DNA from: Thermoproteota archaeon
GTDB taxonomy: Archaea; Thermoproteota; Thermoprotei_A; EX4484-217-1
DNA length: 64,000 nt
NCBI GenBank assembly: GCA_029258915.1
Contig: JAPDJU010000001.1
Coordinates: 62,001-126,000 of the forward strand
Reading direction: 5' to 3'
Position 1 is the stretch's first letter; each line of letters starts with the position of its first letter. The position numbers and the translations under genes were made by a program. The notes beneath the pieces are model-generated. The model was given only the letters and a program-made list of their open reading frames with translations. It searched no databases and was not told the origin of the DNA. Of the stretch, positions 1-64,000 are shown in pieces.

Positions 1-678
1 GAGTTCTATGAAAGAGCAGGTAGAGTAGAGTGTGTAGGTAGACCACCACGTATCGGTTCAGTAACTGTTGTTGGTGCTGTTAGTCCTCCAGGAGCAGATT
101 TTAGCGAACCTGTGACACAAAACACTCTTAGAATAATCCAAACGCTTTTCGCATTAGATGTAGCGTTGGCTAATAGAAGACACTTCCCAGCAATAAACTG
201 GCTAATAAGCTACAGCTTATATGTTGATACCGTTGAGAAATGGTGGAGAAAAATAGATCCAGAATGGAAAGAAGTTAGAGCAACAGCAATGAGGCTTTTA
301 CAGGAAGAAGCAGAACTTCAAGAAATAGTTAGACTTGTAGGTCCGGAAGCACTACCTGAAAAAGATAAGTTAACATTAGAAGTTGCACGTATGATTAGAG
401 AAGATTTCTTAATGCAAAGCGCATTCCATGAAGTAGACACATATTCTCCACCTGAAAAAACACATTTAATGATGAAGACTGTTATAAGGTTCTATGAAAG
501 GGCAAAGAAAGTTTTAGAAATGGGAATAACGGTTGATGAAATAAGAAAATTACCTGTAAAATATCGTATAGCTAGAATGAAGGAAATACCTTACAACAAA
601 GTTGAAAGTGAAATTAAGAAAATATGGCTTCAAATGGACCAGGAATTTAAGAAATTAGTTGCTGAGAAAATGGGGTGA
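1..678 (+). CDS. atpA: V/A-type ATP synthase catalytic subunit A, C-terminal part (5' truncated by window)
   Basis: Frame 1 is open from base 1 ([44 protein letters not shown]...), typical of V-ATPase A C-terminus; directly upstream of subunit B. Confidence 0.93.
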
Positions 679-682
679 AAAC

Positions 683-3600
683 ATGGTTGAAGCACGTACA
701 CCATATTTCGTAAAAGAAATAAGCTCCCTGTATAGTGCTAGAGGCTCGCTTCTCGTAGTTGAAAGCATGCCCGGAATAAAATACAGTGAAGTAGTTGAGG
801 TTGAAACAGCATCTGGAGAGACAAGGTATGGACAAGTAATTGACGTTAGCAAAGAAGCTACGGTAATCCAGGTTTTCGGCGGAGTTAAAGAAGTAGACTT
901 AAAGAGAAGTGCTGTTAGGTTTAAAGGCGAAACATTTAAACTACCATTATCTCTTGACATGCTTGGAAGAACATTTGATGGATTAGGTAGACCTATGGAT
1001 GGAGGACCGCCGATAGTTCCTGAAGACTATGCAGATATAAACGGTGCTCCGATAAATCCTGCAGCAAGACAACCTCCTTCAGAATTTATTGAAACAGGAA
1101 TATCTGCAATAGATGGATTAAACTCCCTGGTTAGAGGGCAAAAACTTCCAATATTTAGTGGTTCAGGACTTCCTCATAATAGAATTGCGGCTCAAATAGT
1201 TAGACAAGCAACAGTTAAAGGTAAAGAGGAAAGTTTCGCAATAGTTTTCTCAGCAATAGGAGTAACTTTTGACGATGCCAGATTCTTTGTTAAAAACTTT
1301 GAAGAAACAGGAGCTTTAGAAAGAACAGTAGTCTTCATAAACACAGCATCAGATCCAACAGTAGAGAGAATAGCTGCACCAAGGGTAGCACTTACAACAG
1401 CAGAGTTCTTGGCATGGAAACATGATATGCATGTATTAGTAATATTAACAGACATGACAAACTACTGTTTCCACAGAGACGCTGAAATCATACTATCTGA
1501 TGGCTCAATAGTTAAAATAGGTGATTTAGTTAAAAAAGCTTTAGAAAACTCGAGAACATCAATTAACCTTAACAAGTACAGTAACTTAGTTCAGGTAGTT
1601 TTAGGTAAAATAAGGAAAACAACAATAGCTTCGTGGGATATGTTAGACCAAACTGTAGGTGAAATAGTAGCAGTAGAGAAAATTAAAGCGCCAAAAACAC
1701 TAGTTAAAATACTGACAAGGTCCGGAGCAGAACTACTAATCACCAAAGATCATAAGCTATTAGTCGACACTGAAAAAGGACCGCAACTAGTCCAAGCCTC
1801 CGAAATAAAACCCAATATGGAGCTATACTCTATTAGAAAACTCAAGGTAAAGGAAATAAAAGCACCATACATGTTAGAGCTATTATTGCCATATTCAGAG
1901 GAAGTATTTGTCCACGTAAAATCGGATGTTTTAGAAAAGAAACTGTCTAGGAAATATGGTAGCTTAAGAAACTCTTGTAGAATGTTAGGTATAGATTACG
2001 GTCTTTTCAGAAACAGTAAAAGCAAAAGATACTACCGTTTACATGAATTCCTAGCAATAGTTTTAGACTTAGGTTTGAAACTTGAAGAAGCAAATAAGTA
2101 CATAGACTACATAACAACAGGTGGTAAGGAGAAAATTAGGTTTAAGAGTGTTAAAGTAAGTCCATTAATGCTTAAGATTTTAGGATGGATCTCCTCTGAT
2201 GGAACAATATATGAGAATAAATCTAAAGGAGTATACTATGTAAGCTTTAGCAGTAAAAATGAGGGGCTCCTCAAAGAATTCATAGATGCAGTTAAGAAAC
2301 TGTTTAATGGAGTTAATATTAAGATATTAAGGAATGATAATGGAACATTAATTGCCAGAATAAACAGCAAACTCCTAGTATTGCTGTTTAGAATGTTAAA
2401 AGGTTGTGGCGGGAACGAGCTAGCAGAACTTATAAAAATGCCTGAAAAACATATATCTGCTTTCATTTCGGGATACATTGATGGAGATGGATATATTAGC
2501 GTTACTAAGGGCTTAATACGAATATCTACAGTTAATAGGATTAAAGCTAAAAGGATACAGTTGTTACTTAAAAGACTAGGTATTCAAAGTAGACTTATTA
2601 AGAGAATAACAGGTTTTAGAAATAGCATAATCTACGATATAATTATATCGGACAAGTATGATATAGTTAAGCTTTCAAGAAAATTAACTTTAAGCCATAA
2701 AGGTAAAAGAGAGAAGCTGAAGAGACTAGTGGAGAAGAAAATAGCTTGCAGGAGAGCATGTAGTTTCTACTTAGCACCGAAAATTGCAAGTAAGCTGTTT
2801 AAGGAGTTAAGGATGAAAAACAAGGTAAAAGCCTCATTTCTAGGTAAGGCTAATACAGTATCGGAGTTTGAAAACGGGAAACGCAGAGTTAGTAGGATTA
2901 CTTTACTTAAATGGTTAAGGAAAATGTCCAAATATGTTAGCGACGATCCCGAACTGTTTGCTCTAATAAGTTTCGTTAAAGGCAACTATGTTTTAGATAA
3001 AGTAATGAAAGTAGAGTACGTTAAATGTAATGAAGAATACGTATATGATGTAACAGTAACTCCAACACACATGTTAATAGTAGAGAATGGAATTATATCG
3101 TCAAACTGTGAAGCTCTAAGAGAAATGTCCGCCGCAAGAGAAGAAGTTCCGGGAAGAAGAGGATACCCTGGATACATGTACACAGACTTAGCGACTATGT
3201 ATGAGAGAGCAGGAAGAATTTGGAGTAAAAAAGGCTCAGTAACAATAATGCCTATATTAACAATGCCAGATGATGACATAACTCATCCTATACCGGACTT
3301 AACAGGTTACATAACCGAAGGCCAACTTGTACTTTCAAGAGACCTGCATAGGAAAGGTATTTACCCACCTATGGATGTTTTCTTATCGCTTTCAAGACTT
3401 ATGAAAGAAGGTATCGGACCCGGTAAAACCAGAGAAGACCATAGAGATGTTTTCATGCAACTTTACGCTGCCTATGCTGAAGGCCAGCATTTAAGAGAAC
3501 TTTCAATAATCGTCGGCACCGAAGCTTTAAGTGAAAGAGATAAAAAATACTTAAAATTCGCTGACGAATTCGAACAAAGATTTATCAAACAAGGCGAATA

Positions 3601-3730
3601 TGAGAAAAGAACAATTGAGGAAACGCTGGATATTGCATGGGATCTACTGTCAATAGTTCCTGAAGAAGAACTTAAGCTGATAAGAGAAGAGTTCATTAGA
3701 AAATATCATCCTAAGTATAGAGAATCCTAA
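683..3730 (+). CDS. atpB: V/A-type ATP synthase subunit B containing an in-frame intein (likely ATG at 683, [27 protein letters not shown])
   Basis: Extein halves ...ILTDMTNY / [37 protein letters not shown]... match subunit B; combined extein of about 468 aa. Confidence 0.95.
1466..3106 (+). mobile_element. Intein (547 aa) with LAGLIDADG homing endonuclease, inserted in V-ATPase subunit B between DMTNY and CEALRE
   Basis: Cys1 start ([21 protein letters not shown]), block B-like [17 protein letters not shown]-like [10 protein letters not shown] and [11 protein letters not shown]-terminal [22 protein letters not shown] followed by Cys+1. Confidence 0.95.
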
Positions 3731-3749
3731 TAACTTAAGGGTTTAGCTG

Positions 3750-4400
3750 ATGAGTTCAGCTAAAACATTAAAAGTTAGACCTACAAAAATAGAGCTCATT
3801 AAGCTTAAGAGAAGACGTATTTTAGCTAAAAGAATCCATAGAATTCTAAGAGAGCGTTTGACAATACTTGTTGCTGAATTCTTAAGCATTGCACGTGGCG
3901 CTGTTAAGAAAAGAGAGGAACTTTATCAGCATTTTTCTAAAGCTTATGAAGCTATGTCCATAGCCTACGGTTTTCATGGTAGAGTCTTTCTAACTAAAGA
4001 AATGCTTGGCGTAGAAAGAGATGTTGAAGTCGTTTTTGGAACACAAAATATTATGGGCGTTAAAGTTCCTCTATTAGAGCCCGTAGATATTGAAAGAAAA
4101 CTTAGTGAAAGAGGCTATGTTTTAACGGATACTTCACTATATATTGATGAAGCATCTAGAAGGTTCGAGGAAGCTCTCAGGCTTTCTATAGAACTTGCTG
4201 AGGTAGAGAAAACTCTTGAAAGACTAGGTATGGAAATTAGGAAAATGAGAAGAAGAGTTAATGTTTTAGAACACATATTGATACCTAAAATTGAGGCAAC
4301 AATTAAATACTTGTCTATGAAGTTTGAAGAAAGAGAAAGAGAGGAACGAGCTAGGCTCAAAAGAGTTAAAGTGCTTCTAGCTAGAAGGCGCGGGAAATGA
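3750..4400 (+). CDS. atpD: V/A-type ATP synthase subunit D
   Basis: VRPTKIELIKLKRRRILAKRIHRILRERLTILVAEF... typical subunit D; operon position. Confidence 0.92.
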   Translation: MSSAKTLKVRPTKIELIKLKRRRILAKRIHRILRERLTILVAEFLSIARGAVKKREELYQHFSKAYEAMSIAYGFHGRVFLTKEMLGVERDVEVVFGTQNIMGVKVPLLEPVDIERKLSERGYVLTDTSLYIDEASRRFEEALRLSIELAEVEKTLERLGMEIRKMRRRVNVLEHILIPKIEATIKYLSMKFEEREREERARLKRVKVLLARRRGK

Positions 4401-4831
4401 GTGAAAGAGAAATCATATGGGAGGAGCTTTTAAAAGAAGAGCTTCTAAGATTAGCTAACATTCATTTACCCTACAGTAGAAAATCTCTTAAGCAGCTCCT
4501 TTCAGAAAAATATCCTCACATTGTATGTAAGGATGGAACAGTCCACATGTTTAGACGTAAAGAACTTGAATATTTAAAGTCACTGCTTACTGAAGATGAG
4601 CAAGAAAAGATAATGTTACCTATAATCATAGAACTTAATCCAAGCTATGGTGAAGGAGCTGCTGTTATTAAGGGTAAAGTTGAAGTCAAAGTTGCAGCTA
4701 AAATATTAGACTTAGATATTAAAGAAAACACTCAAGAATTAATCATTTATAGACCTCAAATAGTTGTTTTGAGGGAAAAACTTAGAACAGTAACGCAAAT
4801 AGCTTTTTCGTTAAAAAGTATTATGGCTTAA
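4397..4831 (+). CDS. DUF61/UPF0216-like archaeal protein
   Basis: ORF of 144 aa overlapping atpD stop; family resemblance. Confidence 0.6.
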   Translation: MSEREIIWEELLKEELLRLANIHLPYSRKSLKQLLSEKYPHIVCKDGTVHMFRRKELEYLKSLLTEDEQEKIMLPIIIELNPSYGEGAAVIKGKVEVKVAAKILDLDIKENTQELIIYRPQIVVLREKLRTVTQIAFSLKSIMA

Positions 4832-4939
4832 GTGGGTTTCTTTAAATTTTTGTTAAAGGTCTTTAGACTTTTATGGGAAAAATTTTTTAGGAACGCCGTT
4901 AGGACTTTAGCACAAAATACTAAGGAAAAGTTTAGGTGA
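4832..4939 (+). CDS. Possible 35-aa amphipathic small protein
   Basis: GTG start immediately after the preceding TAA; VGFFKFLLKVFRLLWEKFFRNAVRTLAQNTKEKFR*; below ORF-track cutoff. Confidence 0.3.
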   Translation: MGFFKFLLKVFRLLWEKFFRNAVRTLAQNTKEKFR

Positions 4940-4948
4940 AGATATAAT

Positions 4949-6553
4949 ATGAGAAAAGCTATGGCCATAAATATGAAAGCTCTATTCATAGCTGCTGTAG
5001 TCCTTATAGCACTAGGTGTCGTATTCCTCGCAGTCTCTAAGCCACCAGTAACTTCACCAACACCTACCACTACTCCACCTACAACTACGCCTGCAGTATC
5101 ACAGATTGTAATAGGGGTCACAGACAAGGTAACAGACTTAGATCCTTCAAACGCTTACGACTTCTTCACATGGGAAGTGCTTAATAATGTCATGGAAGGC
5201 CTTATGAGGTATAAACCTGGCACAACAGAGCTAATGTATGGTATCGCTGAATCTCATGAAGTTCAAGAAGGAGGCAAGGTTTACGTATTCCATCTAAAGA
5301 AAGACCTAAAGTTTGCCGATGGAACACCATGCACAGCACAAGACGTTGTTAGAAGTATCAAAAGGGTTATGGAAATCCAAGGAGATCCCTCATGGCTGGT
5401 GACAGAGTTTGTTGAAGATGTTGTTGCCATCGACGATTACACCGTAAAATTTGTGCTCAAAAAACCTGTCTCCTACTTCTTAGCATTATTAGCAACACCA
5501 CCATACTTCTCAGTACATCCGGACTATAAACCCGATGAAATAGACAGTGACCAAACAGCTGGCGGAGTAGGTCCATATAAGATTGTTAAATGGGTTAGAG
5601 ATCAGGAACTTGTCTTAGAGGCTAACCCATACTATCATGGCGAGAAACCTAAGATTGAAAGAGTGATTGTAAGGTTCTTTAAAGATGCAACAACTTTAAG
5701 ACTGGCATTAGAAAGAGGAGAGATAGATATTGCATGGAGAACGCTAAATCCAGCAGATATTGAAAGTCTAAAAGAGAATCCAGATATTCAAGTTATAGAG
5801 GTTCCAGGTGCTGCGATAAGATACATTATAGTTAATGTTAAGATAACTGATAATAAGCTTGTAAGACAAGCCTTAGCAGCAGCTATTGATAGAGCCGACA
5901 TTTGCAAGAGAGTCTATTTAGACACTTGGGAACCACTATACAGCCTTATACCTAAAGGTATGTGGAGCCATAAAGATATTTTCTTAGAAAAGTATGGTGA
6001 AGGACCTAATATTGAACTTGCTAAAAGCTTACTACAGCAAGCAGGATACAGTGAAGATAACCCATTAGAAGTTGAACTATGGTATACACCGACACACTAT
6101 GGAGATACTGAGAAAGACCTTGCAGCTGTTCTTAAAGAGCAGTGGGAAGCCACAGGTATGATCAAGGTTACAATTAAGAGCGCTGAATGGACACAATACC
6201 TTGAATTTACACGTAAAGGAGCATTACAACTATCACTCTACGGATGGTATCCAGACTATATAGACCCAGATGATTATACTACACCATTCTTACATAGTGC
6301 TGCTAATGCATGGACAGGTTCAGGATATGCTAATCCGGAAGTAGATAGCTTACTTGATGAAGCAGCTGTCAAGGAAACAATCGAAGAAAGAACACCATAT
6401 TATGAACAGGTACAAGAAATTTTGGCTGAAGAAGTACCGATAATACCGTTAATTCAAGGAAAGCTATTTGTTGCTGCTAAGAAGAACGTTGGAGGAATAG
6501 TGCTAGATCCAACAATGCTGTTTAGATACTGGCTACTGTACTGGAAGGAGTAG
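4949..6553 (+). CDS. ABC transporter substrate-binding protein, oligopeptide/dipeptide family (SBP family 5)
   Basis: N-terminal TM/signal, PT-rich linker, SBP_bac_5-like sequence (LKKDLKFADGTPCTAQDVVRSIKR). Confidence 0.92.
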   Translation: MRKAMAINMKALFIAAVVLIALGVVFLAVSKPPVTSPTPTTTPPTTTPAVSQIVIGVTDKVTDLDPSNAYDFFTWEVLNNVMEGLMRYKPGTTELMYGIAESHEVQEGGKVYVFHLKKDLKFADGTPCTAQDVVRSIKRVMEIQGDPSWLVTEFVEDVVAIDDYTVKFVLKKPVSYFLALLATPPYFSVHPDYKPDEIDSDQTAGGVGPYKIVKWVRDQELVLEANPYYHGEKPKIERVIVRFFKDATTLRLALERGEIDIAWRTLNPADIESLKENPDIQVIEVPGAAIRYIIVNVKITDNKLVRQALAAAIDRADICKRVYLDTWEPLYSLIPKGMWSHKDIFLEKYGEGPNIELAKSLLQQAGYSEDNPLEVELWYTPTHYGDTEKDLAAVLKEQWEATGMIKVTIKSAEWTQYLEFTRKGALQLSLYGWYPDYIDPDDYTTPFLHSAANAWTGSGYANPEVDSLLDEAAVKETIEERTPYYEQVQEILAEEVPIIPLIQGKLFVAAKKNVGGIVLDPTMLFRYWLLYWKE

Positions 6554-6620
6554 ACCGGTAGTCTTTTAGGGAAATTTTTAAATTTAAAAACTTTTTTCAT
6601 ATAACTAATCCTCTAAGTGA

Positions 6621-7643
6621 TTGTTTATGGCAGCCCTTAGAACATACATCATTGTTAGAACGCTAATGACCATACCTATAGTGTTCACTTTATTAACTAT
6701 AGTCTTCATTATCTTAAGAGTTATGCCAGGAGATCCTATAACAGCAATGGTAGGTATGAAAGCACCTCCAGAATATATTGAAAGGTTAAAGGAGGAAGCA
6801 GGACTAAATAAACCATATCATGTCCAATATGTAAACTACATTTTAGGTATTATTAGAGGTGATTTTGGAAGATCCCTTATATGGGGTAAGAGACCTGTTT
6901 TAGCTGAGATCTTAGATCACTTACCCGCAACAATAGAGTTAACTATTTTCGGATTTATAGTAAGTATAATCATAGGCTTAATCACGGGAACCGTAGCTGG
7001 CGTTAAATGTTATACTAAAGTAGACACTACGTTAAGATTATACAGTATAATAGCTTATGCACTATTCATACCGTGGCTTGGAATGATGTTCCAACTTATT
7101 TTTGGTGTTTACCTTAAAATATTGCCTATTGGAGGTAGAATAGATCCAGGTTTAACCGTAGGATGGAACACTGTTACAGGGTTATATGTTTTAGATGGAA
7201 TAATTACTGGAAGATATGATATAGTATTAAACGCTTTACAGCATCTAATACTTCCATCACTTACCTTGGGTATAGTTCTTTCAGGCGCATACACGAGGCT
7301 TGTTAGAGCAAACATGATCGATGTTTTATCACAAGATTTCATTAGAGCTGCTAGAGCACGTGGTTTAAGCGAACTTAAGGTTCTAAGACACGCTTTAAAA
7401 AACGCGTTTATCCCGATACTAACTATGATGGGTCTCCAATTTGCGATATTACTTACAGGAGCTGTTTTAACTGAAACAACATTTTCATGGCCAGGTATGG
7501 GTACTTTTCTACTGGAGAGAATAAAATACGTGGATTACACTACAATTCAAGGAACTATAGTTTTCTTCGCAATATTCGTTTCTGTAGTCAACCTTGTTGT
7601 TGACATATTATATGCGCTTATAGATCCTAGGATAAGATATTGA
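6621..7643 (+). CDS. Oligopeptide ABC transporter permease (DppB-like)
   Basis: TM protein with VRANMIDVLSQDFIRAARARGLSELKVLRHALKNAFIP EAA loop. Confidence 0.93.
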   Translation: MFMAALRTYIIVRTLMTIPIVFTLLTIVFIILRVMPGDPITAMVGMKAPPEYIERLKEEAGLNKPYHVQYVNYILGIIRGDFGRSLIWGKRPVLAEILDHLPATIELTIFGFIVSIIIGLITGTVAGVKCYTKVDTTLRLYSIIAYALFIPWLGMMFQLIFGVYLKILPIGGRIDPGLTVGWNTVTGLYVLDGIITGRYDIVLNALQHLILPSLTLGIVLSGAYTRLVRANMIDVLSQDFIRAARARGLSELKVLRHALKNAFIPILTMMGLQFAILLTGAVLTETTFSWPGMGTFLLERIKYVDYTTIQGTIVFFAIFVSVVNLVVDILYALIDPRIRY

Positions 7644-8518
7644 GGTTCAGAACGGTGAACATAGGGTTTGAACTAATCAGAAAAATGCTGGCTCCATGGC
7701 TGAAAGAAGCAAGTTTAATGCTTAAACTAGGATTAGCCATAGTTATAACTATAATAGCTTTATCTATTACAGCGCCTTTACTAACACAGTATAGCCCCAT
7801 TATTAAGGTAGGTGACGCTTTACGGCCCCCGTCAACCAAGCATTTAATGGGTACCAACAATTTAGGCTACGATATGTTTTCTAGAATACTTTACGGTGGT
7901 AGAACAGTTTTAACCGTTGTTGTTTCAGCAACTCTTCTTTCAATGTGCATCGGTGTTCCCTTAGGGTTAATTTCAGGGTATTATGGTAGAATAGTTGATA
8001 GGATATTTTCGATAATTATGGATAGTATGTATGCGTTTCCAAGCTTAATTTTAGCATTAGCTATTGCTGCTGTATTAGGGCCTAGCATGGTTAATGCTAT
8101 AATTGCTATTGCTGTAGTTTATATTCCAACATATTTTAGAATGGTTAGAGGCCAAACATTATCAATAAAGTCGCTGCTTTACGTGGAAGCAGCTAAGGCT
8201 ATTGGTGCTAGAGATTTAAGAATAATTATTAAACATATTTTGCCAAATCTTTTACCTACAATCATAGTTGTTTTCACAATGAACATTGCAGATGCTATTT
8301 TAACTGAGGCAGGCTTAAGCTTCTTAGGTTTCAGTGTACCTCCGCCAACACCTGACTGGGGTGCTGATTTAAGAGCAGGCCATGAATACCTTCTGGCAGG
8401 ATACTGGTGGCTTGTCGCATTTCCAGGCTTCATGATTATGTTATTAGCTGCGGGCTTTGCACTGGTAGGGGAAGGGTTAAATGATATTCTGAGCTTAAGG
8501 GGGGCCGAGAAGAGATGA
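7640..8518 (+). CDS. Oligopeptide ABC transporter permease (DppC-like)
   Basis: EAA loop YVEAAKAIGARDLRIIIKHILPNLLPTIIV; SFLGFSVPPPTPDWG. Confidence 0.93.
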   Translation: MRFRTVNIGFELIRKMLAPWLKEASLMLKLGLAIVITIIALSITAPLLTQYSPIIKVGDALRPPSTKHLMGTNNLGYDMFSRILYGGRTVLTVVVSATLLSMCIGVPLGLISGYYGRIVDRIFSIIMDSMYAFPSLILALAIAAVLGPSMVNAIIAIAVVYIPTYFRMVRGQTLSIKSLLYVEAAKAIGARDLRIIIKHILPNLLPTIIVVFTMNIADAILTEAGLSFLGFSVPPPTPDWGADLRAGHEYLLAGYWWLVAFPGFMIMLLAAGFALVGEGLNDILSLRGAEKR

Positions 8519-9471
8519 GGAAAACATTATTGGCTATTGAAAATCTTAAGGTTTACTACCATACAGGTAGAGGTGTAGTTAGAGCTGTAGACGATGTATC
8601 CTTAGCAATAAATAGAAGAGAAATAGTTGGACTCGTTGGTGAAAGCGGTAGTGGTAAGTCAACTTTAGGATACGCTATAGTTAGACTACTGCCACCTCAA
8701 GGAAAAATCGTCAGCGGTAAAATAGTCTTAGATGGGAAAAATCTTCTCAAACTTTCATTATCTGAAATGAGAAAGGTTAGAGGAAAAGAAATTGGAATGG
8801 TTTTCCAAGATCCATTAACAAGTCTTGACCCGTTGCAAAAAGTTGGAGACCAAATTGTTGAAACAATACTTGAACATGTAAATATAAGTAAAAAAGAAGC
8901 CTATGATATGGCAGCTAAAGCTCTTATGGAAGTAGGTTTACCACCTGACAGACTGGATAGCTATCCTCATCAGCTATCTGGAGGCCAGAGACAAAGAGTC
9001 ATGATCGCTTTAGCTACTGTTCTTAAACCAAAACTTATAATTGCTGATGAACCTACAACAGCATTAGATGTAATAGTTCAAGATAGAATCATGGAACTTC
9101 TTGCTAGTCTTAAAGAAGAGCTAAACACTTCAATAATACTTATAACTCATGATATTTCACTAGCTGCTGAAAGGGCAGATAAAATAGCTGTAATGTATGC
9201 GGGGCACTTATATGAGTATGCGCCTTCAGATGAAATAATTTCAAAGCCTTTACATCCATACACACAAGGTTTAATTCAAAGTATACCAGACGTGTTTGCC
9301 AGAAAAGAGATAAAGGAAATTAAAGGAAATCCACCGGATCTAGTAAATCCTCCTTCAGGTTGTAGATTTCATCCAAGATGCCCATATGCTATAGAGAAAT
9401 GTATGAGAAAAGAACCAGCAATGATAAGGATTAATGAGAACAGATATGTAAAATGCTGGCTATACGCATAG
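8515..9471 (+). CDS. Oligopeptide ABC transporter ATPase (DppD-like)
   Basis: Walker A GESGSGKST, LSGGQRQRV, C-terminal CRFHPRCPYA. Confidence 0.94.
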   Translation: MRKTLLAIENLKVYYHTGRGVVRAVDDVSLAINRREIVGLVGESGSGKSTLGYAIVRLLPPQGKIVSGKIVLDGKNLLKLSLSEMRKVRGKEIGMVFQDPLTSLDPLQKVGDQIVETILEHVNISKKEAYDMAAKALMEVGLPPDRLDSYPHQLSGGQRQRVMIALATVLKPKLIIADEPTTALDVIVQDRIMELLASLKEELNTSIILITHDISLAAERADKIAVMYAGHLYEYAPSDEIISKPLHPYTQGLIQSIPDVFARKEIKEIKGNPPDLVNPPSGCRFHPRCPYAIEKCMRKEPAMIRINENRYVKCWLYA

Positions 9472-9484
9472 GTGATGAGATGCT

Positions 9485-10477
9485 ATGATCGAATTGGAAA
9501 TAATTGATCTAAAGAAGTACTTTCCTGTCCAGAAGAGTTTTCTTGAAAGACTACTTGCTAGGGAAAAACAGTTTATAAAGGCTGTTGACGGTATATCCTT
9601 TAAAATGTTTAGCAGACAAGTTTTCTCTTTAGTAGGTGAATCTGGCTGCGGTAAAACAACTACAGGAAGACTTATTGTTCGACTAGAGAAACCTGATGCT
9701 GGAAAAATAGTTTTTGAAGGATCAGACATAACTTTTGCTGATGAAAAACAGCTTAGACCTTTACGGAGAAAAATACAAATAATTTTCCAGGATCCTTATG
9801 CTTCACTTAACCCTAGAATGCGTATTGGAGAGATAATTGCCGAACCTTTAATAGTTCACAGTATAGCTGATAAAAAAGAAGCCAAAGAAGAAGCTTTAAA
9901 AATGCTTGAAAATGTAGGCTTAACACCACCACATATGTTTTATAGGCTATTTCCTCATCAGCTATCTGGAGGCCAGAGACAAAGAGTTGCTATAGCAAGA
10001 GCTATGATTTTAAAACCTAAATTTATTGTTGCTGATGAACCTGTTTCCATGATTGATGTTTCTCTTAGAGCAGCAATACTTAAGCTATTAATGAAATTTA
10101 AAACGTTATATAATCTATCAATACTTTTCATAACACATGACCTTGCCGTTGCAAGGCTTATATCAGACACTATTGCAGTAATGTACCTTGGAAAAATAGT
10201 TGAAATAGCACCTACAGAAGAATTAATAGATAACCCCTTACACCCATACACTAAAGCTTTACTTTCATCTGTACCTTCCCTTATAAGAAGAAAAAGAGAA
10301 AAACTAGTGTTAAAAGGCGAAATAGCTAACCCAATAAATCCCCCTTCGGGCTGCAGACTGCATCCAAGATGCCCATATGCGGAAAGCATATGTTCCCGTG
10401 AAGAACCTAAACTTATATTCTACGGTAATAATCACTATGTAGCATGTCACTTCCCATTAGTTAATAGGAGATATTAG
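9485..10477 (+). CDS. Oligopeptide ABC transporter ATPase (DppF-like)
   Basis: Walker A GESGCGKTT, LSGGQRQRV, CRLHPRCPYA. Confidence 0.94.
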   Translation: MIELEIIDLKKYFPVQKSFLERLLAREKQFIKAVDGISFKMFSRQVFSLVGESGCGKTTTGRLIVRLEKPDAGKIVFEGSDITFADEKQLRPLRRKIQIIFQDPYASLNPRMRIGEIIAEPLIVHSIADKKEAKEEALKMLENVGLTPPHMFYRLFPHQLSGGQRQRVAIARAMILKPKFIVADEPVSMIDVSLRAAILKLLMKFKTLYNLSILFITHDLAVARLISDTIAVMYLGKIVEIAPTEELIDNPLHPYTKALLSSVPSLIRRKREKLVLKGEIANPINPPSGCRLHPRCPYAESICSREEPKLIFYGNNHYVACHFPLVNRRY

Positions 10478-10537
10478 GTTAAAATATGCAGAGAATCACC
10501 ACCATTTTAAATGTTAGAACTGTTTTAGGTGATAATT

Positions 10538-10699
10538 ATGAGTTTTAAAGATAAGGTTCGTGAAGCCATAGAAAACATTGAATATACTATTGATTTACTA
10601 AGAGAAATAGAGGATGAATATGAGGAATTATCTAAAGATATTGAAGAAATAATAGATTTGCTTGATGAAGCGTTAGATAAGTTAGAGAGGTTAAGCTGA
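10538..10699 (+). CDS. Small coiled-coil protein (53 aa)
   Basis: ATG with preceding AGGTGA; MSFKDKVREAIENIEYTIDLLREIEDEYEELSKDIEEIIDLLDEALDKLERLS*; not in ORF track. Confidence 0.5.
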   Translation: MSFKDKVREAIENIEYTIDLLREIEDEYEELSKDIEEIIDLLDEALDKLERLS

Positions 10700-10800
10700 G
10701 AATAGTTTTAGCATTAACCTTTAAATAAGAGGATTTGCGTAGGAAATTTTCATGATAAAATAGTTAAGAACGTAAGTAAAATACCTTATAGTGGTTAGCT

Positions 10801-11742
10801 ATGAAAACTAGTGAGGGATTTAAGGAAAACGTAGTTGAGAAAAAGGTTTACGAAACTTATCTCAGCATAGTAGAGCCGTTTAAACCTATTAGATCAGTTA
10901 GGGGTATTGTTAATAGGTTACGTGAAGATTTTAAGCTTATTGTTTCAGAAAAACTTGTGGCATTAGTCGTTTCAGCTTTCTTAATAGGTAGACCTGTTCT
11001 TTTTGAAGGACCTCCGGGTACGGGAAAAACTGAAGTTGGCTATGGTATTTTAACTCTTTGGGCAGGTAAAAGAGCATTTATTCTTCCATGTAGTGAAAAT
11101 TATGATGAATATAGGGTTATCGGGGATTTCCACCCATTAATGGCTATGAAAATGGGGTTTACTGAGGAAAGTTTTGTACCTAGACCCTTACTTGCAGCTT
11201 TAGTTTTAGACTCAGGAGTACTTGTTGATGAAATTAGGAGAAGCAGCGAAGAATTTCAAAACATGTTACTTGATATTGTAGATAAGAGAAGAATAGTTAT
11301 ACCGGAGCTTAAAAGGGTTTTCAAAGCTAAAGGTGAAGGTTTTCAAGTGATTTTCACAAGTAACCCTGAAGATATTGCTCAAGGAGAACTAAGCGATGCT
11401 TTCCTGAGAAGAGTTGTTAGAATAAAGTTTACTTATCCTCCAGAAGAGGTAGAGAAGGAAATAGTTAAACTCAGGTTAGGTGAAGACTATAGACTAGTAA
11501 GCGAAGACAATATAGCAAAAATATTAGCAGTAATTAATGAACTAAGAAGTAAAGCATTACACAAGCCGGGCCCTGCAGATACTGTTGCATGGACGCAAAT
11601 GGCGGCTGGATTAGCTAAACTGAGAGGAAAAAGGAAAGCAGATATCAAGGACTTCTATGATGCAGCGTTCTCTGTTCTTCTTAAAAGAAGCGAGGATGAA
11701 GACGTAGTAGGTATGGTTGTTGAGAAATATTTTAAGAGGTAA
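10801..11742 (+). CDS. MoxR-family AAA+ ATPase
   Basis: Walker A FEGPPGTGKTE, Walker B-like VLVDEIRRS, sensor-1 FTSNPED. Confidence 0.9.
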   Translation: MKTSEGFKENVVEKKVYETYLSIVEPFKPIRSVRGIVNRLREDFKLIVSEKLVALVVSAFLIGRPVLFEGPPGTGKTEVGYGILTLWAGKRAFILPCSENYDEYRVIGDFHPLMAMKMGFTEESFVPRPLLAALVLDSGVLVDEIRRSSEEFQNMLLDIVDKRRIVIPELKRVFKAKGEGFQVIFTSNPEDIAQGELSDAFLRRVVRIKFTYPPEEVEKEIVKLRLGEDYRLVSEDNIAKILAVINELRSKALHKPGPADTVAWTQMAAGLAKLRGKRKADIKDFYDAAFSVLLKRSEDEDVVGMVVEKYFKR

Positions 11743-11752
11743 TGTTTAGTAA

Positions 11753-13858
11753 ATGAGATTAACAGCAAAGAATGAAATCCTTTTTAAGGAAGAAGAATTA
11801 GTAGATTTTCTAATTAAGCTATGCAAAGAACTAAGAAATAAAGGAACACCTTTAAGCATAAGCGAAGTAGAAAATGCGATAAAAATTCTAAAAACATATT
11901 GCTCCTTGACAGGGTATATTAAAGAGAAAGAACAATACATAGTACCATTTAACGATTTTAAGGAAGTATTAAAAGCTGTTTTAGCTAAGAGGGTAAACTA
12001 TGAAAGTGTTTTTGAAGAGGTTCTTAACAACTTTGTTTTAAAGAAGGCCTCCCTAAGGTATAAAATAGTTAGGGACATAGAGTTTAACCTTAAAGAATTA
12101 AGATTACATTATGGAGATAGAATACCGATAGCTAAAGTAAAAGTGTTGGTTAAAAATCCAAGTAAGAAACAAGCTTTCTATACGCTATGGAAACTTGGAG
12201 TTATAAAGAAAGACAGTAGAAAAGGTGTTTTTGAAATAGCTAGGAAAGAGAAAATTAATTCTATTGTTTCAAAATGTGTAGAACATAATCTTAAAGACTT
12301 AAACAAAGCAGCAAATTACATTATGCTAAAGAATATTCAGAAATGTCCATTAAGAAGAATAAAGGATGAAAAAGACTTTTACTTAGACTCTATAGAGGAC
12401 ATTATTCGAAACAAGCTTAGCATAGAAGATCTCCCCAGCACTAAAATCCTTGAATTATCACTTTACGCTTTTGAAAAGAAAAGAAGAAATGTATCTAAGT
12501 TTTTAGCCAAAATACTTGCACATAGAATATTAAAAACACCATTAGAAGTTAAAAGCCTTGACTCAAGCAAGCTCATTAAGGTTCTGAAGGAACATGGCCT
12601 ATTAGATTCGCAAATAATCGGCTCAATATTAAATTATAATCCTAAAGCTGTAAACGAACTAATAAAAGACTATAAAAACACATTATTAGAGACTTTGCCC
12701 TCACTTAGACTAGAGTCTCAGAGACTTGTTGTTAGTAAGCTATCTAAATCACCACTAAACAAAAATGAAATACATAAGATTATCTCAAATACTAACCCTA
12801 GAGCATTAAGCTCTCTTAAAAAAATAAAATGCAATAACTTAAATGTTAGTGAACGGATTTTAATTAAAGCTGCTTCAAAACTTGCTAAGGTATTTGAATA
12901 CTATAGAAAGGCATTTTTAGAAAATAATAAAGGATACTATGACATGGCCAATAGCGTTCTCGAAGAATACCATAACTTAATGAAGCAATATTCTTCGACT
13001 ATTCCAGCACATAAGATGTCAGAGCTAGAAAAAACTATTACTGAAAAAATTGATGTTTTAAACGCATTATTAGCTTCGGTATCCTTCGGAATACCAAGCA
13101 ATCTACCCTATATCTTGAAGATTTATGGAGCTAGTTTTCAAACATTACATTTGCTTAAAGAAGTTTATGAAGCATCTGTTGATGATGAAGTTAAGAAAAA
13201 CGTTTTACATGCAGCCTCCATGGTTGTTCAGCGATTAAAAACTAAGTATAGATCGTACATTACCACTGCTAAGCGTAAAAAGACTAAGAGAAAAACAGCT
13301 AGCATGGTTATTAGAGATAGCATCTATAATGTTTTAAGGTTTGAAGAAAAACCTATAGTCTATCAGGAAAGGAAGAAAGAAGTAAAGATAATATTACTTG
13401 TAGATGTTAGCGGCAGCATGAGAGAGTTTGCTGAACACGCAATTCTAATAGCTTCTACATTTACCAAGAGCGTTAGCGATCTCATAGTTTTTAGAGAATA
13501 TGTAGTTAAGGTTCCCAATAGAATTCTAAAGAATCCTATACTCCTAGTCGAATTCCTCTTTAACCTTAAGTTCGGTGGATGGACGAATATAGCTTTAGCT
13601 TTGTCTGAGGTATCTAGGAGAAAGGGTAGAAAAGTTGTTGTTATGATCTCTGATCTTAAACAAACAGTTAAAGGGTACAATCCCTTAGATGAAGCTAAAT
13701 ATGCTGTTAAAGGAAGTACTGAATTTATAGTTTTAACTCCTCCATTACATGATGAAGTTTTCGCTAATGAGCTTAAAACCCTTGGAGCCAAGGTTTATGC
13801 CGTTAATAATGTTGAGGATTTTGTGAGGAAACTGGCATATATATTTAGAAGTTCCTAA
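11753..13858 (+). CDS. VWA-domain (CoxE-like) protein
   Basis: Uninterrupted MIDAS motif ILLVDVSGSMREFAEH; paired with MoxR. Confidence 0.85.
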   Translation: MRLTAKNEILFKEEELVDFLIKLCKELRNKGTPLSISEVENAIKILKTYCSLTGYIKEKEQYIVPFNDFKEVLKAVLAKRVNYESVFEEVLNNFVLKKASLRYKIVRDIEFNLKELRLHYGDRIPIAKVKVLVKNPSKKQAFYTLWKLGVIKKDSRKGVFEIARKEKINSIVSKCVEHNLKDLNKAANYIMLKNIQKCPLRRIKDEKDFYLDSIEDIIRNKLSIEDLPSTKILELSLYAFEKKRRNVSKFLAKILAHRILKTPLEVKSLDSSKLIKVLKEHGLLDSQIIGSILNYNPKAVNELIKDYKNTLLETLPSLRLESQRLVVSKLSKSPLNKNEIHKIISNTNPRALSSLKKIKCNNLNVSERILIKAASKLAKVFEYYRKAFLENNKGYYDMANSVLEEYHNLMKQYSSTIPAHKMSELEKTITEKIDVLNALLASVSFGIPSNLPYILKIYGASFQTLHLLKEVYEASVDDEVKKNVLHAASMVVQRLKTKYRSYITTAKRKKTKRKTASMVIRDSIYNVLRFEEKPIVYQERKKEVKIILLVDVSGSMREFAEHAILIASTFTKSVSDLIVFREYVVKVPNRILKNPILLVEFLFNLKFGGWTNIALALSEVSRRKGRKVVVMISDLKQTVKGYNPLDEAKYAVKGSTEFIVLTPPLHDEVFANELKTLGAKVYAVNNVEDFVRKLAYIFRSS

Positions 13859-13920
13859 AGTTAGCATTATATAATACATATACTTCTACTATTACCTAAT
13901 GGTCATTAGGTAATAGTAGC

Positions 13921-15065
13921 ATGCTCCTTCACAAATATTGGGTTAGATTTTATAGTATAGGGCACCTTTTCGAAGCATTAAGCTGGGGTTTGTACTACGC
14001 AGTATCGAGAATATATGTTAAGGAGTTTTTAGGAGGAACATATACGGACATAATGTTTCTTAACGCTGCTGAGTGCGCACCTGTACTGACATCTACTTTT
14101 TGGATACGCTAGCTGATAGGTATGGTAGGAGAAAATTCGTTTTATTAGGGTTAATATCTGTGCCATCACTTGCGCTTATAGGCTTTACCGGCATCCCCTA
14201 TGTCCAAATACTAGCAGCTGTTACGAGTTTAGCATGGATTACTTCATGGCCTTCAATAATTGCCCGTGGTTTCGGAAAAAGCAGAAAGCGGCTATAGATA
14301 TGGCACTGTTACTTTAGGCGGTTCTTTAGGATGGGGCTAGGATGCAGCATGATGGGGTTTATATATGGGTTTGGAGGAGTGAAGCTTATTACATTAATTG
14401 CGGCATTAACTTTAACGCTATTCTACATAGTGTTCTATACGGCATATCCTAAAGAATATGATATTGTGAGAAAATATGACAGTAAAAATAAACTAGCACA
14501 GTAAATAAAATTCCTAGAAACTTATTTATATTCCTGCTAGTTGTAGGTATTAGCTATTTCGGTGTTTCATGGTCATTTAATGTACTTTTAATTAAGCTTT
14601 ACATTGAAGTTAGAAGGAACGAAGTCGTGTATGGGATAATATACGGTGGCTTAACATCTTTAATATGTTCCATGATAAGACCCTTATGCCGGAAAGCTAG
14701 GTGATAAAGTAGGAAGCTTAAAACTTTATAAAGCATCACTAGTATCATACTCTTTACTTATGTTTCTTTTAGCCATAAGCAGAGGAATAATTATGACTAT
14801 TTTATGGCTTATACTCATCTATCCGCTCTATGATATTTCAGTAGTAACAACAGTTTCCAGCTTTGTACCTAAACACTTAAAAGCATCTGCCATTGGCTCG
14901 CTTTATACTGTTATGAGTATATCAGGTACGTTAATTCCTATTGTTGGACCTCTAACTGATCTTTGGGGAGCACGATATTCAGTGCTTTTAGCTTCAGCGC
15001 TTCAAATAGCCGCCCTACTAGCGCTTGTTTTGAAATTTAATTTAAAAGGTATTCTAAAGACCTAG
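13921..15065 (+). pseudogene. Major facilitator superfamily transporter remnant with several frame breaks
   Basis: MFS motif TLADRYGRRKF and TM segments distributed over at least 4 reading-frame changes (MLLHKYWVRFYSIGHLFEALSWG.., LADRYGRRK.., MMGFIYGFGG.., FIFLLVVGISYFGVSWSF.., MFLLAISRG..LTDLWGARYSVLLAS). Confidence 0.85.
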
Positions 15066-15626
15066 GATTTCATGTATTTGTTTTAAAGCTTCTAACGATA
15101 TTTCAACAAGTTTTCTAAGTTCTATTCCTAGCCTCTCACATGCCATAGTTATTTTGTCTCTACGAATATTTCTCGCAAAATCTTTTTGCTTAAACTTCTT
15201 AAGAACACTCTTAACCTTAACTTCTTCAAGCTTTTTATGCGGCATAACAAGAGCGGTAGCAATTATGAGACCGGATATCTGATCTGAAGCTATTAAAGCA
15301 TAAGCCATTTTGCTTTCAGGTTTAACACCAGACAGTTCGTTATGAGACATTATTGCTTCTAAGGCTTCTTGAGGTAACTTGTTTTTAAGGAAATCTGCTG
15401 TTATTTTAGTATGTAATGGCATATTATTCTTAGTTTTATCATAGTCTAAGTCATGAAGTAACCCTACAAGCCCCCATAAGTTTTCGTCCTCATTAAAATA
15501 TTTAGCTAAACCTTTCATTATTGCTTCAACAGCATAAACATGTTTTCTTATTTTATCGTTTCTAATCCATTCTTCTATAAGTTTTAAAGCTTCACTCCTA
15601 GATATCATAAAACCACCTTCTAACAT
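15054..15626 (-). CDS. HD-domain phosphohydrolase
   Basis: GLLHDLDYDKTK HD motif, H...HNELSG. Confidence 0.85.
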   Translation of the reverse strand: MLEGGFMISRSEALKLIEEWIRNDKIRKHVYAVEAIMKGLAKYFNEDENLWGLVGLLHDLDYDKTKNNMPLHTKITADFLKNKLPQEALEAIMSHNELSGVKPESKMAYALIASDQISGLIIATALVMPHKKLEEVKVKSVLKKFKQKDFARNIRRDKITMACERLGIELRKLVEISLEALKQIHEILGL

Positions 15627-15769
15627 TATTAAGAACCTTATCCCATAATCTTTGCTTTAGAAACATATTTTACTTTCCAACAATACCTTACCTAAATTGC
15701 ACACTAACAAGGTTGCCTTGCATTAATTTAAAATAACATGTTCTAAATATATCGTTACAGGAGATCCAT

Positions 15770-16168
15770 ATGTCTGAAAGATTTATGAGTGTTAAAGAAA
15801 TTCTCCATGAGATAGATAAGCTACTTGATGAAGAAGCAATGGTAATCACTAAAGCTCTTTCGAAAGTAGATGATCCCTTATATAGAGCAACACTTTCAGA
15901 TATTTTATCCCATATAATAGCCAATAAGAGCCAAGTTTGCGGATTAAGGAACATCTACATTTTCGGAGCACCTAAGCCTTCAGCTAAAGACAAAGAAGTT
16001 TATTTTAAAGCTTTTAGAGACTCTATTAGATTGTTCACTCAAGCCACACGACTTCTCCAGAGGCTCTCAGATACGGCAGTAGATCCTAGGATAAGAGGCT
16101 ACATAGACACTATGCTTAGCTTATGGAAATACTCACTAAAAGTTGGTAGGAAGGTTTTAAAACGCTAA
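15770..16168 (+). CDS. Conserved hypothetical protein
   Basis: ORF of 132 aa, intergenic start context. Confidence 0.5.
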   Translation: MSERFMSVKEILHEIDKLLDEEAMVITKALSKVDDPLYRATLSDILSHIIANKSQVCGLRNIYIFGAPKPSAKDKEVYFKAFRDSIRLFTQATRLLQRLSDTAVDPRIRGYIDTMLSLWKYSLKVGRKVLKR

Positions 16169-16260
16169 CCTTTAATTCTAAGTTAAAAACCACTTTTTTC
16201 TACTTCCGAAAACTATTTTCTGTAAAGTGTGTTTTACATATGTTTAGGTGAGCCAATTTC

Positions 16261-17631
16261 ATGCAATCTAAAATTCCATCAGCATTAACCATTGCTGGAA
16301 GCGATTCGGGTGGAGGTGCTGGAATAGAAGCTGACTTAAAAACATTTGCCGCTTTAGGAGTTCATGGTATGGCTGCTATTACCTCAATAACTGCTCAGAA
16401 CACTTATGAAGTAAGAGCTATTTACGACTTGCCGCCTGAAATGGTTGTTACTCAAATAGAAGCTGTTGCTGATGATATAGGTGTTGATGCTGCGAAAACA
16501 GGTATGCTAAGTAACTCTGAAATAATTAAGGCCGTAGCTTCTACTGTTAAAAAATATGGTTTTCCACTTGTCGTTGACCCTGTTATGATAGCTAAAAGCG
16601 GTGCTTCACTTTTAAGACCTGAAGCTGTAGAAACACTTGTAAAATACATTATACCTTTAGCTACTGTTGTAACCCCTAACCGTATGGAAGCAGAAAAGCT
16701 TTCAGGAATTAAAATAAAAACTATCGAGGATGCTAAGAGAGCCGCAAAACATATTGCTGAAGAATTAGGAGCTAAAGCTGTTATCGTTAAAGGAGGTCAC
16801 ATTTTAGACATTGAAAGCATAGACGTACTTTACTATAATGGTGTATTTAAAGAATTTAGAGCACAAAGGATAGAGAATGGATGCACGCACGGTACTGGAT
16901 GCAGCTTCTCGGCAGCGATTGCTGCTGAAATAGCTAAAGGCAAGCCCATCGAAGAAGCTGTTAGAGTAGCTAAGGAATTCATAACCTTAGCTATAAAGTA
17001 TGGTCTCAAAATAGGGAAAGGACATTGTCCTGTAAATCCTACGGCATGGGTTGAAATACCTGCTGAGAAATATCGTATTTTAGAAAACATTAACAATGCG
17101 TTAGAAATACTTGTGAAACACGGTGAATTTGTCTCTAAACTTATACCTGAAACCCAAACAAACCTAGTAATGGCCTTATCCAGGAAATATTCTAGAACAG
17201 TAAATGATGTAGCAGGTATACCTGGAAGAATAGTTAGATACTTTAACACAGTTAAGCCTTCCGGAAACCCTGTTTTCGGAGCTTCAAAACACATGGCCAA
17301 AGCTGTTCTTAAGGCTATGGAATTTAACGAAAACATTAGAGCAGCTGCCAACATAAAATATAGTAAAGAAATAATAGATGCTGCTAAAAAACTTGGATAT
17401 AAAGTATCCTACTATGATAGAAAAGAAGAACCTCCAGAAATCAAAGCTGCAGAAGGAAAAACTATACCGTGGGGTATTGAACAAGCAATAAAGAAGCTTA
17501 AAGGTGAAGTCCCAGACATAGTTTATCACCTTGGTGACTGGGGTAAAGAGCCCATGATAAACATCTTTGGTAAAGATGCTGTAGATGTTGCTTATAAAAT
17601 AGTTAGAATAGCGAAAGAGCTCAGCAAATAA
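16261..17631 (+). CDS. thiDN: Bifunctional hydroxymethylpyrimidine (phosphate) kinase / thiamine-phosphate synthase (ThiD-ThiN)
   Basis: [29 protein letters not shown] (ThiD) plus ThiN-like C-terminus ([33 protein letters not shown]). Confidence 0.93.
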
Positions 17632-17695
17632 AAGTTTAAAAGCGGAAAAAATAATTACTAGATATTAGCTAACATAAAGAGACAGGGCAGTTAGC

Positions 17696-18115
17696 ATGAC
17701 AACAATGGAAATTCCTCCGGAATGGCAGAAATTCAAGTATAGGGGCAAATCTCTAGATGAACTGCTAAATATGCCATTTGATGAGCTAATAAATCTTCTG
17801 CCAGCTAGGGCTAGAAGGAGCCTTATGAGAGGTATTAAACCAAGGCAAAGAATACTGTTAGAGAAAATTAGGAAATATAAAAAACTAGGCATTAAGAAAC
17901 CAATTAAAACGCATGTCAGAGACATGATAATACTGCCTGAAATGATTGGAATAACAATAGCTGTTTACAATGGTAAAGAATTCATACCTATGCAGGTAAC
18001 ACCTTGGATGATAGGTCACTACCTTGGAGAATTCTCACCATCAACAAGAATCGTTAAACATGGTGAACCTGGTCTTAGAGCAACCAGAAGTAGCATGTAT
18101 GTGCCTCTAAAGTAA
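17696..18115 (+). CDS. rpsS: 30S ribosomal protein S19 (uS19)
   Basis: [20 protein letters not shown]...[48 protein letters not shown]. Confidence 0.96.
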
Positions 18116-18125
18116 AAACCCACTT

Positions 18126-18881
18126 TTAAACATATAATCCTTCTGATTTAGCCTTTTTAATTATAGATAATACTTCTTCATCAGTTAGATCATACCATTT
18201 AATATATGCTTCGGCTACAGCGAAACCCCAGAAATCGCTTCTAATGTTTGGAACATAAATCATATCCGCGTAAGAATAAAGGAGCTTTATACTGCTAAGA
18301 GAAGCTGTAGGAGCACCTACATGTACTTTTGAAGCACCTATGTTTTTAAGGAACTTAACCGCAACAAGCATTGTATACCCTGAAGCAATACCATCATCGA
18401 TAACAATGACTTTCATGTTTTTAAACATATTATAGCCTATACTTTCTCTAAAAAGCTTCTCTCTACGCTTAACTTCAGCTAGAGTTATTTTAACATGTTC
18501 TTCAACTTCCTTAGCACTAAACCCTAAACGTTCTCTTAAAGGCTCATTAATTACTACAGTTCCATCCGGGGCAACTGCACCATAACCTGCTTCCGTATTC
18601 CATGGAATAAGCACCTTTCTTACAACAACAATGTCCATTTTTATAGATAGCCTCTTAGACACAGTATATGCTACCGGAAGCCCTCCCCTTGGAATAGCCA
18701 GTATATAATCTATATCTCTGTGAACATTATTTTCAATTAGAAGTTTAGCTAAAGTTAGACCTCCATCCTCTCTGTCCTTAAAAACATATCTCAACTCAAG
18801 CAGATGACTATAGAAAACTACTTTACTTCTAAATTTCTCTAAATATTTTTTAACCGCATAAAGGAACTCGGGATAACTCAT
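18126..18881 (-). CDS. Phosphoribosyltransferase
   Basis: PRTase loop VIVIDDGIASGYTM; AIPRGGLPVAYTV. Confidence 0.88.
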   Translation of the reverse strand: MSYPEFLYAVKKYLEKFRSKVVFYSHLLELRYVFKDREDGGLTLAKLLIENNVHRDIDYILAIPRGGLPVAYTVSKRLSIKMDIVVVRKVLIPWNTEAGYGAVAPDGTVVINEPLRERLGFSAKEVEEHVKITLAEVKRREKLFRESIGYNMFKNMKVIVIDDGIASGYTMLVAVKFLKNIGASKVHVGAPTASLSSIKLLYSYADMIYVPNIRSDFWGFAVAEAYIKWYDLTDEEVLSIIKKAKSEGLYV

Positions 18882-19078
18882 TAGCCCAACCTAGTAAAGT
18901 TTTGGATGAGCTGAAATATTAAAACATATAGGTAAACATTGTATGTTCACTTAAGAAGATAAAAATGAACATATCTATATTTACTAATTTTTAACTAAAC
19001 AATATTTATTAGTGCTACAATATAAGTTAAGACGTGGTTTAAATATCCTTTAAAGCATCTACCATAGGGAATAGGGAA

Positions 19079-20126
19079 ATGCAACCCTTATTACCTTTTA
19101 ACATTCCTTTGGTTTACATCAAACCTAGAGAGAAAATAGCTGAAGTTTATGTTGAATGTTCTTCAGAATGCTTAAGCAAAGTATTTGGGGTAGAAACTTT
19201 ATTAGGTTTGTTTAGTGCAGTTTGGTATGTGTTGAAGCCATATGGGGTGGTGGGAGCTACGCTCTAAGCCCCGTAGGGTCTATACTCGTAGATAGGAGCC
19301 TCGTGCCGTTGGGCTCGACAGCCACCCATGAACCCATACGGGATGAACCGTGAAGGTGAGCCCTCTGCGGTGAGGTGGAAGCCCCTAGAGGAGCATCCTA
19401 ACCCAACCCAAACTACCATAAAACACCCTCTAGAGACAAACAGTACTAAGTAAGTATAAGTTAAAATTAGGTACTATATTGGAATTAACTAATGGAAAAA
19501 ACAGTGTAACATTATTTATAACAGGTTTTCAAGATAGAAGAAAAGTTGAAAAAGAAATTCTTAAATTAGACTGTGTATCGTCTGTCAAGGTTTTTTCGGA
19601 TGTTCTTATGGAAAAAGGGTTAGGTGTAGATATATTCCATTATCCTATAATGATTGCGGATTCCCATGCTTTAATATTCAATGCAAGGTATCTAATAGAA
19701 ACTTATATAGATTTAAGGGAAAGACTCGGTGATGCAGCAAACGTAATCTTTTACCATTTAGGCTTCCAATACGGATATCATGCAACTAAAGAACTTTCGG
19801 AAAAGCTTGGAGTAAAGCTCAGAGCACTATATAGTGTTAGTGAATTAGGTGAGATATTTTGCAGGATAGCCAGGGTTTATGGTTGGGGTTTCTTTGAAAT
19901 AGATTATGTAGAAGAGTCACGAGGAGTAATTAAAGTTTTCAATTCATGGACTGCTAGAGTGTATAGAGAGTTAAAAGGTTTAGCCAAAGAGCCTGTATGC
20001 CATATTGTTAGAGGCATGATAGCTGGTGCAGCTACTGCTATTACAGGCAAACGATGCAAAGCCGTGGAAATTCTTTGTACTGCCAAAGGTGATCCGTTCT
20101 ACTACTTTGAAGTTTTCGAAGAATAA
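19079..20126 (+). pseudogene. ACT-V4R domain protein gene split by a GC-rich insertion (parts 19079..19192 and 19446..20126)
   Basis: Left part ...IAEVYVECSSECLSKVFGV and right part LSKYKLKLGTILELTNGKNSVTLFITGF... join in frame; C-terminal V4R-like NVIFYHLGFQYGYHATKELSEKLG...AAATAITGKRCKAVEILCTAKGDPFYYFEV. Confidence 0.65.
19193..19445 (+). mobile_element. GC-rich insertion; probable IS200/IS605 TnpB 3'-end/omegaRNA-like remnant
   Basis: Marked GC-rich island in AT-rich context, exact interruption of an ORF, hairpin-rich 3' half (ggaagcccctagaggagcatcc); no transposase catalytic motifs, so identity is inferential. Confidence 0.45.
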
Positions 20127-20782
20127 TTGCTTAGTTTCTCAATTCTATTTTTAATTGAGGGATAAACACCTATCTTTCTAAGAACGTATATTGTAAAGTG
20201 TATTATGTTCCTTGGAACACCACTTTTCTTCTCTCTAGTTCTTTCCTCTATGTACTTGTAAACCTCTATTACTTTATCCTTTCCTAAAAGTTTTACAGCA
20301 TACTTATCAGCTTCAAATTCCTCACGCCTGTAAATGAAGAAAACAGCTGAAATTACTACCGGAAAAAGTGCTAAACTTAGTAAGTCATTAAAATAACCTA
20401 CAATAAAAACTAATGTTAAAGCTATCATAGCTGTTACAAACACCTTAAACTGAGATCTTCTTCTTAAATGCCCTATTTCATGAGCTAAAAAAACCTTTGC
20501 AACATCAATTTTTCCCGCTAAGAATCTACCATCAATAATTATTAGAGGCTTAAATGGAGGTGTGTGAAGCGCCGCCATAACCAGCATTGAGCTTCCTACT
20601 TCTTTCCACATTTTCAGGTTTATGTTATCTCCATAAGCTTTCTTTACAAACTCTATGAGATCTTTAGGCACTGTATTATGGTCTATACTTATACTTTTAG
20701 ATGATATCACTAAGTATTGGAGAGTATATGTTAAATATAATGTTATTACTGCTAAGAGGATTTCAATAATTAGAAAATTCAA
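20102..20782 (-). CDS. M48-family (HtpX-like) metalloprotease
   Basis: FLAHEIGHLRRR zinc motif, EFEADKYAVKLLG. Confidence 0.88.
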   Translation of the reverse strand: MNFLIIEILLAVITLYLTYTLQYLVISSKSISIDHNTVPKDLIEFVKKAYGDNINLKMWKEVGSSMLVMAALHTPPFKPLIIIDGRFLAGKIDVAKVFLAHEIGHLRRRSQFKVFVTAMIALTLVFIVGYFNDLLSLALFPVVISAVFFIYRREEFEADKYAVKLLGKDKVIEVYKYIEERTREKKSGVPRNIIHFTIYVLRKIGVYPSIKNRIEKLSNYSSKTSK

Positions 20783-20787
20783 TTTGT

Positions 20788-21681
20788 TCAGCTCTTCCTA
20801 TATAGTTCCAGAAGGTATCTGTAAACAGTACCCCAAATGTAGTTATCAGTTCTCATTTTGTTTTCGAAATTATTTATTAGTATGAAGTCTTTGAAAGCGT
20901 TTTCTGTTTCTTCATCCCATACGCCTGTTATTTCACCTTTATAGTAACCTAGTTTCTTTAATGCTTTTTGAATAGTTTCAGCTACTTTATTTTTATCTAC
21001 TACATCATCAGGTTTCTCTCTTGTAAGAAGTGTTAATTCCCATATTCTAAATAGTCTTTTAAGTTCTTGAACTGGTTCTGGATGATCATCAACCCTTAAA
21101 TCAACATATCTGTCAGTATATCCTCCGTACCCTCCTTTTTCACGGACAACAATTATTGCCGCTGATTGCTTACCTCTACGATCCCCTCCAGCTTTATCTC
21201 CGGCTTCTAAAGCCGCTAGTAATTTATCTACTAGTTCTCCTTTGGTTTGTTCAAAAGCTTTAGCCATGGCTTCTAAAACCTCAGGCCCTGTAAGTATGTT
21301 TCCCTGAACAGCATAGTTACTTCCCACAATATGGCCAGCATAAGCATAACATTTAGAACCTGTAAACGCAGCTGCTTCGCCTTTACTGTCAACTATGCCT
21401 ACCTGTCTTTCCTCTTTTTGAGGATCATCGCTGATGAGTGTTTGTAAAACTTTTTTAGCACTATAACCTTTTTCTAAAAGCTCTAATCCTTTAGGGCCAT
21501 AAGATATATTTGCTAGCGCTTGTGTAGCTACCGCTCCAACATTTGCTTTAGCCCATGGGACAAGCGCTCCAACAGCTATAAACTTGGATGCTACAGCTAC
21601 ACCTAAGTCTTTAGTTTCAGGGTCATAACCCACTATTGAAAATGTGCTTAGTCCTTTTCTTTTAGTGCACATTGTTAACAC
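20788..21681 (-). CDS. DUF1028 family protein with C-terminal peptidoglycan-binding-like domain
   Basis: STFSIVGYDPETKDLGVAVASKFIAVGALVPWAKANVGAVATQA; C-term IQKALKKLGYYKGEITGVWDEETENAFKDF. Confidence 0.88.
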   Translation of the reverse strand: MLTMCTKRKGLSTFSIVGYDPETKDLGVAVASKFIAVGALVPWAKANVGAVATQALANISYGPKGLELLEKGYSAKKVLQTLISDDPQKEERQVGIVDSKGEAAAFTGSKCYAYAGHIVGSNYAVQGNILTGPEVLEAMAKAFEQTKGELVDKLLAALEAGDKAGGDRRGKQSAAIIVVREKGGYGGYTDRYVDLRVDDHPEPVQELKRLFRIWELTLLTREKPDDVVDKNKVAETIQKALKKLGYYKGEITGVWDEETENAFKDFILINNFENKMRTDNYIWGTVYRYLLELYRKS

Positions 21682-21729
21682 ATACGTAATGTATATTTTT
21701 AAAAACTAATATTTTTCTATGCTCTAGAA

Positions 21730-21975
21730 CTACTTCTTAAATCTTCTTTTCAAATAAATGTAAAGTATAAGTAAAACAGCATATGTTAAAGCAAAAGCCC
21801 AGGTTTTTGTTTCTACTTCCAAATGGAAAGTATTAATATCATATGTGATATCTATTAAAAAGAAAGTCTCACCTAAATATCGAGTAATAATCACTAATAT
21901 CAAAATTGTTAGCAAAGCAATAGTGACCAGTATTTTAAGCGCATAGGTTACCTTCAAACTATAACACCAAATCAC
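21730..21975 (-). CDS. Small membrane protein
   Basis: 81 aa with two predicted TM segments. Confidence 0.45.
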   Translation of the reverse strand: MIWCYSLKVTYALKILVTIALLTILILVIITRYLGETFFLIDITYDINTFHLEVETKTWAFALTYAVLLILYIYLKRRFKK

Positions 21976-22034
21976 TTTTAAATACTGTAAGGATATATAA
22001 CTTGTCCGACGTATTACTCATAAGGGTATAGACG

Positions 22035-22703
22035 ATGTCTATGTACGATGTAAGTCGAAGACCAGGTATTCTAAACTGGTTTTTAGCTACTGAGTTTAGA
22101 CAACTACTACTTTCAGCATTGGTTATAGCATTTGCTTTTTCAATAAGATATTTGATTTTCGGCAGATATAGGTTAGAATATGTTTCGGCCACAATATTGG
22201 CTGTAATATTAGCTTTTATTCCTCATGAGCTCTCCCATAGACATATTGCTAGGAAACTAGGTTACTATGCTAGATATAGGGTTTGGCTTTTAGGCTTAGC
22301 ATTAGCAATAGTATTTCCTCTCTTAACACTTGGTAGCCTCATATTTGCAGCTCCAGGAGCTGTTGTAATTTATCCTAAGTATCCTTTCGGCTATGTTAGT
22401 AGGAGAGACTATGGCTTAATTGCATTAGCAGGGCCCTTAGCTAACATTATTGTAGGTTATACTTCTTTAGTCCTTTTAACAATGATGAAAACTATTATCC
22501 ACATGTATTCATTCTTACTTATACTCGTATTGTTTGTCATTATGGAAATTAATTTATGGTTAGCAATGTTTAACCTAATACCCTTCCCACCACTTGACGG
22601 TTCAAAGGTATTTGCATGGAATAAAGTATTATGGCTAATAGCATTTGCTCTTTCAGCAGTACCATTATTCCTAATGTTATACGGACTACGTTTCTTCATC
22701 TAA
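22035..22703 (+). CDS. M50-family site-2 protease-like membrane metalloprotease
   Basis: AFIPHELSHRHIARKLG (HExxH-like HELSH) and NLIPFPPLDGSK. Confidence 0.88.
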   Translation: MSMYDVSRRPGILNWFLATEFRQLLLSALVIAFAFSIRYLIFGRYRLEYVSATILAVILAFIPHELSHRHIARKLGYYARYRVWLLGLALAIVFPLLTLGSLIFAAPGAVVIYPKYPFGYVSRRDYGLIALAGPLANIIVGYTSLVLLTMMKTIIHMYSFLLILVLFVIMEINLWLAMFNLIPFPPLDGSKVFAWNKVLWLIAFALSAVPLFLMLYGLRFFI

Positions 22704-22779
22704 AACATTAAACACTTAATTTACGGGTAAAAATAAAAACCACTTAAGATAATTAAATGTCAAGGCTAAGGGTGGTTTT

Positions 22780-23445
22780 ATGGAGTGGAAAGTAGAGTAT
22801 AGTCCTTCATATTCAATACTTAAAGTTTTCTTAAACCCTAGAGAATCTGTGACAGCTGAAGCAGGAGCTTATGTTTTACATAAAGGAGATATTGATATTA
22901 AAACACATACTGGAGGAGGACTCTTTAAAGCCTTAGCAAGAGCTGTTTTAGCAGGTGAAACATTATTTGTAAACACGTTTATTGCTAGAAGTAATGCTGA
23001 ACTATGGTTTGCACCTGGAGTTCCAGGAGACATATTATATGTTCCTCTTAAAGGAGAAAGCCTTATAATACAAGATACATCATACTTAGCACACCATGGT
23101 GATGTAGATCTCGGTGTTGCGTGGAGAGGTTTTAGAGGATTATTAGCTGAAGGCTCCTTAGTCTGGTTTAAAGCAAGCGGCTATGGAGGCGTTTGGGTAA
23201 ACAGCTATGGTGCAATGGAGAAAATAGATCTTAGGCCAGGGGAGAGAATGACTATCGACAACTTCCACTTTGTAGCAATGGATAGTAGTGTTTCATGGAA
23301 AGTTAGGAAGTTTGGCGGAATAAAAAGCTTCATATTTGGCGGTGAAGGAGTAGTTATTGAAGTTAAAGGTCCAGGAAGAGTTTTTGTACAGACGAGAACA
23401 ATACCGCCGTTGGCTGGGATACTACGTAAGTTCATAAGGAAATAA
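22780..23445 (+). CDS. TIGR00266/AIM24 family protein
   Basis: YSILKVFLNPRESVTAEAGAYVLHKGDIDIKTHTGGGLFKALARAVLAGE. Confidence 0.88.
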   Translation: MEWKVEYSPSYSILKVFLNPRESVTAEAGAYVLHKGDIDIKTHTGGGLFKALARAVLAGETLFVNTFIARSNAELWFAPGVPGDILYVPLKGESLIIQDTSYLAHHGDVDLGVAWRGFRGLLAEGSLVWFKASGYGGVWVNSYGAMEKIDLRPGERMTIDNFHFVAMDSSVSWKVRKFGGIKSFIFGGEGVVIEVKGPGRVFVQTRTIPPLAGILRKFIRK

Positions 23446-23511
23446 GTTCTTCACTTACAGTTAACAATTTTTTATCTTGGTAAAACATGACACTTTCCTA
23501 GGTAGATTGTC

Positions 23512-24231
23512 ATGCCTATAATTAGTGAGATGCCTCTTACACCAATAGACATAATTATTGACTCTAGGGAAGCATCTAAAAACAAAGATATAATTAGAAT
23601 TTTAAAGATTAAAGGTGTTAAATTAGCTATTTCAGCCTTAACCGTAGGAGATTATTTTCTATTGGCCTCTGAAGGTAAAAAACCTATACTTGTTGAAAGA
23701 AAAACAGTAATGGATTTTCTAAATAGTATAAGAGATAAGAGAGTTTGGGATCAAGCTAAAATTCTTAAAGAAGCTGAAGAAATTGAAGAAATAATTCCAG
23801 TAATTATTCTTGAAGGCTCTTTAAGTGCTGTAGAAAGGTTTACCAGATGGAGAATATCAGCAGTACTAAGAGTAATCGATGAATTAGTTCTTAACTGGAA
23901 CTTAAAGATAATTCCAACACCAAATAAAAAATCTACAGCAGAATGGCTTGTAGCAAAAGCCAAAGCGCTGGGAGCACCCGAGAAAAAGAAGCCGCCAAGG
24001 CTTAGAGTTAAGAAGAAACCTATGAGTATAAATGAGCAAATACTTTATGTTGCAGAAGGCTTAGTAGGCCCAGTTTTGGCTAGAAGGCTTTTAACATATT
24101 TTAAAACTCTAAGAAATATAGCTAATGCAAGCACAGTTGAGCTTATGAGAGTTGAAGGCGTAGGTGAAAAACGTGCAAGAGAAATATATTCAATATTTAA
24201 TACACCATGGAAGTCTGCGGAAAGAGAATAA
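23512..24231 (+). CDS. ERCC4/XPF-Mus81 family nuclease with C-terminal HhH
   Basis: IIIDSREASKNK..GDYFLLASEGKKPILVERKTVMDFLNSIRDKRVWDQ; VEGVGEKRAREIY. Confidence 0.9.
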   Translation: MPIISEMPLTPIDIIIDSREASKNKDIIRILKIKGVKLAISALTVGDYFLLASEGKKPILVERKTVMDFLNSIRDKRVWDQAKILKEAEEIEEIIPVIILEGSLSAVERFTRWRISAVLRVIDELVLNWNLKIIPTPNKKSTAEWLVAKAKALGAPEKKKPPRLRVKKKPMSINEQILYVAEGLVGPVLARRLLTYFKTLRNIANASTVELMRVEGVGEKRAREIYSIFNTPWKSAERE

Positions 24232-24631
24232 AGAAGTTAATGTTAAGATAAACTGTAAGCTTAACGGAAAATACTGCGGTAAATGCTGCTACAATACGGA
24301 AATGCCGCTTACTAGGGAAGATATTAAGAGGATAGTAAAACTAGGTTTCCCTGAAAAATACTTTGTAAACTTCAATAATCAAGTCCCTAAGCTAAAAAAC
24401 ATTGAAGGACACTGTGTTTTCCTCGATGTACAAACAGGTAAATGTAAAATATATGAAAACAGACCTTTAGGTTGCAGACTTTATCCTCTGGTTTATGATG
24501 CTAAAGAGAATATAGTTACTGTTGATAAATTATGTCCTAAATTTAATGAGGTATCCGAAGAAACCATAAGGAAGTACGAAGGACATGTTAGAGACCTTGC
24601 AAGCAAGGTTCTTAAAGGAAAGCTTAACTAA
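24164..24631 (+). CDS. YkgJ-like Zn/Fe-chelating CxxCxxCC protein (start uncertain, overlaps upstream gene)
   Basis: NGKYCGKCCYNTEMPLT...CVFLDVQTGKCKIYENRPLGCRLYPL. Confidence 0.85.
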   Translation: MKNVQEKYIQYLIHHGSLRKENKEVNVKINCKLNGKYCGKCCYNTEMPLTREDIKRIVKLGFPEKYFVNFNNQVPKLKNIEGHCVFLDVQTGKCKIYENRPLGCRLYPLVYDAKENIVTVDKLCPKFNEVSEETIRKYEGHVRDLASKVLKGKLN

Positions 24632-25499
24632 GCTTATTTGACCTGTAAAGTTCTTTTCTCTTAACCTCGAGAACATTAATAGGTTTACCCATAAACTCTG
24701 CTGCTGTTAATACTTTAACCTTAAACATTTTAGCATAATCTAGTACTTCAGCAATTCTGTCTTTATAATCAGGGTCTCTAACTAAGTGATGGTCAAGGAT
24801 CATTGTTTTTACTCCGGAGAAAACAATTTTCTTTAAATTCTCTACGGCATTACCTAAATCTTCCTGAGAAAAACGGTAACCTAACATGTATGTTAGGGGG
24901 CCGTCTATGATAGCAATTTCAGGTTTTTCGCTAAGTATGAATCTGAGCTGATTCTCTAGCACCGGTCCTTCGACATCAGAGGTGTATACTAAAGAATGTT
25001 CTCTATCGCTAATAGAGACTTCAACAACATAGCCTAACCTATCATTAACACCGTGAGGCACCGGTTCCGAAAACTTAATAGTAGTTCCACCTTTAACTAT
25101 GAAATTATTATCAGCTACCTTTATTTCTTTAGCATACTGCTTAATCATCTTCAGAAATCTTGAAGCCCTAATTCTTTGAGAAATATTAATCTTCTCTTTA
25201 GGATGTTTAACGTAAACCTCTTTCCCTCTGTAAAGCTCGACGGGAATTAGTCTGTTAGGATCATGATGATCGTAGTGATAATGGGTTATAATTACTATTT
25301 CTGCTTCCTTTAAATACTCACTTATTTCTTCAACTAATTCGTAAAGTTTCTCTACTTCAACTCTGTGAGGAGGTAGGCCAAAACGCCTAGGGGCTAATGC
25401 TGCAGCAGGGTCTATATGTATTAGTGAGTCTTTAGTTTGAATGAATGTTGACTGAGAACGTACACCTAAACTATCGAAGGCTATGAGCTTAATCTCCAT
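24624..25499 (-). CDS. Metallo-beta-lactamase-fold hydrolase (UPF0282-like)
   Basis: VIITHYHYDHHDPNR. Confidence 0.88.
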   Translation of the reverse strand: MEIKLIAFDSLGVRSQSTFIQTKDSLIHIDPAAALAPRRFGLPPHRVEVEKLYELVEEISEYLKEAEIVIITHYHYDHHDPNRLIPVELYRGKEVYVKHPKEKINISQRIRASRFLKMIKQYAKEIKVADNNFIVKGGTTIKFSEPVPHGVNDRLGYVVEVSISDREHSLVYTSDVEGPVLENQLRFILSEKPEIAIIDGPLTYMLGYRFSQEDLGNAVENLKKIVFSGVKTMILDHHLVRDPDYKDRIAEVLDYAKMFKVKVLTAAEFMGKPINVLEVKRKELYRSNKLS

Positions 25500-25630
25500 G
25501 GCAGCTCTTATCCTTATACTAAATTGCTAAAGTATTTAAGTACATGCTAAGTATTTATCTTTACTCAGAAAAACTTAAGTTAAAAAGTGTTGTAAAACTG
25601 TTTTAGATTATTCAAAGAGGTGCTAGAAAA

Positions 25631-27151
25631 GTGGCATACAAGAAGTTTTACATAACAACGCCAATATACTATCCGAACAATCCACCGCACATAGGTACAG
25701 CATACACTACAGTAGTTGCAGATGTTATTGCAAGGTATAAGCAAAGCTTAAGATATGATGTCTTCTTCTTAACGGGAACCGACGAACATGGTATGAAAAT
25801 TTTTAGAGAAGCTAAGAAGAGAGGGTTTAATGTTAAAGAATTTGTTGATAAACAAGCGGAAATATTTAAGAAAACGTGGAGTAAGCTACTCATATCTTAT
25901 AGTAGGTTTATAAGAACAACGGAGAAAGACCATGAAGAAACGGTTAAAGAGATTCTAAAGAAAATGTATGAAAGTGGAGACATTTACAAGGGATACTATG
26001 AGGGATTCTACTGTGTTGACTGTGAAAGATATTATACTCCTAAAGACTTAAAAAATGAACTCTGCCCCATACATTTAAGACCCGTTGAAAAACTAAGAAT
26101 GGAATCTTACTTCTTCAAACTAAGTGCTTATAAAAATAAGCTTCTTAAATTCTATGAGGAAAATCCCGAATTCTTACCTGAAAGATATAAAAACGAAATT
26201 ATAAGTAAAGTTAAAGAAGAACTAAGAGACATAAGCATTTCTAGACCTAAAAAATATTTAGAATGGGGCATTCCATTACCTTTTGATGAAAACCATGTAG
26301 CTTACGTATGGATTGACGCTCTTCTAAACTATGTCTCAGGAATAGGATACCGTAGAAATGAAAAAGAGTTCTCCAAATACTGGCCGCCTGATATGCAGCT
26401 TATAGGTAAGGATATTTTATGGTTCCACACGGTTATTTGGCCAGCAATGCTTATGTCAGCTGGTTTAAAACTGCCCAAACGAATACTTGCCCACGGCTTC
26501 ATAACTATAGGTGGACGTAAAGTTTCAAAATCCGCTGGGGCTAGAAGCCTAGATTACTATATTGATAAGTTCGGCGTAGATATCCTGCGCTACTATTTAG
26601 TACGTAAGTTCTCCCCATTTAAAGATGTAGAATTTAATGAAGAAGAACTAAGAAGTATGACTAATGCGGAGCTAGCTAACACTCTAGGAAACTTTGTAAC
26701 TCGAGCTTTTGCCTTATATAGTAGGTACAACGAAATACTGGTTTTCACCGAGAAGCATCACTTAGAAGTTGAAGAAAAACTGAAAAATGCTGTAGAGAAG
26801 GTTATAAATAATGCTGATAGGTTTATTGAAGAACTAAAAGTCAAGGAACTTATTGAAGAAATAATGAGAGTAGTATTTATGTTGAACAATTACTTTAATG
26901 AGAAAGAACCATGGAAATTAGCTAAAAATAAGCAATATGAAGAATTTATAAAAGTAATGTTCAATTCGTTTGAAACTTTAGTTCACATTGCCGCACTATT
27001 GTACCCTGTAATACCTCAATCGATGAATAGCCTGTTTAACTACTTAGGCTTTGAGAAGCCACTAAAAATAGTTGAATTAAAAGAGTACGGTAAGAACATA
27101 GATTTTAGAAGAATAGAGAAAATTAAACCCATACTTTTCGCTAAACTCTAA
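25631..27151 (+). CDS. metG: Methionyl-tRNA synthetase
   Basis: FYITTPIYYPNNPPHIGTAYTTVVAD (HIGH-like), VSKSAGARS (KMSKS-like). Confidence 0.95.
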   Translation: MAYKKFYITTPIYYPNNPPHIGTAYTTVVADVIARYKQSLRYDVFFLTGTDEHGMKIFREAKKRGFNVKEFVDKQAEIFKKTWSKLLISYSRFIRTTEKDHEETVKEILKKMYESGDIYKGYYEGFYCVDCERYYTPKDLKNELCPIHLRPVEKLRMESYFFKLSAYKNKLLKFYEENPEFLPERYKNEIISKVKEELRDISISRPKKYLEWGIPLPFDENHVAYVWIDALLNYVSGIGYRRNEKEFSKYWPPDMQLIGKDILWFHTVIWPAMLMSAGLKLPKRILAHGFITIGGRKVSKSAGARSLDYYIDKFGVDILRYYLVRKFSPFKDVEFNEEELRSMTNAELANTLGNFVTRAFALYSRYNEILVFTEKHHLEVEEKLKNAVEKVINNADRFIEELKVKELIEEIMRVVFMLNNYFNEKEPWKLAKNKQYEEFIKVMFNSFETLVHIAALLYPVIPQSMNSLFNYLGFEKPLKIVELKEYGKNIDFRRIEKIKPILFAKL

Positions 27152-27523
27152 ACCCTATACCTTCTCCAAAATAAGCGAAAGAAGACATAAAAAATTCTAA
27201 CGGTAAAAGTCCACTTCCTATTTTAATGATGCCTAAGAACCGTAAACTCCATGGGTTCCCCTCTTCTCTCTACTACATTAACAACTATGGTTTCCGAAGA
27301 AACCACTACTTTAGAGTTTTAAATTAAATCTTTCCTATATGTGTAGGAACATGGACCCCTAGCTGTGGCAAGTGTAGCTACATAGTTTAACCTTGCACTT
27401 TTAACAGTAACTTAAGTTCAGTAGTCCAAAATACATAAATTGTTCCGGACCCATTATATAATAGTATCACACTGTACTATGCAGGAAGTATTTTATTTAT
27501 TGCCAATTATGCTGGTGTAAACT

Positions 27524-27907
27524 TTGGAATGCCTAACGATTAAAAAAGAACTTATTAGGTTATTACGTAATAATAAGAAAATAAAATTTGTTGTCGACGA
27601 TTCTATTAGAGGAGTAAGCGGTGTAAAACATAAAGTCGATATACATATCGTTGATCCATGCGATCTAGCTTTAGTAATAACTCACTATGACTTAAAAATA
27701 GAAGTAATAAAAGCCGTTGTGATAAGTATAGATATACATATGCCAATAATCTTACTTGTAAATGAAAACAACTTTTTAAGATATAAAGAAGAATTATCTG
27801 AAATTCTAGAAACAATATCTCTGAAAATAATTACGTATAGTGATAAAGAACAAGACCTTATGAAAGTATATTATAAGGTAGTAGAGGAATGCGAAAAGGC
27901 TAAATAA
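27524..27907 (+). CDS. Hypothetical protein
   Basis: 127-aa ORF. Confidence 0.4.
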   Translation: MECLTIKKELIRLLRNNKKIKFVVDDSIRGVSGVKHKVDIHIVDPCDLALVITHYDLKIEVIKAVVISIDIHMPIILLVNENNFLRYKEELSEILETISLKIITYSDKEQDLMKVYYKVVEECEKAK

Positions 27908-28117
27908 TTAATGTTTCTCTTTTAAAAATAAACTCCCGTAAACCCTTAATTACACTCTCAGCATAGTTCATAGCTATTGAGGAACTTACATATTTATTCA
28001 AAGCTAAAACAAGAGCATTACTTCTAACAAGAGATACCATGATATACCATAGGTTATTCCTTTTATGTATTCAAAAGTTTCAAGAGCACAGATTACATTA
28101 AGGGGTAGGTCACCCAT
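27900..28117 (-). pseudogene. Possible small gene broken by one frameshift
   Basis: MGDLPLNVICALETFEYIKGITYG... then in another frame MVSLVRSNALVLALNKYVSSSIAMNYAESVIKGLREFIFKRETLII*; not in ORF track. Confidence 0.3.
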
Positions 28118-28284
28118 GGTATTTTATTATTCTTTATTCCCTATTACTAATATACGTGTCTAACGAGCTACCATGAACTATCAGAAAACATCTCAACCCA
28201 GGTAACTGTTCCGTGACTGTTCCAAAATTCTCCCGACATGGATTTGGGACTACATTAAAAAATTAACAAAAACTAAGATTTCAC

Positions 28285-29565
28285 ATGGTGGTAGACATGA
28301 AAAAACTGTATGCACTAATGTTAATACCTATAATATTATTAGGCCTATTCGCCTCAGTAATTCCAGCAGCAGCCCAGGGAGAATCTGAGGATGAAAAGGC
28401 AAAAGCTCTTGCTGAAAAAATGATTATGATTGCTAATAGAACCATAAACTACGCCGAAACGGTGGTTAGTAGGCTTGAAGACATAGGTGTTGAGGTTCCT
28501 TCAGAAGCATTGGAAGCCCTAGACAACGCTACAACATATTTAGAGATAGCTAAAGAAGCCTTAAACACAGGCAATTACACTGATGCTGTAAAGTTGGCCT
28601 TAAAAGCTATGAGAAGTTCAAAATATACTGTTAGAGTATGTTTTAAAGCAGGTCTTGAAGTACTACATGTAAACAGGTCAGCAATAATGAGAGCTATTGT
28701 CGGTAATGAAACGGTAAGAAAAGCTTACGGACTATTAATGCAGATAAAGTGGCTTAGAATAATAATCGAAAGATTTTTGCAAATGAACCTCACGGTTTTA
28801 GGCGAAAATGCAGCCGCTATCCAGGAAAAACTTGTTGAACTAAATGAGACATTAGATGAGGCGGAGGAAAAACTTAGAGAAGGATTAGTTAATGAAACAG
28901 CAATTATTCTAAGCGATGTAAGAAAAGAAGTATTTAGACTTATAGCAGAATATCATAAAGTAATAGCTAAAATACATATGGAAAAGAGATTAAGAATATG
29001 CATACATAGCTTAGAAAGGTTCTTAAAGACCATGCGAAAAAGACTAGAGAAGCTAAGAGTAGGCCTTAAAGAATTAGAAAATGAAGGAGTGAACGTAACA
29101 GTATACGTAAAGAAAATCAGAGAGCTAAATGAAACAATAACTGAAGTTTTAGTTAAAGTAGAAGCAGGTAACGTAACTAAAGAAACAGTGATACATATAT
29201 TCATAGAAATATCAAGGCTATATCCGAAAATAAGAAGGATTAAGATTGAGAAAGAAATAATACCTAAACTTGAAGAGAAAATAAGCAAAGTAAGTGAGAT
29301 CATTAACGAAGTATTAAAGATACGTGAAGAAAAACTGCGAAGTCTTATTGAGAAAATAGAGGAGAAATTGGAAGAGGAAAAAATGCCTGGAAGAAAAATG
29401 ATGCTTAAACATTTTAAGGAAATGCTAATAAAGCTCCTTGAAAAACTTAAAGAACATAGGCAACATATGTTAGAAAAATTTGAAGAATTAGAAGGGATGC
29501 TGCAAAGCTTAATTAGTGAAGTAGATGTAACACTTGGAGAAATTGAAGGAGAAATTGGTGCATAA
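28285..29565 (+). CDS. Secreted alpha-helical/coiled-coil protein
   Basis: Signal peptide (LYALMLIPIILLGLFASVIPAAAQG), long heptad-rich helices, many N-x-T/S sequons. Confidence 0.75.
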   Translation: MVVDMKKLYALMLIPIILLGLFASVIPAAAQGESEDEKAKALAEKMIMIANRTINYAETVVSRLEDIGVEVPSEALEALDNATTYLEIAKEALNTGNYTDAVKLALKAMRSSKYTVRVCFKAGLEVLHVNRSAIMRAIVGNETVRKAYGLLMQIKWLRIIIERFLQMNLTVLGENAAAIQEKLVELNETLDEAEEKLREGLVNETAIILSDVRKEVFRLIAEYHKVIAKIHMEKRLRICIHSLERFLKTMRKRLEKLRVGLKELENEGVNVTVYVKKIRELNETITEVLVKVEAGNVTKETVIHIFIEISRLYPKIRRIKIEKEIIPKLEEKISKVSEIINEVLKIREEKLRSLIEKIEEKLEEEKMPGRKMMLKHFKEMLIKLLEKLKEHRQHMLEKFEELEGMLQSLISEVDVTLGEIEGEIGA

Positions 29566-29826
29566 TTCTTTATAATAAATTAAAACATCAAAGTTTTTTT
29601 ATTTAATAGTTTTAACACTATACCAGGCTTATCTGAGACCTGCCATCAACGTTATGTTTAATTCTTTCCTTACTTCCTCTGCCGTATTCTTCAGGTTCAT
29701 ATCACTTAGCTTCTCCATAGCTAGTAGCAACAATGTTTTTCAGTGATTATACATCATAGTCTATTTCTGAAATAAAGTTTTTAAACCCTAACTTATGTAA
29801 ATTAAAGGTTTACGAGGAAGAGGAAA

Positions 29827-30522
29827 GTGAGCTATCGGAAACTAGCCCTACTAGATATGGATGGTACAGTACTTAAGGGTAGGAGTTTAGAAGTTATAGC
29901 TAGGTTAGGGTTTAAAAGGCAAATAGAGAAGCTTAAGAGAAAACGTTTAGAAGGCTTACTGAAAGGTTATGAGGAAAGCTTAAAAGTAGCTAAGCTGCTT
30001 AAAGGTGTTCCTCTATACAAGCTTATTGGCGAATTTGATAAGATGGGGTTTGTTAATGGTGCTAAAGAGTTTATTAGCTGGCTTAAGGGGTTGGGTTTTG
30101 TAACTGTTCTCGTAACTGTTTCATACGATGTTTTAGCCGAAAGAGTAGTCAAGGCTCTAGGTATCGATGATTTTTATGCTAATAAACTTGAAGTTAACGA
30201 TGGAATAATTACTGGTAATATAATTATGCCTCTTGGATGGCAATATGTAAAAAACTGCATGTTTAAGTCTGTATGCAAGCTAAATGTATTGTTCGAAGCT
30301 ATGAGAAAGTATAATGTACCTATAGGTAGAACCATAGCTATAGGTGATACAGTTTTAGATAAATGTATGTTAAAGTATTCAGGTTTAGGCATTGCCTTTA
30401 ACCCTAAAGACCAAGAAATAATAGATGTAGCTGATGTAGTTGTTTATGGGGACTTTTTTAGGTTAAAACATACGCTTGAAAATCTAAACTCATTTAAAAA
30501 TATTATCACATGTAATATGTAA
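29827..30522 (+). CDS. HAD-superfamily phosphatase (SerB-like)
   Basis: LLDMDGTVLKG; AIGDTVLDKCML. Confidence 0.85.
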   Translation: MSYRKLALLDMDGTVLKGRSLEVIARLGFKRQIEKLKRKRLEGLLKGYEESLKVAKLLKGVPLYKLIGEFDKMGFVNGAKEFISWLKGLGFVTVLVTVSYDVLAERVVKALGIDDFYANKLEVNDGIITGNIIMPLGWQYVKNCMFKSVCKLNVLFEAMRKYNVPIGRTIAIGDTVLDKCMLKYSGLGIAFNPKDQEIIDVADVVVYGDFFRLKHTLENLNSFKNIITCNM

Positions 30523-30536
30523 GGAGGTTTTATTGT

Positions 30537-31190
30537 ATGAGCGTCTTTGACCTACATATACACACCACATTCTCTGACGGAGTAATGGATGTAGAAACTG
30601 TTCTTAAAATAGCTGAAAAACTTAAGTTCACAGGTGTTTCAATAACAGATCATGACACATTAAAGGGTTCTTTAAAAGCCTTAGCCATACAGAAAAACTA
30701 TAATGTCCTAGTTATACCGGGTATCGAAGTTTCTACAAAGTATGGACATATTTTAGTCTATGGTCTGACAGAGCTAAAATATTCATCAATAGATGAGCTT
30801 TATGATGTTGTACATGAAAATGGAGGATTAATAGCGATAGCACACCCATATGGTAGGCTTCTCTTCTTTAAATATCCTATAGTTGACATGGATGATTTAC
30901 TTGAAAAAGCGGATGCCATAGAGTGTACTAACGGAAGAGTATACAGTAAATGTAATGTTAAAGCCTATGTTTTATCTGAAAAGTTTAATAAGCCATGTAT
31001 TGGAGGTAGTGATGCTCATATACCTGAGGAAATAGGTTCCACATTAACGTTAGTCTACGAGAACATAGAGTCTATTGACGACTTCATTTCAGCAGTGAAA
31101 AAAGGTAAGACAAAAACTTTGGGAAGTAAAAGTTTACTTTCAATAATGCGTTCCATAATTGCTAAGAGAATTAAGTATCTAAGGTTTTAA
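30537..31190 (+). CDS. PHP-domain phosphoesterase
   Basis: DLHIHTTFSDG; SITDHDT; GGSDAH. Confidence 0.88.
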   Translation: MSVFDLHIHTTFSDGVMDVETVLKIAEKLKFTGVSITDHDTLKGSLKALAIQKNYNVLVIPGIEVSTKYGHILVYGLTELKYSSIDELYDVVHENGGLIAIAHPYGRLLFFKYPIVDMDDLLEKADAIECTNGRVYSKCNVKAYVLSEKFNKPCIGGSDAHIPEEIGSTLTLVYENIESIDDFISAVKKGKTKTLGSKSLLSIMRSIIAKRIKYLRF

Positions 31191-31387
31191 ACACATGCTT
31201 ACGGGTAAATACAGTGTTATTAATGATAACATTGCTTTCTGAAAGATTATTGTTAATACAAAGCTACTTGGTCAAGCGTATATACGACCATATATACAAG
31301 CGTACCGACAAATCTTATGCCTTAAGTCTTTTAAAAGTAATGAAATTAACGATTTAAACGAAAACGCGGAAAATAAGGTGGTAATTA

Positions 31388-31636
31388 ATGGGTTTAGCGT
31401 TCCTAGCACTTGCAGGAGCAATATTAGGCTTCACATTAGGTTTTAGCTTAACTAAAAAATATAATAAACTTCAAAACGCTATTATGCTTGCTCCTTTAGG
31501 TGCTATTTTGCTTCCTCTCTCGATATTTACTTTAACCTTAGCTATCAGAGCCCTCATGTTTCTAAGCTTACTTGAAGTAACCACCATAGTTGTTGCGGTA
31601 GCAATACTTGTATTCTGGTCTGAGAAGTTCTTCTAA
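31388..31636 (+). CDS. Small membrane protein
   Basis: 82 aa with about three hydrophobic segments. Confidence 0.5.
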   Translation: MGLAFLALAGAILGFTLGFSLTKKYNKLQNAIMLAPLGAILLPLSIFTLTLAIRALMFLSLLEVTTIVVAVAILVFWSEKFF

Positions 31637-31645
31637 CGATGAAGT

Positions 31646-32374
31646 ATGTTTAAAATTAAAGCAATAGTTACAGACATAGATGGGACACTAACTATTAACC
31701 GTGAAGACTATAGACTCGAAATTAAAGCCATAAAAGCCATAAGGAAAGCAGAGAACAATGGTATTCCTATCGTTTTAGTTTCCGGCAATGCTTTACCGGT
31801 TGTGGTTTCTTTATCAACATATATTGGGACTTCAGGACCTGTTATCAGCGAAAATGGGTGCCTAATTTTCTATAAAGGTAAAATATACAATGTAGCAACC
31901 TTCTCTAGTAAGAAAGCCGTACCTATAGTAGTGGAGAAATTTAAAGACTTCATAGAGCCAGTGTGGCAAAATACTTACAGAACATTTGACTTTGCATTTA
32001 ATGTTAAGAAAGAATTCAGGGAACAATCATATGCTATATCATTAAAAATCCAGAAGTTTCTAAAGGAAAAAGGTTTCAAGGACATCGTAGTTTCTTTTAG
32101 CGGTTATGCAATACATCTTATGCCTGTAAGCGGAGGTAAAGATAAAGGATTACTAAAGGCGTTAGAACTAATGTCTGTTAGAAGAGATGAAGTAGTATGT
32201 ATCGGTGATGGCTTAAACGATATAGACCTTTTCAGAGTATGTCCATTTTCCGCTACAGTATCTAATGCTGATGAAAAGCTTAAGGAAATAGCAGCATATG
32301 TTGCATCTAAACCTAGTGGTAAGGGGTTTGCTGAAATAGTAGATTATATTTTAAGACAGCATAAAACTACATAA
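31646..32374 (+). CDS. HAD hydrolase, archaeal phosphoglycolate phosphatase-like
   Basis: AIVTDIDGTLTINR; VSGNALPV; CIGDGLNDIDLF. Confidence 0.87.
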   Translation: MFKIKAIVTDIDGTLTINREDYRLEIKAIKAIRKAENNGIPIVLVSGNALPVVVSLSTYIGTSGPVISENGCLIFYKGKIYNVATFSSKKAVPIVVEKFKDFIEPVWQNTYRTFDFAFNVKKEFREQSYAISLKIQKFLKEKGFKDIVVSFSGYAIHLMPVSGGKDKGLLKALELMSVRRDEVVCIGDGLNDIDLFRVCPFSATVSNADEKLKEIAAYVASKPSGKGFAEIVDYILRQHKTT

Positions 32375-32386
32375 ACATAGTGAGCG

Positions 32387-33151
32387 CTATTTTTCATCCA
32401 TTAGTGTTATAACATCCAAGTCTTTAGGAACGTAAACTGATATGTTATCTATTTTAAAGGTCTTAGGTAAATTCAGTATAAACCCTACATGAGTTAGTAT
32501 AAGCTTCCTTACTTTAGCTTTTAAAGCTAACTTTATTGCATCAGATATTGTTGAATGCCCCGTGTTATGAGCTAATTTTTCAAAACCCTGCATAAAGGAA
32601 GCATCGTGAATTAAAACGTCTACTTTCCCAGCCTCTGTTTCTAAGACACTATTAGGTGATGTATCCCCAGTATACAGTATAGTTAATTTGTTCTTAACAC
32701 TAACTTTGTACATTAAGGCTTCTGATACATGTTTAGCTCTATAAGACCAAACCTTAATTTTCTCATCATCGTACGCTAGCTCTCCATTATACCCGCTTAA
32801 ATATTTTAAATCGATCTTAATTTTTAAATTCGTGGTGAGTTTTAATAGTGAGCGTATAGTTTCTTTAATCCATTCTGGTGAAATAATTTTTAACACTTTA
32901 CTATAACCAAAAACGGCCAAGTTTGCTATATATGTAGGTAGGCTTAAAATGTGGTCTCCATGAATATGTGTTATGAATACGGCTTTAATGTTTAAAGGAT
33001 TTAGCTTCGATTTCTGAAAATTCTTAAAGCTGCCTTCACCAACGTCAAATAGGTATATGTTTTCATCAACTTTTAGAGCTATTGACATACATGTTCTAGA
33101 AGCAGGAGCTACCCAACCGCCTGTACCTAGAAAGTATAGATGAACAGACAT
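32387..33151 (-). CDS. rnz: Ribonuclease Z-like MBL nuclease
   Basis: FLGTGGWVAPASRTCMSIAL; ITHIHGDHILSLP; HNTGHSTISDAIKLA. Confidence 0.85.
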   Translation of the reverse strand: MSVHLYFLGTGGWVAPASRTCMSIALKVDENIYLFDVGEGSFKNFQKSKLNPLNIKAVFITHIHGDHILSLPTYIANLAVFGYSKVLKIISPEWIKETIRSLLKLTTNLKIKIDLKYLSGYNGELAYDDEKIKVWSYRAKHVSEALMYKVSVKNKLTILYTGDTSPNSVLETEAGKVDVLIHDASFMQGFEKLAHNTGHSTISDAIKLALKAKVRKLILTHVGFILNLPKTFKIDNISVYVPKDLDVITLMDEK

Positions 33152-33154
33152 AGC

Positions 33155-33721
33155 TTATAACCGTACTTTACCCATGTTCTTAAGTATTTTTAGAATAGCT
33201 ACAACTATAACTAAAGCTACAGGTGCTGGAGCAAAAACTAAAAGAAACGATGCTGTAAAAGCGAATTCTAGGTTAATAAATTTCTCTAAACCCTCAACAA
33301 GCATTGCCGATGCGAGAAACCATAAACCTAACGCTATTATCGCTGATCCTACAATTAATCCTAGACAAGACGAAACTATTAAAGCAATAATCCAGTTAAC
33401 ATTTTTTCTCCTCAAAACCTTGTATGTAAGACCCATGATGTAAAAGCCCATGAAGTTTGCCGGTGTACCACTAAATATTGTTAGAAGAGGTGTTCCATAC
33501 CTTATAATGCTCGCTATAAACGTACCTATAGCTGCACTTAAACCAGCAATTAAAGGGGTTGCTACTATAGCTGCAATCATGGGTATAGCTATTGCCGGTC
33601 TGAACTGTATAAAGTATGGTCCCGTAGGAATGTATGCTGTAAGAAGCGAAGTTGCAGCATAAAGTGAAGCATATATGGCTATTGCTGCTACGTCTTTGCT
33701 TTTAAGCTGCATGTTGCCCAC
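33155..33721 (-). CDS. Membrane protein, ECF transporter S component-like
   Basis: Multi-TM, YASLYAATSLLTAYIPTGPYFIQFRPAIAIP. Confidence 0.6.
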   Translation of the reverse strand: MGNMQLKSKDVAAIAIYASLYAATSLLTAYIPTGPYFIQFRPAIAIPMIAAIVATPLIAGLSAAIGTFIASIIRYGTPLLTIFSGTPANFMGFYIMGLTYKVLRRKNVNWIIALIVSSCLGLIVGSAIIALGLWFLASAMLVEGLEKFINLEFAFTASFLLVFAPAPVALVIVVAILKILKNMGKVRL

Positions 33722-33790
33722 CCATGCTTTAAACGTGTTAAAGTGTTAGTAACTATTAAACATATTTTACGGTTAAAGCTTTGGAAGCAA

Positions 33791-34885
33791 TTAATATTTA
33801 GGTGCACAAACAAGCTCCTTTCTTAGACGGCTTATCAGTTTCCTAAGTGTTTGAACTTCAGCTATATCCATAATATCAGAGAAGTATCTGTCAGTTATAG
33901 CTAAAACTTTACACATTTCCCTAGTAGTAATATCTCCTACCATGTTTGCTCGTCTAATTTTCTTTAACAAGCTAATGCACTGATCCGTAGCATAGGCTAT
34001 CAAGCTTTTCTTAGCATTGAGAACTTTAAAAACGCCTAATGTTGGATCTAAAAATAAGTCTTCAACAATTTCTGATGGAAGTCTTTCCTCCATATATCTT
34101 AACGCAACACGTTTATAATATCTTATAAATGCTCTAGCAGTTCTATCCCTATTATTTCTAACAAGCCAAGCCATAAAGAGGGCCATTAGGTTTTTCATTA
34201 AGTACTTATTTGGAAGATATGCTCCTTCAACAGCTATGGCTTTAAGCAGGTCTTTAAATCTATGCCATACTTCAGGATATAGCTTCAATCTATCTACGTT
34301 TCTCATAGAGAAAAGTATTGTACGTAACATACTTGAAATAGCTTTTTCATCAGGGTATTCTTCAAGCATGTACAGTCGTAATATGTGTAAAGACATCACT
34401 ATAAAGTCCTCTAAAGACCTAGAACTTGCTTTTAATGTTTTCACAACATCCTCCGGGCCCATGGTCATAAGCTTTATAATGTAACTTATTAGTGGAGGTA
34501 AAAATATTAGCGTAGCAGCCAATTCAGCCATAAAAGCCCAATACGCGTATTCTGTTTTTTCTAAGGACATAGTGTATGCAGAAATAACGGTGATTATAGC
34601 AAATATGGAGAAAGGATAAATTATCTTGTTTAAAAACATTCTGACAATAACGGTACCATACTTTGACTGCATATATATAACCCAAATAGTGAAAGGAACA
34701 GCTATAAGTGCTGCGTAGGCCTGAACAACAGCACTGCCAAAATATAGGATTGGCCATTCAAAGAATGATGGATCCCTATCTAAACCTAAAATCCTAAATA
34801 TAATTGCTAAAACTATCAGCGTCAACATTATACCTATATACGTTGTTAGCAGTCTCCTCCGCTTCGCTAACTTCACTTCTATCAA
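33791..34885 (-). CDS. Membrane protein with cytosolic helical C-terminal domain
   Basis: Four to five N-terminal TM segments then about 200 aa soluble. Confidence 0.65.
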   Translation of the reverse strand: MIEVKLAKRRRLLTTYIGIMLTLIVLAIIFRILGLDRDPSFFEWPILYFGSAVVQAYAALIAVPFTIWVIYMQSKYGTVIVRMFLNKIIYPFSIFAIITVISAYTMSLEKTEYAYWAFMAELAATLIFLPPLISYIIKLMTMGPEDVVKTLKASSRSLEDFIVMSLHILRLYMLEEYPDEKAISSMLRTILFSMRNVDRLKLYPEVWHRFKDLLKAIAVEGAYLPNKYLMKNLMALFMAWLVRNNRDRTARAFIRYYKRVALRYMEERLPSEIVEDLFLDPTLGVFKVLNAKKSLIAYATDQCISLLKKIRRANMVGDITTREMCKVLAITDRYFSDIMDIAEVQTLRKLISRLRKELVCAPKY

Positions 34886-35127
34886 ACTCCATTAACATAA
34901 CTGATACGTACTCACAATAATATTAATTCTTAGGATTTATGAGTTTATTAGATCAAAACAGGAAAACCGGTGAATTATTCCTTATATTAATAAAGTAGTT
35001 TCAGATTACATTGTTAATTTTAAATTTCTCTTAGCTGCTTTGGAAAGGTAAAATGCGCATGGACTTCAAAGACCCATGTAAATAAAGTTTAAATTAAAGC
35101 TTAAGCTTATAATATACAGGTGTTCTT

Positions 35128-36549
35128 ATGGCATATAGTGCTCAAATTAAATTATCTACTGTTATCCCTGTCATACTGCTGATAGTTGGTATAATTATAG
35201 GATTTGTAGCAGGCTACGCTATGAAGCCACCAGTAGCAACACCAGCACCTACTCCAACACCGGCAGTGAAAACGATAAAGGTTGCTGTTTGGGGTTCAGG
35301 GTCTCCTGTAGATGTTACTAGGGTAGATAATATTGAAAGAGCAGCTAGCATTTTGAACAGGCTGTTCGAAGCAGTAGGTGTTGACGTTAAGATCGAGGTT
35401 GAAAAACAATTCTTCAGAGGAGACTACATGGAGAAACTTACAGCCGCTTTCGCTGCTGAAGAAGCTCCCGACATTATTGCTATGAAGAACTTACCAGTGC
35501 TTGCAGATGGAGGATATGTAATAGCTTTAGATGACTACGTTGAAAAGTATAGCGACTTGCTCGAAGACGTGTACCCAGTGTTATGGAAATCTGTCAAGTA
35601 CAAGGGTAAGATATGGGCTCTACCACAAGATACTGAGGCAAGACCACTATACTTTAGAAAAGATGTTCTAAGACAACTAGGTTGGAGCGAGGAAGAGATC
35701 GAAGCATTACCTGAGAAGATTAAGAACGGTGAAGTCACATTACTAGATTTAATAGAAGTTGCTAAGGAAGCAATGGATAAAGGACTTGTAGAATGGGGCT
35801 TCTATCATAGACCAAACTTTGGCGGAACACCATTCGTAATCCTATACTATCAGTACGGTGGAGTACTTCAGGACCCGGAAACAGGCAAGCTAGTGTTTGA
35901 CAAGTCAGCTATGCTGAAAATGCTACAGCTGCTACATAGAATGGCTCAAGTGGACAAGGTACTACCACCAACAATGATAGGTACTTCATGGAGAGAAATA
36001 CATGCAGGATTTGTCAATGGCAGAGTACTGTTCTGGTTTGGTGGAACATGGCACTGGGCCGAATGGCAAAGAGTAGCATACCATGGGGAATTAGGAGAAC
36101 TACCTGAAGAATACGAATGGGAGAACATAGGTTTTGCATTGGTACCAGCACCTGAACCAGGGCTTAAACCATTGACCCTATCAAGCCCGTATCTATACTA
36201 TGTAACAGCACAGTCAGAGAACCCAGAGTTAGCATTTCTACTGATAACTTTAGCAACTTCAGCACCAATAGACGCTATACACGCTGTAGATAGCGGACAC
36301 CTACCAGTGAGATCAACAACTGTAGATCAGCCATACTATAAGCAGTCAAAGTTCCACAGAGAAGTAGCTTACATGCTAGAGCACACATCGTTTGAGCCAT
36401 TACATCCAAAATGGGGAGCATATAAAGATGCATGGATAACAGCGATAACAAAGGTTGAGAAAGGAGAATTAACGCCAGAAGAAGCATTACAAGAAATGAT
36501 AACTACATTACAAGCAGAACTAGGAGATGAACTAGTAATTAGAGAGTAA
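35128..36549 (+). CDS. Sugar ABC transporter substrate-binding protein
   Basis: N-terminal TM, PTPTP linker, SBP_bac_1-like. Confidence 0.88.
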   Translation: MAYSAQIKLSTVIPVILLIVGIIIGFVAGYAMKPPVATPAPTPTPAVKTIKVAVWGSGSPVDVTRVDNIERAASILNRLFEAVGVDVKIEVEKQFFRGDYMEKLTAAFAAEEAPDIIAMKNLPVLADGGYVIALDDYVEKYSDLLEDVYPVLWKSVKYKGKIWALPQDTEARPLYFRKDVLRQLGWSEEEIEALPEKIKNGEVTLLDLIEVAKEAMDKGLVEWGFYHRPNFGGTPFVILYYQYGGVLQDPETGKLVFDKSAMLKMLQLLHRMAQVDKVLPPTMIGTSWREIHAGFVNGRVLFWFGGTWHWAEWQRVAYHGELGELPEEYEWENIGFALVPAPEPGLKPLTLSSPYLYYVTAQSENPELAFLLITLATSAPIDAIHAVDSGHLPVRSTTVDQPYYKQSKFHREVAYMLEHTSFEPLHPKWGAYKDAWITAITKVEKGELTPEEALQEMITTLQAELGDELVIRE

Positions 36550-36693
36550 AATTTTAAATTCAAGTTTTCTTTTTTATTTACTCAAGCATGTTTAAACCGC
36601 TACCCCCATAGAAGCCCTTACTTATATCTTCATACTGACGATTCCTCATAGTCGTTAATCGCCTACATTATTAAGCTAAGAAGGTGCTGATAA

Positions 36694-37677
36694 TTGGCTT
36701 TAAAGATAAGTAGAAAAATGTTACCTTGGATATTCTTAGCGCCTATGCTAATGATGATTATTTTCTCATGGATTGCTCCAGTACTTTTAACTGTTTACTT
36801 AGGGTTTACCGATTTAAGTTCTAAAAATTTCTTAGACTTTATTAGAAACTTTTTCACCGAAAATGTTCACCTTACTTTAGAGAATTTTGAAAAAATATTT
36901 TTCGCTAAAGACCCTTATGTCGTAGAAGCCTTAACAATAACAGCCATTTATGTTGTAAGCGTTTTATCTATAAATGCTATTTTTGCCTTAGTTTTATCTA
37001 TAGCAATAGCCTACTTCGTTAGAAACGAAATAGTTTCCATGCTTTTAAGAGTTTCATGGTTAATACCTAGAATTATGCCTGGGATAATTTATGCTTTAGT
37101 TTGGAACTGGTTTATTGATCCTAAATATGGGTTATTAAATACATTACTAAAGTTTGCAGGTGTTCCTGAAGCATTACTTCCTGAAAGTTGGCTTTTATCA
37201 CCACCCTATTCTCAAATACTTATGATTGTTGTTAACGGATATGTTGGAGCAAGTTTTGGAATGATAATATATACTGCGGCTATTAAGTCCATACCCACAG
37301 ATATAATTAACGCAGCTTTAGTTGATGGAGCATCAGATTTTCAAATAGCTAGACATATAATAGTACCTTTACTTAAATGGCCAATGTTATTTGTTATTTC
37401 ATGGCAAACACTTAGCTTACTAAGCTCATACGAGTATATACTAATGATCTGGGGTTCAGGTGGTGGAGGAGGCTACGCTGGAATAGCTAGAGCAGCAAAG
37501 GTAATGGTATGGTCTCTATACTCCTATAGCAAAGCTTTTGCTGCTGAAGAACACTTATACGGATATGCTTCAGCACTATCATTAATCCTTGTAATTGTTG
37601 GTGTAGTTCTTATAATAACATACTTCAAAATATTTGGTTTTAGAAGACTTATGGAACCAAGTAGAATAGAGGTGTAA
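36694..37677 (+). CDS. Sugar ABC transporter permease (MalF/UgpA-like)
   Basis: NAALVDGASDFQIARHIIVPLLKWP EAA loop. Confidence 0.9.
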   Translation: MALKISRKMLPWIFLAPMLMMIIFSWIAPVLLTVYLGFTDLSSKNFLDFIRNFFTENVHLTLENFEKIFFAKDPYVVEALTITAIYVVSVLSINAIFALVLSIAIAYFVRNEIVSMLLRVSWLIPRIMPGIIYALVWNWFIDPKYGLLNTLLKFAGVPEALLPESWLLSPPYSQILMIVVNGYVGASFGMIIYTAAIKSIPTDIINAALVDGASDFQIARHIIVPLLKWPMLFVISWQTLSLLSSYEYILMIWGSGGGGGYAGIARAAKVMVWSLYSYSKAFAAEEHLYGYASALSLILVIVGVVLIITYFKIFGFRRLMEPSRIEV

Positions 37678-37682
37678 AGGAA

Positions 37683-38576
37683 ATGCGTAAGAAACTCAAA
37701 ATGCCTTCAATAGGAGGTAAAACGATAATATTAAACGTAGTTAAGTACTTGCTGGCAATCATTATTGCAGTAATACCTTTAATCCCTGTATGGTCTATGC
37801 TGTTATGGCTTGCAGTACAGAGCTTTAGCGGGAGAGTAATACTAGGAATTATTCCCTCAGAAGTCACCTTTAAGAACTGGAGGTTCTTATGGTCACCTAT
37901 TAAAATGGGGTTAAAAGAATATCCGAACATATGGCCTGTAACTTTAAACACTTTATTTTTAGCATTAGGGGTCACAGGGCTTGTTGTTTTCGTAAGCACT
38001 CTTGGAGGCTATGCTTTATCCAGAATGGAGTTTAAAGGTAGAATGGAGCTAATGCAGTTTATAATAGCTCTTCACGCATTTCCAAGCATAATATTGCTAA
38101 TAGCACTTTTCGTAATTCTCAACAATTTAGGATTGTACGGTAAAGGATACATGACTCTGGTAGGTATAATTCTAATAAAAGCCGGCTTAGAAATCCCTAT
38201 GGCAACATGGATTATTAAAGGATTTTTCGATGCAATACCTTGGGATCTAGAATGGGCAGCTTTAGTTGATGGATGCACTAGATGGAAAGCCTGGAGAACA
38301 GTAATTTTGCCATTAGTTCTTCCAGGGATAGGTGCAATATCAATATTTTCATTCCTATCAGGCTGGTCAGAATTCTTACTGGTATTCACTTATGTAGAGG
38401 ATGAAGCATACTACACATTACCTGTGCTCATATATCATATGATTGGAGAATTCAAATTTATAGACTGGGGTATGCTTGCGGCCTTAGGACTATTCTTCAC
38501 AATACCTACAATTATATTCTTCAGTACATCACAGAAGCTTCTCTTAAGAATATATGTTGGTGGTATTAAGAGGTGA
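37683..38576 (+). CDS. Sugar ABC transporter permease (MalG/UgpE-like)
   Basis: WAALVDGCTRWKAWRTVILPLVLPGIG EAA loop. Confidence 0.9.
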   Translation: MRKKLKMPSIGGKTIILNVVKYLLAIIIAVIPLIPVWSMLLWLAVQSFSGRVILGIIPSEVTFKNWRFLWSPIKMGLKEYPNIWPVTLNTLFLALGVTGLVVFVSTLGGYALSRMEFKGRMELMQFIIALHAFPSIILLIALFVILNNLGLYGKGYMTLVGIILIKAGLEIPMATWIIKGFFDAIPWDLEWAALVDGCTRWKAWRTVILPLVLPGIGAISIFSFLSGWSEFLLVFTYVEDEAYYTLPVLIYHMIGEFKFIDWGMLAALGLFFTIPTIIFFSTSQKLLLRIYVGGIKR

Positions 38577-38583
38577 AAACTCC

Positions 38584-39669
38584 ATGGTCAAAGTTATATT
38601 AGATAATGTGAGTAAGTTTTTTGGAAAAGTGAAAGCAGTTATAGATTTAAACCTTAGAATAGGAGATGGAGAATTCGTAGCATTATTAGGGCCTTCCGGT
38701 TGCGGTAAAACAACAACACTACTAATGGTTGCCGGAATATATAAGCCAACCAAAGGGAAAATACTTTTTGACGATAAGGACGTAACAAAACTACCTCCAA
38801 GGGATAGAAATGTTGGTATGGTTTTCCAAAGTTACGCACTATATCCTCACATGAGCGTATACGATAACATAGCATTTCCGTTAAGACTTAAGAAAGTGCC
38901 TAGAAATGAAATAGATCGAAAAGTAAAACAGGTAGCTAAGCTTCTCAGAATAGAGGAACTTCTGCATAGAAAACCAAGCCAGCTTTCCGGAGGCCAGCAG
39001 CAAAGAGTTGCATTGGGTAGAGCCTTAGTCAAGGAACCAGATGTTCTTCTTTTAGATGAACCATTAAGCAACTTGGATGCTAAGCTTAGAGTTGTTATGA
39101 GAGCTGAACTTAAGAGACTTCAGAAAGAGCTTAAAATAACAACTATTTACGTTACTCATGATCAAGTTGAAGCGATGTCTATGGCCGACAGAATAGCGGT
39201 AATGAATGCTGGGAAACTACAGCAATATGCTCCACCAACGGAACTATACAATAAACCAGCAAACCTATTCGTAGCAGGTTTTATTGGAGCACCACCAATG
39301 AACTTTATAGAAGGATTAATAAAGGAAATTAATGGAGAGTACTATTTTGACTCAGAGTATTTTAAATTAAAGTTAGTTAATGAGATTGGCGAAATAATTG
39401 CGTCTAAAACCTCTGAAACTATCATGGGCTTTAGACCTGAAAACGCGAAAATAATCTTAGAAGAAAAACCGAATACTATCCAGGGAAAAGTTTATGTTGT
39501 AGAACCATTAGGTAAGGACATTATTGTAAATATTAAAATAGGAGATATGATAGTCAAAATACTAACAAGACCTGGAGCAGAGCTAACGCCAGGACAAAAC
39601 ATATGGCTACAATTAGACATGAAAAAAATACACTTCTTCGAGAAACAAACAGGAAAGGCCATAATATAA
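38584..39669 (+). CDS. Sugar ABC transporter ATPase (MalK/UgpC-like)
   Basis: GPSGCGKTT, LSGGQQQRVALGRAL, LLLDEPLSNLDAKLR. Confidence 0.93.
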   Translation: MVKVILDNVSKFFGKVKAVIDLNLRIGDGEFVALLGPSGCGKTTTLLMVAGIYKPTKGKILFDDKDVTKLPPRDRNVGMVFQSYALYPHMSVYDNIAFPLRLKKVPRNEIDRKVKQVAKLLRIEELLHRKPSQLSGGQQQRVALGRALVKEPDVLLLDEPLSNLDAKLRVVMRAELKRLQKELKITTIYVTHDQVEAMSMADRIAVMNAGKLQQYAPPTELYNKPANLFVAGFIGAPPMNFIEGLIKEINGEYYFDSEYFKLKLVNEIGEIIASKTSETIMGFRPENAKIILEEKPNTIQGKVYVVEPLGKDIIVNIKIGDMIVKILTRPGAELTPGQNIWLQLDMKKIHFFEKQTGKAII

Positions 39670-39711
39670 ATACCATAGTTAAAATACGTCTACTCTGCTA
39701 GATGTAAATTC

Positions 39712-39945
39712 TTATGTTTTTTTAGCTATGTAATGTGTTATGTAAGATGCTATAAGTATCATTGGAATGTAGAATAAGGTAAGCAGAATGGTAGATAACA
39801 TATACTGAGACTGAGTTATAGGTGATACTTTCAAGAACCAGGCTATAGACGCTAATCCTATGACTAAAGCAGCCCATTTAAACTTTACATTAAAATGGCC
39901 AGCAATAAATGCTACAATTAAAAACACTACTATGAGGTACATCAT
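39712..39945 (-). CDS. Small membrane protein
   Basis: 77 aa hydrophobic. Confidence 0.4.
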   Translation of the reverse strand: MMYLIVVFLIVAFIAGHFNVKFKWAALVIGLASIAWFLKVSPITQSQYMLSTILLTLFYIPMILIASYITHYIAKKT

Positions 39946-40124
39946 AATCTCTACATCTTCTTAAGAAGAATAAGCCGCTGGACACTATATGTACTGCTAA
40001 CATAGAGGTATGTGTTAGAGCTATACTATCATTGAGACTTTTTAGCTGTGTTTATAGCATTTAAGTATTTTACATAGTTTCAAAACATATTTTCACGTGT
40101 AAGGTGGTGTAGCTGAAAGTTCAA

Positions 40125-40427
40125 ATGCTTCATCTTTATTTAATGGATAGATTTAAACCATTAGACATTAAGTCGAATGAGTTTCTAGAATTAGCTTCAG
40201 AAAATCTTCTAAAATTATTTGACCGTATTAGAGAAAGGGTAGAGGAGAATACAGGTAAGATATACTATGTTAGAGTTCGTAAGGTGATGTTTGACATAAA
40301 GGATATGGATATAGTAATAGAATACAGGGTTAATAGTGAAGCAGGCATAGTACCGGTGAAAATTATTTATTCTAGCAGACCTACGAGAGCACTGATAAAA
40401 TATTATAGGCTTAAAAATAAACATTAA
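40125..40427 (+). CDS. Hypothetical protein
   Basis: 100-aa ORF. Confidence 0.5.
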   Translation: MLHLYLMDRFKPLDIKSNEFLELASENLLKLFDRIRERVEENTGKIYYVRVRKVMFDIKDMDIVIEYRVNSEAGIVPVKIIYSSRPTRALIKYYRLKNKH

Positions 40428-40491
40428 AAAGGCTATAAGATTCGACACTATGATATATTCATTTAACACACATGCTTGAGGTGATTACATT

Positions 40492-41769
40492 ATGCAATAT
40501 GATGCTTTAATTATCGGAGCAGGTGTTATTGGGTTATCTATTGCTTACCATTTGAAAAAAGCTTGTCCTGAAAACAATGTTTTAATCGTTGAAGCTAAAG
40601 AAGATGCTGGCTTAGGTGATTCCGGTAAGAGTGCTGCTGCGTTTAGAACTTTCTTTTACTCTAGAACAAATATTGCCTTAGCTACCACTAGTGTTGAATT
40701 TTATAAGTATGTTCAGGAAAAATTAGGTTATAATTTAAACATGCGATATATTGGATATCTCTTCTTACTTACTAAAAGAAAATATAAAGATATTAGAGAT
40801 GTTTTAGACTACATATCCAAAAGAGGATTAAGGTTTGAAATAATAGACACTGATGTCCTTAAGAAAAGACTTGGTGTAAGAACTTCTATTTCTTATGAAA
40901 GGGATTCTAAGCTTATGGGTTTAGAAGATATTCACTTAGGTGTTCTAGTTAAGGAAGCGGGCATTATGGATCCTATGAAGCTAGTTAAATTTTATGAAGA
41001 ACAGTTTGTAAAGCTTGGGGGTAAAATACTTTACAATACTAAAGTCCATAGGCTTATTGTAGAACCTAGAAGACCCTTAGGGCTACCTAATGAACCATAT
41101 CCTTGGCAGGATGTTAGAATAGCCGGTGTTAAAACAAGTCGTGGCGTATTTAAAGCTAAAAAAACTATTGTCGCTACTGGTGCTCAGGCACCTCAGCTCT
41201 TAGACCCTATAGGTATTGATGCCCATATTAAACCTAAGAAGAGACAGATTTTCGTAATTGAAGCATCTACACCTCCTCTACGGAAGCTACTTAGAGCCCG
41301 GAATTTCAATAAAGAAAATATATTGCCGTTAACAATACTTCCCAAAGGCGTTTACATTAGACCTGCTATTGAAGAAAACAGCTTCTGGGTTGGTATGTCA
41401 GATTATATTGGACGTGCTTTTATGTGGGAGGAAGAACCTAAGCCTGAACTTAGGTTTTACTTTAACGGAATATATATGATCTTATTTAAGTATTTCCCGC
41501 AGTTTTCAGGAGCAAAACCTGCAAGGGCCTGGGCAGGTTTTTACGATATATCCTTAGATTACCAGCCTGTTGTTTTCGAAGTAGAAGATCTTATTGTTGC
41601 TGCTGGAACTAGTGGTAGCGGTATTATGAAAGCAGATGCTATAGGTAGAATAGTTAAATCACTGTATCTTGGTGAAAAATATGCTGAACTTTATGGTGGT
41701 GAAAAATTTAAGGTAAAAGATCTGAGCCTTGACGAAAGAAGGGTTGAGAAAGAGAAACTTATAATTTAA
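40492..41769 (+). CDS. FAD-dependent oxidoreductase (DAO family)
   Basis: DALIIGAGVIGLSIAYHLKK GxGxxG; GTSGSGIMKADAIGR. Confidence 0.9.
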   Translation: MQYDALIIGAGVIGLSIAYHLKKACPENNVLIVEAKEDAGLGDSGKSAAAFRTFFYSRTNIALATTSVEFYKYVQEKLGYNLNMRYIGYLFLLTKRKYKDIRDVLDYISKRGLRFEIIDTDVLKKRLGVRTSISYERDSKLMGLEDIHLGVLVKEAGIMDPMKLVKFYEEQFVKLGGKILYNTKVHRLIVEPRRPLGLPNEPYPWQDVRIAGVKTSRGVFKAKKTIVATGAQAPQLLDPIGIDAHIKPKKRQIFVIEASTPPLRKLLRARNFNKENILPLTILPKGVYIRPAIEENSFWVGMSDYIGRAFMWEEEPKPELRFYFNGIYMILFKYFPQFSGAKPARAWAGFYDISLDYQPVVFEVEDLIVAAGTSGSGIMKADAIGRIVKSLYLGEKYAELYGGEKFKVKDLSLDERRVEKEKLII

Positions 41770-41770
41770 A

Positions 41771-41832
41771 TATCAGAGAAGGACCACTTCTTCATCTTAT
41801 CCGTACCGGTCCCGGGGTACTTCATCATCTAT
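41771..41832 (-). ncRNA. Candidate C/D-box sRNA (or GC-rich hairpin at the 3' end of converging genes)
   Basis: Minus-strand ATAGATGATGAAGTACCCCGGGACCGGTACGGATAAGATGAAGAAGTGGTCCTTCTCTGATA: consensus C box ATGATGA, C'-like AAGATGA, D box CTGA, ATA/TAT ends; spacer lengths not ideal. Confidence 0.33.
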
Positions 41833-41910
41833 AATTTATTTTTAACAATGAAAATTTAAACAATTCTACTATTAACTATTAGTGCAACTTTTCATATTGT
41901 TGTTAAAACA

Positions 41911-42753
41911 TTAAGGAGTATTAAAAACGATGTTCTCTAATTCTCTAATTCTCTGCGGATTAGAATATACGTTAAACCTTTTACCTCTAGCAAAACCTAT
42001 GAGCGTAATGTTTGTTTTTCTAGCATAAACTACTGCATCAAATGTTGGAGCAGATTTAGAAACCATTATAGGTATTCCTGCTCTAACAGCCTTAACTATG
42101 GAATCGGTAAAAATTCTTCCCGAAGTTAAAAGTAATACTTTACTAAAGTCTATGTTTCTTAAAAACCCCCAGCCAATAACCTTGTCTATGGCATTATGTC
42201 TACCAATATCCTCAGTAAAAACTAGAAGATTAAACGAGTTTATGTTAAAAAGTGCTGCTGCATGAACACCGCCTGTTATCCTAAATACTTCTGATTTCTC
42301 ATAGAACTTTTTTAGGGCTTCAATAACATAGTTGGCTGAAATCTTAACATTCGATAAAACTTTTTCAGAGTAACTATGGACTGATGTCTTTTCCTCGCAT
42401 GAAGGCCCAAATACGTTGGACAGTGTTTTAAATATTTTAGCTTTATATTTTAGATAGATTTTAACTTCATTGTTTACGAATTTTATCTTATCAACATCCC
42501 TTATACTGTCTATTATACCTAAGGATAGTAAATTACCGTAAACAAACTCTTCAAACATATTAGGGGATATAAGGTACGTTCTATATTTCAAGCCATGAAT
42601 ATTGATATTTAAAGCATATTCTCTTACTAAAGGTTCTTGAACCTTTCTTATCAATGTTTTCCCATTTTTAATTTCAACCTTAATTACTTCATTAATCATG
42701 TAAAGTGTTTTTGCTTCTGTACTTCTGTTCTCCATGTAAGAATCATTCCCCAC
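41911..42753 (-). CDS. fdhD: FdhD family sulfurtransferase-like protein
   Basis: RITGGVHAAALFN; TEDIGRHNAIDKVIGWG; LLLTSGRIFTDSIVKAVRAGIPIMVSKSAPT. Confidence 0.9.
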   Translation of the reverse strand: MGNDSYMENRSTEAKTLYMINEVIKVEIKNGKTLIRKVQEPLVREYALNINIHGLKYRTYLISPNMFEEFVYGNLLSLGIIDSIRDVDKIKFVNNEVKIYLKYKAKIFKTLSNVFGPSCEEKTSVHSYSEKVLSNVKISANYVIEALKKFYEKSEVFRITGGVHAAALFNINSFNLLVFTEDIGRHNAIDKVIGWGFLRNIDFSKVLLLTSGRIFTDSIVKAVRAGIPIMVSKSAPTFDAVVYARKTNITLIGFARGKRFNVYSNPQRIRELENIVFNTP

Positions 42754-42939
42754 TATTCAAACGTTAACTAAGTAGAAGTATAAATTAATGTCTTCACTAT
42801 TGCATTATATCCTTTAGAGAACGCTCTTACTACGCTATAGTCGCTTAACCTCTAGTATTGTGGTCCTTAGCTTTCCTAGCGCTTTCCCTAGGTTTCCCGA
42901 CTTGTACTTTATATTTATAGCATCTAAGATATTGACCGG

Positions 42940-44313
42940 GTGCATGAAATGGCATATTTAAAGTTCGTCTCTACTCTCATAGTAGCTTTAGTGCTGGTTT
43001 CAATGCTTACCGTAGTAGCAACAGCTGTACCGGTAAGTGCTGAAGAACCTAGCAATATTCGCGTACGCGTCGCTAAAATGATTTTAAATGGTGTTTCTAG
43101 GAGAATAGATGCTGTTCTCAATTTAGCGGAAAGGTATGGTATTAGTATTTCAGAAAATATGACAGAACGTGTTGACTCAGCTAAAAGTATTCTGCAGAAT
43201 GCTACAGAAGTTGTTGAAGAAGAACCCTGTAAGGCAATTAGAATGGCTGTTAAAGCTTGCTGGGTTTTCAAACCAGTAGCTATCTATATTTTAAAGAATA
43301 TTCCTGAAGAAGAAAAAGCAACTCTTAGAGAAAACATACTACTAAAAGCTATTGAAGCCAGAGAAAATGCCTTAAGTAGACTTAAGAACGTCATTAGCTG
43401 GCTTGAAGATAGAGGTGTTAAAATACCTGAGGAAATAAGCAATAATATTGCCTTAGCTGAGGATCTTTTAAACCAAGCTAGAGAACTTATTGAAAGCGGA
43501 TCTTACAACGCTAGCGATGTTAGAACACTTATAGGCGATGCATCTAAGGCGTTGGCCAAAGCAACATTAGCTTTACATAGAGTTACGGGTAACATTTGGA
43601 AAGCTACCACGTTAGTAAACTTCTCACTGTTAAGATTAAGAGGAGCTATTATATTAATAGGTAAAGCTATTAACGCTACAATAGAAGCAATAGAGGCAAA
43701 TAAAACTGAAGAAGCAATAGGAATTATAGACAAGACAGTAAACGGAATGGAGCAAGTAATTACCTTCCTCGACAAAGCATTAGAGACTCTTGAAAGTAAA
43801 AACGTTAATGAAAACGTAACAGAGGCTGTAACAGCATTAAAGAACGCTATGGCTGAAGCAAAAACACATGTCGAAAAAGCAAGAACAAGTCTAGAACAAG
43901 GAGATACATTATCTGCTATCTCAGAACTAGAAACAGCATTAGATACCATAGTAACTGTTGTTGAAACGTACAAACACATATTCGTTGGTTTCCATAGACA
44001 TATAGAAGTATTACTTACAGTGTCAGGTAAAATACACATAACCATAGGTGAAAGACTAAAAATAATGGCTTTAAGGAAAGCTGCATGGCTTGTTTTCCAC
44101 CTAGAAAGAATGGACATGAGGCTTCACATGCTATACCATCTATATGAGGAAGGCAAAGTGAGCGAAGAAGAATTCCATAAAGCATTAGACAACGCTAAAA
44201 CATTGTTAGAGAATCTGAAAACACGGCTGGAAAAATTACCTAGACCACCTAAACCTATCATAGAAAAAATAAACAGAATGCTTGAATGGATAACATCGGT
44301 ATATAGCAAATAG
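42940..44313 (+). CDS. Secreted alpha-helical repeat protein, resembling 28285..29565
   Basis: Signal peptide; repeated helical module (NVISWLEDRGVKIPEEISNNIALAEDLLNQARELIESGSY). Confidence 0.72.
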   Translation: MHEMAYLKFVSTLIVALVLVSMLTVVATAVPVSAEEPSNIRVRVAKMILNGVSRRIDAVLNLAERYGISISENMTERVDSAKSILQNATEVVEEEPCKAIRMAVKACWVFKPVAIYILKNIPEEEKATLRENILLKAIEARENALSRLKNVISWLEDRGVKIPEEISNNIALAEDLLNQARELIESGSYNASDVRTLIGDASKALAKATLALHRVTGNIWKATTLVNFSLLRLRGAIILIGKAINATIEAIEANKTEEAIGIIDKTVNGMEQVITFLDKALETLESKNVNENVTEAVTALKNAMAEAKTHVEKARTSLEQGDTLSAISELETALDTIVTVVETYKHIFVGFHRHIEVLLTVSGKIHITIGERLKIMALRKAAWLVFHLERMDMRLHMLYHLYEEGKVSEEEFHKALDNAKTLLENLKTRLEKLPRPPKPIIEKINRMLEWITSVYSK

Positions 44314-44361
44314 CTTTAAACGTTCAAAGCCAAAAAGTTTAAGCGAAAAACATAGTAAACC

Positions 44362-45252
44362 ATGATAAATAAGGTGTATACTTTGACACGTAACGTAAAG
44401 TATATTTCACTGTTTTTTCTAAGCCTATTTCTCCTCATATGTATTGTAACATGTACTGTTAAGTGTCAAACAGTTGGTGTTGAGGTTTTAATAGAAGTTC
44501 ATAGCGATGGCTTAGCTAAAGTAACATATATTGTTAAAGCAGCCAATCCACCCCAAGATCTTACTTTACCTCTATTTGCATCACCAATGTATGTTGAAGC
44601 ATTTGCAGAAGAAACCCCGTTAACTGTAGAATATAACGAAACACATGTCTTCCTAACAGCACTAAGCAAAGAAGTCAAAATAACATACTATACAAGCGGT
44701 CTTACAGAAAAAACGGGGGAAGAATGGTGTTTTGAAGTAAATTCTCCATGGACGGTAACTGTAATGCTCCCAGAGAACGCTCTTATATTCGATATGAAAC
44801 CCGAGGACTTTGAACTAGTTCTAATAAATGATAAACCAGGTTTCATATTTAAGCAGGGTAATGTGTTAATAAAGTATATTATAACACCAGAAATAACAAC
44901 ACCGAAACCAGCACTAACACCAACACCTGAACAGCCATACATATCGCCTACATCCATAGCAATTGCTATTCTTATTGTTATCGCCTCACTGTTAGCTATT
45001 CTCTACATTAAAAGAAGTAGAAAACCAAGAAGAATAGTTGAGCTTGATGAAAGAGATAATAAAATATTAACTGTGCTCTCAAAGCATGGAGAAATGACAG
45101 CATATGAACTTATAGATAAAACAGGAATACCTAAAACACCACTTTACCGTAGACTTAAAAGGCTTGAAAAACTAGGCTACATAGAATCTGTTGTTAAAGC
45201 TGGACGAACAATTTACAGATTAAAAACAAAAAGAAATAACATGAAATACTAA
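44362..45252 (+). CDS. Membrane-anchored winged-helix transcriptional regulator
   Basis: N-terminal signal/TM, extracytoplasmic beta-rich region, PTP linker, TM (SIAIAILIVIASLLAILYI), C-terminal wHTH (ILTVLSKHGEMTAYELIDKTGIPKTPLYRRLKRLEKLGYIE). Confidence 0.82.
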   Translation: MINKVYTLTRNVKYISLFFLSLFLLICIVTCTVKCQTVGVEVLIEVHSDGLAKVTYIVKAANPPQDLTLPLFASPMYVEAFAEETPLTVEYNETHVFLTALSKEVKITYYTSGLTEKTGEEWCFEVNSPWTVTVMLPENALIFDMKPEDFELVLINDKPGFIFKQGNVLIKYIITPEITTPKPALTPTPEQPYISPTSIAIAILIVIASLLAILYIKRSRKPRRIVELDERDNKILTVLSKHGEMTAYELIDKTGIPKTPLYRRLKRLEKLGYIESVVKAGRTIYRLKTKRNNMKY

Positions 45253-45446
45253 GATGCGTAGAGATCATTACCAGTAACACTTTAGATTCCATAACATTTA
45301 ACCTTACAGAATAGGTAAGCTTGAAGCGTTTTTGCTTCTATCTTAGAGAATTTAAATATATTGTTTAGCAAACAGATATTTACAGTTAAACTTGAAAAGT
45401 AAGTGCCTCCATGCTATCTTATCACAACACAGTTAGTTGACTAAAC

Positions 45447-47309
45447 ATGCCCAGAATATGTTTTAAACCTCAGAATAAATGTTTAGACGTTTCTGAAAAT
45501 GAGACTGTTTATAGAGCTTCTCTAAAACTTGGAATAAACATTGACAGCATTTGTGGAGGTCTTGGTATTTGCGGTAAGTGTAGAGTTAAAGTACTTAAAG
45601 ATGGTCTTTCAAAACCTAGTGAAAGAGAATTAAGGATTCTAGGCTTAGAGAATATAAGGAAAGGTTTTAGATTAGCATGTCAAGCAAAAGTATTAAGCTA
45701 TACTGAAGTTGAAATTCCTGCTAAGAGAATTCTCACAACAGTTATAATGGGTTATGAGCCTGAAATATCTTTAGAACCAGCAATAGTTAAGATAATGATT
45801 GAGAGAGAACAAGTAACTCTAACATCAAAACATGCTAGTACTTTAGAAACCATTGAAAAAGCCGTTAGTAAAGAGATAAGTATAAGCCTAAATACTCTGA
45901 AGACTTTAGCGAAGGAACTACCTGAGAAGTTATGTCTCATCATATATAGATACAAGAACCTAGATGAGCTGATAGATGTTTTTCCTGAGGAAATAAAACC
46001 ATATGGTTTAGCATTAGATTTAGGTACAACTAAAATAGCCATGTACTTAGTTGATTTAGAGTCAGGTAAAACGTTAGTCGCAGAGGCTTTTGAAAATCCT
46101 CAAGTAATATACGGTGATGACGTTATTTCAAGAATAGCTTATGCTAAAGAGCATGGAGTTAAGGAAATGCAGAAAATGCTTATCAAGGAAATAAATAACT
46201 TTTTAGTGAAACTCTATAAGACCAGAGAAATTAATCCTAGAAACATTGTTGAAGTAGTTGCTGTAGGAAACGCTGTTATGCACCATATTTTCTTAGGTAT
46301 AAATACTGAAAAACTTGGTAAAGCACCTTACGAGGTAGTTGTAAGGAAACCTTTAGTATTAACTGCTTCAGAACTAGAGCTGGCGGTGAATTCTAAAGCA
46401 AAAATATACATGCCTCCGCTGGTAAGAGGCTTCATTGGCTCAGATAGTCTTATGGGTGTTCTTCTTTTAAAATTAGCTGAAAGAAAAGGAACATACATGT
46501 TTCTAGATATTGGAACAAATACTGAAGTTTACATTTCAAAGAACGGGGAAATATTTGCGACATCCACAGCATCAGGCCCCGCTTTTGAAGGAGGACATAT
46601 AAAGCATGGTATGAAAGCTTTTGAAGGAGCAATAGACCATGTAGCCATAGATCCGGAAACATTAAATCCGGAAATAAGTGTAATAGGAAATATTCTACCA
46701 GCAGGTATTTGCGGTTCAGGAATAATAGATGCCATAGCTGAAATGCTTAAGGCAAAAATAATAGACCATACAGGAAAATTTACCATCAAAAATCATAAAA
46801 GAATAAGGTACTATTATTCAGAAGGCTACGCCTACATTCTAGCGTTTAAGAATGAAACAAGTATAGGAGAAGACATAGTAATCACGCAAAAAGACATTAG
46901 AGAAGTACAGAAGGCTAAAGCAGCAATACAGACAGCATATAAAATATTATCATCAAAACTAGGTGTTTCAAGAAAAAACATAGATGAAATATATGTTGCA
47001 GGAAGTTTTGGATTCTACATGAACCCTGAAAACGCAATAACCATAGGGCTACTTCCAGAAGTAAATGTAAGTAAGGTGAGAATTGTAGGTAACACTGCAG
47101 GTTCTGGAGCAAGAGTCCTACTTAAAAACATAAAATGGAGAACTAAAGCAGAGAATATTGCTAAGAGCATAAATTACGTGGAATTAGCTGCTGAACCTGA
47201 GTTCTCTAAGATCTTTGTTAATACAACATATTTTCCTTCAGGATATATTGAAGATTATCCTAGGACTATTAGAAAACTAGACCTCAAATATATTAAAAGA
47301 GATAATTAG
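45447..47309 (+). CDS. 2Fe-2S ferredoxin plus ASKHA-domain protein (RACo/DUF4445-like)
   Basis: CGGLGICGKCRVKVL; GLALDLGTTKIAMYLVDL; AVGNAVMHHIFLGI; VAGSFGFYMNPENAITIGLLP. Confidence 0.9.
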   Translation: MPRICFKPQNKCLDVSENETVYRASLKLGINIDSICGGLGICGKCRVKVLKDGLSKPSERELRILGLENIRKGFRLACQAKVLSYTEVEIPAKRILTTVIMGYEPEISLEPAIVKIMIEREQVTLTSKHASTLETIEKAVSKEISISLNTLKTLAKELPEKLCLIIYRYKNLDELIDVFPEEIKPYGLALDLGTTKIAMYLVDLESGKTLVAEAFENPQVIYGDDVISRIAYAKEHGVKEMQKMLIKEINNFLVKLYKTREINPRNIVEVVAVGNAVMHHIFLGINTEKLGKAPYEVVVRKPLVLTASELELAVNSKAKIYMPPLVRGFIGSDSLMGVLLLKLAERKGTYMFLDIGTNTEVYISKNGEIFATSTASGPAFEGGHIKHGMKAFEGAIDHVAIDPETLNPEISVIGNILPAGICGSGIIDAIAEMLKAKIIDHTGKFTIKNHKRIRYYYSEGYAYILAFKNETSIGEDIVITQKDIREVQKAKAAIQTAYKILSSKLGVSRKNIDEIYVAGSFGFYMNPENAITIGLLPEVNVSKVRIVGNTAGSGARVLLKNIKWRTKAENIAKSINYVELAAEPEFSKIFVNTTYFPSGYIEDYPRTIRKLDLKYIKRDN

Positions 47310-47476
47310 CTTAATCGTTGAAAATAATTCTGTATACGTTTTTCATAATTACCTATTGTTGTGGCTATTGCTCCTACATTTACTCCTATAGAGTAATATC
47401 TTAATTTCAGAGACTAGGATAGTACACAGTGGTTGTGTAAAATTAGAGATTTTAAATTTAAAATAATAGACTATTA

Positions 47477-48037
47477 ATGATGGGGGTTAAAATGTGGAGG
47501 AAAATAAGTTTTCGTGAGTGGCCCTACATTTTACATCCTAGACCTGTTACCATAGTGGCTTCTAAGTTTAAAAATAAACTCAGTGCTATGGCTGCATCAT
47601 GGACTATGCCTGTTTCCAGAAAACCTCCAGTAGTTGCTGTCGCAATTGCTAAGAATAGGTTCACATATGAACTTATAATTAAAAGTAAAGAGTTCAGCTT
47701 AAACCTTCTACCAAAAGAACACCTTGATAAAATACAGTTCTTAGGTACGGTTAGTGGCAGAGAATTTGTAAACAAGATTAAAGCAGCTAACTTAACTATG
47801 GCTAATGCTAGAAGAATAAGCTCGCCAATAATATTAGAATCCTTAGCTATTTTAGAGTGCGTTCTACGTAAAGACATAGAATCCGGCGACCATAACATTA
47901 TAGTTGGGGAAATAATTGAAGCGTATGCTAGGAAAGAATTCAACATTTTAAATGAGGAAACAATCAGAAGAATACCTCTGCATGTCAGGAGCAATAAATA
48001 CACAAGCCCTATAGGAGAAATAATTGAAGTTGAATAG
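47477..48037 (+). CDS. Flavin reductase domain (FMN-binding) protein
   Basis: RPVTIVASKFKNKLSAMAASWTMPVSRKPPVVAVAIAKNRFTYELI. Confidence 0.88.
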   Translation: MMGVKMWRKISFREWPYILHPRPVTIVASKFKNKLSAMAASWTMPVSRKPPVVAVAIAKNRFTYELIIKSKEFSLNLLPKEHLDKIQFLGTVSGREFVNKIKAANLTMANARRISSPIILESLAILECVLRKDIESGDHNIIVGEIIEAYARKEFNILNEETIRRIPLHVRSNKYTSPIGEIIEVE

Positions 48038-48261
48038 TATAAACTAAGTAAGCATAGAAAAACAACTTCACTAATTTAATTAATTATGTTTAACGCACCA
48101 ACTTATAGTTCATGTTTGCTGATTTAAAACGATAAGAAATTTTCCACAGTTAAAAGCATGTTTTCTACTTAAAACAATTAACTACGTTTATGTAGAGCTG
48201 ATTTTCGGTAGGGTTTATTTAGTTTAAATCAAGGTATTACTTAAGGGATAAGTGGAGGTTA

Positions 48262-49476
48262 ATGTTGGGCTTCTTAAAGAATATTAAGTTTATGAGGAAA
48301 AGCAGCGGGAATCCTATGTTTGAAAAAGTTAGGTTATTCTATAATGCTCTTTCAGCACCATTTATTCAGAGAGAAGAAGAAGCTGAAGTCATAGTTCTCT
48401 CAATACTTTCTGGTGAACACACATTATTTATTGGTGAACCAGGAACAGCGAAGTCAGCTATCGTTCGTAGGGCTTCATCCCTCCTTAAAGCAAAATACTT
48501 TTACTATGTTTTGAACAAGTATACTGAACCCGATGAGTTGTTTGGACCTATAGATATTAACGAGTTAAAGACTAAAGGTATTTATAAGCGTAAGATTGAA
48601 GGCAAATTACCATTAGCGGAGATAGCATTTTTAGATGAAATATTTAATGCAAATACAGCTATTCTAAACACATTACTCTCACTTTTGCAGGAAAGAATTT
48701 TCATAAACGGAGATGAAAAAATACAGTCACCACTAATATCGCTATTTAGTGCGAGTAACGATATTCCAGATGAATCAGAGTTAAGAGCACTTTATGATAG
48801 GCTTCTATTCAGACACTATGTAAGACCAGTTTCTGAAAGCAAACTTAAGGACCTATTTAAAGCAGGCATCGAAATAGAGCTGAAGGGTGTTATAGAAGAA
48901 GAACCTATAATGGAGATTTCGGAGCTTAAAAAAGTCCAAGAACATGTATGTTATGTTCTTGAAAAAGTAAAGAACAATAAGGACATACTACAACAATACG
49001 CTAGGTTAATAGTTATTTTCAGGGAACAGGGAATTCATGTTACAGATAGAAGAGCCATTAAAGGTTTAAAAGCAATAGCAGCAAACGCAGTATTTGATTG
49101 TAGAGACCATGTTGAACCTAAAGACTTTATGGCTTTAAAGTACGTTATTCCGGAAACAGTAGATGATTTCGGTAAAGTAGCAGCAATAGTTTCTGAAGAA
49201 ATAAGGCTACCTTCAAGATACCTTAAAGACCTTGAAATCCTTGAAAGAAACATTATGAGACTTAGGAAGGAAATACGTAGAATACCAACGTATGATTTCA
49301 GAATAATAAACTATAGTAGGGAGTTACTTATCATAGAGAGAAAACTTAGAAAAATTGCAAGAGAAGCAATAGATGATAATGAAGTTCTTAATAGAATAGA
49401 GAAATTACTTGAAATAATAGGGGAAATTAAGGACTCTTTAGTTAGTAAATCAAGCCTGTACGGTAAAGACCTATGA
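48262..49476 (+). CDS. MoxR AAA+ ATPase, RavA-like
   Basis: FIGEPGTAKSAIVRR; FLDEIFNANTAILNTLLSLLQER. Confidence 0.9.
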   Translation: MLGFLKNIKFMRKSSGNPMFEKVRLFYNALSAPFIQREEEAEVIVLSILSGEHTLFIGEPGTAKSAIVRRASSLLKAKYFYYVLNKYTEPDELFGPIDINELKTKGIYKRKIEGKLPLAEIAFLDEIFNANTAILNTLLSLLQERIFINGDEKIQSPLISLFSASNDIPDESELRALYDRLLFRHYVRPVSESKLKDLFKAGIEIELKGVIEEEPIMEISELKKVQEHVCYVLEKVKNNKDILQQYARLIVIFREQGIHVTDRRAIKGLKAIAANAVFDCRDHVEPKDFMALKYVIPETVDDFGKVAAIVSEEIRLPSRYLKDLEILERNIMRLRKEIRRIPTYDFRIINYSRELLIIERKLRKIAREAIDDNEVLNRIEKLLEIIGEIKDSLVSKSSLYGKDL

Positions 49477-51314
49477 ACTATAAGAAAAAGCTTAAAGGAG
49501 CATTAGAGGATGTAGACTATGAAAGCCCTATAGTAGCTTATAGAGCAGATAAATTAACGAAAACATATAGTAAATCTTATGGTGAAAAAGTAAATCCAAG
49601 CATTGCAGTAGATGTCTTCTACACACTATACTTACCCTTCCCCAAGGTTAAAGAGAAAATTGAAAGTAAAATTCTATCACTTAATAGAGTAGTTGTTTCT
49701 AAACTCATGGATTTAAAAGACTATGCTAAGCTAAAATACGATACCATGGTTGACGTAGATATTTCATTCGCGTACACTGTTTCATTTCTTAAAAAACTAA
49801 TAGAGTTTCTTAAGAGAGAACTGGAAAAAGCCAAAAGCACAGGAAAGTTTTCAGAAATGAAAGTGCTAAGTAGTCTCATAAACTACATGGTCTCCGGTGA
49901 AAGCTCAAGCGAAGCTTCTCTAAGTGAAGGAAACATTATGGAAGAAAAGCTTAAACGCGAAATACTGGAAAAAGCCGTTCAAGAAGCTCATGGCGAAGCG
50001 GAAAAAGTAGCTAGCAATGTTAAAGACTTGAAAAACATTGCTTCAGGAAGTAAAGCAGGTAAGTACCCTGGCCTTTTCACTTCAGGAGAATTTTTAGTTG
50101 AAGCACTTAAGCTTGCAGGAACAACATATGTTACTGAAATTCTTAAGAATGTGAAGAACATTTTAAGTAGAACAATAACCATAGTTCATAGGGAAAGACA
50201 TGACCATAAACATGGAGTATATGATGGAATAACTTTAGGTAAGGATATTTCAAGAATACTACCACGTGAGCTAACATTAGAAGATGATGTTTTCTACAAG
50301 AAACTTGTCGATGGAGAACTTCTTCTTAGAAAGAGAATTCTTATCGAGAAAGTTGGACCTCTATATGTCCTACTTGATAAATGCTTAGCCAGCAGTACTT
50401 TAGTTACTCTTAAAGACGGATCTATGGAACGCATAGAAAATATTAGAGAAGGAGATAGAGTGTTAAGCATAGGTTTCACTGTAGAAGAAACATTAGCCAA
50501 TGATTCCTACATTGTTGAAAAAACTAAATTAAATATCTCTCATGCTAAAGTTAAGGAAATAGTTTATAGCGGCATAAGAGAGGTATTTAAAGTAGAAACC
50601 GACCATGGACACTTCTATGCTACATTTAACCATTCCATACCTGTGATTAGAAACGGAATACTATGCGAAACCATTGTAGCCGATTTACATAGAGGGGATA
50701 AATTATTAAGAATAGGCATGAATGAAGGAAAGTTTTACCCAGTATTATCCAGTGTTAGAAATGTTTCTTACTATAGTAGGGAGAAAGTTTGGGATATTGT
50801 ACTAAATAGCGATCATTACTTCTTAGCTAACGGGTTCATAGTCCACAATAGCGGAAGTATGATAGGTAAGAAAACTATTTGGGCCAGGGCCATTGCTTTA
50901 GCGTTATTTAAACAGTCAAGAGAAGAAAATAGAGAATTCTATCTAAGATTCTTTGACTACATGCCTCATGAACTAATAAGGATTCATAGAAGAGCCAGGC
51001 CCAAAGAAATACAGGAACTTTTCATGACATTATTAACAATAATTAGTAGCGGGGGTACTTGGATAGCTAAGGCAATAGATATTGCATGCAGAGATGTAGT
51101 TAAAAATAAAGCTGAAGGCGTATCAACAATAGTTCTAATAACTGATGGCATAGATGCTGTACATGAGGATACTGTTAAATATTCTCTTGAAGAAGCAAAT
51201 GCAGAACTCATAACTGTAATGATTGGCGGCTTAAACGAAACTTTAAGGAGAGTCTCTAAAAAGTACTTCGTAGCTACAATGGTAGATAACGTTTTAACTG
51301 TAAAGGAGTTATAA
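49473..51314 (+). CDS. ViaA-like VWA protein containing an in-frame mini-intein
   Basis: 4-nt overlap with MoxR; spliced extein gives LYVLLDKSGSMIGKKTIWARAIALALF, a VWA MIDAS motif. Confidence 0.92.
   Translation: MNYKKKLKGALEDVDYESPIVAYRADKLTKTYSKSYGEKVNPSIAVDVFYTLYLPFPKVKEKIESKILSLNRVVVSKLMDLKDYAKLKYDTMVDVDISFAYTVSFLKKLIEFLKRELEKAKSTGKFSEMKVLSSLINYMVSGESSSEASLSEGNIMEEKLKREILEKAVQEAHGEAEKVASNVKDLKNIASGSKAGKYPGLFTSGEFLVEALKLAGTTYVTEILKNVKNILSRTITIVHRERHDHKHGVYDGITLGKDISRILPRELTLEDDVFYKKLVDGELLLRKRILIEKVGPLYVLLDKCLASSTLVTLKDGSMERIENIREGDRVLSIGFTVEETLANDSYIVEKTKLNISHAKVKEIVYSGIREVFKVETDHGHFYATFNHSIPVIRNGILCETIVADLHRGDKLLRIGMNEGKFYPVLSSVRNVSYYSREKVWDIVLNSDHYFLANGFIVHNSGSMIGKKTIWARAIALALFKQSREENREFYLRFFDYMPHELIRIHRRARPKEIQELFMTLLTIISSGGTWIAKAIDIACRDVVKNKAEGVSTIVLITDGIDAVHEDTVKYSLEEANAELITVMIGGLNETLRRVSKKYFVATMVDNVLTVKEL
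50382..50849 (+). mobile_element. Mini-intein (156 aa, no homing endonuclease) splitting the VWA MIDAS motif DK/SGS
   Basis: CLASSTLVTLKDGSMERIENIREGDRVLSIG (Hint start), FYATFNHSIPVI (block B), VWDIVLNSDHYFLANGFIVHN (blocks F/G, terminal HN) followed by Ser+1. Confidence 0.95.
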
Positions 51315-51319
51315 AGGCT

Positions 51320-51937
51320 TCAAGGCTTACCTGGAACTACGTGGTGTTTTCTACACCTAGCTTCGTAAAGTTCTTTACCTCCAACAACAATTCTAGGACT
51401 ATCATAAGGTGCTGGTTTACCGTCGATTAATCTTTGAGTTCTAGTTGCTGGAGAACCACAAACAGTACATACAGCTGTTAAATATGTTATATCGTCTGCT
51501 CTAGCTAAAAGCTCCTTAACTGTTTCGAAAGGTTCACCTCTAAAATCAAGGTTTAAACCTGCAACGATAACTCTAACACCTTCATCAGCAAGCTTTTCAC
51601 ATACGCTAACAAGTTCTGTAGGAAAGAAATGTGCCTCATCGATACCTACAACATCTAAACCATTTTCCTTAGCTAGCTCATATATTTTCCAAATACCATT
51701 CTTACTTGTAGGAACAACGAAAGCAGGGTATGAGAGACCATCGTGAGATACGACATTCTCTACACTGTATCTAACATCAATAGACGGTTTGAAAATACCA
51801 ACTTTCTTCTTAGCATAACTCTCCCTAACAATTCTACGTATAAGCTCAGATGTTTTACCTGCAAACATAGGTCCAACAATAACCTCTATTGTCCCTATAC
51901 TTAATCTTGGCTTCATGAATAACCACCATTTTAGCAA
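51320..51937 (-). CDS. tdk: Thymidine kinase
   Basis: VIVGPMFAGKTSELIRR; VVGIDEAHFF; C-terminal zinc cysteines. Confidence 0.94.
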   Translation of the reverse strand: MLKWWLFMKPRLSIGTIEVIVGPMFAGKTSELIRRIVRESYAKKKVGIFKPSIDVRYSVENVVSHDGLSYPAFVVPTSKNGIWKIYELAKENGLDVVGIDEAHFFPTELVSVCEKLADEGVRVIVAGLNLDFRGEPFETVKELLARADDITYLTAVCTVCGSPATRTQRLIDGKPAPYDSPRIVVGGKELYEARCRKHHVVPGKP

Positions 51938-52084
51938 TATATTTCCATAGACGTTCTTTTAAAGCAACGAGAAATATCTTTTCTGGCTAATCAACCATAT
52001 TAAAGCCTGTTTAAACATGCTAGCATAAATATCATAACTTATATTTCACCTAGAATCTATAGTTACTTTAAGGAGATACGGATC

Positions 52085-52637
52085 ATGAATGTGAATTCTA
52101 TTTTAAAAGCTATAAATGCTATTAAAAATACGCCTAGAACTGGATGGATTCTTAGAGGAGTTCCTGCTCCAATAGCTGAATCCATAGCCGAACACATGTA
52201 TGAAGCAGCTTTCTTAAGCATAATACTATATAGTGAACTTGCAAAGCGCGATGTGAAAATAGATTTAGGGAAAACAGTGCTTATAACTATACTCCACGAC
52301 GTATCCGAAGCATATACTGGAGACATAATTAAAGCGATTAAAGACAAAATACCTTACACTGAAGAAATAGAATTAAGTTTTGTAGAAGAAAAAAATCAAA
52401 GTACCTATAATAGTTAATTTGATTAAAGAATACATTGAAAAACGCTCTGTAGAAGCTGTTTTAGCAAAACTTGCTGAGACATTGTCAACGTATGTTCAAG
52501 CAAGAAGATACGTTAAAATGGGCTATCATGATGTTAAGGAAATAATGGATAATACTGAGAAAGAAATAGAAAAAATGTTAAACATACCGCCTATAAGTAA
52601 AATTTCAGACTTTGTAAAGAAAGAATTCTTAATGTAG
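52085..52637 (+). pseudogene. HD-domain 5'-nucleotidase-like (YfbR/HDDC2) gene split by a +1 frameshift at an A7 tract (52389-52395)
   Basis: IAEHMYEAAF...TILHDVSEAYTGDI then frame change; shifted reading gives ..SFVEEKIKVPIIVNLIKEYIEKRSVEAVLAKLAE. Confidence 0.8.
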
Positions 52638-52695
52638 GCATGAAGACTTTTCTACATATAATATAACATATGTAAAGTAAGAGAAATATTAAAAA

Positions 52696-52712
52696 CTATA
52701 ACAGGGTTATAG
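52696..52712. promoter_or_regulatory. Palindrome CTATAACAGGGTTATAG upstream of cysteine desulfurase
   Basis: Perfect 7-3-7 inverted repeat just downstream of an AT-rich TATA-like stretch. Confidence 0.7.
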
Positions 52713-52722
52713 ATAGTAACAC

Positions 52723-53973
52723 ATGTTTAGTCTATGTAAAAGGGTTGATCTCATGTCCGTTAAAGATCTATTAAAGCTTCATGGTAAACCTATTAGAGAA
52801 GTCTATTTTGACCATGAAAATTCAGGTTGGGTACCTCCAGAAATAGTTGAAGCTATGCTACCTTATTTTAACATTAAGGGCTACGGTCACCCATCCATAA
52901 CCCATAAACCCGGATGGGAAGCATATGAAGTTGTCTATGAAACTAAAGAGTTAGTAGCTAAGACATTAAATGCTGAAAATTATGAACAAATAGTTTTTAC
53001 CCATAGTGGTACAGAAGCAAATAACTTAGCAATTTTGGGAACAGTTTTTGCAAATAAGCATGGTAAAGGCAAAATAGTTGTATCAGCTATTGAACATTTA
53101 AGCGTAATATTCCCAGCTGAATGGACTCGAAAGAATTTAGGATTCAAAGTTGTAAGAATACCTGTTGATGAAGAAGGGTTTGTAGACCCTGACATATTAG
53201 CAGCATACATAGATAAAGACACCATACTTGTAAGCATACAAATGGTTAACCACGAAATAGGTACTATTCAGCCAATAAAGGAACTTGTCAAAGTTGTTAA
53301 AGACATAAATCCTAATACCATATTTCATACTGATGCTGCTGATGCCTACGGAAAAATACCTATAGATGTTAAAGAAATTAATGTTGACCTATTAACTATT
53401 AGCAGCCATAAAATTTTAGGACCTAAAGGTGTTGGCGCACTGTATGTAGGTCCTAAAGTTAAACTAGAGAGCATTATTCACGGACAGTTAAGTACAGAAA
53501 AACTATGGCCAGGAGTTGAAAATGTACCAGCAATAGCAGGTTTTAAAAAAGCCGTAGAATTAACATTTACCAGTTTTGAAAAGAACATTAGCAAAATAAG
53601 AAAACTAAGAGATAAACTGCTAAAAGGAATTATTAACAATATACCTGATGTCTTAGTTAATGGCCCCTTAGGGGATAAGAGAAGCCCAGATAATGTTAAT
53701 ACCAGTTTTCTATACGTTGAAGGAGAAGCAGTAACTGTAGAGTTAAGTTTAAGAGGAATGTACGTTTCCAGTGGTAGTGCATGTACTAGTAGGATTTTAG
53801 AGCCGAGCCATGTACTATTAGCTATTGGTAGAAAGCATGAAGAAGCTCATGGAAGCATATTGTTTAAAATAACAAGGTATCATACAGATGAAGATATAGA
53901 ATATGCTCTTGAACAGTTAACTGAAGCTATAGGTAGGCTTAGAGAAATAAGTGCGTTAAAACCTTATAAGTAA
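52723..53973 (+). CDS. Cysteine desulfurase (IscS/NifS/SufS-like; internal ATG at 52753 may be the start)
   Basis: THSGTEANNLAILG; HTDAADAYGKIPID; SSHKILGPKGVGALYV; SSGSACTSR. Confidence 0.94.
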   Translation: MFSLCKRVDLMSVKDLLKLHGKPIREVYFDHENSGWVPPEIVEAMLPYFNIKGYGHPSITHKPGWEAYEVVYETKELVAKTLNAENYEQIVFTHSGTEANNLAILGTVFANKHGKGKIVVSAIEHLSVIFPAEWTRKNLGFKVVRIPVDEEGFVDPDILAAYIDKDTILVSIQMVNHEIGTIQPIKELVKVVKDINPNTIFHTDAADAYGKIPIDVKEINVDLLTISSHKILGPKGVGALYVGPKVKLESIIHGQLSTEKLWPGVENVPAIAGFKKAVELTFTSFEKNISKIRKLRDKLLKGIINNIPDVLVNGPLGDKRSPDNVNTSFLYVEGEAVTVELSLRGMYVSSGSACTSRILEPSHVLLAIGRKHEEAHGSILFKITRYHTDEDIEYALEQLTEAIGRLREISALKPYK

Positions 53974-53986
53974 GCAGTCTTATATA

Positions 53987-54003
53987 CTATAACAGAGTTA
54001 TAG
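53987..54003. promoter_or_regulatory. Palindrome CTATAACAGAGTTATAG upstream of IscU-like gene
   Basis: Perfect 7-3-7 inverted repeat following TTATATA. Confidence 0.72.
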
Positions 54004-54010
54004 AATCTAA

Positions 54011-54538
54011 GTGAAAAACATGAGCACAAGAATACCACTACCATACACGCCTAAAGTTCTTGAACTGTTTAAAAACCCTAAAAATGTGGGTTCCCTAAGT
54101 GATGCTTCTATAGTTGCAAAAGCTGGAAGCCCAGCTTGCGGAGATATGATAAGACTCTATTTAAAAGTTTCAAAGAAAAATAATGAAGATTATATTGAGA
54201 AAATAACTTTTGAAAGTTATGGATGCGCAGCAAACATTGCCGCAGCAAGCATACTCACAGAAATGGTTAAAGGTAAGAAAATGAGTGAAGCATGGAAAAT
54301 TACATGGAAACAAATAGCCGATGAATTAGGAGGCTTACCTCCAATAAAGTTTCATTGCAGCATTTTAGCTGTAGGAGCACTTAAAAGAGCAATAAGAGCA
54401 TACTACACTAAACAAGGTAAACATCCTCCTTGGCTACCTAAATCCCTGTCTTTAGAAGAGAAACAAACTATGGAAGAAGAAGAGCTTATTGAAAAACTTT
54501 ACAGCAAATATTTAAAGTATAACACTAAAACAGGGTAA
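54011..54538 (+). CDS. IscU/NifU-like Fe-S scaffold protein (probable ATG at 54020)
   Basis: LFKNPKNVGSLSDASIVAKAGSPACGDMIRLYLKV; GCAANIAAASILTEMVKGK; KFHCSILAVGALKRAI. Confidence 0.92.
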   Translation: MKNMSTRIPLPYTPKVLELFKNPKNVGSLSDASIVAKAGSPACGDMIRLYLKVSKKNNEDYIEKITFESYGCAANIAAASILTEMVKGKKMSEAWKITWKQIADELGGLPPIKFHCSILAVGALKRAIRAYYTKQGKHPPWLPKSLSLEEKQTMEEEELIEKLYSKYLKYNTKTG

Positions 54539-54542
54539 TAAC

Positions 54543-54815
54543 ATGAGCGAAGTAATTTTAGATTTACGTGTAACACCACAGGGGTGTACTGATCACCCTA
54601 TAGTTAGGTTCAATAAATTACTAAGAGATGTTATGAAACGTAATGATAAAGTGAAGATAGTGCTTTACACTAAAGCTATAGACTTCCCACCAACAATTAT
54701 TAAAACAATTGCTGAAAAGAAGGGATTAAAAGTTCTAAAAGTTGAAAAGATAAATGATGAAGTTAAAGCCGTTCTTTTAAAAGAAATAAATAATATAAGA
54801 GGGGTTAAACCATGA
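54543..54815 (+). CDS. TusA/SirA-like sulfur-carrier family protein
   Basis: LDLRVTPQGCTDHPIVRFNKLLRDV..; small alpha/beta; in sulfur operon. Confidence 0.55.
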   Translation: MSEVILDLRVTPQGCTDHPIVRFNKLLRDVMKRNDKVKIVLYTKAIDFPPTIIKTIAEKKGLKVLKVEKINDEVKAVLLKEINNIRGVKP

Positions 54816-55198
54816 GAACGTTTTGTGAACTTTACGTTAAAACAATTTTACCTGTTCTTAGAGCATTTGTTGCAAGAGAACTCATTACTAATTATTCATT
54901 AAGTCAAATGGAAGCTGCAAAAGTGCTCGGAATAACTCAAGCATCAATAAACTATTATCTTTACGGAAGAAGATGCTCTAAACTTCTAAAATCTTTTGGC
55001 AAAATACCTGAAATTAAAAAAGCTGCCCACGTAGTTTCTGAAGCTCTAGTTAAAGGTAAGAAGGAAAATATTTCAGAAATAGTCTGTGAACTATGTCGTA
55101 CCATTAGGCAAAATAAAGAATATCTAAACATTGTTTTAAATGTCATGGGTATTGAGAAAATAAGTGATGTTTTATTTCCACATGAGATGAGAAAGTAG
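54812..55198 (+). CDS. HTH transcriptional regulator (COG2522-like) with C-terminal CELC motif
   Basis: HTH YSLSQMEAAKVLGITQASINYYLYGRR; IVCELCRTI. Confidence 0.8.
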   Translation: MRTFCELYVKTILPVLRAFVARELITNYSLSQMEAAKVLGITQASINYYLYGRRCSKLLKSFGKIPEIKKAAHVVSEALVKGKKENISEIVCELCRTIRQNKEYLNIVLNVMGIEKISDVLFPHEMRK

Positions 55199-55202
55199 CG
55201 TT

Positions 55203-55737
55203 TTGGTGGGTGGTCAACATGGAATGTCGGTGCTAAAATTCTTACTGGAACATTTAGGTAGGTTAAAGATACATAGCATAGACTTAAAGTACTTAGTTCT
55301 GAAAAACCGTATAGTACATTGTAAGCTTTTAAAAGAGCATGAAGAAACTTTTAAAGAGAAAAACAGCGTTCTTAGCACGTATTATAGAAAACGACGGATT
55401 TTTAAAAGATCCAATACTTGTAGATGCGAGAACCTTCACTATTCTTGATGGACATCATAGATTTAAAGCTTTAAGAAAACTTGGATACGAGTACATTTTA
55501 GTCTTCTTTGTTGATTACGCATCACCTTACGTTACAGTTTCTACATGGAGAAAAGACCACCATGTAACTAAGGAAGAAGTACTTAAAAGAGCTCTTACAA
55601 GCAAAAAATACCCTCCCCGCACATCTAGACATAGACTCGTAGGGGTTACCATATATCCTTCGTTTATAAGCCTTAGAGAACTGGAAAAAGGCAGCCGTTA
55701 TAGTACTATAGAATGTTATGATGAAACTTTGCTTTAA
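55203..55737 (+). pseudogene. SerK-like (ParB/Srx-fold, free serine kinase family) gene split by one frameshift near 55350-55355
   Basis: HEETFKEK / TAFLARIIENDGFLKDPILVDARTFTILDGHHRFKALRKLGYEY reconstructed by skipping one A. Confidence 0.72.
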
Positions 55738-55776
55738 CCATACCATAACTTTGAGTAGAAGCAAAGAACTATGTAG

Positions 55777-57237
55777 CTAAACGACCTTACATACTCCTTT
55801 CTTTTCAAGCTCTTGTATTCGAAGTATGCCGCCCTTTAGGCTGAAGGCTTTTATTCCATCCTCTCTTAGTTTTTTAGCAAAAATAAAACTTAAACTCCCA
55901 CTCTTACAATATACGATAACTATTTTATCCTTAAGTTTTTCAGTATCAGTGATATCTGATATGTGAACTGCCTTATCTATATGCCATTTTCTATATTCAT
56001 CATAATCTCTCACATCTATAATGAAGGCACCCTCCGGTATGAAATCTATTTCTATTTCTGATGTATCTAGAAGTTTAAGAGGATCCGTTTTCAGAATATT
56101 GTATTCTTTTATAGAGCCAACGGCTTTCTCAAAGAAATCATCAGGTATTTTGTCTATTTCACTTTTTAAAATTTGGGGATCAGCTTTTGTTACAACATGT
56201 CTTCTGGCAATTACGCAATATTCTTTAATTATTGATGAAAGATTATATGTTCCTATAAATCTACTATAGTCTATTATTTCCTCTTTATCTAACGATATCA
56301 ATGGCCTTACTATTAATGTGTTTAAGTTAAGCGTTTCTTCAAGAACTTTAAGGTTTTTCAGTGTTTGAGATGAAGCTTGACCTATGCTTTCACCTGTAAC
56401 TATGGTGTCGTAGTCTTTTTCTTTAACTATTTTAGAAGCAACAATGTACATTACTGCTCTAAGAACTACTTGGCTATAATCATGCCTGACATTTTCAATA
56501 ATGTATGAAACTATGTCACTTAAGTCTACGATATAAAACTTGGGTTCGTATCCGTAGAGCCAATGTTCAGTAATATGTTTAGCTACTTTAAATGCGTAAT
56601 AAGCAGAGTAAGGTGAGGTTAATATGAAATGTAGAAAGTCGACTTTAACTCCACGTTTAGCTGTAAACCATGCTGCAACAGGGGAGTCAAAACCTCCAGA
56701 AAATAGAACAAGAGCTTTACCTTCAACACCTATAGGTAAACCTTTAGGTCCCTTAAGCTTCTCGGTAAAGACATATGCTTTCTTATTTCTTATTTCAATA
56801 AATATCTCAACATCTGGGGTCTCTAAGTCAACACCGGAAGAATATGGTTTAAGTTTAGCACCAACGATTTTAGCTATGTCGAGCGATGTAAAGTTATGAT
56901 CTCCTACTCTATGAACTCTAACTGCGAATTTTCTATTTTTAACGTACCTCCTAGTGATTTCACATACCTTATCTGCTAAATCGCTTAAGGAATCAAATTC
57001 TAACTCTATAACTTTAGCAATACTATGAATACCGAAAATTCTAGTAAGAATATTATCTATAGCACAGTCTGCTTTTATGAAAATCCTGGCACCATCGATC
57101 CATATTTTAAATTCCTTTACATTTTTTCTTAATAGTGTATCTTCTATGTTTTTAATAAGTCTTCTAACGAAGCGGGACCTGGTAACATGTGATTTTAAAG
57201 GTATTTCGCCGGCTATACTTACTAAGTAAAGATACAT
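55777..57237 (-). CDS. thiI: tRNA 4-thiouridine synthetase ThiI with C-terminal rhodanese domain (ATG at 57237; ORF track start is 57249)
   Basis: THUMP-like N-terminus, PP-loop LVLFSGGFDSPVAAWF, rhodanese DVRDYDEYRKWHIDKAVHI..VYCKSGSLS. Confidence 0.93.
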   Translation of the reverse strand: MYLYLVSIAGEIPLKSHVTRSRFVRRLIKNIEDTLLRKNVKEFKIWIDGARIFIKADCAIDNILTRIFGIHSIAKVIELEFDSLSDLADKVCEITRRYVKNRKFAVRVHRVGDHNFTSLDIAKIVGAKLKPYSSGVDLETPDVEIFIEIRNKKAYVFTEKLKGPKGLPIGVEGKALVLFSGGFDSPVAAWFTAKRGVKVDFLHFILTSPYSAYYAFKVAKHITEHWLYGYEPKFYIVDLSDIVSYIIENVRHDYSQVVLRAVMYIVASKIVKEKDYDTIVTGESIGQASSQTLKNLKVLEETLNLNTLIVRPLISLDKEEIIDYSRFIGTYNLSSIIKEYCVIARRHVVTKADPQILKSEIDKIPDDFFEKAVGSIKEYNILKTDPLKLLDTSEIEIDFIPEGAFIIDVRDYDEYRKWHIDKAVHISDITDTEKLKDKIVIVYCKSGSLSFIFAKKLREDGIKAFSLKGGILRIQELEKKGVCKVV

Positions 57238-57246
57238 ATCTTTCTC

Positions 57247-57263
57247 CAATAACAGAGTTAATT
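57247..57263. promoter_or_regulatory. Imperfect palindrome CAATAACAGAGTTAATT upstream of thiI
   Basis: Shares TAAC-AGA-GTTA core with the sulfur-gene palindromes; on the minus strand it follows CTTATATAG. Confidence 0.5.
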
Positions 57264-57344
57264 GGAAACCTACTATATAAGCTAAACATCAGAAATTAGA
57301 GCTTAAATATTCTTAACAACAATTTTGCTAAAACTAAATAGATG

Positions 57345-57808
57345 TTAGGAAGATAATTCTTCTTTAACAATAAATTTAGAAAGCTCACTAGCAACATCGG
57401 GATCGCTTAGTATTTTACCTATAGCCACTTTAACTGCTTCTAGAACTACGTATTCAGCAAAATGCTTAGTTACACAGTAAGGGCATGGTTTTAACTTCTT
57501 AGCTGCATCTAAAATCGCTTCCCTATGTTTTCTAACAACGTCAAGTATTATTGTTTTTAAAGGTTCTTTAATAGAGTTTATAACCGGGTCTATATCAAAG
57601 CATATACTTTCCTTTTAGATGCATAATATTTTAACACTCCACCTTTAACTTCCTCTGTTCTTACAAGCTCTACTAATCCGGCATCCTTAAGCACTTGTAA
57701 ATGGTATCTTATAGTGTTAATGTTTTTAAATAGACCTCGTTTTTTAAGTTCTTGCACTATTTCATGTACGCTCATAGGTTTTTTAGATAATAAGTCCAGC
57801 ATAAACAC
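57345..57808 (-). pseudogene. ArsR-like winged-helix regulator broken by a frameshift near 57600 and possibly separated from its original start by a TnpB fragment
   Basis: EIRVFMLDLLSKKPMSVHEIVQELKKRGLFKNINTIRYHLQVLKDAGLVELVRTEEVKGGVLKYYASKRKVYA, then in another frame DIDPVINSIKEPLKTIILDVVRKHREAILDAAKKLKPCPYCVTKHFAEYV...EELSS*. Confidence 0.72.
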
Positions 57809-57897
57809 TCTTATTTCATCAGATAACGCTTTTGCTTCATCTAATCTTAGGGGAACAGGTATTTTTTCAGCACCCGTTGATAATTCACCTACGTGTA

Positions 57898-58203
57898 CTA
57901 TTTGGTAACTAGAGCTGATTTCACTAGTGCTAGTGCTGTTGAATAGATGTTTCGAGCTACGTGTGCTCTAAAACCATAGCTCTTCAATAATGGATAGAAT
58001 AGCTGGTGTACTTGACTCTTCTTTGGTATCCCATCTAATTCCCACAGGGCGTCTACGACTCTCTGTAAGGCATATCTGTGTACTGCTAAGTCCCATAGCA
58101 AGTTATTGATATCTCCCTCTACAACTTCTGCTTTAGCCTTCAACGCTTTATAGTACATTCCCTCGGGCATCACCCGAGCTAGACGGGTGATAGACGCCCT
58201 CAT
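57898..58203 (-). mobile_element. IS200/IS605-family TnpB N-terminal fragment
   Basis: MRASITRLARVMPEGMYYKALKAKAEVVEGDINNLLWDLAVHRYALQRVVDALWELDGIPKKSQVHQLFYPLLKSYGFRAHVARNIYSTALALVKSA resembles archaeal TnpB N-termini; no RuvC part follows. Confidence 0.7.
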
Positions 58204-58277
58204 CAGTACTCATCAGTAAGAATTGTGGGGTACAAGCTTATAAGCTTTACTATCCTAAATAAATATGGTGAGCCTAC

Positions 58278-58421
58278 ATGGTCTCTATATACATATTCGA
58301 GGCGAAAGTTGTTAAGACAAGTGGAAAGTATTTGATTTATCCTCCGAAGAAATATCAGGAGAAGATTAAGAAATTGCATGGAGAGAAGGTCAAGGTAATA
58401 TTAATCAAGGAAAGTGATTAG
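58278..58421 (+). CDS. Small protein (47 aa), beta-rich AbrB-like, divergent from TnpB fragment
   Basis: MVSIYIFEAKVVKTSGKYLIYPPKKYQEKIKKLHGEKVKVILIKESD*; not in ORF track. Confidence 0.5.
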   Translation: MVSIYIFEAKVVKTSGKYLIYPPKKYQEKIKKLHGEKVKVILIKESD

Positions 58422-58573
58422 AAGTATTCAAAAGTACCTAGAAGTAATGAAGACTGTGTAACGGCTTTCTTACAAGCACGGCTACAGAAGTAGTATATTT
58501 CACCTTTATATATTGTCTTAAACTGTGTCTTGCTTGAATCTACATCCATACCACATACAGGGTCTTTAACCAT
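58418..58573 (-). CDS. YHS-domain metal-binding protein (51 aa, C-terminus possibly altered)
   Basis: MVKDPVCGMDVDSSKTQFKTIYKGEIYYFCSRACKKAV...; hallmark DPVCGM and YYFCSRAC; not in ORF track. Confidence 0.75.
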   Translation of the reverse strand: MVKDPVCGMDVDSSKTQFKTIYKGEIYYFCSRACKKAVTQSSLLLGTFEYF

Positions 58574-58579
58574 AGTCTT

Positions 58580-58804
58580 TCACCGAGTTATAGGTCTGTC
58601 AGAGCTTAAATAGGTTCTCGCAGCTTTTAAAACTGCTCTACGCCACTTATCGTCAATGTAAAGTTTAGATATGACTATTCTTGGAGGATATTTTAGAAGT
58701 TCCTTAATTTCATTGAATATTTCATAGTTATCTTCATAGATCATGTCGTTTAAGTTAAAATCCTCTCCTTCAATTTCAGCTATTTTAAAAATCTTCAATA
58801 CCAT
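58580..58804 (-). CDS. Hypothetical protein overlapping end of radical SAM gene
   Basis: MVLKIFKIAEIEGEDFNLNDMIYEDNYEIFNEIKELLKYPPRIVISKLYIDDKWRRAVLKAARTYL, likely start at 58804. Confidence 0.5.
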   Translation of the reverse strand: MVLKIFKIAEIEGEDFNLNDMIYEDNYEIFNEIKELLKYPPRIVISKLYIDDKWRRAVLKAARTYLSSDRPITR

Positions 58805-59595
58805 ATCAACTTTTTCCTGAAGAATTTCACCGGATTTACTCCGTAAACCTGCATTCTTACAATTGTTGTATCGTATGGATCGCAAATTTCTTCCTCAAGA
58901 TTCGCTGCTACTACATCATTTATCTCTCTGAGTCTTCTAATAAGTTCTAAACACTCATTCTCCGACATTAGTCTCGGATCGGTCATTGCAGCTACATGGA
59001 AACTAACATTATACTTAAGTAGGTTCTTTATTGCTTCAAAAGGCAAGTAAAATGCTTCTTTAACAGCACCAGTTCTCATACTAAAAGCCTCAGGTGTTCC
59101 CGCTTTCAAACTTACTCTAACATGGACTTTCTTAAAGCTTGAAATCTCCTTTACATAGTTTCTATTTACACCGAAAAGTATGCCATTGGTTTCAAGAATG
59201 AAAAGCTCTATTCTATCATCTTTATCTATCATTTCCAAAAGTTTAACTAAGTGGTCTCTACATAGAGTTGGTTCGCAAGCACTTATCCTAGCTCTTCGAA
59301 CACCCCACTTCTTAGCCGCTTTAACTATATTTCTATATGCTTCTTCAGCACTATAGAATTCACCATAGAGCTCAGGGAAATCTCTACTCCAATCACTCCA
59401 ACAGAAGAAACATCTAAAACAGCATCCAACAGCATACCCTGTAGCAATACCGCCATAAACACCAGTAGCATAAAAGGCAGTGTACTTTCTGGACTCATTA
59501 TCACAAACTATTTTCTCTGTCTCTTTAGCAACCCAAAGGGGGTTGAAGGGCTTGGACCTCCTAACTAACATCCTAGGATATTTACCAGTGGTCAT
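58795..59595 (-). CDS. Radical SAM protein
   Basis: AVGCCFRCFFCWSDWSRDFPE (CxxxCxxC-type), ISACEPTLCRDHL. Confidence 0.82.
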   Translation of the reverse strand: MTTGKYPRMLVRRSKPFNPLWVAKETEKIVCDNESRKYTAFYATGVYGGIATGYAVGCCFRCFFCWSDWSRDFPELYGEFYSAEEAYRNIVKAAKKWGVRRARISACEPTLCRDHLVKLLEMIDKDDRIELFILETNGILFGVNRNYVKEISSFKKVHVRVSLKAGTPEAFSMRTGAVKEAFYLPFEAIKNLLKYNVSFHVAAMTDPRLMSENECLELIRRLREINDVVAANLEEEICDPYDTTIVRMQVYGVNPVKFFRKKLIWY

Positions 59596-59740
59596 CTTAG
59601 ACAGCGTATCTTTTCCTAAACCTAACTTTACGCTATATTATTTAAAGTTCCTACCGAGTATATACTATGCATTCTGGCTGTCCGCATAAAAAACACTGAT
59701 ATTAATCACTATTACAAATATTCAGAATGGGTTATTAAAA

Positions 59741-60185
59741 ATGATAGAGGTAATATTAAATGACCATAAGTTTTTCAAGAAGACCATCAAAGAAATTTCT
59801 CAAATGATTAATGAAATAAATCTTAAGCCGCAAACATCTGAGGAAAGGTTTAGCTTACTTAGAGATATATATTGTATTAACATATAAGATATCAGTGTAC
59901 ATAGGCGTAGTTGAAAAACATAGGGAGTTAGAAGAAGCAACACTATATCCTTTTCTTGAAAAACAAAAATATGTTAACGAAGTTAAGGTTTTACGTGGAC
60001 AACATAGGAAAATTGTAGAATATGTTAACGATATGAAAAACATTATAGCAGAATATAGGGGATCCCTTAAACCCGTTGAAAATATAGCTGGAGAGATTAT
60101 TGAGAAGTTCGTAAGCATTAAAACTTTATATTTAAAACACATGGACTTAGAAGAGAAGTTAATATTCAAAATGTTATCTAAATAA
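59741..60185 (+). pseudogene. Hemerythrin-like (HHE) protein gene split by a frameshift at about 59860-59890
   Basis: MIEVILNDHKFFKKTIKEISQMINEI...RDI then in another frame VYIGVVEKHRELEEATLYPFLEK...LRGQHRKIVEYV...LKHMDLEEKLIFKML. Confidence 0.7.
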
Positions 60186-60244
60186 CCATTATTCCTTACA
60201 CTATTTCATACTTAAAATAAATGGTTATTGAAAAAGCGTTATTG

Positions 60245-60643
60245 CTATAGTGGTAATAGTATAGATTTTACTTGGTATACTCCTCTCATACCCCTAAGCC
60301 TTCCTAGTACACTTAGTATTCTAGAAGTTTCTCCTTCAACTATAAATATTTCAATACAATACCTGTTTCCTACATGTCTATGAACATTTTCAACAACTAC
60401 ATCGTCAAATTCGTGCCTTATCTTAGTTATTTTATAATCTACATCTTTTCTTTCATAAGGACATGTTACCATAATTACTCCTGCCGCTTTATCATGCACT
60501 TCTCTAGCCATTTCTGCTTCGCTGACTAAGCTCCTAAGGGCATCTCTTATAGCTTCCGATCTACTGTAGTAGCCTCTTTCTTCTACTAGTTTGTCTAGTT
60601 TTTCTACTAGAGCATCCGGTAAAGATATGCTTATTACGGTCAC
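60245..60643 (-). CDS. NikR-like ribbon-helix-helix metalloregulator
   Basis: VISISLPDALVEKLDKLVEERGYYSRSEAIRDALR; metal-site-like VHRHVGNRYCIEIFIVEG (HxHx5C). Confidence 0.88.
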   Translation of the reverse strand: MTVISISLPDALVEKLDKLVEERGYYSRSEAIRDALRSLVSEAEMAREVHDKAAGVIMVTCPYERKDVDYKITKIRHEFDDVVVENVHRHVGNRYCIEIFIVEGETSRILSVLGRLRGMRGVYQVKSILLPL

Positions 60644-60686
60644 GGGTTATCACTATATTAACTTTTCTCGGTTAACCTATTAAAAT

Positions 60687-60705
60687 GTTAATAATAATTA
60701 TTAAC
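60687..60705. promoter_or_regulatory. Perfect 19-nt palindrome GTTAATAATAATTATTAAC in divergent promoter region
   Basis: Inverted repeat between nikR-like gene and P-type ATPase. Confidence 0.7.
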
Positions 60706-60719
60706 TTCAATAGCACAAA

Positions 60720-60733
60720 GTTAATATATTAAC
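60720..60733. promoter_or_regulatory. Perfect 14-nt palindrome GTTAATATATTAAC in divergent promoter region
   Basis: Same GTTAAT/ATTAAC half-sites as 60687..60705. Confidence 0.65.
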
Positions 60734-60772
60734 TAATCTTCTCCTTTCTCAGTAATATGGAAAATAGCTAAT

Positions 60773-62611
60773 GTGACAATCACTATGAAAGAACTTCATG
60801 ATATGGAACTATATGGTTACGTTATCATAGCTATAGGCATTTTAGGAATAATATTTCACGGTCTTGGACTAGAATTTTTGGATTCCTACCTTTTAATATT
60901 AATTATAACTATTCTTGCAGTATCTTTAATTTTTGAGATCTTGAGAAAAACAATAAGTGTTAATGAGGCTATCGTACGAACTCTTATGATATTTGTTGGT
61001 ACAGTATTGTATTGGTTTAATTTACACTTAGAAGGAATGTTGCTGTTGACAGTGTATGGTGCTGCTGAAATATTAGAGAGCGTAATAGAAAGATACGCTG
61101 AAAGGCGGCTTAAAAAACTCTTAGAAATTATTCCTAGAACAGTTAAAGTGGTGAAAGAAGGTAAGGTAAACATAGTCGACGTTAATGATGTTAAAGAAGG
61201 AGACATAGTTATTGTTGGACGTGGAGAGAGAATCCCAGTAGATGGAGTTATTTTAGATGGTGAAGCTTTAATTGATGAATCAACAATCACTGGGGAGCCT
61301 AAACCAAGAGAGATTAAATTATATGATGAGGTCTTAGCTGGAGGCTTAGTACTTGCAGGTGCTGTAAAAGTAAAAGCTATAAAACCTGGTTCACAGTCCC
61401 TAGTTGCCCGTATTGTAGAGCTTGTTGAGAAATATAAGAAGAAAAAAGCTACAATAGAATCTACTATTCAAAAATTTTCTAGAATATACTTGTCTTTAAT
61501 GTTAGTAGCATCTGCAATAGCATGGATTATTATAGGATACTATAAGGCATTAATATTTATTGCCGTAGGTTGTCCAAGTGCATTCTTAGTTACAATACCG
61601 GCTACATTATTGGCTTCAGTGAGCGTTTATTCTAGGAAAGGTATAATCGTAAAAGGCACTAAACCTATAGAATCTGCTTCAAAAACTAATGTAATAGCGT
61701 TTGATAAAACAGGAACAATAACTTTAGGCAGGCTTGAACTTGAAAGAATAGTACTTTTACGAAACAGTGTAAGCATGGATGATATATTAAGATACGCGGC
61801 TTCGCTTGAAGTGTATTCAAGCCATCCAGTAGCTAAAGCCATTATTAGAGAAGCTAAGAAGAGAAACGTAAAGTTACTGTCAGCATCAGAGGTTAATGAG
61901 AGACCAGCATTAGGTGTAGAAGGCAAAGTATTAGGAAAACATATTTTCATAGGTAAGGTAAGCGATTCTACGAAAAAGAAACTCAACATCTTAGCTGAGG
62001 AGTTAGAAGGTAAAGTTATTACTGAGTTAAGAATAGATGGTGAACCATATGCAATATTGATATTCAGTGATATTTTAGACCCTAAATCCAAAGCCGTTAT
62101 AGAACAGTTAAAAAACATGAAGTTCAAGGTAATTATGATTACAGGAGATAAAAAAGTTAATGCTGAGAAAATAGCTAAGCAATTAGGAATAGATGAATAT
62201 TATGCTGAACTTAAACCTGAAGAAAAAGTACGGATAATTGAGAAAATAAAAGAAAACCGTAGAAACCGTGTTATTATGGTTGGCGACGGCATAAACGATG
62301 CCCCAGCTTTAGCAGCAGCTAATCTAGGAATAGCAATAGGTAGTTTAGAAGCAGTAGGAGAAGCCGGCGATATAGTTATTTCAAGAGGAAGCATAGATTT
62401 AGTACCGTTTATAGTAAAGTTTGCAAAATATTCTATGAGAAAAGTTTATGAGAATATAACTATAATCCTCGCAGCTAAATTAGCTGCAATAGTGTTAAGT
62501 GTAATAGGATTTCTACCATTATGGGCAGCAGTAGCTTTAGGCGATGATGGAGGAGCCCTTGCATCTCTGATAAACATAGCTAATATATTAAAGTCAGCAT
62601 ATAGATCATAG
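60773..62611 (+). CDS. Heavy-metal translocating P1B-type ATPase with CPS membrane motif
   Basis: DKTGTITLG, TGEP, GDGINDAPAL, SSHPVAKAI, TM motif VGCPSAFLVTIPA. Confidence 0.92.
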   Translation: MTITMKELHDMELYGYVIIAIGILGIIFHGLGLEFLDSYLLILIITILAVSLIFEILRKTISVNEAIVRTLMIFVGTVLYWFNLHLEGMLLLTVYGAAEILESVIERYAERRLKKLLEIIPRTVKVVKEGKVNIVDVNDVKEGDIVIVGRGERIPVDGVILDGEALIDESTITGEPKPREIKLYDEVLAGGLVLAGAVKVKAIKPGSQSLVARIVELVEKYKKKKATIESTIQKFSRIYLSLMLVASAIAWIIIGYYKALIFIAVGCPSAFLVTIPATLLASVSVYSRKGIIVKGTKPIESASKTNVIAFDKTGTITLGRLELERIVLLRNSVSMDDILRYAASLEVYSSHPVAKAIIREAKKRNVKLLSASEVNERPALGVEGKVLGKHIFIGKVSDSTKKKLNILAEELEGKVITELRIDGEPYAILIFSDILDPKSKAVIEQLKNMKFKVIMITGDKKVNAEKIAKQLGIDEYYAELKPEEKVRIIEKIKENRRNRVIMVGDGINDAPALAAANLGIAIGSLEAVGEAGDIVISRGSIDLVPFIVKFAKYSMRKVYENITIILAAKLAAIVLSVIGFLPLWAAVALGDDGGALASLINIANILKSAYRS

Positions 62612-62712
62612 TCTTCATTCAGCTTTAACCCTGATATATAAATAAGACATTATCATAAATCACTGATACTGTCATGCTGTTTCTATAGCGATAAGTTTTT
62701 ATTGTGCCCCTC

Positions 62713-62729
62713 CTATAACTGTGTTATAG
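62713..62729. promoter_or_regulatory. Palindrome CTATAACTGTGTTATAG upstream of OPS sulfhydrylase-like gene
   Basis: Perfect 7-3-7 inverted repeat (19 bp with flanking C/G), same half-sites as 52696 and 53987. Confidence 0.7.
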
Positions 62730-62785
62730 GTAATAATATCTAAATGATAAGTTAAGATAGCTTATTTCTTGTATAAAAATGCAAG

Positions 62786-63991
62786 GTGAAGTTTGTGTCT
62801 ATAAGAATTGTAGCTATAGATAAGTTAAAATGTGAAAAAGAACTTGAACTTAAAGAAGTTTTTGAAAAAATGGATGAAATTCTTAGAGTAGGAGGAGTTA
62901 AGGAACCCATTATTGTTGATAGTAGGTTTAATGTTGTAGATAACATTGAACTTTACGAAGCCCTAAGAAGACTAGGTGTAAAGTTAGTGCCTATTTCTCA
63001 GAAGAAAGCAAGCCTGTATTTATCTCTAGAATCCTTAGGTTTCTACGATGAAATATACCCGGAACCTTTAAGGGTTTTTAAAAGTACTTTAGAACTTCTA
63101 TATCGTAACTGGCCTACGCCCTTAGTATTGTTACGAAGCCTATCTACCGATGAAAGAAGAGTATGGGCCAAGCTCGAAGGATTTAATCCATTTAGCGGAA
63201 GCGTTAAGGATAGAATAGGATGGTTCATGTTCATTAACGCTATGAAGAAGTTCGGTGGAACATATAAAAAGTTCGTATACGAAGCAACATCTACAAATAC
63301 AGGTATGGCATTAGCAGCTATGGCGGCTATGCACGGATTTAAAGCTAGGTTTTATCTCCCAATAACCATACAGAAAGCTTCCGATGTACTTTTAAAAGTT
63401 ATAGGCGCTGATGTTGTTAGAGTACCTAAACAGCTTACAGTAGAGTTTATCGACGATGTAGAGAGAAATGCTAAACGTGATAAAACATTACATCTTAACC
63501 AGTTTGAAAACGATGCTAATTTTGAAGTACATTTAAGATACACTGCAAAAGAACTTGAACTACAGATTAGAGAAGCTAAAATATATCCAGCAGCAATAAT
63601 AGGTGGAATAGGTACATCAGGCCATATGTCAGCCATAGCATTCTACTTTAAAAACAGATTCAGAGAAAACATTGAAATATATGGGGTTCAGCCAGCGAAA
63701 GACCATTCAATACCTGGTATAAGGAGGGTAGAAACTGGAATGAAATGGATACATTGGGTCAAATTTAACGGAGTAATTGATACTGAAAGAAATGAAGCAG
63801 TAAGGGAGGCAATAAATATCGCTAGAAAAGAAGGCATACTAATAGGGTTAAGTAGTGGAGCCGTAGTTTCTGGTTTTAAAAAGCTCAGTAGTGAAGGAAA
63901 GTTAGATAGAGGAGATGTTATTCTTATATTTCCAGATCATGGTTTTAAATATGTTGAACAGTTTCAAGAATATTTACAAAAACATGAGTAA
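62786..63991 (+). CDS. PLP-dependent cysteine synthase / O-phosphoserine sulfhydrylase-like enzyme with N-terminal degenerate SerK/ParB-like domain
   Basis: KLEGFNPFSGSVKDRIGW; EATSTNTGMALAAMAAMHG; IIGGIGTSGHMSAI; N-term VKEPIIVDSRFNVVDNIELYEALRRLGV. Confidence 0.88.
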   Translation: MKFVSIRIVAIDKLKCEKELELKEVFEKMDEILRVGGVKEPIIVDSRFNVVDNIELYEALRRLGVKLVPISQKKASLYLSLESLGFYDEIYPEPLRVFKSTLELLYRNWPTPLVLLRSLSTDERRVWAKLEGFNPFSGSVKDRIGWFMFINAMKKFGGTYKKFVYEATSTNTGMALAAMAAMHGFKARFYLPITIQKASDVLLKVIGADVVRVPKQLTVEFIDDVERNAKRDKTLHLNQFENDANFEVHLRYTAKELELQIREAKIYPAAIIGGIGTSGHMSAIAFYFKNRFRENIEIYGVQPAKDHSIPGIRRVETGMKWIHWVKFNGVIDTERNEAVREAINIARKEGILIGLSSGAVVSGFKKLSSEGKLDRGDVILIFPDHGFKYVEQFQEYLQKHE

Positions 63992-64000
63992 ATTATACTT

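Follow-up and report, generated by a model that had tools for sequence, protein, structure and literature searches.

An insertion that interrupts a V4R-domain gene in a hyperthermophilic archaeon is very probably a non-autonomous IS607-type element that bears an omegaRNA and is moved in trans; it would take its guide from the right flank and be retained through TnpB supplied in trans. It lies within the window, the 64,000-nucleotide stretch of DNA analyzed here, in a genome of 1.6 Mb assembled in 15 contigs and 99.66% complete. Copies of the same element occur in related genomes, where orthologous empty sites reveal how precisely it inserts, and its RNA is held together by a fold that is maintained through compensatory change.

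The interrupted gene and the boundaries of the insertion

The insertion was noticed for its composition in an earlier, sequence-only reading, and the description of a GC-rich insert within a gene holds: GC content per 100-bp window is 0.48–0.62 across the insert, compared to about 0.21–0.46 nearly everywhere in the neighboring 5 kb, and joining the flanks at 19190/19444 yields an uninterrupted reading frame of 264 amino acids. The gene had been called ACT-V4R, of which the second half is confirmed by Pfam on the joined protein (PF02830, E 2.8e-9); an ACT domain was not found by Pfam. In agreement with the clean in-frame join that had been claimed, the joined protein can be aligned through the junction, gap-free at the join, to paralogues of full length that this genome encodes (L060).

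The trinucleotide GTA is common to the left and right junctions, as observed before, and therefore several registers are possible. Comparison with other copies sets the element at 19191..19443, which preserves the proposed size of 253 bp and moves the proposed range of 19193..19445 two bases to the left. The junctions thus read ...TTTGGGG in the left flank, TAGAAACTTT...ACAAACAG in the element and TACTAAG in the right flank, and the covariance-model match described below stops exactly at G000:C5:81443, which corresponds to window position 19443 (Table 1).

Two gene halves without further lesion, a perfect in-frame join and an insert in sense orientation are also compatible with an intron or IStron-like intervening sequence that is spliced out and leaves the V4R gene working, and removal at the RNA level had been offered as an alternative in the sequence-only reading. 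Such an origin is very improbable, since none of eight junction registers forms a bulge-helix-bulge (at most 2/4 central pairs), no group I or II intron was identified by Rfam, and scarless IS607 insertion normally gives perfect joining as well. An inserted mobile element is the preferred reading.

An orthologue of the V4R gene with an empty site was sought in the order and the class, where only distant paralogues were found (about 24–33% identity over most of the length), and no empty site of the window locus was found elsewhere in the same genome or in three relatives. The genome itself contains about ten V4R paralogues of 250–280 amino acids, more than the relatives searched, and the loss of one V4R gene may be tolerated.

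Table 1. Features of the interrupted locus (window coordinates).
Feature	Position	Strand	Remarks
V4R gene, 5' part (MQPLLPFNIPLVYI...KVFG)	19079..19190	+	Frame open up to the junction
GGGG left flank: IS607-type target, candidate TAM (TGGGG)	19187..19190	+	Crossover GG at 19189-19190
253-bp mobile element composed of left end, omegaRNA and right end, without a protein gene	19191..19443	+	Ends of relatives and empty sites
Archaeal BRE/TATA-like box, AGAAAC followed by TTTATTAG	19192..19205	+	Within the left end, 39 nt upstream of the omegaRNA
omegaRNA scaffold, 207 nt	19237..19443	+	Covariance model R1, positions 1-200
TnpB C-terminus relict (AIWGGGSYALSPVGSILVDRSLVPLGSTATHEPIRDEP), then stops	19237..19350	+	Frame and motif as in linked TnpBs
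omegaRNA helix 3: GAGCCT (19296-19301) with GGGCTC (19311-19316)	19296..19316	+	6/6 pairs change on both sides; 98.5% of cells paired
Right-end stem: GCCCCTAGAGG (19381-19391) with CCTCTAGAGAC (19427-19437)	19381..19437	+	9/11 pairs change on both sides (seed)
Right terminus AAACAG	19438..19443	+	Family consensus AAACGG; second-last base A where IS607 ends have G
Predicted guide (TACTAAGTAAGTATAAGTTA)	19444..19463	+	Placed by the geometry of known TnpB omegaRNAs
V4R gene, 3' part	19444..20126	+	227 residues without stop; PF02830 on joined protein

Element ends, target site and candidate helper genes

IS607 transposases use a GG dinucleotide for DNA exchange, with a preference for (G)GG as target and no resulting duplication (PMC6188088, PMC4058570), and the characterized TnpBs of this type recognize AGGAG or GAGGG as TAM (PMC11061315). 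Insertion at GG without target duplication is likewise found across the present family. Among 39 solo (not tnpB-linked) copies, whose left-flank registers were assigned by eye from the aligned copies, 34 have a flank ending in GG; the run extends to GGG in 31 and to GGGG in 23. Right ends read AAACGG in most copies; the window copy has GG on the left, but its right terminus is AG instead of the GG of the family, and its excision may for this reason be blocked at present. Its left end is also present in L005 (genome G002) and its right end in many copies. The aligned ends show the right-end stem; neither a similar palindrome at the left end nor terminal inverted repeats were apparent in them.

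The sequence-only reading had favored a scarless remnant of the IS200/IS605 type, which is mobilized by a Y1 transposase. A scarless mobile-element derivative is borne out by the empty sites in relatives; the family assignment is highly unlikely. TnpB and omegaRNA are common to both families, duplication-free insertion fits both, and a palindromic stem does lie near the right end, but a search of the 99.66% complete genome for a Y1 transposase (PF01797) was negative. The only transposases found there are of the IS607 (serine recombinase) type, three serine recombinases being present in total, one with an in-frame stop. In addition, the left flank is GGGG rather than the AT-rich left cleavage site and TAM, TTTAA or TTTAT, of Sulfolobus IS200/IS605 elements (PMC10640517), and the closest tnpB is accompanied by an IS607 transposase.

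The preferred IS607 assignment is developed further by the other copies of the insert sequence in this genome, a check suggested at the outset, which were found on contigs C11 (88%), C10 (70%) and C2. The C10 copy immediately follows a tnpB (PF07282 at C10:24401-24598), which indicates that the insert represents the region after and overlapping the tnpB end, that is, an omegaRNA, as had been guessed from the sequence. The C10 element is complete, consisting of a left end (GG followed by CAGAATAC), an IS607 transposase (NF033518, 240 bits against a cut-off of 110), a 417-residue TnpB and a right end, AACGG, with both genes intact. Residues D188, E276 and D362 of this TnpB are invariant in 14 relatives and occur in the contexts expected for a RuvC triad. 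A single-sequence search of the PDB with it gave no match, and a profile search gave weak matches to Cas12f and TnpB that are confined to the RuvC/Zn-ribbon half.

The serine transposase gene tnpA, present in this related full-length element, is absent within the 253 bp of the insert, which is therefore an IS607 derivative that is not autonomous. The C10 transposase and TnpB are candidate helpers of the window element. The left ends of the two elements differ (GG followed by CAGAATACATTTTGATG in C10; TAGAAACTTTATTAGG in the window), and their omegaRNAs are about 72% identical.

A conserved omegaRNA scaffold retained in solo copies

The structured RNA anticipated by the sequence-only reading is supported by a 48-pair fold derived from a seed of eleven copies, which comprises hairpin 1 (inner and outer stem), helix 3, a long-range helix, a long hairpin and the right-end stem. 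In the seed, 81.4% of cells are paired compared to 69.3% in shuffles, and 26/48 pairs change on both sides; none of 500 shuffles equaled the structure on any measure, and shifting the partner by one base lowers pairing to about 43–45%. The window copy, itself part of the seed, matches the resulting covariance model R1 with 174.6 bits (E 1.1e-38). Across 75 distinct copies, 92.4% of cells are paired with changes on both sides in 43/48 pairs, in an alignment that was fitted to the structure and hence leans towards it.

Homology to an RNA overlapping the tnpB 3' end, termination at the right end and a conserved fold together identify the RNA as a TnpB omegaRNA. The TnpB relict of the window copy, AIWGGGSYALSPVGSILVDRSLVPLGSTATHEPIRDEP, corresponds to ...LRGDGSNAPSPVGLYVDVSRMPFGTKATHDPTGI... 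in linked TnpBs. A search of Rfam for a known, unrelated RNA gave no match to the insert; a sub-threshold match to the snoRNA SNORD102 (E 0.54) was dismissed as chance, and no tRNA or tmRNA identity was found.

It is possible to regard the insertion as dead debris, namely an internally deleted IS607 copy that knocked out the gene and whose omegaRNA has no function in trans and is conserved only through youth. The AG right terminus and the stops that interrupt the TnpB codons are in keeping with this. In contrast, the solo copies retain pairing by compensatory change (91.1% of cells, with both sides changed in 39/48 pairs) while often no longer coding: the frame over the first 150 nt is open in 19 of 41 solo copies, compared to 21 of 23 tnpB-linked copies, and the TnpB frame is lost in 22 of the 41. 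Solo copies thus preserve the RNA and not the peptide. Defined common ends and a promoter-like box recur, moreover, in solo copies at many independent G-run sites, which suggests that the solo forms themselves spread. Dead debris is unlikely for these reasons, if still worth weighing, and the earlier term "remnant" is too weak for a proliferating family that has conserved both of its ends, the box and the fold of the RNA. An omegaRNA-bearing IS607 element moved in trans accounts for the insert better.

The BRE/TATA-like box in the left end of the window copy was not equaled in score by any of 200 left-end shuffles. In a set of 41 solo copies, similar boxes precede the omegaRNA by 24–63 nt (median 35) and reach p<0.05 in 26 cases; scoring used a rough self-made matrix, and as the copies are related, these tests are not independent. 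Judged by its sequence and position, the box would act as a promoter. At the opposite end, known TnpB omegaRNAs extend past the right end of their element, the guide being read from the right flank, and by analogy the first nucleotides beyond the window element would function as guide, with the G-run as putative TAM. No second site combining this TAM and guide (up to 3 mismatches) was found in the same genome or in three relatives, which leaves the empty site of the element itself as the sole predicted target.

A structural variation was observed in the long hairpin, which takes the form GGGAUGA-RCC-loop-GGY-GA-RCCC in the window copy (19341-19367) and in L002, L006, L007, L010 and L045. The tandem-GA internal loop in the long hairpin of several solo copies resembles a kink-turn, whereas tnpB-linked copies have a plain stem at this place; the loop is possibly a site for an L7Ae-type protein.

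Distribution, proposed mechanism and known systems

The window element has further copies in its own genome and in each of the three relatives analyzed from the order (6, 5, 2 and 21 R1 copies in the four genomes), far beyond chance. More generally, 127 of the 231 class genomes yielded R1 matches under strict filters, with scoring limited to 10 candidates in each genome. A non-random sample of 68 distinct copies, the best matches of some genomes, divides into 43 without tnpB, 23 with tnpB and 2 with a tnpB fragment. This classification used the 1.7 kb upstream of each copy as far as sequence was present (less than 350 bp in two copies). A very diverged TnpB could escape, although TnpBs of as little as about 31% identity were detected. 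A pattern scan of viral contigs gave 0 matches. In another genome, all five omegaRNA copies found are solo (G177:C1, L151-L155), and three of these, located at different sites, agree in match score and left end; they appear to have spread although that genome has no closely matching tnpB linked to an omegaRNA.

The most direct view of insertion comes from two genomes of the same genus, G089 and G090, presumably Staphylothermus hellenicus and S. marinus. For ten G089 copies whose flanks were compared, seven orthologous empty sites were identified in G090, and at six of the seven the G-run is joined directly to the right flank, with no duplication and no scar, as in the pair ATTGTTGGGG[element]GAATAATAG versus ATTGTGGGGGGAATAATAA. 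The empty-site reading is less clear for the seventh, tnpB-bearing copy (L150). At three of the six clear sites (L145, L148 and L149), the left G-run of the filled G089 site has a G-to-A change relative to G in the G090 empty site; this may be neutral at the given divergence, and it would remove the crossover GG or the TAM.

Based on these data, a simple model can be proposed. A tnpA-tnpB element would have lost both genes, and the remaining ends would be acted upon in trans by an IS607 serine transposase from C10 or a similar element, leading to a scarless jump into the G-run TTTGGGG^TACTAAG of the V4R regulator gene. Transcription would start near 19228, from the left-end box, and the omegaRNA would fold into a TnpB scaffold and run past the right end, with the first ~16–20 nt of the flank serving as guide. 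This guide would read TACTAAGTAAGTATAAG..., which in the uninterrupted gene is preceded by TGGGG. An uninterrupted chromosome copy or recombinant, with the TAM-like TGGGG next to TACTAAG..., would then be cut by TnpB in trans, for which C10 is the candidate source, and repair from the filled copy would keep or restore the element. Because gene-free copies and natural empty and filled sites both exist, omegaRNA-guided transposon retention becomes testable in trans.

IS607 MITE-like repeats (PMC2678158) and IS605-derived, palindrome-associated transposable elements (PATEs; PMC3119063) are already known. In Staphylothermus marinus, where all transposable elements are of the IS607 family, a MITE-like repeat of ~260 nt occurs 14 times; these repeats resemble the window element in size, IS607 context, archaeal class and gene disruption, but inverted repeats were described for them and an RNA was not recognized (PMC2678158). 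An equation of the two was rejected: R1 gives only 2 matches in G090, which suggests that most of the S. marinus repeats belong to a different family. PATEs, from IS605-type transposons in Haloquadratum, are likewise transposase-free, derived from tnpB transposons and inserted without target duplication, and one example reaches into the TnpB C-terminal region (PMC3119063). They differ by IS605/Y1 chemistry and palindromes at both ends, whereas the window element has IS607 GG junctions and, in the aligned ends, a palindrome seen at the right end only. The RAGATH-18-derived reRNA of IS607 shares with the window omegaRNA its origin at the tnpB 3' end as well as the right-flank guide and the G-rich TAM that are predicted here (PMC11061315); the window omegaRNA, in contrast, lacks an Rfam match, is archaeal and is detached from tnpB. 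SisTnpB1 of a Sulfolobus IS200/IS605 element is also a hyperthermophilic archaeal TnpB with an RE-derived guide, yet has an AT-rich TAM and another transposase family (PMC10640517).

A description of IS607-type solo omegaRNA elements was not found in the literature searched, and the window RNA represents a hyperthermophilic, G-rich-site IS607 TnpB/omegaRNA family that is new to Rfam. A study in Geobacillus reportedly linked omegaRNA-carrying PATEs to TnpB. TnpB is the ancestor of Cas12, and omegaRNAs are normally tied to the tnpB gene; here, an omegaRNA and its element ends travel without any gene, and a sister-species pair offers natural empty and filled sites. A tentative extension, which could be correct and is slightly more doubtful than even, is that such elements are Thermoprotei-wide, protein-free mobile guide-RNA genes, each with its own promoter and scaffold and a site-derived guide, and served by IS607 transposase and TnpB made elsewhere. 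If true, they would parasitize a transposon nuclease by means of guide RNAs and exceed the genes of this nuclease in number.

Additional variants were observed alongside the main family. The genome of the window also contains a diverged second subtype of the omegaRNA, which ends in AAACGC and is represented by two solo copies (G000:C2:57194-57365 and G000:C1:228473-228647). In genome G145, a solo subfamily (L167-L169 and L172-L174) has another left terminus (CTGTTCTGTTTTTGATTAGTGG) and is likewise located after G-runs. Finally, the G002 locus that shares the left end of the window copy encodes an RtcB-like protein (L005:3-608, minus strand) with an apparent intein after GVGYDINC (INCLPPGTKVLTSLG...).
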